From positions 1 through 33,104 of the IMG/VR virus record IMGVR_UViG_3300008267_000190: a stretch of 33,104 bases of DNA. One strand, written 5' to 3'. A program made the translations under genes and the position numbers. Within the stretch, counting starts at the first letter, position 1. Each line of letters starts with the position of its first letter. The notes below the pieces were generated by a model. That model worked only from the letters and a program-made list of their open reading frames with translations, was not told where the DNA came from and made no database searches. This DNA comes from a virus. Of the stretch, positions 1-33,104 are shown one piece after another.

Positions 1-111
1 CAGGAAAAGCAACTACTATTCCACCAGCAGGACCAGCAGGAAAAACTCCAACTGTTCCACCAGCAGGATCAGCAGGAAAAGCAACTACTATTCCACCAGC
101 AGGACCAGCAG
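1..111 (+). repeat. 39-bp direct repeat, two copies 72 bp apart, coding
   Basis: Bases 1-39 are repeated exactly at 73-111 (period 72). Both copies are in frame and encode a Gly-Lys-Ala-Thr / Pro-Pro-Ala-Gly linker. The spacer between them is a degenerate version of the same unit. The array may continue left of the window. Confidence 0.9.
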
Positions 112-2462
112 CAATTACCGAGCCAGCAGGACCAGTAGGAAAAGAAGACGAATATAATGTTCCATCAAAATTAGAACCATTTTCTAAAAGACCCGGCTCT
201 TTAGCTGCTAATGCTAGAGAAATAGGAGCATCTTTAGATATCTCAAAGGGTCAAAGAGGCTTAGCCGGCGATCCGGCTATAAGAGGAGAGCGTTCACAAG
301 ATGAAACTCAATTAATTACAAATTTATTAAATATACATAAAAAATATAATACAAAAGAAGGTAATTTATATGATAAAGCAGGTGTTTTACCTTTAGAAAA
401 ATTTAATGATAAACTAGATAAAATAGGATTTTCATTTCATAAAAAAACACCTACTTCTTCTGAGTTTGATGATGCAATTAGTGCTTTTAGAAATATGTAT
501 AGAAGAGTCAGTAGAGAGCATCAATATGGTAGATTAGAAACACAAGCAGCAAATGATTATATCGCAGGACTTAAATTAATAGCTCAGCTTTATAAAGATA
601 CTAAGCTATCAAGAATGAGCGAAGCTATTGGACTAAGAAACGCTGCAATTAATAAGTTATTGAATTTTTTAATTCCTCTTCCTAAAAATGAATTTGGTGT
701 TCTACAAACACAAAAGGGATCTTTAGATAAAGGTAGTGAAAAAGATTCTGATGGTAAAGAGGATGTAGGAGGCTTATCTTCCAAGGGAGGAGAAACATCT
801 GCCGAATTATCTAAAAAAGATGATAAAGAAAAAAATATATCTGCAAAAGATGATACAGCTAAGGATGATCGGGCATCAAAGATGCCTTCAGATGAAGAAT
901 TATTTACTTTAGGTATGAAAAATAAAGATAAAATACAAAAAAGATTTGATGTATTTAAACAGAATTTTAATTCTATTTTAGGAAATGTTGATAATATAAT
1001 CGATAGAACATTTAACTCTTTTATACCTAAAGAGCAAGGAAACGTTCCTTTAAACAAAGGAGAGCAAGAAGATAGATATCCAGTAACAGAAAATAAAATA
1101 TTTCCTTTATTTGAACAAAAAAATGGAATGTTTAAATTACGAGAAACATCTGGCGATGAGCTAGCTAATAAAATAAAATATCAATCAGATCCAAGAATTA
1201 AAGCAAAGTTTAATAAAATTAAAATTCAAAATGCCCAATCAGTGATTCAAGCCTTCAAAGCAGAATTAAAACAAAAATTTAATGATTTATTAAAAAATAT
1301 TAAATTAGAAGATTTTTTGAAGGCTTATATTAATTTATCTAAAAATGAATTAAGTTCAAAAGATTTAATTAAAAATCTAACTTCTTTTAGGCTAATAGAA
1401 GCTGATACAAATGTATCTCTACAATCTGGTTCGAGAAGATCTGGGTTTGAGGATATAAAAGATACAGAATATAAATTATTAGATTCTGTCTTAAGAATTC
1501 AAAATAAAGATAAAAGTTTATTAGATTATGTATTGGATGCATATAAGAACAATAAAAAATTTAATGATGTTTTTTCTCAAGAAGAAGTAAAAGGTATAGA
1601 AAGAAACTTTAGATCTATCTTCAGCGGAATGTTGACTCGAAAAGCTAATATTGGTTCTTTGGGAGCGTCTAAAGATACTAGTAAAAGACCAATTCCTGCG
1701 TCTTCGCCAGCACCAGCAGCACCAGCAGCAACTACTGCTCCACCAGCAGCACCAGCAGGAAAAGCAGCAGTTACTGAGCCAGTTGCGCCAGCTGATAAAG
1801 GTGAGCCAGTTGCGCCAGCTGATAAAGGTGAGCCAGTTGCGCCAGCTAAATCACCTACTACGCTTCAAATAAATTATTCGGGTAACTTTAGAGCGCCGAC
1901 TCCAGCTGAACTTAATTCTTTTAAACCTGCAAATAATAAATTATTTATACAACTTAAAGCAATAAATAAAACTTTAACAACAAAAATTATTGAAGAAGAT
2001 ATTAAAACTTTAGTATTATTATTTGAAAATTATTTAAAAACTCAAAAAATTGAAACAATTCAAGAAAATTTAATTAAAAATCGTTTAATGCTTCTTGCTG
2101 GTATTATAAAAGAAAATATGAGAATAAATGAACAAGAAGAAAAAGATCGTTTTGAAACATTGGTTGAAGAATTTTTTAAATTATTAAGAACAAGCGTACT
2201 GCCAAAACGAGAGGAAAATGCCAGCAACCAATTATATGGCCTTATTCTAAGTACTGGCGCTGTAATAGGAAGGATAAAAAAAGCTATGATTGATTATGCA
2301 AAAGAAAAAATGAAACCAGAAACTTCTTCTGAAGAAGGACCGACATCAGAGCCAACTACAGCAAATGTAGCGTCTGATCAAAAATCAACAGGAAGAAGTG
2401 ACAATGAAAAAAAAGCTTCTTTAGCTAATAGAATTGCAAATTTAATTACAGCAGATCAATAA
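3..2462 (+). CDS. Large low-complexity putative structural protein, 5' end outside window
   Basis: I do not recognise this gene. The frame is open from base 3 to the TAA at 2460-2462, so at least 819 residues are present and the true start lies upstream of the window. The first in-frame ATG at 495 has no clear ribosome binding site and is not the start. The N-terminal visible part is a Pro/Ala/Gly-rich linker made of TIPPAGPAGK-like units. A second linker near 1705-1860 contains EPVAPADKG repeats. The remainder is charged, Lys/Glu-rich and mostly helical in appearance. Around 2068-2110 it encodes NLIKNRLMLLAGI, a motif that reappears at the C-terminus of the 1040-residue protein two genes downstream. 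It lies 15 bases upstream of the next gene and just ahead of neck and tail genes, so a virion or head-associated role is inferred only from context. Composition is strongly AT-biased. Confidence 0.75.
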   Translation, partial: GKATTIPPAGPAGKTPTVPPAGSAGKATTIPPAGPAAITEPAGPVGKEDEYNVPSKLEPFSKRPGSLAANAREIGASLDISKGQRGLAGDPAIRGERSQDETQLITNLLNIHKKYNTKEGNLYDKAGVLPLEKFNDKLDKIGFSFHKKTPTSSEFDDAISAFRNMYRRVSREHQYGRLETQAANDYIAGLKLIAQLYKDTKLSRMSEAIGLRNAAINKLLNFLIPLPKNEFGVLQTQKGSLDKGSEKDSDGKEDVGGLSSKGGETSAELSKKDDKEKNISAKDDTAKDDRASKMPSDEELFTLGMKNKDKIQKRFDVFKQNFNSILGNVDNIIDRTFNSFIPKEQGNVPLNKGEQEDRYPVTENKIFPLFEQKNGMFKLRETSGDELANKIKYQSDPRIKAKFNKIKIQNAQSVIQAFKAELKQKFNDLLKNIKLEDFLKAYINLSKNELSSKDLIKNLTSFRLIEADTNVSLQSGSRRSGFEDIKDTEYKLLDSVLRIQNKDKSLLDYVLDAYKNNKKFNDVFSQEEVKGIERNFRSIFSGMLTRKANIGSLGASKDTSKRPIPASSPAPAAPAATTAPPAAPAGKAAVTEPVAPADKGEPVAPADKGEPVAPAKSPTTLQINYSGNFRAPTPAELNSFKPANNKLFIQLKAINKTLTTKIIEEDIKTLVLLFENYLKTQKIETIQENLIKNRLMLLAGIIKENMRINEQEEKDRFETLVEEFFKLLRTSVLPKREENASNQLYGLILSTGAVIGRIKKAMIDYAKEKMKPETSSEEGPTSEPTTANVASDQKSTGRSDNEKKASLANRIANLITADQ
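1776..1847 (+). repeat. 27-bp tandem repeat, 2.7 copies, coding
   Basis: The 27-base unit beginning GAGCCAGTTGCGCCAGCT is present at 1776-1802 and 1803-1829, with an 18-base partial copy at 1830-1847. Each unit encodes EPVAPADKG, so copy-number change would keep the frame. Confidence 0.9.
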
Positions 2463-2477
2463 ATTAGGAATTATAAA

Positions 2478-3245
2478 ATGAAAATAAAAATTTTATTAAA
2501 AGAAGCAAATAATTCTGAAAAAATTATAAAAATTAAAGAAAAAATTAAAAAACTTCTTAATCTTTCCGATGAAAAATTGCAAGAAATAGTAATGGAGGAT
2601 TATATAGAAAATAATGATCCTACAACAGAAGAAGATTTAAACAAAGGCTTAAAACTTATCAAAGAAGCTATTCAGGATGCAATAGAAATAGTTGCTAAAA
2701 GTTTAGGTGTTTCAAAAGATGATCTTATTTCTGATAAACAAGATAAAATTATTAAAACACCTGAAGATGAAGAGCAAACTGCTGTACGTTCTTTAGAAGC
2801 AGAAGAAGCAGCTAAAAAAGCAGAAGAAGAAGCAGCTAAAAAAGCAGTAGAAGCGGAAGAGGCGGCTAAAAAAGCAGAAGAAGAAAAAAGCGCAAAAGCT
2901 AAAAAAGCAGCAGCAGAAGCAGAAGCAGCCAAAAAAGTAGCAGAAGCAGAAGCAGCCAAAAAAGCAGCAGAAGCAGAAGCAGCCAAAAAAGCAGCAGAAG
3001 CAGAAGCAGCCAAAAAAGCAGCAGAAGCAGAAGTTGAAAAAAAACCAAAAGTTAGGATTGGTCGTAAAAAAGCTCCAGAAGAAGCACCAGCTCCTCAAGC
3101 TCCTATTGATACATCAAAAGTAGCTTCCGAAGAAGAATATTTACAAAAAAAAGATGAGATTATAGATGAAGTAATTAAAACTATAATTCCTATTTTAGTA
3201 AAAAAGATAGATAAATTTTATACTATATCAGAAAATCAGTTTTAA
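2478..3245 (+). CDS. Alanine/glutamate/lysine-rich coiled-coil protein, unknown function
   Basis: The product has 255 residues and I recognise no family. Residues 1-90 are helical and charged. Residues of about 95-190 are an A/E/K-rich stretch resembling the rigid helical repeats of TolA-type proteins (AEAEAAKKA units), likely one long helix or coiled coil. A proline-containing spacer (about 196-213) is followed by a short charged C-terminal domain. The ATG at 2478 lies 15 bases after the preceding stop, and the weak site AGGAATTATAAA precedes it. It sits between two larger unknown proteins in the same operon, and an elongated structural or scaffold-like role is only inferred. The similarity to TolA is compositional and says nothing reliable about function. 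Confidence 0.8.
   Translation: MKIKILLKEANNSEKIIKIKEKIKKLLNLSDEKLQEIVMEDYIENNDPTTEEDLNKGLKLIKEAIQDAIEIVAKSLGVSKDDLISDKQDKIIKTPEDEEQTAVRSLEAEEAAKKAEEEAAKKAVEAEEAAKKAEEEKSAKAKKAAAEAEAAKKVAEAEAAKKAAEAEAAKKAAEAEAAKKAAEAEVEKKPKVRIGRKKAPEEAPAPQAPIDTSKVASEEEYLQKKDEIIDEVIKTIIPILVKKIDKFYTISENQF
2913..3044 (+). repeat. 27-bp tandem repeat, four copies plus degenerate fifth, coding
   Basis: Units begin at 2913, 2940, 2967 and 2994, each reading GCAGAAGCAGAAGCAGCC followed by AAAAAAG(C/T)A and encoding AEAEAAKKA or AEAEAAKKV. A diverged unit follows at 3021-3044. The repeat is in frame and extends an alanine-rich helix. Confidence 0.92.
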
Positions 3246-3256
3246 GAGGTGAAAAT

Positions 3257-6200
3257 ATGGCTATACTAGATCAAGATTATGAAGAGACGATAAAAAATCC
3301 AGATTTTTATAAAGCTGGTAAAATTGAAGATATTATTTCAAGTATAAAAGAATTAATTAAAGAAAAAACAGAAGATTTTTTAATAGTTTACGATAAATCA
3401 AGATATTATGATTATACAGATAGAATCACGTCAGAAATAACTAAAAAATTATATGATATAGTAGTTGATTTATCAAAAAAAGAAGGAAATTATTTAAAAG
3501 AAATACCACATGAAGAAATTTTAGCAAAGTTAAAAACAAAACAAGCTAGAGATTTACGTGCTTCTGAAAAAGAAAAAGAAATAAAAGCTAAAGAAGAAAG
3601 AAGAGTTAATCAAGAATATCTTAAATCTATAATATTAAATCCTTCTTCTACAGAAGAAAAAAAAGCTGATGCTAGAAAAAAATTATATTTGCTTCCTTCG
3701 GGCGCTCTCTCAATAGTACAGGATCCAAATGCCTCTGAAGAAGAGAAAAAAAATGCTAAAAAATATTTACCAGCAAGATTTTCTACTGAACCGGTGGAAA
3801 CAAAGCAACAAAAAGAAAGAAGATTATTTAATATAATTTTTAGTAGAGATCCTTCAACTTCCGAAGAAGAAAAACAAAAAGCAAGAGAAGAATTATACTC
3901 TGATCCAGCTGTTGCAAAGCAGGTTATGAACGCAATAAGTGGCGTACCAGATGAAGAAAGAAAAATTGCTTCATCTTTTTATAGAAAATCTGGTGATTTT
4001 AAAGCTTTAACTCCAGAACAAGAAAAAGCAGAAGAAGATCGTTTAGAAAAATTAAGAAAAGATACAGAATATTTACGTAACACTCAAGATATTGCTTCAA
4101 GGAAGCGATTAGAAATAGCAGAATTAAAGTCTGATCCATATAATTTAAATATCGATGAAGAATCTTTCAAAAAAATTAAAGAAAAAGATATAGAAAAAGT
4201 AAAAGAATATCTTTCAGAGCTTGGATATATTGCTGAAAGCTCTAGAGAATTTACAAATTTTAGTAAACTAGTTTCTTTGGCTGCTGATTTAAGAGCTTTT
4301 TCTTATAAAATAAGTAATTCAAAGACTCCTATTGATCGTAGTTCTTTGAACTTTGTAAAAAAAGTTTTAAATGATAAAATAAAAGAAATAAGAATAGAAA
4401 TACAAAAACAACAAGGGAAAAGTACGTCTGTACGAGATAAAATTCAATTAATAGATATAGATGAAAAAAATAAAGAAAAAAATATGGCTATAGCATCCGC
4501 CGCTAAGGCAGTAAAAGATGTTATATATAAAGTTATAACTAAAGATGATGCAATTTCTTTTGGCTTATATAAAGTTAAATCATCTGATGAACCAGTACAG
4601 GAAAATTTAACTGAAAGTATTAGACTTATAAAAAAACAAAATATAATTTTTCAATATGTAGATTTATGCCTAGAAAATATACAAAAATCTTTGTTTGATA
4701 GCGTTAAATTAAATGTAGTTTTATCTGAAGGTAAATTATTACTAGAGGCAAACGCTACCGATGAAACTCAATCCGGAGATTATGATCCAATTTTTATAGA
4801 AAGAATGATTGATGAAGAATTTTCTTCATACTTAAATAATCAAAAAATTTCTAAATTAAAAACATCTTTAAAATTTGCGATTAAAAAATTTAATTCTATT
4901 ATTCAAGATTTTATTCCTGATACGCCGGGTGCAGAAAAACTTTCTTCTGATACTAGAAAAATGTTTGTAGGAGAAGCTTATGCAGAAATACTTGATTCTT
5001 TAATGCAATATTCTCAAATTTTTAAAAAAATTAATGAGATAGCTTCAAATACAGATAGTTCAGAAAGAAAAGAATTATTAAAAGATATAGAAGACTTAAA
5101 AGAACAATCTGCTAAATTTACAACAAAAATATTAACAAAATCTAAAACTATAAATAAAAAACCTTTTCTTTTAGTTAAAAATTTTGAAAACTTTTTAAAT
5201 GAAATAAATAGTGAAATATATTTACTAGCTGAAGAAACAAAACAAACATTAGAAACAACAGCGACACCTAACGTTAGCGACGAAGAAGGAGCGGAAAGAC
5301 CAGAATTTAGAAATGTTGTAAGTAGAAATGGAAAATTTGCTATTGCTGCCTACGATAAAGAATCAAATGAAGCTGTAAGATTGGCATCTCCGTTTCTTAC
5401 ATCTCTTACAGTAGCTAATTTGATTGCATCTAGAATGAATGCAAATAAAGTTTATTTCTTTATAACGCCAGAAATAGCTGAAAAATTTAAAATTCCTACT
5501 CCATCTAAGTTGCCTATAGAGAAAGGTAAATCGCCTCCTGAGTTAAAGTATGGCTTATTTACTCTTGGATATGATTATATCGAGACGCAACCACCTGTGT
5601 GGATGTCCAATAAAGATCAACTAGATAAAATTATAGATAGCCGTAAATTTGAAGATGCTAGATTGACAATAAATGATTTAAGTCCAAAAGAATTAAAGAG
5701 CTTAGAAAAAGAAAAAGCAGCTAGACAAAAAGCAAAAGAAATTTCAGCGGCTAAAGCTAAAAGAGCGAAAGAAATAGAGGCCGGCGGAGAAGAAACTCAG
5801 GCAACAACAGAAATTCCTACCACCGATACAGGTCCTGAAGTTAGTAATATTGATCAAATGATAAATATATGGAAAGATAAATCATTCGGTGCAGATATTA
5901 CTGATGTTTTTCAAGGGATTAATCTTTTTACAAAATATAAATCAGACGATAAAGATTTAGAGCCAAAAGAAGACGATATGCAAGATATAAAAACTGCAAA
6001 AGAAAAAGAAAAAAATAAAAGAGATCAAAAAAGAAGAGAATTTAAACAAAAATATGAAGAAGCAATTTCTGCTCTTGGAGAAAAAGCCTCAGAATATTCT
6101 GAAAAAGAAAAAGTTGCCGCTTTCTTGCTAGGACTTTCAGGTATTTCTAAAGTTAATCCGCAAAAAGTAAATGATTTCTTAGATATCGTTGGAATTAAGC

Positions 6201-6379
6201 GCTTTACAAGAAATCGTGGTAAAAAAGAACTACAAGAAGGTTATTATGGCGGCAAAATAATGATTATTGTTAAAGCTAGAAAGCCAATTATAGAAAATAA
6301 AATTATAAATGATAATAAAAAGGAAGAAATAGATCTAATTAAAGAAAGATTAATGCGTTTAGCCGGCTTATTAGAATAA
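3257..6379 (+). CDS. 1040-residue charged protein of unknown function, putative virion protein
   Basis: I do not recognise a family. The start at 3257 is well supported by GAGGTG seven bases upstream. Residues 1-120 are helical and charged. Residues of about 126-242 hold three clear copies and one degenerate copy of a unit like DPSTSEEEKxxAxxxLY (126-144, 153-171, 195-214 and about 227-242), probably short helical repeats. The middle is long and helix-rich. A more globular region around residues 690-800 contains aromatic and Gly/Pro residues. A Lys/Glu/Ala stretch follows near 815-855. The protein ends in LIKERLMRLAGLLE, matching NLIKNRLMLLAGI in the first gene of the window. It lies 15 bases before the neck gene. 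Context suggests a virion-associated protein, with no biochemical evidence. Confidence 0.8.
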   Translation: MAILDQDYEETIKNPDFYKAGKIEDIISSIKELIKEKTEDFLIVYDKSRYYDYTDRITSEITKKLYDIVVDLSKKEGNYLKEIPHEEILAKLKTKQARDLRASEKEKEIKAKEERRVNQEYLKSIILNPSSTEEKKADARKKLYLLPSGALSIVQDPNASEEEKKNAKKYLPARFSTEPVETKQQKERRLFNIIFSRDPSTSEEEKQKAREELYSDPAVAKQVMNAISGVPDEERKIASSFYRKSGDFKALTPEQEKAEEDRLEKLRKDTEYLRNTQDIASRKRLEIAELKSDPYNLNIDEESFKKIKEKDIEKVKEYLSELGYIAESSREFTNFSKLVSLAADLRAFSYKISNSKTPIDRSSLNFVKKVLNDKIKEIRIEIQKQQGKSTSVRDKIQLIDIDEKNKEKNMAIASAAKAVKDVIYKVITKDDAISFGLYKVKSSDEPVQENLTESIRLIKKQNIIFQYVDLCLENIQKSLFDSVKLNVVLSEGKLLLEANATDETQSGDYDPIFIERMIDEEFSSYLNNQKISKLKTSLKFAIKKFNSIIQDFIPDTPGAEKLSSDTRKMFVGEAYAEILDSLMQYSQIFKKINEIASNTDSSERKELLKDIEDLKEQSAKFTTKILTKSKTINKKPFLLVKNFENFLNEINSEIYLLAEETKQTLETTATPNVSDEEGAERPEFRNVVSRNGKFAIAAYDKESNEAVRLASPFLTSLTVANLIASRMNANKVYFFITPEIAEKFKIPTPSKLPIEKGKSPPELKYGLFTLGYDYIETQPPVWMSNKDQLDKIIDSRKFEDARLTINDLSPKELKSLEKEKAARQKAKEISAAKAKRAKEIEAGGEETQATTEIPTTDTGPEVSNIDQMINIWKDKSFGADITDVFQGINLFTKYKSDDKDLEPKEDDMQDIKTAKEKEKNKRDQKRREFKQKYEEAISALGEKASEYSEKEKVAAFLLGLSGISKVNPQKVNDFLDIVGIKRFTRNRGKKELQEGYYGGKIMIIVKARKPIIENKIINDNKKEEIDLIKERLMRLAGLLE

Positions 6380-6394
6380 GCAAGGAAAATAATC

Positions 6395-7693
6395 ATGGCA
6401 TTGCCAAATTTGTCTCCAATTTCTCAAACAAGTAAAGTAATTTTACCTCCAACTGGAAATTTTGATAATATACAAGAATCAACTCTTCCTTTTGGTGTTT
6501 ATTTATCCAATAAATATTGGTCAAATGAGCAAATTAATTCTTTTAAGACTGGTGCAGTAGAACAAGTCGCTTTTACATATAAAAAATTAGGTGGAGATGT
6601 TTTAGACGTAGAATTAGTTGAAACACAAGTCTATGCGGCTTATGAAGAAGCTTGCTTAGAATATTCTTACTTATTAAACCTACATCAGTCTAAAAATTCT
6701 CTGCCGTTTTTATTAGGTCAATCTACTGGCTCTTTTGATAGCGAAGGACAATTAAGTGGCTCTCAACAAGATATAGATAAATTGAAAAATGCTTCTCTTG
6801 CATTTCCAAAAATGATATTTCAATATGCCAAAAATATCGGTATGTCAGTAAACAGTGAAGTAATGTTAAATGGTAATGAACCTATATATAGCGCCTCTAT
6901 AAATACTATATCAGGACAACAGGATTATGATTTACAGGCAGCTGTAAATAATATTGCTGCACAAAATGGATGGAATTTAAATGGAAAAAGAATAGTAGTA
7001 AGAAAAGTATATTATAAAACACCTGGCGCTTCTTGGAATTTTTATGGTTACTTTGGAGGTCTAAATGTTGTTGGTAATTTAAGTACTTATGGCCAATATG
7101 CAGACGATAGTACTTTTGAAGTTATACCTACATGGCAAAATAAACTTCAAGCTATGGCTTATGAAGATGCAATAAAAACACGTATTTCAGATTGGTCTTA
7201 CGAATTAAGAGATAATAAATTAAGATTATTTCCTGTTTCTCAAATAACTGGACCTAGTAAAATTTGGTTTAATTTTACGATACCATCCGATGCTTGGACT
7301 GATACAGATTCAGGTGGTGGTAATTCATCAACTAGCTCTAATGTAAATGGAGTCAATAACATGAATACCTTACCTTTCCAAAATCTTCCTTATGATAAAA
7401 TTAATTCTATCGGAAAACAATGGATTAGAAGATTTTGTTTGGCTTTATGTAAAGAAATGCTAGGTCAAATTCGTAGTAAATTTGATAAAGTTCCTTTACC
7501 TGGTGATTCAGTTACTTTAAATGGAACTGCTTTGATAGCAGAAGGAAAAGAATTACAAAAAGAATTAAGAGAAGAATTAAAAACAATATTAGCTGAAATG
7601 ACATATCAAAAGATTAGTGAAGAAAGTGCAAAAATGTCCGAGGAAGTATCAAAAACACAAAGTTATATTCCAAACTTAATCTTTGTAGGATAA
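6395..7693 (+). CDS. Neck / head-tail connector-like virion protein
   Basis: The 432-residue product has features I associate with connector proteins of large contractile-tailed phages. There is an N-terminal region containing VETQVYAAYEEACLEYSYLL, a beta-rich middle with many aromatic residues, a Gly/Ser/Asn linker near residue 305-320, and a C-terminal part with KQWIRRFCLALCKEMLG and KVPLPGDSVTLNG followed by a helix. The start has GCAAGGAAAATAATC upstream. It is followed after 4 bases by a second connector-like gene and then by the sheath, the order expected for neck genes of T4-type phages (gp13/gp14 region). The family call rests on remembered motif similarity. The precise T4 counterpart is inferred. 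Confidence 0.6.
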   Translation: MALPNLSPISQTSKVILPPTGNFDNIQESTLPFGVYLSNKYWSNEQINSFKTGAVEQVAFTYKKLGGDVLDVELVETQVYAAYEEACLEYSYLLNLHQSKNSLPFLLGQSTGSFDSEGQLSGSQQDIDKLKNASLAFPKMIFQYAKNIGMSVNSEVMLNGNEPIYSASINTISGQQDYDLQAAVNNIAAQNGWNLNGKRIVVRKVYYKTPGASWNFYGYFGGLNVVGNLSTYGQYADDSTFEVIPTWQNKLQAMAYEDAIKTRISDWSYELRDNKLRLFPVSQITGPSKIWFNFTIPSDAWTDTDSGGGNSSTSSNVNGVNNMNTLPFQNLPYDKINSIGKQWIRRFCLALCKEMLGQIRSKFDKVPLPGDSVTLNGTALIAEGKELQKELREELKTILAEMTYQKISEESAKMSEEVSKTQSYIPNLIFVG

Positions 7694-7697
7694 TAAT

Positions 7698-8204
7698 ATG
7701 GCTAGGAAAAAAAAAGATAATACTACAATTATTACTCAAGCAGATGCGCCGCCACCTCCATTATTTTTAGGAGAAAAAGAGCGTAATCTAGTTAAACAAG
7801 TTAATGATGAAGTTTTAGAAAGAGTAATAGGGCAAACAATAGTCTATTATCCTATAAGCGTAGAGCATACACATTTCCATCCAGTTTATGGAGAAGCAAT
7901 AAAAAAAACTTTCTTACCTCCAATTAAAGTTAATGCTTTAGTTACATGGGATGGCTCTAAAACAACAGCAGATTCTTTCGGAGTTGATAGAACTACCTCT
8001 ATAGTTGTTAAATTTCATAGAAGAAGATTAGTAGAAGATCAAGATTTATTTGTTAAAGAAGGCGATTTTATTCTTTATGGAAATACTTTTTATGAAATTG
8101 CTTCATTGAATGAAATAAAAAATTTATTTGGTCAAATAGAAAATAAATTTGAAATAGACGCAAAATGTATCAAGGCAAGAGAAAGTATTTTTAATGCAAA
8201 GTAA
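7698..8204 (+). CDS. Neck-like protein, possible gp14-type or tail-completion protein
   Basis: The 168-residue protein has a basic N-terminus (MARKKK), a short proline run and then a compact beta-rich domain. Motifs include VIGQTIVYYPI, PVYGEAIKK and EGDFILYGNTFYEIASL, which look like a beta-barrel adaptor or head-completion fold of contractile-tailed phages. The gene starts 4 bases after its upstream neighbour and is the last one before a roughly 80-base gap and the sheath gene. Position supports a neck or tail-terminator role. Assignment to T4 gp14 in particular is a guess. The CDS itself is clear. Confidence 0.55.
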   Translation: MARKKKDNTTIITQADAPPPPLFLGEKERNLVKQVNDEVLERVIGQTIVYYPISVEHTHFHPVYGEAIKKTFLPPIKVNALVTWDGSKTTADSFGVDRTTSIVVKFHRRRLVEDQDLFVKEGDFILYGNTFYEIASLNEIKNLFGQIENKFEIDAKCIKARESIFNAK

Positions 8205-8284
8205 AATGACATTTGGTAAATTAGTTTACTATTTATAATAAATAAAGTTTTATTATTTTTTAGTTTTTAAGGAGACATAAAATA
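8205..8284 (+). promoter_or_regulatory. AT-rich leader of the sheath gene, possible late promoter region
   Basis: This 80-base gap is one of the few between tail genes. It holds ACTATTTAT (8228-8236) directly followed by AATAAATAAAG, and ends with the strong Shine-Dalgarno site AAGGAG (8269-8274) ten bases before the sheath ATG. The same ACTATTTAT word occurs in the gap before tube gene 1 (11118-11126). I see no convincing sigma70 -35/-10 pair. A phage-specific late promoter is possible but unproven. Confidence 0.25.
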
Positions 8285-11104
8285 ATGTCAATTGATAAAT
8301 TTCGTTTTGTAAGCCCAGGTGTATTCATCAGTGAAGTCGATGAATCTATTTTACCATCAGAGCGCGTAGAAATGGGTCCAGTTATTGTTGGAGCAGCCAG
8401 AAAAGGCCCAATGATGCGACCTGTTATGGTTCAAGATTATGAATCATTTGTCCAAATCTTTGGTGAACCAATTCCAGGTGGAATAGGTGGAGATATTTGG
8501 AGAGATGGAAATAAAACTTCTCCAACTTATGGAGCTTATGCAGCTCAAGCATATTTAAAAAACTCAGGACCAGTTACATTTTTAAGATTAGGTGGTTTTG
8601 AAAATCCTAATAAATCAGCAAGTACCACTCCTTCAGCCGCTGGTTGGTCGGCAAAAAAAGCTTATGGTGTTTTTGTTATGCCAACATCACAAAGTGCAAC
8701 AGATATCTACGTAACTAAAGCTAATACAACAGCTTCGTTATCTTTGGCTGCTATTATATATACAACCACTACTGATACCACCGTAAAGGCTTATGGCTTA
8801 GCTTTATCAGGCTCAAATGTTTATGTAGAAGGAACTGGTTCATTAGTAAGAGCTGGCACTGATATTGAAACTAATGTCTATATTACAAAAGGAAGTAATC
8901 CTACAGAAAAATTTGTTATTAATTTTAATCCAGATTCAAAGAAATATATTAGAAATGTCTTAAATACAAATCCTATTTTAACAAATACAGACTTAGTTGA
9001 AGATCCAAGTTCTTATTTCCTTGGAGAATCTTTTGCATCATTTGTAAAAACTATTAATAGCGGATCAATTTCAGGTGATTTTGGTGTTTGTGTACTAGAA
9101 CTAGGAAGCGCAAACGTTTCATATACTAATTTTAATTATAAAGCCAAAAAAGCAGAAACTGGCTGGATCTATTCTCAACATTTAGGAAAACCAGAAGATT
9201 TTATTAAGGATGCAAATGGAAACTATCCCGTTGAACCACTATTTAAATTTGAAAGTTTATCAGAAGGTTCATGGAATAATGAAAATATAAAAATTTCAAT
9301 TGAAGATATAAAAGCATCACCAAATGTTTTTGAACCATATGGCTCATTTACTGTTTCCGTAAGAAAAGTAGATGATAATGATTCAAATCCTATGTACCTT
9401 GAAAGATTCTCTAATGTTTCTTTAAATCCAGGATCTCCAGATTTTATTGCTAAAAAAATAGGCGATAAATATACAGAATGGGATTACATAGAGAAAAGAT
9501 ATAAAGAATTTGGAACTTATGATAATAAATCAAAATATATAAGAGTTGCTGTCCACGATAATGTTTTAAGTGCTCAAACAAATGCATCACTTTTACCTTA
9601 TGGTTTTTATTTAAATAAAAAATATGTTACCGACATTATGACTGCCGACAATAGCACCGCTGCTGTTACTGCTTCTGTTTCTAGTTTTAGCGTATTATCA
9701 TCTAGTGCAAAAATTACAGCATCAGTTGTATTACCAGAAATTCCAGTTTTAAAATCAACAGATGATTCAGGACTTGCTACTTTCTCTTCAGTTTATTGGG
9801 GCCTAAAAACAAATCTAAATAATACTAAAAGATATAATAAGGATGTCACTGATTTCTTAAGATCAAATCCAGTTTCTGCTTTAGAAGCTAGCTCTGTAAA
9901 AGAATTTTTCTCATTAGACGAAGTTAGCGCCAGCGCAGTAGTTGTTGCTGACGACACCTATAGAATTAATAACTCTGTTGCTGCTTCTTGGGTGTCTGGT
10001 AGTAGAAAAGATAAAAAATCTTTGACATCATTAGACTATAAAGCAACTGACGGTTCTCCATTGATTCTTTCACAATTTAATAAATTTACTGTTCCTTTAG
10101 TTGGAGGATTCGATGGTGTCAATATCTTTGAAAAAGATCCTTTCAATAAGAGAGCATTAGAAGGAAAAGATGAAACTACATCTTATGCGTATAATAGCGT
10201 AAAAGTTGCAGTAGAAGCTGTAACAAATCCAGATTTTATTGAAGGAAATCTTGCTGTTATGCCTGGCGTTGAAAATAAAAATCTTACTTCACTATTAATT
10301 GAAAAATGTGAACAAAGAGGAGATATGTTAGCAATAGTTGATCTAGAAGGAGATTACACTCCAGAAGAAGGTAAATCTTCTGCATCACAAACTGCTGACT
10401 CTAGAAGACCTAACGTTTCTGACGTAATTAGAAAATTAAATGAGCGTGCCTTGAATTCAAGCTACGGATGTGCATTCTTCCCTTGGGTTCTAATCCGTGA
10501 CTCAGCAACTAGTAATTTAGTGTGGGTTCCACCTTCTATTGCCGCTCTAGGAACTTTCTCTAGTTCTCAAAAGCAAACTGCTGTTTGGTTTGCACCAGCA
10601 GGGTTTAATAGAGGAGGATTATCTAACGGCTCAGCAGGATTACCAGTTGTTCAAGCTTCATTAAAATTAACTTCTAAAGAAAGAGATCGTTTATACGAAG
10701 CAAACATCAATCCTATTGCTACTTTCCCAAGTGAAGGAATCGTTGTATTCGGACAAAAAACTCTACAAGTAACAAGAAGCGCATTAGATCGTATTAATGT
10801 TCGTCGCCTAATGATTTATATCAAGAAAGAAATTAGTCGTATGGCAACTACTGTTCTATTTGATCCAAATGTTGAAGTAACTTGGAAAAGATTCTTACAA
10901 CAAGCAGATCCTTTCTTGAAAGGCGTGCAAACAAGATTTGGTATTACAGAGTATAAATTAGTTCTTGATAATACTACTACAACGCCTGATTTAGTTGATA
11001 GAAATATTGTATATGCTAAAGTATTAATTAAACCAACTAGAGCAATTGAATTCTTTGCTATTGATTTCGTAATAGCTAGTTCCGGTGCTTCTTTCTCGGA
11101 TTAA
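8285..11104 (+). CDS. Contractile tail sheath protein (T4 gp18 family)
   Basis: This sheath subunit polymerises around the tail tube and contracts during injection. The N-terminus (residues 8-24) contains VSPGVFISEVDES, the classic sheath opening. The C-terminal third has the conserved core, including a Walker-unrelated Gly-rich segment, FNRGGL, NINPIATFPSEGIVVFGQKTL and, near the end, VLFDPNVEVTWKRF and KPTRAIEFFAIDF. At 939 residues it is much longer than T4 gp18 (about 659). The extra length lies in the variable middle (roughly 120-560), probably surface-exposed inserted domains. The 3' part is richer in G+C than neighbouring genes, consistent with selection for high expression. Start ATG 8285 has AAGGAG upstream. 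Tube genes follow. Confidence 0.95.
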   Translation: MSIDKFRFVSPGVFISEVDESILPSERVEMGPVIVGAARKGPMMRPVMVQDYESFVQIFGEPIPGGIGGDIWRDGNKTSPTYGAYAAQAYLKNSGPVTFLRLGGFENPNKSASTTPSAAGWSAKKAYGVFVMPTSQSATDIYVTKANTTASLSLAAIIYTTTTDTTVKAYGLALSGSNVYVEGTGSLVRAGTDIETNVYITKGSNPTEKFVINFNPDSKKYIRNVLNTNPILTNTDLVEDPSSYFLGESFASFVKTINSGSISGDFGVCVLELGSANVSYTNFNYKAKKAETGWIYSQHLGKPEDFIKDANGNYPVEPLFKFESLSEGSWNNENIKISIEDIKASPNVFEPYGSFTVSVRKVDDNDSNPMYLERFSNVSLNPGSPDFIAKKIGDKYTEWDYIEKRYKEFGTYDNKSKYIRVAVHDNVLSAQTNASLLPYGFYLNKKYVTDIMTADNSTAAVTASVSSFSVLSSSAKITASVVLPEIPVLKSTDDSGLATFSSVYWGLKTNLNNTKRYNKDVTDFLRSNPVSALEASSVKEFFSLDEVSASAVVVADDTYRINNSVAASWVSGSRKDKKSLTSLDYKATDGSPLILSQFNKFTVPLVGGFDGVNIFEKDPFNKRALEGKDETTSYAYNSVKVAVEAVTNPDFIEGNLAVMPGVENKNLTSLLIEKCEQRGDMLAIVDLEGDYTPEEGKSSASQTADSRRPNVSDVIRKLNERALNSSYGCAFFPWVLIRDSATSNLVWVPPSIAALGTFSSSQKQTAVWFAPAGFNRGGLSNGSAGLPVVQASLKLTSKERDRLYEANINPIATFPSEGIVVFGQKTLQVTRSALDRINVRRLMIYIKKEISRMATTVLFDPNVEVTWKRFLQQADPFLKGVQTRFGITEYKLVLDNTTTTPDLVDRNIVYAKVLIKPTRAIEFFAIDFVIASSGASFSD

Positions 11105-11151
11105 TTTTAAAATAAAAACTATTTATTTATATAAATAAGGAGAAAAAAAAT

Positions 11152-11739
11152 ATGTCATTTTGGACTTCAAATGTCGAACCACTAAGACAACATAGATGGT
11201 TTATTTCATTCGGACCACCGGGAATGGAAACAACTAAATTTGCTGTAAAAAAGATGGATAAACCCAAATTAAAAATTGGAGAAATAACTCATAAATATTT
11301 AAATCATTTCTTTTATTATCCAGGAAGAGTTGAATGGGAAGCTATTAATATAAGTTTTGCAGCTGCAAGAATTATTGGCGGAACAAGTGTATCAGATCAA
11401 ATTTGGAATACTATAGTAAAAGCTGGATACGGTATACCTTCACGAGGACCTGAAATTGGTAAACAAGTTTCTACAATAGGAAAAGAAAAATTTAAAACTG
11501 CTCTAGGAACTAGTCTAACTTTAACCCAAGTAGATCCAGGTGGAAATCCAATTGAAAAATGGGATATTTATAATCCATTTTTTACTTCTGTTCAATTTGG
11601 CGCATTAGATTATTCTAATGAAGACATCGTAGAAGTAACAACTACTGTAAGATATGATTATGCAATAATGAATGCAACATCGCCTCTTGGACCAGAAGGA
11701 GACCCAGCTATACCTCCAGAAGGAGGCCCTCAGTGGTAA
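11152..11739 (+). CDS. Tail tube protein, paralogue 1 (T4 gp19-like)
   Basis: The 195-residue protein matches tail-tube proteins. It has EPLRQHRW near residue 9, KPKLKIGE and THKYLNHFFYYPGRVEW, which form the beta-barrel strands of gp19-type subunits, and a C-terminal strand region containing EVTTTVRYDYAIM. These subunits stack as hexameric rings inside the sheath. It follows the sheath gene directly, as in T4 (18-19), and is followed by a second related protein sharing EPLRQxRW, a KP..KI/TIK segment, LN..F.YPG and the final strand with YDYA/YDHA. The start has AAGGAG ten bases upstream. The acidic and Pro-rich tail (PLGPEGDPAIPPEGGP) is specific to this copy. Confidence 0.88.
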   Translation: MSFWTSNVEPLRQHRWFISFGPPGMETTKFAVKKMDKPKLKIGEITHKYLNHFFYYPGRVEWEAINISFAAARIIGGTSVSDQIWNTIVKAGYGIPSRGPEIGKQVSTIGKEKFKTALGTSLTLTQVDPGGNPIEKWDIYNPFFTSVQFGALDYSNEDIVEVTTTVRYDYAIMNATSPLGPEGDPAIPPEGGPQW

Positions 11740-11755
11740 TTAAAGGGTAAAAAAA

Positions 11756-12418
11756 ATGGCTTTTTGGGATCATGATAGAAGAATAAATAGAGCTGATGCT
11801 ACAGAGCCACTAAGACAAAATAGATGGTATTTAAGTATTTTCAATCTTGAAGGTTGCACTTATGCGCTTAAAGAATGTCAAAAGCCATCTTATACTATAA
11901 AAGTAACGGAACACACATTATTAAATAAAGTGTTCCGTTACCCTGGTATTATGTCTTGGAAGCCAATACAGGCAAAAATAGTTTCAACGGCTGCGGAGAC
12001 ACCTGATTTATTTTCATCTTATCAGATGTATCGAGATATTTTATTTAATAATAAAAGTTTTGCTTTTTCTAAAAAAGATCTAGTACCGTCAGTACCGATT
12101 GAAATAACACAGGTTGATGAATTAGGTGTTGCGATAGAAAGATGGATACTAACAAATGGTTTTATCAGTGATGTAAACTTTGGTAATTTAACATATGACA
12201 ATGAATCTTTTGTAGAGATATCTTTTACTATCCAATATGACCATGCAAAATTAGAAGTTTTAGACCTTGGAATGGATGGTTATAAAACAGACGGTCAAAA
12301 ATTAATTGCTGGTAAAGACGGCACTTGGGGCGTAAGACCAGGCTATCCGAAAGCAAAATATTTAGGAAGAGACACAGAAAAAGTATCATATGAAAATGAT
12401 TTATCAGTAAAAAGATAG
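11756..12418 (+). CDS. Tail tube protein, paralogue 2
   Basis: The 220-residue product is a diverged copy of the preceding tube protein. Shared elements are EPLRQNRWYLSI, ALKECQKPSYTIKVTEH, LLNKVFRYPG, ITQVDELGVAIERW and FTIQYDHAKLEV. It has an N-terminal extension (MAFWDHDRRINRADA) and a longer polar C-terminus. One copy may form the main tube and the other the ends, a baseplate-proximal ring or a minor tube component. Which is which cannot be read from sequence. The gene starts 16 bases after its paralogue. A 12-bp perfect inverted repeat lies inside it at 11903-11941. Confidence 0.82.
   Translation: MAFWDHDRRINRADATEPLRQNRWYLSIFNLEGCTYALKECQKPSYTIKVTEHTLLNKVFRYPGIMSWKPIQAKIVSTAAETPDLFSSYQMYRDILFNNKSFAFSKKDLVPSVPIEITQVDELGVAIERWILTNGFISDVNFGNLTYDNESFVEISFTIQYDHAKLEVLDLGMDGYKTDGQKLIAGKDGTWGVRPGYPKAKYLGRDTEKVSYENDLSVKR
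11903..11941 (+). repeat. 12-bp perfect inverted repeat inside tube gene 2
   Basis: GTAACGGAACAC (11903-11914) is the exact reverse complement of GTGTTCCGTTAC (11930-11941), with a 15-base AT-rich loop. It is coding (region around TEHTLLNKVFRYPG) and would make a stable mRNA hairpin. No U run follows, so it does not look like a terminator. Confidence 0.85.
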
Positions 12419-12430
12419 AAAGGTTAAAAA

Positions 12431-13309
12431 ATGAGAAATAAAGAAGAAAGATTAGGAATAAACCCAGCACTACAAGATGCAACGCCTCCAGAAAGTTTTT
12501 TTGATAAAATGCAAGAGTATAAAAATACTAATGAGCAATCACAACAATTAAATTTTATACTACCTACAGAAGTTATTGATCTTCCATCAAAAGGAATATT
12601 TTATCCAGAAGATCATCCTCTTCATCTCCAAGATACTTTAGAGATTAAGCAAATGACAGCTAAAGAAGAAGATATTTTAACTTCTAAAAGTTTATTAAAA
12701 AAAGGAATAGCATTAGATAGATTAATACAATCTGTATTAGTTAATAAAAATATCAATCCTGATAGTTTAACTTTATCTGATAGAAATGCAATAGTTATTT
12801 CTTCTAGAATTTCTGGATATGGTCCTGATTATTTGACACAAATTACATGTCCAGCTTGTTCGGAAAGAGTTAAGTATAAATTTAATTTATTAGAAAAAAT
12901 TGAAAATGAAAAAGATAAATCATTAAAAGTAGATGTAGACGAAAATGGTTTTTTTCATTTTGAATTACCTGTAACCAAATGGAAAGTTGTTTGTAAGGCT
13001 CTTACTGGCGTCGATGAAAAAACAATATCTAGATCATCAGAAATGAAAAAGAAAAATAATAATCAAAATGATTCATTATTATTTGATCAATTAAAATGTA
13101 TGACTGTTTCTATTCAAGGAGTATATGATAAGGTTTTAATTGAAAAAGCTTTACAAACTATGCCTGCAAGAGATTCTAAATATATTAGAACTGTTTATCA
13201 ACATACTGTGGATGATGTTAATTTGACAAAATCATTTGTATGTCCTAAGTGTGATTATGAAGTGGACTTGGAGGTTCCACTATCTGCAGACTTCTTTTGG
13301 TTTGAGTGA
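12431..13309 (+). CDS. T4 gp26-like baseplate / tail-assembly protein with zinc ribbon
   Basis: The 292-residue protein resembles the T4 baseplate protein family typified by gp26 (known to me as Pfam T4_baseplate). Signature segments are VIDLPSKGIFYPEDHPL (residues 48-64), IKQMTAKEEDILTSKSLL (72-89), DRNAIVISSRISGYG (118-131), and two cysteine pairs, CPAC (140-143) and CPKC (271-274), likely one zinc site. It ends in ADFFWFE, typical of the family. In T4, genes 26, 51 and 28 lie close to the tape measure gene 29. Here the tape measure follows too, separated only by a small overlapping ORF. That position also corresponds to the tail-assembly chaperones of other phages. Start ATG 12431 has AAAGG upstream. 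Confidence 0.75.
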   Translation: MRNKEERLGINPALQDATPPESFFDKMQEYKNTNEQSQQLNFILPTEVIDLPSKGIFYPEDHPLHLQDTLEIKQMTAKEEDILTSKSLLKKGIALDRLIQSVLVNKNINPDSLTLSDRNAIVISSRISGYGPDYLTQITCPACSERVKYKFNLLEKIENEKDKSLKVDVDENGFFHFELPVTKWKVVCKALTGVDEKTISRSSEMKKKNNNQNDSLLFDQLKCMTVSIQGVYDKVLIEKALQTMPARDSKYIRTVYQHTVDDVNLTKSFVCPKCDYEVDLEVPLSADFFWFE

Positions 13310-13481
13310 TGAATATCAACAAAATATTTATGAACAATTTTTTTATTTAAAATATTATGGAGGATTTAGTTTATTTGAAAGTTATAATCTTCCAGTGGCA
13401 TTAAGAAAATGGTTTGTAGAAAAATTAATTGATCAGCTTAAAAAAGAATCTGATGAAATAAAAAAAGCTTCAAATAAATAA
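13302..13481 (+). CDS. Small protein overlapping the gp26-like gene, possible tail-assembly chaperone partner
   Basis: The open frame encodes SDEYQQNIYEQFFYLKYY and then GGFSLFESYNLPVALRKWF, an aromatic-rich helical protein whose style matches small proteins found before tape measure genes in T4-like phages. No ATG with a ribosome site fits. The nearest in-frame start is TTG at 13302 (59 residues), inside the end of the upstream gene and without a Shine-Dalgarno. Upstream ATGs at 13236 and 13257 would add a segment with no family character. The frame is +1 relative to the gp26-like gene, which stops at TGA 13307-13309. Expression by translational coupling or by +1 (or -2) frameshifting is therefore likely. 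A terminator follows immediately. Confidence 0.55.
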   Translation: MSDEYQQNIYEQFFYLKYYGGFSLFESYNLPVALRKWFVEKLIDQLKKESDEIKKASNK

Positions 13482-13509
13482 AAAGCGGACCTTTTGGTCC
13501 GCTTTTTTT
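13481..13509 (+). terminator. Intrinsic terminator before the tape measure gene
   Basis: AAAAGCGGACC (13481-13491), loop TTTT, and GGTCCGCTTTT (13496-13506) form a perfect 11-bp stem, and T's continue to 13509. It begins on the last base of the upstream stop codon. It should at least attenuate transcription into the tape measure gene. Confidence 0.9.
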
Positions 13510-13553
13510 ATTAATACTAATTATTTAAGAAACTTTTTTTAGGAAAAAAATAA

Positions 13554-16500
13554 ATGGCTAACGGCTCTAGTCGAAATATAGAAAACGATACTGCTGCTCT
13601 TAATGAGTTTAACAGACTTTTAAAAGAAAGTAATCTTACTGCTGCTCAAGGAGTATCTATTTTTAAAGAAATGTCAGAGGCTAGAAAGGTAGCTTTAGAC
13701 TTAGAAAAAGAAATTGAATCAGTTGTTTCTGGTCGATATGGTGATGAAATAGCCAAAGAAGAATTATTAAAAATTGCTAGAGAAGAAAGAAAAAAATCAC
13801 TAGAAACTTATAAAACAGCTTATGAAAAAATACAAGAAATAGAAGCTAAAAGAGAAGGAACAAATAAACAACTAACAAAAGAAGATGAAGAGCAGCTTCT
13901 AATATTAAAAAAAATATTAGAAGAAGAAAGAAATAATTTAAAAATAGTAGATGAGCAAGTAAAAGCAGCATATCGATTAAATTTGCAACTAGAAGTACAA
14001 AGAAACTTTTTTAAAGAAATATCAGGAATAATAAAAAGAGGCTTTGCTGATGCTCTGGGCTTGGGTGATGTTTATCAAAATATGAATAAAGGGTTTTTAG
14101 CATCGCAAGCATTTGCATTACAATATGCTAAAAGTACTATGGAGATGCTACAGACAGTAAATAAATCCAATGTAGAATTTACAAGAATGACTGGGCAAGA
14201 GATCGATAGGACTATGGGAACTTTTGGCATGGGAATGTCGAGATTTGGTCTCGGATATAAACAAATGTCAGAATCTATGGGCAAGTTATTTGTATCTATG
14301 TCTGGGTTTTCTAAACTTTCTAAAGAACAACAAGATCAATTAACTGCTTCTGCTGCTAAGCTATCTCTTTTAGGTATATCTGCCGAAACAACAGGTAAAA
14401 ATATTAATACACTAACTAAAACATTTGGTTATTCTATTAAACAGGCAGAAAAATTAAATGAAGATTTAGCTAGAGCAGCCATAGGAGCAGGAATTCCTCC
14501 AAAAAAAATGGCAGATGAATTTGAAGCAAATATGCCTCGCTTAGCTGCTTATGGTAAACAGGCATATGATGTTTATGTAGAATTACAAAAACAGGCTAAA
14601 TCTTTAGGAATGGAAGTTTCAGCGTTATCTGGAATAATTGGCGAACAATGGGATACATTTGAAGGATCTGCAAGAGCAGCAGGAAGATTAAATGCTCTTT
14701 TAGGTGGTCCATTTTTAAATTCCGTTGAAATGTTAAACGCTAAAGATAATGAAAGATTATTAATTTTAAAAAGATCTCTTGATGCTTCCGGTAAAAATTT
14801 TGAAAATCTAACACAGCACGAACAAAGAGCTTATGCTGCTGCTTTAGGAATAAAAGATATAAATGAAGCTACAAAGTTATTTACAAAATCTACTTATGAA
14901 TTAACTATGGATATGCAAGCTCAACAAGCTTCACAAGAAAAACTAGAAAAAGCACAAAAATCAGCAGCAGAAACCACAGATAAAATGAAAGAATTATTTA
15001 ATTCTTTTCTTATTATAATTAAACCAATAGCTAAAGTAATAAGTGCTATAGTAGAAGTATTAGCTGAATTTGCAGATGCAGGAAATGGCGCCGGCGGTGT
15101 GCTCTTAGGTCTTTTTACTATTATTATGGCTTGGCAACAAACTAAGGCTGTATTTTTAATGGTTGGAGGTGGATTTAGACTAATATTAACAAATATATCT
15201 AGTATTGGTTCTACTCTGGCAACTGCTGGTAGATCATTTTTGAGTTTTTTTGGAATAATGTCTAGTGGTGCAAAAGCCGCTGCTGATGCTACATCTGCTG
15301 CCGCTAGTACTGCAAAAACAGTAGCAGATACCGGCTCTGCTGCACAAACAGCAGCCGCTGCTGGTAATACTGCTGGAAATCTATCGAACGCTCAGCAAAC
15401 TATGTCTAAGGCACCAAGTTCATCTGCTGGTCTTGGTTTTAGAATGTTTATGAGAAATTTAAGATTAGGAATACAAGAATTCGCAACAAATCCAGGCAAA
15501 ACTCTTACAGCAATAGTAGTTTTAGGACTATCAATAGTTGGTTTATCTTTTGCATTGAGTATAGCTATAGGATTTTTTGAAAAATTAAAATTAGGCGATG
15601 TATTAACTTTTGGATTAACATTATTTGCATTAGCATATGGAATAAAACGTATGTCAGAAGTTGATATAAAATTAAGTAGAGTAATGATGTTCACTGCGTC
15701 AGCATTAATGATGGGCTTGGGCTTACTAGCAATAAGTGCATCATTTTTATTATTTTCCCAAATGGATTGGAAGAAAGTATTAGCAGGCTTACTTTTGTTA
15801 GCTGTCGCTGTTGCTTTGGTGATAGGAATAGGTGCCGTTTTAACAAACCCAGCTGCTTTAGTATTTTTTGAATTAGGCATTTTATATATAGGTGAATTAG
15901 CAGTTGTATTAGGGATATTCGGTTTAGCTCTTTTGGCTATCGGTGGTGGTTTAAAACTTTCTGCTTCTGCTTTTAAAGATTTTGATACTGTTGTTTCTAC
16001 TTTACCTGATAATTTATCAAAATTAAATTTATCTTTTGATGCAATTACTGTTGCAATGATGAATTTTAGTGGATTAGAAACAGATTTTTCAAAACCAATT
16101 AATTCAATAAAAACAATTAATTCAGCAATAAATGAAATAAATGATGCAAAAATACAAGCATTAAATACTTTAGCTACAACCCTACAAACTTTTTCTAGTT
16201 TTTCCGACATGACTGTTTTTGATGGCATTGCGAATGGAATAAAATTAATTGGAGAAGCTATAAATACTTTACCAAATGACAAAACTGTTACATTGAGCAC
16301 TATAAACGAAACACTAAATACTGTTAAATCTCTTAAAAAAGAAGATTTAGAACCAGCAAAACAATTTGTAGATATAGCGTCAGCATATTTTGAAGCACAA
16401 AAACAATCAAAAGATAGCGAAAAAGACGCTTTAGTACAAGCTTTAAAAGAAGTTTTAGGAACAAAAGAAAATAAATCTGGCGGGGATTCTGGTCAAGAAG

Positions 16501-16601
16501 GAAAGCCGATGAGAATAGTACTAGAATCTGGTGGTAGAGATTTTGCCGCTCATTTAATAAGCTCAGTAAAACAAAAAGAAATATTAAAAAATAGGACATA
16601 A
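13554..16601 (+). CDS. Tail tape measure protein
   Basis: The 1015-residue protein is identified by length, composition and place. The first 160 residues are charged coiled coil (Glu/Lys-rich). A helical Ala/Gly/Met-rich middle follows, including QEKLEKAQKSAAETTDKM. Hydrophobic helices lie at roughly 514-550 and in a cluster at about 652-801 (VVLGLSIVGLSFALSIAIGF, LLLLAVAVALVIGIGAVL and others). The C-terminus is soluble. Tape measure proteins set tail length and enter the host envelope during injection. The gene sits between the gp26-like/small ORF pair and the tube-end, LysM and hub genes, exactly where P2 gpT or T4 gp29 would be. ATG 13554 has TTTAGGAAAAAAATAA upstream. A long antisense frame inside it is a shadow. 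Confidence 0.88.
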   Translation: MANGSSRNIENDTAALNEFNRLLKESNLTAAQGVSIFKEMSEARKVALDLEKEIESVVSGRYGDEIAKEELLKIAREERKKSLETYKTAYEKIQEIEAKREGTNKQLTKEDEEQLLILKKILEEERNNLKIVDEQVKAAYRLNLQLEVQRNFFKEISGIIKRGFADALGLGDVYQNMNKGFLASQAFALQYAKSTMEMLQTVNKSNVEFTRMTGQEIDRTMGTFGMGMSRFGLGYKQMSESMGKLFVSMSGFSKLSKEQQDQLTASAAKLSLLGISAETTGKNINTLTKTFGYSIKQAEKLNEDLARAAIGAGIPPKKMADEFEANMPRLAAYGKQAYDVYVELQKQAKSLGMEVSALSGIIGEQWDTFEGSARAAGRLNALLGGPFLNSVEMLNAKDNERLLILKRSLDASGKNFENLTQHEQRAYAAALGIKDINEATKLFTKSTYELTMDMQAQQASQEKLEKAQKSAAETTDKMKELFNSFLIIIKPIAKVISAIVEVLAEFADAGNGAGGVLLGLFTIIMAWQQTKAVFLMVGGGFRLILTNISSIGSTLATAGRSFLSFFGIMSSGAKAAADATSAAASTAKTVADTGSAAQTAAAAGNTAGNLSNAQQTMSKAPSSSAGLGFRMFMRNLRLGIQEFATNPGKTLTAIVVLGLSIVGLSFALSIAIGFFEKLKLGDVLTFGLTLFALAYGIKRMSEVDIKLSRVMMFTASALMMGLGLLAISASFLLFSQMDWKKVLAGLLLLAVAVALVIGIGAVLTNPAALVFFELGILYIGELAVVLGIFGLALLAIGGGLKLSASAFKDFDTVVSTLPDNLSKLNLSFDAITVAMMNFSGLETDFSKPINSIKTINSAINEINDAKIQALNTLATTLQTFSSFSDMTVFDGIANGIKLIGEAINTLPNDKTVTLSTINETLNTVKSLKKEDLEPAKQFVDIASAYFEAQKQSKDSEKDALVQALKEVLGTKENKSGGDSGQEGKPMRIVLESGGRDFAAHLISSVKQKEILKNRT

Positions 16602-16604
16602 ATA

Positions 16605-17420
16605 ATGGCAGCTACAAATTTTTACAATGGAGATGAATGGCTAGTAACTAATGATATTCTTTATATTGATATAACTCCTTTAAATGTTAAAAACACAGTA
16701 AGATTTGCAGCTTTTTTAACTGCTTTCCAAGATAATTTTAAAAGTAACTGGCAAAGTCAAGAAGTTTATGGTAGAATGGATCCAATTTCTACATTTAAAA
16801 ATACTGTAAGATCTATTTCTTTTTCTTTTGATGTACCAAGCTATGAGCCACTTGAAGCGGCTATGAACGGAGCTAAGATGGATGCAATTATTCAAGGCAT
16901 GTATCCAACATATAAAGAAGGTGAATTAGATACAAGCATAATACAAACTCCGCCATTGTTTAAGGTTTTTCTACCTAATTTAATAGAAGATGGCGTTAGT
17001 AAACCTTTGATAGGTTTTTTTGATAGTTTTGCTTTTAAACCAAAAGTTGATTCTGGTTTTTTTACTGAAACTTATAAAAGTTTATTAGAAGCTTCTAAAT
17101 TACAGCCTGATGGTTCTCAATTTTTAAAAGAAAAAAGCGATACAGGTGTTACATCTCCTGGCGCTAGATATAAATCAGAAAGAATTTTTATTCTTCCTAA
17201 ACTATTACAAGTAGATATAGTTTTTAATATTTTACATGATTCTCCATTAGGAAGAAATAGTAATAATTTACAGCCAAGAGAAAAATATCTTTTTAATTAT
17301 ACAAGAACAGGTGGTGAAAGTACTCGACCAATGTATGTATTTCCTCATGCATATTATGATATGTTCATAGATCAACCAAATGATATAGGAAACAACCAAC
17401 CTATATTTAAGAAAAAATAA
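16605..17420 (+). CDS. Baseplate / tube-end protein (P2 gpU or T4 gp48-gp54-like position)
   Basis: The 271-residue protein starts 3 bases after the tape measure stop, with AGGACATAAATA upstream. It contains VYGRMDPISTFKNTVRSISF and SFDVPSYEPLEAAMNG near residues 52-90, followed by beta-rich segments (PPLFKVFLPNLI, DIVFNILHDSPLG). I associate the GRMDP-IxxFxNTxRxIxFxFDVPS pattern with tail-tube-initiator or baseplate proteins of contractile-tailed phages. The order tape measure, this gene, LysM protein and hub matches P2 genes T-U-X-D. It probably caps or nucleates the tube at the baseplate. The exact homologue is inferred from synteny. Confidence 0.68.
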   Translation: MAATNFYNGDEWLVTNDILYIDITPLNVKNTVRFAAFLTAFQDNFKSNWQSQEVYGRMDPISTFKNTVRSISFSFDVPSYEPLEAAMNGAKMDAIIQGMYPTYKEGELDTSIIQTPPLFKVFLPNLIEDGVSKPLIGFFDSFAFKPKVDSGFFTETYKSLLEASKLQPDGSQFLKEKSDTGVTSPGARYKSERIFILPKLLQVDIVFNILHDSPLGRNSNNLQPREKYLFNYTRTGGESTRPMYVFPHAYYDMFIDQPNDIGNNQPIFKKK

Positions 17421-17434
17421 ACTTGGAGAAAGAT

Positions 17435-17764
17435 ATGATAGAAAGATATGATAGACAAATACTAATTAATAATCATGAAATTTATTATAATATTTTAAGA
17501 GAAAAAAATATTAATTTTTTAAGACAATTTAAAACACCAGTATTTACAGAATTAAATATAAATGAAATGGCAGGAGTTTATTTTATTAATCATGTATGGT
17601 CCTACGGAGATAGATATTATAAATTAGCTGAAAAATATTTTGGTGATGCAAAAGATTGGTGGATAATAGCAAGAATAAATAAAAAACCAACAGAATCTCA
17701 TGTAAAAGTTGGTGATACAATTATTGTTCCTGTAAATTTAGTAGACATGTTAAAGTATTTATAA
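17435..17764 (+). CDS. LysM-type baseplate protein (P2 gpX / T4 gp53-like)
   Basis: The product has 109 residues from ATG 17435, chosen over an upstream TTG because GGAG (17425-17428) is correctly spaced for it. The C-terminal half reads HVWSYGDRYYKLAEKYFGD, then WWIIARINKKP, then VKVGDTIIVP. This is a LysM-like fold: an opening aromatic/Gly segment, an alanine-containing helix, WWxIARxN, and a closing GDxIxVP strand. Small LysM proteins (P2 gpX, the C-terminal domain of T4 gp53) join the baseplate hub to the wedges. It lies between the tube-end and hub genes, supporting that role. It is unlikely to be a lytic enzyme, since no catalytic domain is present. Confidence 0.82.
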   Translation: MIERYDRQILINNHEIYYNILREKNINFLRQFKTPVFTELNINEMAGVYFINHVWSYGDRYYKLAEKYFGDAKDWWIIARINKKPTESHVKVGDTIIVPVNLVDMLKYL

Positions 17765-17783
17765 TTAAATAGAAGAGAGTATA

Positions 17784-20700
17784 ATGACAACAGCAGCAGA
17801 AGATAAAGATTTAGATGAAGCAGCAAAAGCTGAGTTAAATAAATTAACTCAAATTTTAAGCGGAGACGAAGCTAAAAATAGATTAAGATTTAATGAACAA
17901 GCTGCTTTAATGTTGAATATCGGCTATTTACATAATCATTGTAAACTTTCCGTCGAAAAAGGCAAAGAAGATAAACGTTCTGGCTATCCAGAAGATTCTT
18001 ATGCCAAAAGACATCAAAGAAACTTTGTAAAAAATAATGTAGGTGTTTCTTGTGCTGAATTAGGTGCATTTTTATATAAAACTGAATTCACAAATTATTT
18101 ATTTAATCGAATAGATAATAAATTTTTTAATGCTTTAGTTCCAACAATAAAATTATATAAAGTATTTTATCCTTATTTTATAGAGGAACCAACTGGAAAA
18201 AGATTAGATTTTTCTAAATCTGTTTCTTGGAAAATTCCATTTAACGATTCAGCTTTAGTTAATAAAGAAAATAAATCATTATACACAAATGATGTTTTAC
18301 AAACAGATGAACAAAATGATATAGAATTTCTACAAGAGAATGGAAGATTAAAAGGAGGAGGTATAAAGTCTTTTTATTATAAATATGTAGGCACAAATCC
18401 TGCTGAGTCTAATTCAAACATTGAAGCAGAATTAGAACTATTTTTTGAAGATATTACAAGTTTCATTAATGAAATTTCTATAACAGATGGCGATAAAAGA
18501 CTTCTAAAAAAAAGTAAATCTGATAAAGTTGGTACAATAAAATTTAAATATTCTGATTTAGTTGTTCCATCAAGCGTAAAAAGCGATGGAACAGTCGGAC
18601 CAGGCGGTATGACTGCTCAAGAATTTGGAGAATATTTTAGGATTAAAGTAGTATCCGGATATGCAGAGCCAGATGTAAAATATTTAGTTGATATTTTAAA
18701 TAGAGCTGACATTGATTATAGCACTTTATCAAATCCAAAAGCTTATATAGAGTCACTAACAGCTCTAGCTCAAAATATAAGAAAAGCTATTTTATCAGCA
18801 AAAATTTGCTTTTTTCTTACGCCTTATTCTCATGATATAAATTTTATGGAAAATGGTTCTATAAGTGTAAAAATAAAATATATAGCAGCTATTGAGCAAA
18901 TAATTAATGATATAAATATATTAACTGTTAGCGACCAATATAAAAAAATGGTTGAAGAAAATGAAAAATATAGAAAATTAATTGTTGATTCAAGAAAAGC
19001 TCTAGATAGAGCAAATTGTAAGCAAGGAAAAGACGTAAAAGATGAAAAAGAAAAAGAAGCAAATGCAGCTAGATTAGAATTAGAAAATAAAATTGATGCG
19101 AATCATTTATCTTTATATAAAGATATATATACTAAATTATTTGGATTAAATCCAAATGGAAGTATTAGAGGTGATTCTAAAATATGGGAATTTAAAGCAG
19201 ATCCAACTGACATGGGAGTATTTGGATCTGCAGTAGTCGGAAATCATCATATATCAAAATATTCTACAAAAGCTGTCCTATTAGCTCTTGGTACTGCAGC
19301 GGCCAGAAGATCAGTTAAAAGAATAACAGCTTTAGATGATTCAGAAGTAACTCAATTAATGACAATTACTAAAGTAGTTATTTCTGATGATGGAATAATG
19401 GCTGGTGCTTTGAAAAAAATAGGTAAAACTATTGAAAAAGTTGTAGCTGAATTTAGAGCTCTTTCTGATTCTCTTTTGGATGAATATAATAATTTAAATG
19501 TACAATTTGCAAATAATGATGCTATAAAAACATTTAAAGTTGCAAGCGCCGCTGAAGCTATGCCAGTAGCTCCTAGAGAAGAAGAAGAAGATAAAGAAAT
19601 CGCAGATATAATTGAAGAACAAATATTGGAAGCAACACCGGAATTTTTTGATGCAAAAGAAAATCCTCTAATACCAGTTAAATTTATTTTTCTTGGAGAT
19701 ATATTAGACGTATTCTTAGACTCACTTGATTTAGTTAAAAATGCAGAAGATAAGCCGAGAATAATTCTTGGAAGTTTAGAAATATTAATTCCTCAAGCAT
19801 TAGAGGTAAACGAAGGAAAAGCAAGATATAATGTTTTAGATGTAAATGTAGTAGGAACAACTTATAAATTAAATATTGCTGATATTCCTATTTCTTTAAG
19901 AGCTTTTCAATCTTTTTTTGTTAAAAAAATTGTTAAAGAAAAAAGAGAAAATTATCCTTTATTATCTTTCATTTATGATCTAATGTATGAAGTAGTTGGT
20001 ATAGCGATCTCTCCAGCTTTTTTTGGAAATTTTACAAAAAATTATAATGGTACAAATAGTTTTCGCTTATCTACACTAAGTTTAACATTACCCGCTAGAG
20101 ACCCAAAAAAAGATGCTATATTTAAAGATAGAGCTTCTATACTTCCATTTAGCGGAAACATAAATCCAGTTGGAGCATTAGTTAGAACAAATGAAGCTAC
20201 CACATATATAGATGATGAATATTTTAAATATAAATTATCGGATATGAGAGAAGCAAATATGTTTTTAACCGATGATCAATATGCAAGAAGCACTTTAAAT
20301 TATTTAATGATATATAATTCAACTCACTTACCAAGCTTTGCAGTCACTCATGCAGGAGATGCTGATTTAGATGCTGATTTGGGCGTCTACCATGTTAGAG
20401 TAGGAAGAGATACTGGACTTGTTAAAAGTATAAATTTTTCAAAAACACAAAATTTATATCAAAAAGAAGCTCTTGCTAATAGAGAAGGAACAAAAAATTC
20501 CTCAGTATTAAAAGATGTTTATGACGTAGAAGTAATTTTATTTGGAAATAATATTTTTAGACCAGGTGATTTTATTTATATCGAGCCTTTATATTTAACT
20601 GGCCAACAAGCTGTGCAGTTGCAAAGTTCTTTAGGTCTTGGTGGTTATTATCAAGTTGTTGATGTTACGACAACACTTTCAGATTCTAAATATGAAACAA

Positions 20701-20795
20701 AAATTAATTGTGTTCTTTATGCGCACGTAACTGGCACCGGCAAGTCAGCCAAAGTTGTATCTGCTATAAAATATGAGGATACATGTGATGATTAA
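17784..20795 (+). CDS. Large baseplate hub-like virion protein
   Basis: The 1003-residue protein lies just after the LysM gene, the position of P2 gpD / T4 gp27. The N-terminal part has NALVPTIKLYKVFYPY and an IKSFYYKYVGTNPAE segment, patterns I recall from large hub proteins of jumbo and T4-like marine phages. A charged, possibly inserted helical segment runs around residues 390-440. The C-terminal region has VYDVEVILFGNNIFRPGDFI and LGLGGYYQVVDVTTTLSD, a beta domain typical of hub or spike-platform proteins. Start ATG 17784 has AGAAGAGAG upstream. The reading frame end overlaps the start region of the next gene by 8 bases. No lysozyme motif is evident. Confidence 0.68.
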   Translation: MTTAAEDKDLDEAAKAELNKLTQILSGDEAKNRLRFNEQAALMLNIGYLHNHCKLSVEKGKEDKRSGYPEDSYAKRHQRNFVKNNVGVSCAELGAFLYKTEFTNYLFNRIDNKFFNALVPTIKLYKVFYPYFIEEPTGKRLDFSKSVSWKIPFNDSALVNKENKSLYTNDVLQTDEQNDIEFLQENGRLKGGGIKSFYYKYVGTNPAESNSNIEAELELFFEDITSFINEISITDGDKRLLKKSKSDKVGTIKFKYSDLVVPSSVKSDGTVGPGGMTAQEFGEYFRIKVVSGYAEPDVKYLVDILNRADIDYSTLSNPKAYIESLTALAQNIRKAILSAKICFFLTPYSHDINFMENGSISVKIKYIAAIEQIINDINILTVSDQYKKMVEENEKYRKLIVDSRKALDRANCKQGKDVKDEKEKEANAARLELENKIDANHLSLYKDIYTKLFGLNPNGSIRGDSKIWEFKADPTDMGVFGSAVVGNHHISKYSTKAVLLALGTAAARRSVKRITALDDSEVTQLMTITKVVISDDGIMAGALKKIGKTIEKVVAEFRALSDSLLDEYNNLNVQFANNDAIKTFKVASAAEAMPVAPREEEEDKEIADIIEEQILEATPEFFDAKENPLIPVKFIFLGDILDVFLDSLDLVKNAEDKPRIILGSLEILIPQALEVNEGKARYNVLDVNVVGTTYKLNIADIPISLRAFQSFFVKKIVKEKRENYPLLSFIYDLMYEVVGIAISPAFFGNFTKNYNGTNSFRLSTLSLTLPARDPKKDAIFKDRASILPFSGNINPVGALVRTNEATTYIDDEYFKYKLSDMREANMFLTDDQYARSTLNYLMIYNSTHLPSFAVTHAGDADLDADLGVYHVRVGRDTGLVKSINFSKTQNLYQKEALANREGTKNSSVLKDVYDVEVILFGNNIFRPGDFIYIEPLYLTGQQAVQLQSSLGLGGYYQVVDVTTTLSDSKYETKINCVLYAHVTGTGKSAKVVSAIKYEDTCDD

Positions 20796-22161
20796 TAGCG
20801 ATGAAGCAAGTTTAAATTATCCTTTATATACACAAGCATCTTTTTCCAATATAATTTTAAAATTAAAATCTATTAAATCTTACAATGAAAAAACTTTAAA
20901 TTATGTTATAAATTTTAATAAAAATCATAAAGATACTTGGGTATTAGGAAAATTAAAATTTGGTGATTTATTAGGAAAAAATTTTTTAATAGGTAATTTA
21001 GACAAAGATTATGATCTTATTGCGCCAACAGATAATATGGTTTTACAAAATTTAAAAGATTATTCTTTTGATAATTCTAATATCTTTGTTCAAGATTTTG
21101 CAGCCAAAGCTTTCTTAGATCTATTAGACGATATAGAAAAAGAAAAAAGAAGAAATTTTAGCACAGAATCACGCTTTGCAAATATAAAATTATATAAAGG
21201 GTATAAAAATATTGAAAAAATTTTTGAATATAACACATTTTTTCTTGCTAATAATTTTAAAAATTATGTTTTAAGTGATAAGAATTTAAATTCTTCTATT
21301 ACTAATGTAAAAGATTTTATCTTACAATATACAAAGTATTTATCAAAAATTTCAAATATAAAGACTGTAACAAAATCTTCTTTAGTTCTAAGTTATGGTA
21401 TAAATTTTACAAATGGATTAAAAATATCTATAGGTGACCAAGATACAAATGATATAGGAGATATATACGAAGATTATTTATTAGATAATAATTTTCATGA
21501 ATTTGCAGCTTTTTGTAGAGTCAGAGGATTATTGATAGATAAATATACTCCGTGGATATTATATCCTGATTTTGAATCAGCTAATTTTTTACAATATTTA
21601 AACGGTAGTGGCTTTAATAATATTAATGATTTATTTGCAAAAAGATATAGAAAAGTGTTTCTTGATGATTTAAAATATTTAAAAGTATTTTACTTTACAT
21701 CTTATAGTGTCTTCATTAAAGATAACAATATCTATAAAAAAAATTTAAAAGATTTTTGTTCTGGTTTTGGGCTTAATCCTTTTTCTCAAAGAGAAGAATC
21801 CACAGATATAATAAATTTTGTTAATAATTTAGATGATAAATATTGGCTAAGGCTTTATTGTTTTTTTAGACATAAAGAAATATCTTCTTCTATGACACAA
21901 GAAGAATTTGATTATATAACAGATTCTGCTTATAATTATTATAAATATAATTTTGAAGATAAAGCTTTAGAAGTAATAAATAATGCTTTTAAAAATGAAT
22001 TTATAAAATTAATACAAACATCAAAAACATTAATATCTTTATCTGAAGAAAGTACTGGACAAGAAAATCAAAATAATTTACAACAAAACGATTGGATGTC
22101 GTTAGCAGACGCTACGTCTACATATACAAATAATAATATTAAGCCAGTTATTATTATTTAG
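20788..22161 (+). CDS. Unknown putative virion protein, 457 residues
   Basis: I cannot name this family with certainty. ATG 20788 is preferred over ATG 20773 because GAGG at 20774-20777 sits ten bases upstream. It overlaps the end of the hub gene, suggesting coupled translation. The protein is rich in Phe/Tyr/Asn/Asp and soluble. A conserved-looking core near residues 245-320 reads FAAFCRVRGLLIDKYTPWIL, then YPDFESANFLQYLNG, then KRYRKVFLDDLKYLKVFYF. Similar proteins are, as I recall, encoded beside tail genes in marine T4-like phages. The C-terminus is Gln/Asn/Ser-rich. It is the last putative structural gene before the polymerase, so a structural role is inferred only from position. Confidence 0.7.
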   Translation: MINSDEASLNYPLYTQASFSNIILKLKSIKSYNEKTLNYVINFNKNHKDTWVLGKLKFGDLLGKNFLIGNLDKDYDLIAPTDNMVLQNLKDYSFDNSNIFVQDFAAKAFLDLLDDIEKEKRRNFSTESRFANIKLYKGYKNIEKIFEYNTFFLANNFKNYVLSDKNLNSSITNVKDFILQYTKYLSKISNIKTVTKSSLVLSYGINFTNGLKISIGDQDTNDIGDIYEDYLLDNNFHEFAAFCRVRGLLIDKYTPWILYPDFESANFLQYLNGSGFNNINDLFAKRYRKVFLDDLKYLKVFYFTSYSVFIKDNNIYKKNLKDFCSGFGLNPFSQREESTDIINFVNNLDDKYWLRLYCFFRHKEISSSMTQEEFDYITDSAYNYYKYNFEDKALEVINNAFKNEFIKLIQTSKTLISLSEESTGQENQNNLQQNDWMSLADATSTYTNNNIKPVIII

Positions 22162-22168
22162 AGGTAAA

Positions 22169-23374
22169 ATGATTTTTCAAACTTTTGATGAAAAAAATGA
22201 GTGTAAGAATTATTATATAAATAATAAATTCATAGATCAATTACCAGATAATGTTTCTAAAACTTGGTCATACAGTAAATTTTTAAAAGGAAAAAATATA
22301 GACTATGCAAATCTATATGTAGAGTCTAAGACTCTTGAAGAAATATGTCCTGAAATATTTAAAAAAGATTTAGAAAATATTAATAAAAAAATTAATTCTA
22401 TTAATAATTCTTTAAAAAATGCAAAAATTTCTTTAAAAGAAAATTGTTTTTATGATTTTGTTCCAAATTCTTTTTTAGAGCAATATTGTGATGTTAAAAA
22501 TAAAATTTGTGAACATATATTTGAAAATTATGATAGACCTAAGCAATATGATTTCTATCGTAGGCTCAACGAACTTCTTTTTGATATTAAAGATAGGAAT
22601 CAAAATATTGATTTGGATGATTTCAAAAATAATCTAACAGATGATAGAAGCCTTCAATATTATAGAAAATTATTAATTGGAAATAAGTGCATAGAATACA
22701 ATCTCTTTGGAGCAATCACCGGTCGCTTATCTACTACAAAAGACAGCTTTCCGATATTAAGTTATCCAAAAAAATATAGGAAATATATAAAACCACACAA
22801 TGATTGGTTTCTATCGTTTGATATGAATGCTGCTGAGTTAAGAACTTCACTAGCACTTATTGGCAAACAGCAAACATCCGAAGATCTATATGAAATGTTA
22901 AAAAGAGAAGTTTATGAAAATAAATTGTCCAGAACTGAGGTCAAAGAAGCCACAACGGCTTGGTTGTATAATTCAAATAATGTAAATGCACAAATATACA
23001 AAGAACCACTAGAAGAAATTTTTAATAAAAAATATTTAAAAGAAAAATATTGGGATGGGAAACACGTATATACTCCTTTTGATAGAATAATTCAAAGTGA
23101 TGAACATCATGCAATCTCTTATTTAAATCAAAGCACTTTCATTGATTTATTTCATAGACAAGTATTAGAAGTATATGATTATTTATCAAATAAACAAAGT
23201 TTTATTTCTTTTTTGTTACACGATCAATTTGTTATTGATTTAAAAGATGAAGAAAAAATTTATATACTAGATATAATAAAAAGATTAGAAAATACTATAT
23301 ATGGTATTTTTCCTGTAAAAATTGAGGCTGGTAGAAATTTTGGTGAAATGAAAAAATTAAATTTAAAGGTATAA
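22169..23374 (+). CDS. Minimal family A DNA polymerase (palm/fingers domain only)
   Basis: The 401-residue protein carries the diagnostic motifs of family A polymerases: TGRLST (184-189), motif A SFDMNAAELR with the catalytic Asp at 218, a motif B-like helix R255-x3-K259-x7-Y267 (RTEVKEATTAWLY), a helix with Q321 (YLNQSTFIDLF), and motif C LLHDQFVIDL with the second catalytic Asp at 352. The usual Glu after HD is Gln here. There is no room for a 3'-5' or 5'-3' exonuclease. The first 170 residues may be a reduced thumb. E. coli Pol I is 928 and T7 polymerase 704 residues. It starts 7 bases after the putative virion gene with TAGAGG upstream. It could be a replicative or repair polymerase or part of a split enzyme. 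Confidence 0.85.
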   Translation: MIFQTFDEKNECKNYYINNKFIDQLPDNVSKTWSYSKFLKGKNIDYANLYVESKTLEEICPEIFKKDLENINKKINSINNSLKNAKISLKENCFYDFVPNSFLEQYCDVKNKICEHIFENYDRPKQYDFYRRLNELLFDIKDRNQNIDLDDFKNNLTDDRSLQYYRKLLIGNKCIEYNLFGAITGRLSTTKDSFPILSYPKKYRKYIKPHNDWFLSFDMNAAELRTSLALIGKQQTSEDLYEMLKREVYENKLSRTEVKEATTAWLYNSNNVNAQIYKEPLEEIFNKKYLKEKYWDGKHVYTPFDRIIQSDEHHAISYLNQSTFIDLFHRQVLEVYDYLSNKQSFISFLLHDQFVIDLKDEEKIYILDIIKRLENTIYGIFPVKIEAGRNFGEMKKLNLKV

Positions 23375-23375
23375 T

Positions 23376-24209
23376 ATGTATAATATAATAGGTTTAGGCT
23401 CTGCCGGATGCAGCATAGCTGAAAAATTTGAAAATTTATCTAATTTTAATATTAAATTAATTGATGTAGACATAGAAGGAGAAAATTGTATAAATATATC
23501 TAGATTAGAATCACATCACGAATATGATAGGCTATGTCCAGATTTATCAAAAGAACTTTCTGATATTAAAAATAATGTTATATTAATTTTAGCGGGTGGC
23601 GGAAATATATCCGGGATGGCATTATCTCTTTTGCGCCATCTAAAAGATCAGTGCTTCATAAAAGTAATTTATATTAGGCCAGATATTGATACAATAGGGA
23701 ATAATCAAATTATTAAAGAAGAAAAAATAACTTTTAATGTTTTACAAGAATATGCTAGATCTGGTGCTTTTGTTGATATACTTTTAGTCAGTAATTTAGA
23801 AATAGAAAAAATTTTGAAAAAAGTTTCTATTTCAAATTATTATGAAAAAATAAATGAAACTTTTTTTTCAACCTTTACATCTATTTTAAATCTTGCTAAA
23901 AGTAAACCTGTTATGGAAAATTCTTCAAAACCATTAGATTTTTTTAGAATTAATACGATGGGTTTTTATGATATTGAAACAGACGAAGAAAAATTATTTT
24001 TTCCTTTAGATTATATTGATTATAAAACATTTTATTTTGTATTAAATGAAGATCAATTAACAAACGATGGCGATTTATTTAAAATAATAAAAGAGAAAAT
24101 GAAAACTAAAAATAATGATATAACAAAAGTTGCCTATAAAATTTATTCTTCTTCTTCTAAAGAAAATTATTGTTTTATGACAGCACAAAGTAGAAAGATT
24201 CAAGAATGA
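23376..24209 (+). CDS. Divergent FtsZ/tubulin-superfamily protein
   Basis: The 277-residue protein is proposed as FtsZ/tubulin-like from the order and spacing of GTPase-domain loops. A T1-like glycine loop GLGSAGCS lies at 6-13. A strand ending in KLIDVD follows. A T4-like loop LAGGGNISG lies at 72-80, followed by a helix (MALSLLRHLKD) and strand. The segment GAFVDILLVSNLEIEKIL is laid out like FtsZ VDTLIVIPNDKLLEI. A helix at about 155-175 is followed by KPVMENSSKPLDFFRINTMG, laid out like H7-T7 in FtsZ. The hallmark GGGTG(S/T)G is altered to GGGNISG, and the T7 NxDxxD is not preserved. It may bind nucleotide poorly. A Rossmann NAD-binding protein is the main alternative for the first loop. 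It lies 1 base after the polymerase and overlaps the next gene by 4. Confidence 0.55.
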   Translation: MYNIIGLGSAGCSIAEKFENLSNFNIKLIDVDIEGENCINISRLESHHEYDRLCPDLSKELSDIKNNVILILAGGGNISGMALSLLRHLKDQCFIKVIYIRPDIDTIGNNQIIKEEKITFNVLQEYARSGAFVDILLVSNLEIEKILKKVSISNYYEKINETFFSTFTSILNLAKSKPVMENSSKPLDFFRINTMGFYDIETDEEKLFFPLDYIDYKTFYFVLNEDQLTNDGDLFKIIKEKMKTKNNDITKVAYKIYSSSSKENYCFMTAQSRKIQE

Positions 24210-24448
24210 AAGTAAATGTTTATATGGGTTCTTTTCTTACAAAAGATGGCTCTCTAAGAAAAATGTTATTTAGTAGATTAAATGAGTTGCCAACTAGCTT
24301 CTATTCTAGTATGTTGAAGGGAATTGAAAAACATAATTTAGAAAAAGGCATGGAAAGAGTTTGGGATTGGGAAAGAGCAGATTTTAGAACATTTAATTTT
24401 TCCAAACAAGTTGGACAAATTTCAGTTGTAGAAATTAAAGAAATTTAA
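24206..24448 (+). CDS. Small unknown protein coupled to the FtsZ-like gene
   Basis: The 80-residue product is not recognised. It begins with MKVNVYMGSFL, has a central helix (KMLFSRLNELPTSFYSSML), a Trp-containing segment (ERVWDWERADF) and a beta-like end (GQISVVEIKEI). Its ATG overlaps the upstream TGA in ATGA (24206-24209), so translation is probably coupled and the two proteins may work together. It is the last gene of the long AT-rich operon. The next element is the ssb promoter region. Confidence 0.7.
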   Translation: MKVNVYMGSFLTKDGSLRKMLFSRLNELPTSFYSSMLKGIEKHNLEKGMERVWDWERADFRTFNFSKQVGQISVVEIKEI

Positions 24449-24455
24449 AAAGTAC

Positions 24456-24486
24456 TTGCACTACAGTATCGGCTATGCTATAGTGC
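24456..24486 (+). promoter_or_regulatory. sigma70-like promoter of ssb, embedded in a palindrome
   Basis: TTGCAC (24456-24461) and TATAGT (24479-24484) are separated by exactly 17 bases, a good sigma70 match. The same bases form an imperfect inverted repeat: GCACTACAG (24458-24466) against CTATAGTGC (24478-24486), 8 of 9 pairing. The palindrome could be an operator over the core promoter, or, with the following TTTT, a weak terminator for the upstream operon. Confidence 0.7.
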
Positions 24487-24496
24487 TTTTAACAGT

Positions 24497-24518
24497 TCGG
24501 CGGGCGACTCCCGACCGA
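24497..24518 (+). promoter_or_regulatory. GC-rich hairpin in the ssb leader, candidate translational operator
   Basis: TCGGCGGG (24497-24504) pairs with CCCG-A-CCGA (24510-24518) around loop CGACT, giving eight pairs with one bulged A. With transcription expected to start near 24491, the hairpin lies at the very 5' end of the mRNA and 4 bases before the Shine-Dalgarno GGAG at 24523. T4 gene 32 is known to be autoregulated through a folded leader, which suggests a similar role here. Confidence 0.5.
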
Positions 24519-24534
24519 CTATGGAGAAAAACAA

Positions 24535-25320
24535 ATGGCTATTGACATTAAGAAGATGAAGGCAAAACTAGCGGCACTAAGCAACAAGGGGTCAAAGAAG
24601 GACATTCTTTGGGGTCCAAAAGAAGGACAAAAGTACACCGTTCGTATTCTACCATCACCAGATGGTGATCCTTTCAAGGAGTTTTGGTTTCACTATGACC
24701 TAGCACCAGGCGGTTTCCTTTGCCCTAAGAAAAATTACGGTGAGCAATGTGCTGCTTGTGAATTTGCTTCAAAACTATATAAAGAAAAAACAGAAGAAAG
24801 CGCCGAAATGGCGCGTAAGTTCCTCGCTCGTCAACGATTCTTCTCACCAATCGTTGTTCGCGGCGAAGAAAAAGAGGGCGTAAAAGTATGGGGTTATGGC
24901 AAGACTGTATACCAAGATCTTCTTGGATACACCCTAAACCCAGAATATGGTGATATTACTGACACAGACCAAGGCACAGACCTAAATGTAACGGCAGCTA
25001 AAAACGGTAATCAGAGTTTTGCATCGCCAAAACTAACGCCAGCCCGTATGCCTAGTAAGCTTTGTCAAGGCTCAATCGAAGATTGTAAAGAACTTCTAGA
25101 GTCAATCCCAGATATTGAAGGTCTACAGAAACGCAAGACCAGCGCAGAGGTTGCTGCTATTCTAGATGAATATCTATCTGGTGGCGCGGCATCCGATGAA
25201 GATGTGGAACAGGTCTCTAATGAAACCTCTAAATATGCAGCTAAAGCTGCTGTTAAGCCTATGAAAAAAACAGAAAAGAATCCTGTTGATGATGCGTTCG
25301 AAGAACTAATGAACTCTTAG
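24535..25320 (+). CDS. gp32-like single-stranded DNA-binding protein
   Basis: The 261-residue protein resembles T4 gp32-type SSB, which coats single-stranded DNA in replication and recombination. A basic N-terminal region (KKMKAKLAALSNKGSKK) is followed by the core with H53 and C63, C72, C75 in the spacing H-x9-C-x8-C-x2-C, close to the gp32 zinc site (H-x12-C-x9-C-x2-C). Surrounding motifs are RILPSPDGDPFKEFWFHYD and FASKLYKE. The C-terminus is acidic (VDDAFEELMNS), as in gp32, where it contacts partner proteins. It has its own promoter and leader hairpin, a GGAG site 8 bases before ATG, and a terminator directly after. Its composition (about 47% G+C in one sampled line) is far from the upstream operon and suggests high expression. 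T4 gp32 is 301 residues. Confidence 0.9.
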   Translation: MAIDIKKMKAKLAALSNKGSKKDILWGPKEGQKYTVRILPSPDGDPFKEFWFHYDLAPGGFLCPKKNYGEQCAACEFASKLYKEKTEESAEMARKFLARQRFFSPIVVRGEEKEGVKVWGYGKTVYQDLLGYTLNPEYGDITDTDQGTDLNVTAAKNGNQSFASPKLTPARMPSKLCQGSIEDCKELLESIPDIEGLQKRKTSAEVAAILDEYLSGGAASDEDVEQVSNETSKYAAKAAVKPMKKTEKNPVDDAFEELMNS

Positions 25321-25330
25321 TTTTTTTAGT

Positions 25331-25363
25331 GGGACACGAGTTTTGCGCTCGTGTCCCCTTTTT
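25331..25363 (+). terminator. Intrinsic terminator between ssb and uvsX
   Basis: GGGACACGAG (25331-25340), loop TTTTGCG, and CTCGTGTCCC (25348-25357) form a perfect 10-bp stem followed by C and five T's (25359-25363). It would let ssb be transcribed more than uvsX, with uvsX depending on read-through, since I see no separate promoter for it. Confidence 0.92.
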
Positions 25364-25374
25364 ATGGTGAAAAA

Positions 25375-26514
25375 ATGAAAAAAAAAGAAACAGTTGCTAC
25401 GGGTAAAATATCCGTAGCAGATATTCGTTCCATGATTAATAAAAAAAACGGTAAGGAAGTAGCATATGATCTTCAAGAAACAAATCCTACCGAAGTCACT
25501 GAGTGGATTCCTACAGGATCACGCTGGCTTGATTCCATTATATGTAGAGGTAAACTGGCTGGCATCCCTGTTGGCAAAGTTTCGGAACTTGCAGGCGAAA
25601 CGGCAAGTGGAAAAAGCTATATGGCAGCACAAATAGCTGGTAATGCCCAAAAGATGGGATTAACAGTTGTTTATTTTGATAGTGAGAGCGCAATTGATCC
25701 TGACTTCTTAGAAAAAGCGGGATGTAATATTAATGATCTGCTTTATATTCAAGCAGATTCAGTAGAATTTGTTCTAGAAACTATTGAGCAATTGATGACT
25801 ACGTCAGATAACAAATATTTGTTTATCTGGGATTCGGTGGCGCTAACTCCTAGCAAGAGTGATATTGAAGGTGATTACGACCCACAGTCATCTATGGCCG
25901 TTAAGCCTCGTATTCTTTCAAAAGGTTTATCAAAATTAGTGCAGCCAATTGCAAATAAACAATCTACATTATTAGTTTTAAATCAGTTAAAAACTAATTT
26001 AAATGTAACTAATCCAAAATATGCTCAAGATATTGAAAAATATACAACACCAGGCGGCAAAGCTTTAGCATATTCTTATAGTTTACGTATATGGCTTACG
26101 GGAGTAAAAGATAAAAATAGTTATGTTAACGATGATAGGGGCTATAGAATCGGCTCAGAAGTTAAAGCCAGATTAGAAAAATCTCGATTTGGCACTCAAG
26201 GGAGAGAATGTTTTTTTAAGATTCTTTGGGGCTCTGATGATGTTGGCGTATTAGATAATGAAAGTATCTTTACGGCTATTAAGCCATTTATCAAACAAAT
26301 GGGAGCTTGGTATGAAATCGAAGTTGAAGGTAAGCCAAGAAAATTTCAAAGTACTTTTTGGGATGAACTTATGAAAGAACAAGCATTTAGAGATACTGTA
26401 TTAAAAATTATGGATAATGAAATTATAGTAAAATTCGATACTCGCGAAGGTGATGCAAGAAATTATTATAATTTAGAGGAAGAAGAACAAGAAAATAAAC
26501 TATCACTAGATTAA
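25375..26514 (+). CDS. uvsX: UvsX/RecA-like recombinase
   Basis: The 379-residue strand-exchange ATPase belongs to the RecA/UvsX family. Walker A is GETASGKS (residues 74-81), followed by VVYFDSESAIDPDF, a Walker B strand YLFIWDSVAL, a conserved Gln strand (LLVLNQLKTNL) and a DNA-binding loop region ending in TTPGGKALAY. T4 UvsX is 391 residues. A GTG at 25351 in the same frame is rejected because it lies within the terminator stem. ATG 25375 is used. A four-codon reading frame (ATG at 25364) ends in TGA overlapping this ATG, which might couple initiation. The 5' half is GC-richer than the 3' half. It follows ssb as a functional pair and overlaps the next stop/start region by one base. Confidence 0.93.
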   Translation: MKKKETVATGKISVADIRSMINKKNGKEVAYDLQETNPTEVTEWIPTGSRWLDSIICRGKLAGIPVGKVSELAGETASGKSYMAAQIAGNAQKMGLTVVYFDSESAIDPDFLEKAGCNINDLLYIQADSVEFVLETIEQLMTTSDNKYLFIWDSVALTPSKSDIEGDYDPQSSMAVKPRILSKGLSKLVQPIANKQSTLLVLNQLKTNLNVTNPKYAQDIEKYTTPGGKALAYSYSLRIWLTGVKDKNSYVNDDRGYRIGSEVKARLEKSRFGTQGRECFFKILWGSDDVGVLDNESIFTAIKPFIKQMGAWYEIEVEGKPRKFQSTFWDELMKEQAFRDTVLKIMDNEIIVKFDTREGDARNYYNLEEEEQENKLSLD

Positions 26515-26525
26515 TGGAGAATATA

Positions 26526-26873
26526 ATGGAAGATAAGAATGAAAACAAAACAGTAGAAACTGAAGAGGAACAAAAGTTCAATAGCGAAGATGTAAATTCT
26601 GCTGCTGAAGAATTTGATGTAAAAGAATATCTTGATGAAAATGGTTTAATTGAAAAATGGGAACCAACAGGAATGTTTCAAGAAGTGTTGACAAATCCAG
26701 AAAAATTTTTCATTGCTTCAATCATGGAAGCAATGATTTATAAGTCAGTATATTTGATGGAAAAACATGGAAAAACTTCAGAAGAAATGGTTGAATATCA
26801 AGAAAAGTATTTATCACATATGGCATCTATTGGAGTTTTCAATGGAGAGCTTCTAAAACAAATTAGTGAATAA
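26526..26873 (+). CDS. Acidic small protein of unknown function
   Basis: The 115-residue product is unrecognised. ATG 26526 is chosen because GGAG at 26516-26519 is properly spaced. The ATG at 26514 lies inside the Shine-Dalgarno region. The first 40 residues are very acidic and polar (TVETEEEQKFNSEDVNSAA). The rest is a helical domain with GLIEKWEPTGMFQEVLTNPE, then FFIASIMEAMIYKS, then a Met-rich helix. It is the last gene of the ssb-uvsX unit before a strong terminator, so it may act with the recombinase. That is position-based inference only. Confidence 0.72.
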   Translation: MEDKNENKTVETEEEQKFNSEDVNSAAEEFDVKEYLDENGLIEKWEPTGMFQEVLTNPEKFFIASIMEAMIYKSVYLMEKHGKTSEEMVEYQEKYLSHMASIGVFNGELLKQISE

Positions 26874-26892
26874 AAAAAATATAAATATTTTT

Positions 26893-26920
26893 AACCCGCC
26901 TAAAAATAGGCGGGTTTTTT
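26893..26920 (+). terminator. Intrinsic terminator after the uvsX unit
   Basis: AACCCGCCTA (26893-26902), loop AAAA, and TAGGCGGGTT (26907-26916) form a perfect 10-bp stem followed by a T run. The AT-rich gap 26921-27020 after it holds a TTGACT box (26942-26947) with possible -10 words 17-19 bases downstream but no gene. Confidence 0.93.
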
Positions 26921-26981
26921 ATTTTTAAAAAACTATTTATTTTGACTAAAAAATAACAAAATTAATTATATCAACACAAAT

Positions 26982-27237
26982 AAAAGAGAAGTCAACATCT
27001 AACCCATTGGAGGAAAGGAGATGTTATCTGCATTTTTTTGTATCTTAGTTATTATAATATTATATTTTAAATTAAAAAAAATGAAAGAAAATACAAAAAA
27101 ACTGGAACGTGCGAAAGAAATATTAAGATCAGCAGAAAAAATAAAAAAAAAGATACAAAAAATAAAAAAATTAAGATAGTAATTTTTAAAAGTAAGGTAT
27201 ACGTTTTTAAATTCTAGTAATACTTGACTTCTCTTTT
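26982..27237. repeat. 14-bp perfect inverted repeat bracketing a small membrane-protein gene
   Basis: AAAAGAGAAGTCAA (26982-26995) is the exact reverse complement of TTGACTTCTCTTTT (27224-27237). Between the arms lies a single 52-codon gene. The right arm contains the -35 word of a promoter for downstream genes. The left arm carries the same TTGACT word on the - strand. Confidence 0.85.
27021..27179 (+). CDS. 52-residue single-span membrane protein
   Basis: The ATG at 27021 follows a very strong ribosome site (GGAGGAAAGGAG, 27009-27020), which supports this short gene. The sequence has an N-terminal hydrophobic segment (LSAFFCILVIIILYF, residues 2-16) followed by a highly basic, Lys/Arg-rich helical tail with KKLERAKEILRSAEK. 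The layout is that of a small inner-membrane protein with a cytoplasmic basic domain. Positive charges immediately after the span predict the C-terminus inside. Function is unknown. Small membrane proteins of phages include lysis regulators, exclusion factors and host-enzyme inhibitors, and none can be chosen here. It stands alone between two transcription signals. Confidence 0.7.
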   Translation: MLSAFFCILVIIILYFKLKKMKENTKKLERAKEILRSAEKIKKKIQKIKKLR

Positions 27238-27252
27238 GTTCCCATGTAGAGT
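27224..27252 (+). promoter_or_regulatory. sigma70-like promoter for the 27286-29322 group
   Basis: TTGACT (27224-27229) and TAGAGT (27247-27252) have 17-base spacing. The arrangement resembles the ssb promoter (TTGCAC-N17-TATAGT) and another at 29284 (TTGACT-N17-TACAGT). The -10 overlaps a palindrome. Confidence 0.55.
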
Positions 27253-27273
27253 ATTTCCTACATGGGAATTTTT
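27239..27273 (+). terminator. Perfect 11-bp hairpin plus T run, terminator or operator
   Basis: TTCCCATGTAG (27239-27249), loop AGTATTTC, and CTACATGGGAA (27258-27268) are followed by TTTTT (27269-27273). It has the form of an intrinsic terminator for the small membrane-protein transcript. It also covers the -10 of the overlapping promoter, so it could instead be a regulator binding site. A transcript starting near 27259 would lack the left arm. Confidence 0.75.
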
Positions 27274-27285
27274 ATTGGAGAAAAA

Positions 27286-27531
27286 ATGATTAAATTTGAA
27301 AAGCTTGACACAAACGGTTTTCCTCTATATATTGTTGATGAAGTTGAGAACTGGAATAAATTTACAGAGTGGCTTTACCGCCTAGAAGATAAAGAAATGT
27401 CTCTTTCGTTTAAGAGTAATTTATATAGGTTTAGAACAGTAGAAGAAAGAATACAATTTGTATTCGGATTCATGAAAGCTTGGGATATTATTGACGACGC
27501 TTATTTGCAGAAGCGTCAGGGAGTTAATTAA
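27286..27531 (+). CDS. Small unknown protein upstream of uvsE
   Basis: The product has 81 residues from ATG 27286, which has TTGGAG correctly spaced. An in-frame ATG at 27262 lies in the hairpin and is rejected. The protein is mixed alpha/beta, with FPLYIVDEVENWNKFTEWLY, then SFKSNLYRFRTVEERIQFVF, then a final helix FMKAWDIIDDAYLQKR. I recognise no motif. Its stop overlaps the uvsE start by one base (TAATG), so the two are translationally coupled. Confidence 0.7.
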   Translation: MIKFEKLDTNGFPLYIVDEVENWNKFTEWLYRLEDKEMSLSFKSNLYRFRTVEERIQFVFGFMKAWDIIDDAYLQKRQGVN

Positions 27532-28460
27532 TGGCTTTAGGACTTTGCTGTCAGTGGCTCGAGCCTCGTACAAAACGAGACGGAACTCTTATATTTGAGA
27601 ATGCAATTGAAGAAAAAAGCCTGCAACTTGGAGCATATAAAAATGGAAAATACTCAACAGACCGAATTACTGAAACATATCGAAATAATGTCGAAGAACA
27701 CATCAGAATTTTTCCTTACCTCATTAAAGCACGCATCAAATCATTCAGATTGTCAAGTAGCCTTTTCCCGCTTTATGAATTCTGTGGAGACGATGCGCGA
27801 AATGATTCATACCTTATCTCTAGACTCGGAACTCTTGGACAAATGTTTAAGGACGCTGGCATTAGAGTCACAACGCACCCTGGACAATTCACAGTCTTAT
27901 CTAGCGACAAACAAAACGTCGTAGAAAATTCTATTCGCGAGCTGCAATACCATGCATGGATATTTGACGTAATGGGTTTTGACGAGACTCCTTACTATGC
28001 AATTAATATTCATGGTGGTAAAGCAAATCGCAGCGAGCAACTAATTAATGTAATTAATTCTTTGCCATCTAATGTTAAAAATAGACTTACGTTAGAAAAT
28101 GATGAGAAATGTTATGATGTCGTTCAGCTCTGCAATATTTTTCGCTCTTGTGGTACTCCTGTTGTTTTTGATTCTCATCATTTTCAGTTTAATATGGGAT
28201 CTCTTCATTTTGATGATGCATTTAACCTTTGCTGTGATACATGGGGTAATATTCGTCCTTTACAACATTTATCAAATAGTGAACCGGGTATGGAAAATGC
28301 TCCTTTCAACCAAAAAAGAGCGCATTCAAAAATGATCCATACAATTCCAGAGCTTCAGCTACAATATCTTAAAAAAGATCAAATTGATATTGACGTAGAA
28401 GCAAAAAATAAAAATCTTGCGATATTTAAGATGCGTAAAGATTTTGGAATTGAGGAATAA
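27531..28460 (+). CDS. uvsE: UV DNA damage endonuclease (UVDE/UvsE)
   Basis: The 309-residue protein is a TIM-barrel endonuclease that incises 5' to UV photoproducts and other lesions, starting alternative excision repair. Family motifs are all visible: LGLCCQWLEP at the start, SFRLSSSLFP (71-80), HPGQF (116-120), YHAW (140-143), NIHGG (159-163), LENDE (188-192) and DSHH (214-217), supplying the His/Glu/Asp metal ligands. Length is normal for bacterial UvsE (about 300). T4 itself uses the unrelated DenV, so this is a different repair solution. ATG 27531 overlaps the upstream TAA. It is followed without a gap by two cysteine-motif genes. Confidence 0.93.
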   Translation: MALGLCCQWLEPRTKRDGTLIFENAIEEKSLQLGAYKNGKYSTDRITETYRNNVEEHIRIFPYLIKARIKSFRLSSSLFPLYEFCGDDARNDSYLISRLGTLGQMFKDAGIRVTTHPGQFTVLSSDKQNVVENSIRELQYHAWIFDVMGFDETPYYAINIHGGKANRSEQLINVINSLPSNVKNRLTLENDEKCYDVVQLCNIFRSCGTPVVFDSHHFQFNMGSLHFDDAFNLCCDTWGNIRPLQHLSNSEPGMENAPFNQKRAHSKMIHTIPELQLQYLKKDQIDIDVEAKNKNLAIFKMRKDFGIEE

Positions 28461-28775
28461 ATGAAAAAAAATAAAAATACTAAACTTGCGATTAAAGCCT
28501 TACAAGAGGTAATAAATAGACTCGAGGGAGAGCATTCTGGCTTGCCACAATGCTGTATAGAGGTTTTTGTCTCGGGGAGAACCTCTCATGAATTTAGAGA
28601 AACCCTTTCTGAAAAAAATCAAAAAAAATATAATGCATGGGGATATGTTCCATGCGACAAGTGTTTTAAAAATAATAAAAAAGTAAAAATTAAAATGAAT
28701 GGAACATCGCATAGAGGTGAAATTCTTTATGCTGTGTTAAAGACGTTGTGGGAAGATGTTAGATCAAAAAATTAA
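28461..28775 (+). CDS. Small cysteine-motif protein, possibly metal binding
   Basis: The 104-residue product starts immediately after the uvsE stop, with GAGG seven bases upstream. Notable residues are H25, C31-C32 (HSGLPQCCIEVF) and C65/C68 (GYVPCDKCFK), a layout that could bind one metal ion and that I have the impression of seeing in conserved phage and bacterial hypothetical proteins. N- and C-terminal parts are helical. No catalytic motif is evident. Position after uvsE suggests shared expression, not necessarily shared function. Confidence 0.7.
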   Translation: MKKNKNTKLAIKALQEVINRLEGEHSGLPQCCIEVFVSGRTSHEFRETLSEKNQKKYNAWGYVPCDKCFKNNKKVKIKMNGTSHRGEILYAVLKTLWEDVRSKN

Positions 28776-28791
28776 TTTTAGGAAAATAAAA

Positions 28792-29322
28792 ATGCGTGAA
28801 GAACTTCAAAAACAACTTTATGAACGATGGCCAGAAATTTTTGCTCAAAAAGATCTAGATATGCGGCAGACAGCTATGTGTTGGGGAATTGACTGCAGTG
28901 ACGGATGGTACTCAATTATTGATAATCTTTGTAATAGTATTCAAAACCATATTGAAAATGAAAATTGGAGAATTAAATATAAAAAGGAGCGCGGCGAACT
29001 ACCACCAGATGCTCCAAACTATCCACAAATTGAAGCAACGCAAGTAAAAGAAAAATTTGGCGGTCTAAGATTCTATGTTAATCATCAAGATGATTATGTT
29101 AGTGGTCTAATTCATATGGCAGAAATAATGTCGCTTGATACTTGTGAGGCATGCGGCAATCCAGGTAAGCCAAATGATGAAGGATGGATTTCTACGCTCT
29201 GTAATCCTTGTCGTGAAGAAGATAGAAAGCGCCTTCAAAGGTATGAAGAAATGGCAAAAGCAGCAGCAGAAGCGCGTAAGAACTTGACTGTACAAATGAA
29301 AGATGTTACAGTAGCTCCATAA
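28792..29322 (+). CDS. Conserved phage hypothetical protein with zinc ribbon
   Basis: The product has 176 residues from ATG 28792, supported by TTTAGGAAAATAAA upstream. An earlier in-frame ATG at 28756 inside the previous gene is rejected. The order MCWGIDCSDGWY (residues 29-40), VKEKFGGLRFYV (85-96), DTCEACGNPG (117-125) and STLCNPC (135-140) is typical of a widespread hypothetical family in phages and prophages. C118, C121, C137 and C140 form a likely zinc ribbon. The C-terminus is helical. Biochemical function is unknown to me. The end of this gene contains the predicted promoter for the deaminase gene. Confidence 0.75.
   Translation: MREELQKQLYERWPEIFAQKDLDMRQTAMCWGIDCSDGWYSIIDNLCNSIQNHIENENWRIKYKKERGELPPDAPNYPQIEATQVKEKFGGLRFYVNHQDDYVSGLIHMAEIMSLDTCEACGNPGKPNDEGWISTLCNPCREEDRKRLQRYEEMAKAAAEARKNLTVQMKDVTVAP
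29284..29312 (+). promoter_or_regulatory. sigma70-like promoter for the deaminase gene
   Basis: TTGACT (29284-29289) and TACAGT (29307-29312) are 17 bases apart, inside the 3' end of the preceding gene. Transcription would start near 29319 and give a leader of about 20 bases before the Shine-Dalgarno TTGAGGAG. Confidence 0.5.
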
Positions 29323-29338
29323 CGTTGAGGAGAACAAC

Positions 29339-29786
29339 ATGGATAACGATGACCCGCAGGAGATGCTGATTAGTAAGAAGGATACCTCCAAGAAGACACG
29401 GAGGTATCTTCCAGTTAGCTAAGAAGCTTGCAGAGTGCTCTACCTATGGTAACTTTCGTCATGGCGCAGTTCTAGTGCGTGGCGGTGCAATTATTAATGT
29501 AGGTATTAATTCTGAGAAGTATTCTTCAATTGGAGCAAAGCATCGGCATGAGTCAAAGGGTGTTGCGACCTATCATGCAGAGCTCAAGGCGATGTTAAAT
29601 ATTGATCGTGCATTAACTAAAGGTGCAACTATTTATGTTGCTCGTTCTTCCAAGAAGAATCATGAAGATAGAATGAGTAAGCCTTGTTCTATGTGCCATG
29701 CTGTTATGGAAGAGCGTGGAATCTCGCAAGTATTTTATACTGTTGATAGTGAAGTTATTGGAACTTATAAGTTCAAGAAGGAATAA
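29339..29786 (+). CDS. dCMP/cytidine deaminase-family protein, encoded in two frames with a +1 shift
   Basis: The C-terminal frame (to TAA 29784-29786) carries the deaminase signatures HGAVLVRGG, HAE and PCSMC, with the catalytic Glu in HAE and Zn ligands from HAE and PCxxC. This frame has no start upstream: it is open back to a TGA at 29367-29369, with no ATG, GTG or TTG before GTG 29475, which would remove conserved residues. A well-formed ORF with TTGAGGAG starts at ATG 29339 in another frame and stops at 29420-29422 after 27 codons. A +1 shift after CTT (29408-29410) joins them as RRYL-QLAKKLAEC, a natural start for this family. The product is then 148 residues, with HAE at 79-81 and PCSMC at 115-119. 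It would supply dUMP for dTTP synthesis. An indel mutation or assembly error is the alternative. Confidence 0.75.
29381..29408 (+). repeat. 9-bp inverted repeat covering the frameshift Shine-Dalgarno
   Basis: GATACCTCC (29381-29389) pairs with GGAGGTATC (29400-29408) across a 10-base loop. It can be extended by a G-T and an A-T pair. It would hide the GGAGG element of the putative frameshift signal until a ribosome opens it. No T run follows, so it is not a terminator. Confidence 0.8.
29400..29411 (+). other. RF2-like +1 frameshift signal (GGAGG-TAT-CTT-C)
   Basis: In the frame of ATG 29339 the codons are CGG AGG TAT CTT CCA. The E. coli prfB site reads AGG GGG TAT CTT TGA. Both place an internal Shine-Dalgarno directly before TAT CTT, and CTT is the codon that slips +1. 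Here slipping CTT to TTC leads into the deaminase frame. The A-site codon is CCA instead of a stop, which is an important difference. Confidence 0.6.
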
Positions 29787-29787
29787 T

Positions 29788-29943
29788 ATGTTAAAATATA
29801 TTTTTATTATTAGTTTAGTGCTAACTTCTTGTTCTCATCACGAGTTAAAAACAAGAAAAGACTGCGATGATATTTGTTATCCGCAAAAAATTTCTTGGCA
29901 ACAAGAAAAATTACAATGCGTTTGTAGACCAGAAGTACGTTAG
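29788..29943 (+). CDS. Small cysteine-rich predicted lipoprotein
   Basis: The 51-residue product starts at ATG 29788, one base after the deaminase stop, with AAGGAATAAT upstream. It has a short basic start (MLK), a hydrophobic segment (YIFIISLVLTS) and a lipobox LTSC with the modified Cys at 15, so it is expected to be exported and lipidated. The mature part is about 37 residues, with four more cysteines (26, 30, 44, 46) that could form two disulphides. It is not proline-rich like an Rz1 spanin. Small phage lipoproteins include superinfection-exclusion factors that block receptors, but this is a guess. A strong terminator follows. Confidence 0.7.
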   Translation: MLKYIFIISLVLTSCSHHELKTRKDCDDICYPQKISWQQEKLQCVCRPEVR

Positions 29944-29958
29944 AAATTATTTATTTTT

Positions 29959-29987
29959 TGCTGCCGTAGAAATACGGCAGCATTTTT
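29959..29987 (+). terminator. Intrinsic terminator with GAAA tetraloop
   Basis: TGCTGCCGTA (29959-29968), tetraloop GAAA, and TACGGCAGCA (29973-29982) form a perfect 10-bp stem followed by TTTTT (29983-29987). It ends the deaminase-lipoprotein transcript. Confidence 0.95.
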
Positions 29988-30001
29988 ATTATAGGTGTTA
30001 T

Positions 30002-30967
30002 ATGAATAAAAAGAAAGTTTTAATTATTGATGGAAATAACAATTATTTTAGAGCTTATATTGTTGATCCAAGCGTATCTTCTAATGGTCAACCAATTGGA
30101 GGTATTACTGGATTTTTAAAAATTCTACAAAAACTTATTAGAGAAACTGTACCTAATAGGGTTGTAATTTGTTGGGACGGCAAGGGCGGTTCTGCCAAAA
30201 GAAAGCTTATGAATAAAAACTATAAGGATGGTCGTAAACCAATCCGGCTAAATAGAAGTATCGAGAATCTTTCTGAGAATGAAGAATTAGAAAATAAAAT
30301 CTGGCAAATGACACGGCTTGTTGATTACATCAATAATATGCCAATCATTCAGCTTCTATTAGATTCTGTGGAAGCAGACGATGTTATCTCAGCGGTCGCC
30401 AATCATCATTCGCTCGTAGACTATAATAAAATTATTGTATCAAGCGATAAAGATTTTATCCAGCTTTGTGACAAAGATACTATTCTTTATAGACCAATTC
30501 AGCAACAAATTTTAAATACTAAAAAAATTCTTGAAGAATATAAAATTCATCCTAATAATTTTTGTTTAGCTAGGGCCATATCGGGTGATCAATCAGATAA
30601 TATCGATGGAGTAGATAGTGTCGGACTTCCAACTGTTGCAAAAAGACTTCCTTTTCTTTCAGAAGAGAAGTTCTATACAATAGATGAAGTTATAGATTTT
30701 TGTAAGAAAACCAATTCTGAATTAAAAGCTTATAAAAATATTATAGAACAAAAAAGAAAAATTGAAGATAATTATAAAATTATGCAACTCGCTGTTCCAA
30801 ATATATCAGTTCAAGATAGTCAAAAAATTGACTATACATTACAAAATAGCGAATGCACGTTCAATAAACAAGAAATCATTAAAATGATGATTGAAGATGG
30901 GTTTGCTTCTCTAAATCTAGATGAACTTTTTATGAGAATGAAAAACATTGTACTTGAAAACTGTTAA
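30002..30967 (+). CDS. 5'-3' exonuclease / flap endonuclease (T4 RNase H-like)
   Basis: The product has 321 residues from ATG 30002, which has AGGTGTTAT upstream. An open frame upstream crosses the terminator and is rejected. It belongs to the FEN/PIN nuclease family that removes RNA primers and 5' flaps. Acidic metal-site residues are visible: D10 in LIIDGNNNYFRAY, D59 in ICWDG, E124/D126/D127 in VEADDVIS, D149/D151 in SSDKDFIQL and D196/D199 in GDQSDNIDGV. The last leads into a helix-three-turn-helix (GVDSVGLPTVAKR). T4 RNase H is 305 residues. It provides the 5' nuclease activity absent from the small family A polymerase. The helicase gene follows. Confidence 0.92.
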   Translation: MNKKKVLIIDGNNNYFRAYIVDPSVSSNGQPIGGITGFLKILQKLIRETVPNRVVICWDGKGGSAKRKLMNKNYKDGRKPIRLNRSIENLSENEELENKIWQMTRLVDYINNMPIIQLLLDSVEADDVISAVANHHSLVDYNKIIVSSDKDFIQLCDKDTILYRPIQQQILNTKKILEEYKIHPNNFCLARAISGDQSDNIDGVDSVGLPTVAKRLPFLSEEKFYTIDEVIDFCKKTNSELKAYKNIIEQKRKIEDNYKIMQLAVPNISVQDSQKIDYTLQNSECTFNKQEIIKMMIEDGFASLNLDELFMRMKNIVLENC

Positions 30968-30982
30968 TTTTTACTGTAGATT
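30954..30982 (+). promoter_or_regulatory. Weak sigma70-like promoter before the helicase gene
   Basis: TTGAAA (30954-30959) and TAGATT (30977-30982) have 17-base spacing, straddling the end of the exonuclease gene. It is a weaker match than the other three predicted promoters and could be chance in AT-rich DNA. Confidence 0.3.
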
Positions 30983-31003
30983 GTGCTCAAGTTTGGAGAA
31001 AAT

Positions 31004-32383
31004 ATGTCGGTTATGAATGAAAAGGCCAGTTTTGAAAAATATGGTACAAAATTTCAAGAAAATCTGGTCCAACTAATCCTAGATGATCGAGCTTTCTGCG
31101 ATCAGATTAGTGAAGTACTAGATACTAACTTTTTAGAATTAAAGTTTCTACGTGTTTTCGTAGAAAAGATTTTAGATTATCGTAAGAAGTATGGTACGCA
31201 TCCTACGCGAGATACGCTTACAACTATTCTTAGAACTGATCTTGATAAAGAAAATGAGTTAATTCAGAAACAAGTTCGTGAATTCTACGCACGCCTTCAA
31301 TCAAATGATTTTTCTATTGAAGGCGCAGAGCATATTAAAGATATTTCTCTCGATTTTTGTAAGAAACAAAAACTAAAAGAAGCAATGATCAAAAGCGTTG
31401 GTCTTATGCAGAATTCATCTTACGATGAAATTAGTAAAATTATTAATGATGCACTGAAACTTGGTACAGACAATAATCATGGCTATGATTTTATTTTAGA
31501 TTTTGAAAAGAGATTCCAGATCATGGCCCGCAATCCAATTAGTACAGGTTGGGATTTAATTGACAATATTACTAAGGGTGGTCTTGGTCGAGGAGAACTT
31601 GGAGTAGTTGTTGCGCCAACTGGCGCAGGAAAGAGCATGGCGCTTGTACATTTAGGCGCAGTAGCTCTACAAGCTGGTTTAAATGTGGTACACTATACTC
31701 TTGAATTACAAGATAAAGTAGTTGCTACTCGTTATGATTCTTGTATTACAGGAATTCAAATGAAAGAAATTTTTGAACAAAAAGATCAAGTTTGGGATGA
31801 AGTAAAAAATATCGAAGGCAAACTTATTGTTAAAGAATATCCTACAAAAAGCGCAACAACTAATACGATCAAACATCATCTTGAAAAATTAAAACGTAAA
31901 GATTTTCGTATTGATATGGTCATTGTAGACTACGGCGATCTAATTAAGCCTATCTCTGCGTTAAAAGAGAAACGAATTGAACTTGAAGGCATCTATGAAG
32001 AACTCAGAGGTATTGCACAAACATTTGGATGTAGTCTTTGGACAGCTTCACAAACTAACCGTAGTGGACTTAATGCAGAAGTTATCACTATGGAAAGTAT
32101 CAGCGAAGCTTTCAATAAGTGTTTTGTTGCCGATCTTATTTTTACAGTATCAAGAACGGTAAAAGATAAAAATACAAACGAAGGACGGATCTTTGTGGCT
32201 AAAAACCGTAACGGTCCAGATGGATTAATTTTTCCAATTTTTATGGACACAAGTAATGTTAAGATTAAAGTACTACAGCAAAGCACGGAATCAGTAGCAG
32301 AGATTATGGATAGATCTCTAAAAGAGAAAGAAACTTCTTTGAAAGAGAAGTATAAAAATTTTAAAAAAGAACAAAGAGTATAG
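31004..32383 (+). CDS. Replicative DNA helicase (DnaB / T4 gp41-like)
   Basis: The product has 459 residues from ATG 31004, supported by TTTGGAG. A GTG at 30983 in frame is rejected. Residues 1-160 form the N-terminal helical domain. TGWDLIDNITKGGLGRGELG (181-200) leads into Walker A APTGAGKS (204-211), YTLELQDKVVATR (231-243), Walker B DMVIVDYGDLI (304-313) and the WTASQTNRSG motif. A late segment has FVAKNRNGPDG. This is the layout of RecA-fold hexameric helicases that unwind DNA ahead of the polymerase. T4 gp41 is 475 residues. No primase domain is present. It follows the exonuclease and precedes thioredoxin and ribonucleotide reductase. Confidence 0.92.
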   Translation: MSVMNEKASFEKYGTKFQENLVQLILDDRAFCDQISEVLDTNFLELKFLRVFVEKILDYRKKYGTHPTRDTLTTILRTDLDKENELIQKQVREFYARLQSNDFSIEGAEHIKDISLDFCKKQKLKEAMIKSVGLMQNSSYDEISKIINDALKLGTDNNHGYDFILDFEKRFQIMARNPISTGWDLIDNITKGGLGRGELGVVVAPTGAGKSMALVHLGAVALQAGLNVVHYTLELQDKVVATRYDSCITGIQMKEIFEQKDQVWDEVKNIEGKLIVKEYPTKSATTNTIKHHLEKLKRKDFRIDMVIVDYGDLIKPISALKEKRIELEGIYEELRGIAQTFGCSLWTASQTNRSGLNAEVITMESISEAFNKCFVADLIFTVSRTVKDKNTNEGRIFVAKNRNGPDGLIFPIFMDTSNVKIKVLQQSTESVAEIMDRSLKEKETSLKEKYKNFKKEQRV

Positions 32384-32393
32384 GAGAAAACAA

Positions 32394-32642
32394 ATGAAAA
32401 CGGTATTAATGTTCAGTGCAAGTTGGTGTGGACCATGCAAACAAGCGAAACCAGTATTTAATCAGTTAAAAGAAAGTATCTCTCATGTAGATTTTCAAGT
32501 AATTGATATTGATGAAAATCAAAAACTAGCATCAGATTATGGAATTAGCGGCGTACCAACGTTCGTAGTTCTTGAAAATGGTAAAGAAGTTCAGCGTGTA
32601 GTTGGTGGCGCTAATGTAAATAAATTAAAAGAAATTCTATAA
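32394..32642 (+). CDS. Mini-thioredoxin
   Basis: The 82-residue protein has the thioredoxin active site WCGPC (11-15) and the cis-proline loop GVPTF near residue 55. The sequence begins directly with the beta strand before the active site (KTVLMFSAS), so the N-terminal strand and helix of a normal thioredoxin (about 105 residues) are missing, a size closer to T4 NrdC. The start has AGGAG eight bases upstream. It lies 12 bases before the ribonucleotide reductase gene, and reducing that enzyme is the most likely job. Confidence 0.92.
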   Translation: MKTVLMFSASWCGPCKQAKPVFNQLKESISHVDFQVIDIDENQKLASDYGISGVPTFVVLENGKEVQRVVGGANVNKLKEIL

Positions 32643-32654
32643 GGAGAAATTGTA

Positions 32655-33104
32655 ATGTCAAATTGGTCTAATCTAGCTAAAGTTGTTTATAAGCGTACAT
32701 ATGCACGAAAAGATTATGGTATGCTAGAAAATTGGAATGATACAGTTGAGCGTGTAATTCATGGAAATATTGTTGGGCACAATGTAAGCGAAACTGAAAT
32801 TTCGCGTCTCCGTTATTATCTATCGGAGCGCAAAGCAGGACCAGCTGGTCGTGGATGGTGGTATAGCGGCGCGCCATCTCATAAAAAACTTGGTGGCGTA
32901 GCACTTAATAATTGTTGGTTTGTTGCAAGTGATGATTGGACCAATTTTGTACTTGCCCAAGATCTTCTTATGCTTGGCGGCGGTGTTGGCATGTCTGTTG
33001 AACATAGATACGTCAGCAAACTTCCTAAAGTTAAGAAAGATGTTAGAATTGTAAATGTGGATAGTAAGGATGCAGACTTCATTGTACCAGATAGTCGTGA
33101 AGGT
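32655..33104 (+). CDS. Ribonucleotide reductase, probably class II (adenosylcobalamin-dependent), 3' end outside window
   Basis: The frame from ATG 32655 (GGAG upstream) stays open to the window end, giving 150 residues. Segments resemble B12-dependent ribonucleoside-triphosphate reductases: KRTYARKDYG and WNDTVERVIHG near the start, GPAGRGWWYSGAP (62-74), LNNCWFV with C87 as the likely first redox cysteine, and LMLGGGVGMSVEHRYV (105-120). The enzyme makes deoxyribonucleotides. The radical-bearing Cys and the C-terminal cysteines lie outside the window, so class assignment rests on the N-terminal pattern. The upstream thioredoxin fits as electron donor. Confidence 0.8.
   Translation, partial: MSNWSNLAKVVYKRTYARKDYGMLENWNDTVERVIHGNIVGHNVSETEISRLRYYLSERKAGPAGRGWWYSGAPSHKKLGGVALNNCWFVASDDWTNFVLAQDLLMLGGGVGMSVEHRYVSKLPKVKKDVRIVNVDSKDADFIVPDSREG

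Follow-up and report, generated by a model that had tools for sequence, protein, structure and literature searches.

Our analysis indicates that a putative dCMP deaminase of an uncultured phage is very probably produced at full length by programmed +1 ribosomal frameshifting, in which a strong internal Shine–Dalgarno (SD) sequence would drive slippage of peptidyl-tRNA(Leu) at a conserved prfB-like signal whose A-site codon is a sense codon. The gene lies in a 33,104-nucleotide stretch of viral DNA (IMG/VR record IMGVR_UViG_3300008267_000190, positions 1 to 33,104), referred to here as the window, and its features are listed in Table 1. Judged from the sequences of its relatives, the split gene is a conserved two-frame dCMP deaminase belonging to a family of uncultured aquatic phages.

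Table 1. Features of the split deaminase gene in the window.
Position	Strand	Feature	Basis or remark
29327..29332	+	Shine–Dalgarno GAGGAG of the deaminase start codon	Sequence
29339..29422	+	0-frame ORF, 27 codons plus TAA	Sequence; collinear with in-frame relative L006 and homologues
29381..29408	+	9-bp hairpin GATACCTCC/GGAGGTATC, this phage only, probably incidental	CCTCC upstream in 1/22
29399..29405	+	C plus internal Shine–Dalgarno GGAGGT (29400-29405), inside codons CGG AGG T..	Invariant in 22/22 distinct genes
29408..29411	+	Shift site CTT C (Leu codon for the P site, followed by the base that is skipped)	Would re-pair on TTC in +1; CCA (29411-29413) in the A site of frame 0
29412..29786	+	+1-frame ORF: remainder of dCMP/cytidine deaminase, with Zn motifs HAE and PCSMC, and stop	PF00383, PHROG 174

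The coordinates and two-frame organization given for this deaminase in the initial annotation were confirmed on the sequence. Translation from ATG 29339 yields MDNDDPQEMLISKKDTSKKTRRYLPVS and ends at a TAA (29420-29422). Codons 1–24 of this frame supply the N-terminus of the deaminase, including the start of helix 1, and the last three are read only by ribosomes that do not shift. The motifs HGAVLV, HAE and PCSMC are in the +1 frame, which begins with CAG 29412 and ends with TAA 29784-29786. This frame is blocked 14 codons upstream of its CAG, and a scan of it in the window found no ATG, GTG or TTG before GTG 29475, a codon that falls past helix 1, inside the first strand. When CTTC is read as one step, a seamless protein of 148 residues results, with RRYL joined to QLAKK. 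The match to PF00383 has an E-value of 1.2e-12 for the +1 part and 4.6e-14 for the joined protein, where it extends towards the N-terminus. The window deaminase also matches PHROG 174, the zinc motifs HxE and PCxxC are invariant in the deaminase alignments, and motifs and fold together place the protein in the deaminase superfamily. The assignment of dCMP as substrate is putative and indirect, drawing on the PHROG 174 match, the structural neighbours and the presence of ThyX in 7/9 records tested (ThyA was found in 0/9).

With respect to structure, an AlphaFold2 model of the in-frame relative L006 (pLDDT 91) adopts the dCMP-deaminase fold, its best Foldseek matches being the human, S-TIM5 and S. 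mutans dCMP deaminases and that of T4 (E 4e-5 to 2e-4). Helix 1 of this model spans residues 18–32, and the shift corresponds to residues 24/25, in the middle of the helix. The frame-0 part thus contributes half of helix 1, so that neither frame alone would be expected to yield the fold, and initiation at the first start codon downstream of the shift would remove the helix altogether.

Relatives were sought in several ways. A search with the +1 part returned five viral contigs at 78–79% identity, four of which are broken at CGGAGGTATCTTTCAGTTAGC, while the fifth, L006, has CGAAGGTATCTTTCGTTAGCC and an uninterrupted frame. A scan with a DNA pattern gave 22 contigs, every one containing the same split gene, and a looser pattern added two further split contigs. 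Because selection by the shift site itself had to be avoided, a protein-alignment search was run with the +1 part; it gave 198 relatives, of which 80 were kept. In total, 28 contigs other than the window, derived from about 20 metagenomes, contain the split gene. The homologue alignment proposed in the initial annotation shows that the frame break and its signal are kept: among relatives of at least 60% identity in the protein-alignment search, L006 has the only uninterrupted gene. Relatives at 44–51% are all in frame, typically reading ...RRYM-ELAK..., and +1 decoding preserves the exact length of these homologues (RRYL-QLAKK versus RRYM-ELAKR). The 0-frame stop varies among homologues in both type and place, falling 2–9 codons past the shift site. 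No relatives were found in bacterial or archaeal genomes, and a PDB sequence search gave no match; among cultured phages the best deaminase matches, at about 40% identity in Streptomyces phages, are too distant to test the shift.

All split genes share a common signal at the frame junction, C-GGAGGT-nn-CT(T/C)-Y, which places GGAGG 3 nt before the shift codon in 22/22 distinct genes. Most read TAT CTT C/T; L049 has TTT CTT C, and the pairs L044/L045, L047/L123 and L125/L126 have TTA CTC C. Codon-level counts were made on these 22 distinct split genes, which with L006 form a clade of 23 distinct members, and on 42 distinct in-frame relatives. Upstream of the shift codon, CGG and AGG are each fixed in 22/22 and TAT is found in 19/22, the remaining three differing in residue. 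The shift codon is CTT in 20/22 and CTC in 2/22, the skipped base is always C or T, and the first +1 codon is CAG in 21/22. Other conserved Arg columns use 4–6 codons, and conserved Arg and Leu columns overall use up to 6; CGG accounts for 1.4% and AGG for 5.7% of Arg codons in the window ORFs, with CGG at 1–2% in the other records tested. The pattern CGGAGGTNNCTYY occurs exactly once per record, always in the deaminase gene, in 11 records of 33–187 kb, and its reversed control has 0 matches in the same 11 records. The shift genes have predicted anti-SD pairing energies of −10.7 to −10.9 kcal/mol, compared with −4.0 in L006, −10.3 for a prfB-consensus sequence and a mean of −1.9 kcal/mol in the 42 distinct in-frame relatives, none of which (0/42) has GGAGG at the corresponding position. 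The initial annotation had proposed a programmed +1 shift from RRYL to QLAKK at an RF2-like GGAGG-3 nt-CTT site, and this conservation in relatives supports it. As a separate observation, the C of CGG at window position 29399 (−13 relative to the site) never varies (22/22), even though AGG, several times commoner than CGG in these phages, would also preserve GGAGGT; the reason may be avoidance of a stronger or shifted SD, or else the rare CGG codon may itself be important.

In phylogenetic terms, all split genes and L006 form one clade (100/100) in which L006 is nested (96/95), and on this tree the frame break was gained once and lost once. In L006 the extra base is missing and the internal SD reads GAAGG, weakened through a silent change; with its continuous frame and decayed SD, this relative serves as a natural control. 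Upstream of the junction, mismatches are concentrated at the third codon positions of frame 0, and downstream of it at those of frame +1. Close pairs have downstream dN of 0.04–0.12 against dS of 0.5–2.6, with dN/dS well below 1, and in the upstream leader, which is short and less constrained, dN is still below dS. These substitution patterns show purifying selection on either side of the junction.

In terms of mechanism, ribosomes would initiate at ATG 29339 and decode 24 codons in frame 0, which places CUU in the P site. The internal SD GGAGGU, whose last base lies 2 nt upstream (3 nt for GGAGG), would then base-pair to the 16S rRNA 3′ terminus and put the mRNA under strain, and peptidyl-tRNA(Leu) would move off CUU onto UUC/UUU ahead of any decoding of the sense codon (CCA, UCA or CAA). 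Decoding would resume at CAG, now in the +1 frame. Ribosomes that fail to shift would terminate within 2–9 codons, releasing a short peptide that lacks activity, so that shift efficiency would set the dose of an enzyme feeding dUMP to the phage ThyX. The ribosomal step itself, P-site re-pairing and the dosage role are what we infer from these patterns. tRNA-Leu(GAG) is able to re-pair on UUU or UUC, and the CUU-Y found in 20/22 genes permits such UUY pairing, whereas CUC-C (2/22) re-pairs poorly, with a middle mismatch on UCC. Since CUC-C is used by two separate lineages, with CCA or CAA in the A site, simple P-site re-pairing may not cover every member. In yeast, +1 shifting is possible without P-site re-pairing (PMC12661321), which leaves room for a second route in the CUC-C variants. 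The CTC C sites of L044, L047, L125 and L126 are in their own right possible cases of bacterial shifting without re-pairing.

As for what stimulates the shift, the A-site codon in all split genes is CCA, UCA or CAA, never a stop. The rare A-site codon or tRNA suggested in the initial annotation is not supported, as CCA, TCA and CAA are used at 18–30 per 1000 codons in these phages and, in the records where tRNAs were found, no phage tRNA consistently fits the A-site codon. Because these codons are common, there is no candidate for a slow step, the normal feeder of +1 shifting, and this counts against the model. The shift is therefore probably driven mainly by the strong SD, with an efficiency that we would expect to be moderate. 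The 9-bp hairpin noted earlier as a possible stimulus does exist in the window (29381-29389 with 29400-29408), but it is absent from the other 21 distinct homologues, CCTCC occurring upstream in the window only, and it was rejected as a stimulator. Downstream RNA structure gave no signal over column shuffles (z = −0.7). We also observed that the SD and shift site are themselves complementary, as GGAGG-UAU-CUUYC (window 29400-29412 and homologues) and, in the CTC-C variants, GGAG-GUUA-CUCC; the resulting hairpin is chosen by RNAalifold but is unable to form with CUU in the P site, and it may therefore be incidental.

The serious rival concerns purpose rather than the shift itself. An ancestor could have fixed an indel on a single occasion, along with a rescuing sequence, and its descendants could simply have kept both, as in the constructive neutral evolution proposed for Euplotes (PMC10235951). 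A non-regulatory origin of this kind is possible, although we consider it the weaker reading. It would accord with the single origin in the tree, with A-site codons that are varied and common and hence offer no obvious sensor, and with the reversion of the L006 lineage without apparent harm to the protein. However, a one-base deletion would free the gene from its signal, yet there is one reversion among 23 distinct members, down to about 60% amino acid identity, and the signal shows no variation at synonymous sites. That reversion is so rare speaks for some selective value.

Readings without a +1 ribosomal shift fare much worse. GGAGG is a perfect SD with a 0-frame stop nearby, and L002/L003 have an ATG upstream in the +1 frame, so one might suppose two separate polypeptides, the downstream part being initiated on its own at a non-AUG codon or by termination-reinitiation. 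Against this, there is no common start codon (the window's +1-frame ATC is TAC or TTC in L044, L047 and L049), neither the type nor the place of the 0-frame stop is constant, helix 1 would be divided in two, and the frame-0 codons for RRY are conserved and line up with those of in-frame relatives, all of which makes separate products very improbable. Transcriptional slippage, a −2 shift or RNA editing could each join the two frames and is, if anything, slightly less credible still: the site has no homopolymer longer than 3, a −2 shift would give one residue more than the in-frame homologues, and a review describes an SD 3 nt upstream of the shift site as specific for +1 ribosomal shifting, spacings of 9–14 nt being those for −1 (PMC5009743). 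A one-base frame break is also the usual sign of an indel error, but a sequencing or assembly error, or a decaying pseudogene, is almost certainly not the explanation: the identical break recurs in 28 further contigs, drawn from about 20 metagenomes, and each of 11 records contains CGGAGGTNNCTYY a single time, which argues against chance or error, and the catalytic motifs are intact, with low dN and high dS downstream.

The phages that carry the split gene are large, AT-rich myoviruses, and the window encodes a sheath, gp32, UvsX/RecA and a DnaB-like helicase. In a search for the host through cultured relatives, sheath and RecA reached only 30–34% identity, to Microcystis phage Mel-JY01 and others. 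The window also encodes a UvdE-type UV-damage endonuclease (27531-28460, + strand; PF03851, E = 3.7e-54) and, just 3′ of the deaminase, a short ORF (29788-29943, +) with a lipoprotein-like signal (MLKYIFIISLVLTSC...), possibly a small phage lipoprotein. Records L111 and L116 (168 and 187 kb) contain tmRNA genes (L111:14576-14865, − strand, RF00023; L116:16118-16406, − strand) with tags ANEDVEFESYALAA and ANDDVDSEFYALAA, as well as 10 and 26 tRNA genes.

With regard to role, the deaminase would supply dUMP for ThyX, and a frameshift that limits its output would determine the dCTP/dTTP balance. The control of deaminase level suggested in the initial annotation is plausible. A more speculative idea, which we think unlikely to be right, is a regulatory switch in which the strong SD competes with an ordinary sense codon, so that deaminase rises as elongation slows, the CUC-C lineages being driven by the SD without P-site re-pairing. 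If true, the slowing would correspond to low aminoacyl-tRNA or late infection, and the gene would be a sense-codon analogue of prfB that ties translation state to thymidylate supply. In this connection, a 2016 review states that no trans-frame product is known to arise specifically under starvation (PMC5009743). More generally, the sequences point to a prfB architecture that would work in a phage metabolic gene even though its A-site codon is a common sense one, and that has persisted across large divergence. The natural variants (CUU-C, CUU-U and CUC-C; A-site CCA, UCA and CAA; an in-frame revertant) offer material for probing SD-only +1 slippage and bear on whether sense-codon frameshifting serves as a sensor. 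For annotation, the consequence is that deaminases of such phages will be called truncated or overlooked.

Among known systems, SD-stimulated +1 shifting at CUU is the hallmark of prfB, the gene of release factor 2, where it is driven by a stop codon and release-factor scarcity. The phage gene shares with prfB the internal SD, the 3-nt spacing, the TAT spacer, the CTT P-site codon and an early shift that leaves nearly the whole enzyme in the +1 frame, as set out in PMC12421855 and PMC5009743. It differs in having sense CCA/UCA/CAA in place of UGA/UAA in the A site and GGAGGU in place of AGGGGG as the SD, and in using CUUC and CUCC as well. Because the product is a deaminase rather than release factor 2 and the A-site codon is sense, RF2 autoregulation cannot apply; in the RECODE set, every CUU-stop +1 case is prfB (PMC10885494). 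The dCMP deaminases of T4 (1VQ2) and cyanophage S-TIM5 (4P9C) resemble the phage protein in fold (Foldseek E 5e-5 to 2e-4, TM about 0.55–0.59) and zinc motifs. We know of no frameshift in either of their genes. The remaining comparisons follow PMC5009743. Listeria phages PSA, A118 and A500 (cps, tsh) likewise use +1 shifting, and PSA cps has a sense A-site codon (ACA_CCC_UCC), but theirs are structural genes with two products, a shift near the 3′ end, a proline CCC site and a pseudoknot or stop, and the passages on them report no SD stimulus. Yeast Ty1 and ABP140 (CUU_AGG_C) share the CUU P-site and sense A-site codon, but they are eukaryotic, have no SD and need a scarce AGG tRNA together with tRNA-Leu(UAG). 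Bacillus cdd, encoding cytidine deaminase, is a further case of frameshifting in a pyrimidine deaminase, although there the shift is −1 at CGA_AAG, extends the product, is called incidental and affects another family and position. In the open-access literature we found no earlier report of a frameshift in a dCMP deaminase. What appears to be new here, on the evidence of the sequences, is an SD-stimulated +1 shift of prfB architecture whose A-site codon is sense and whose product is a metabolic enzyme of a phage.
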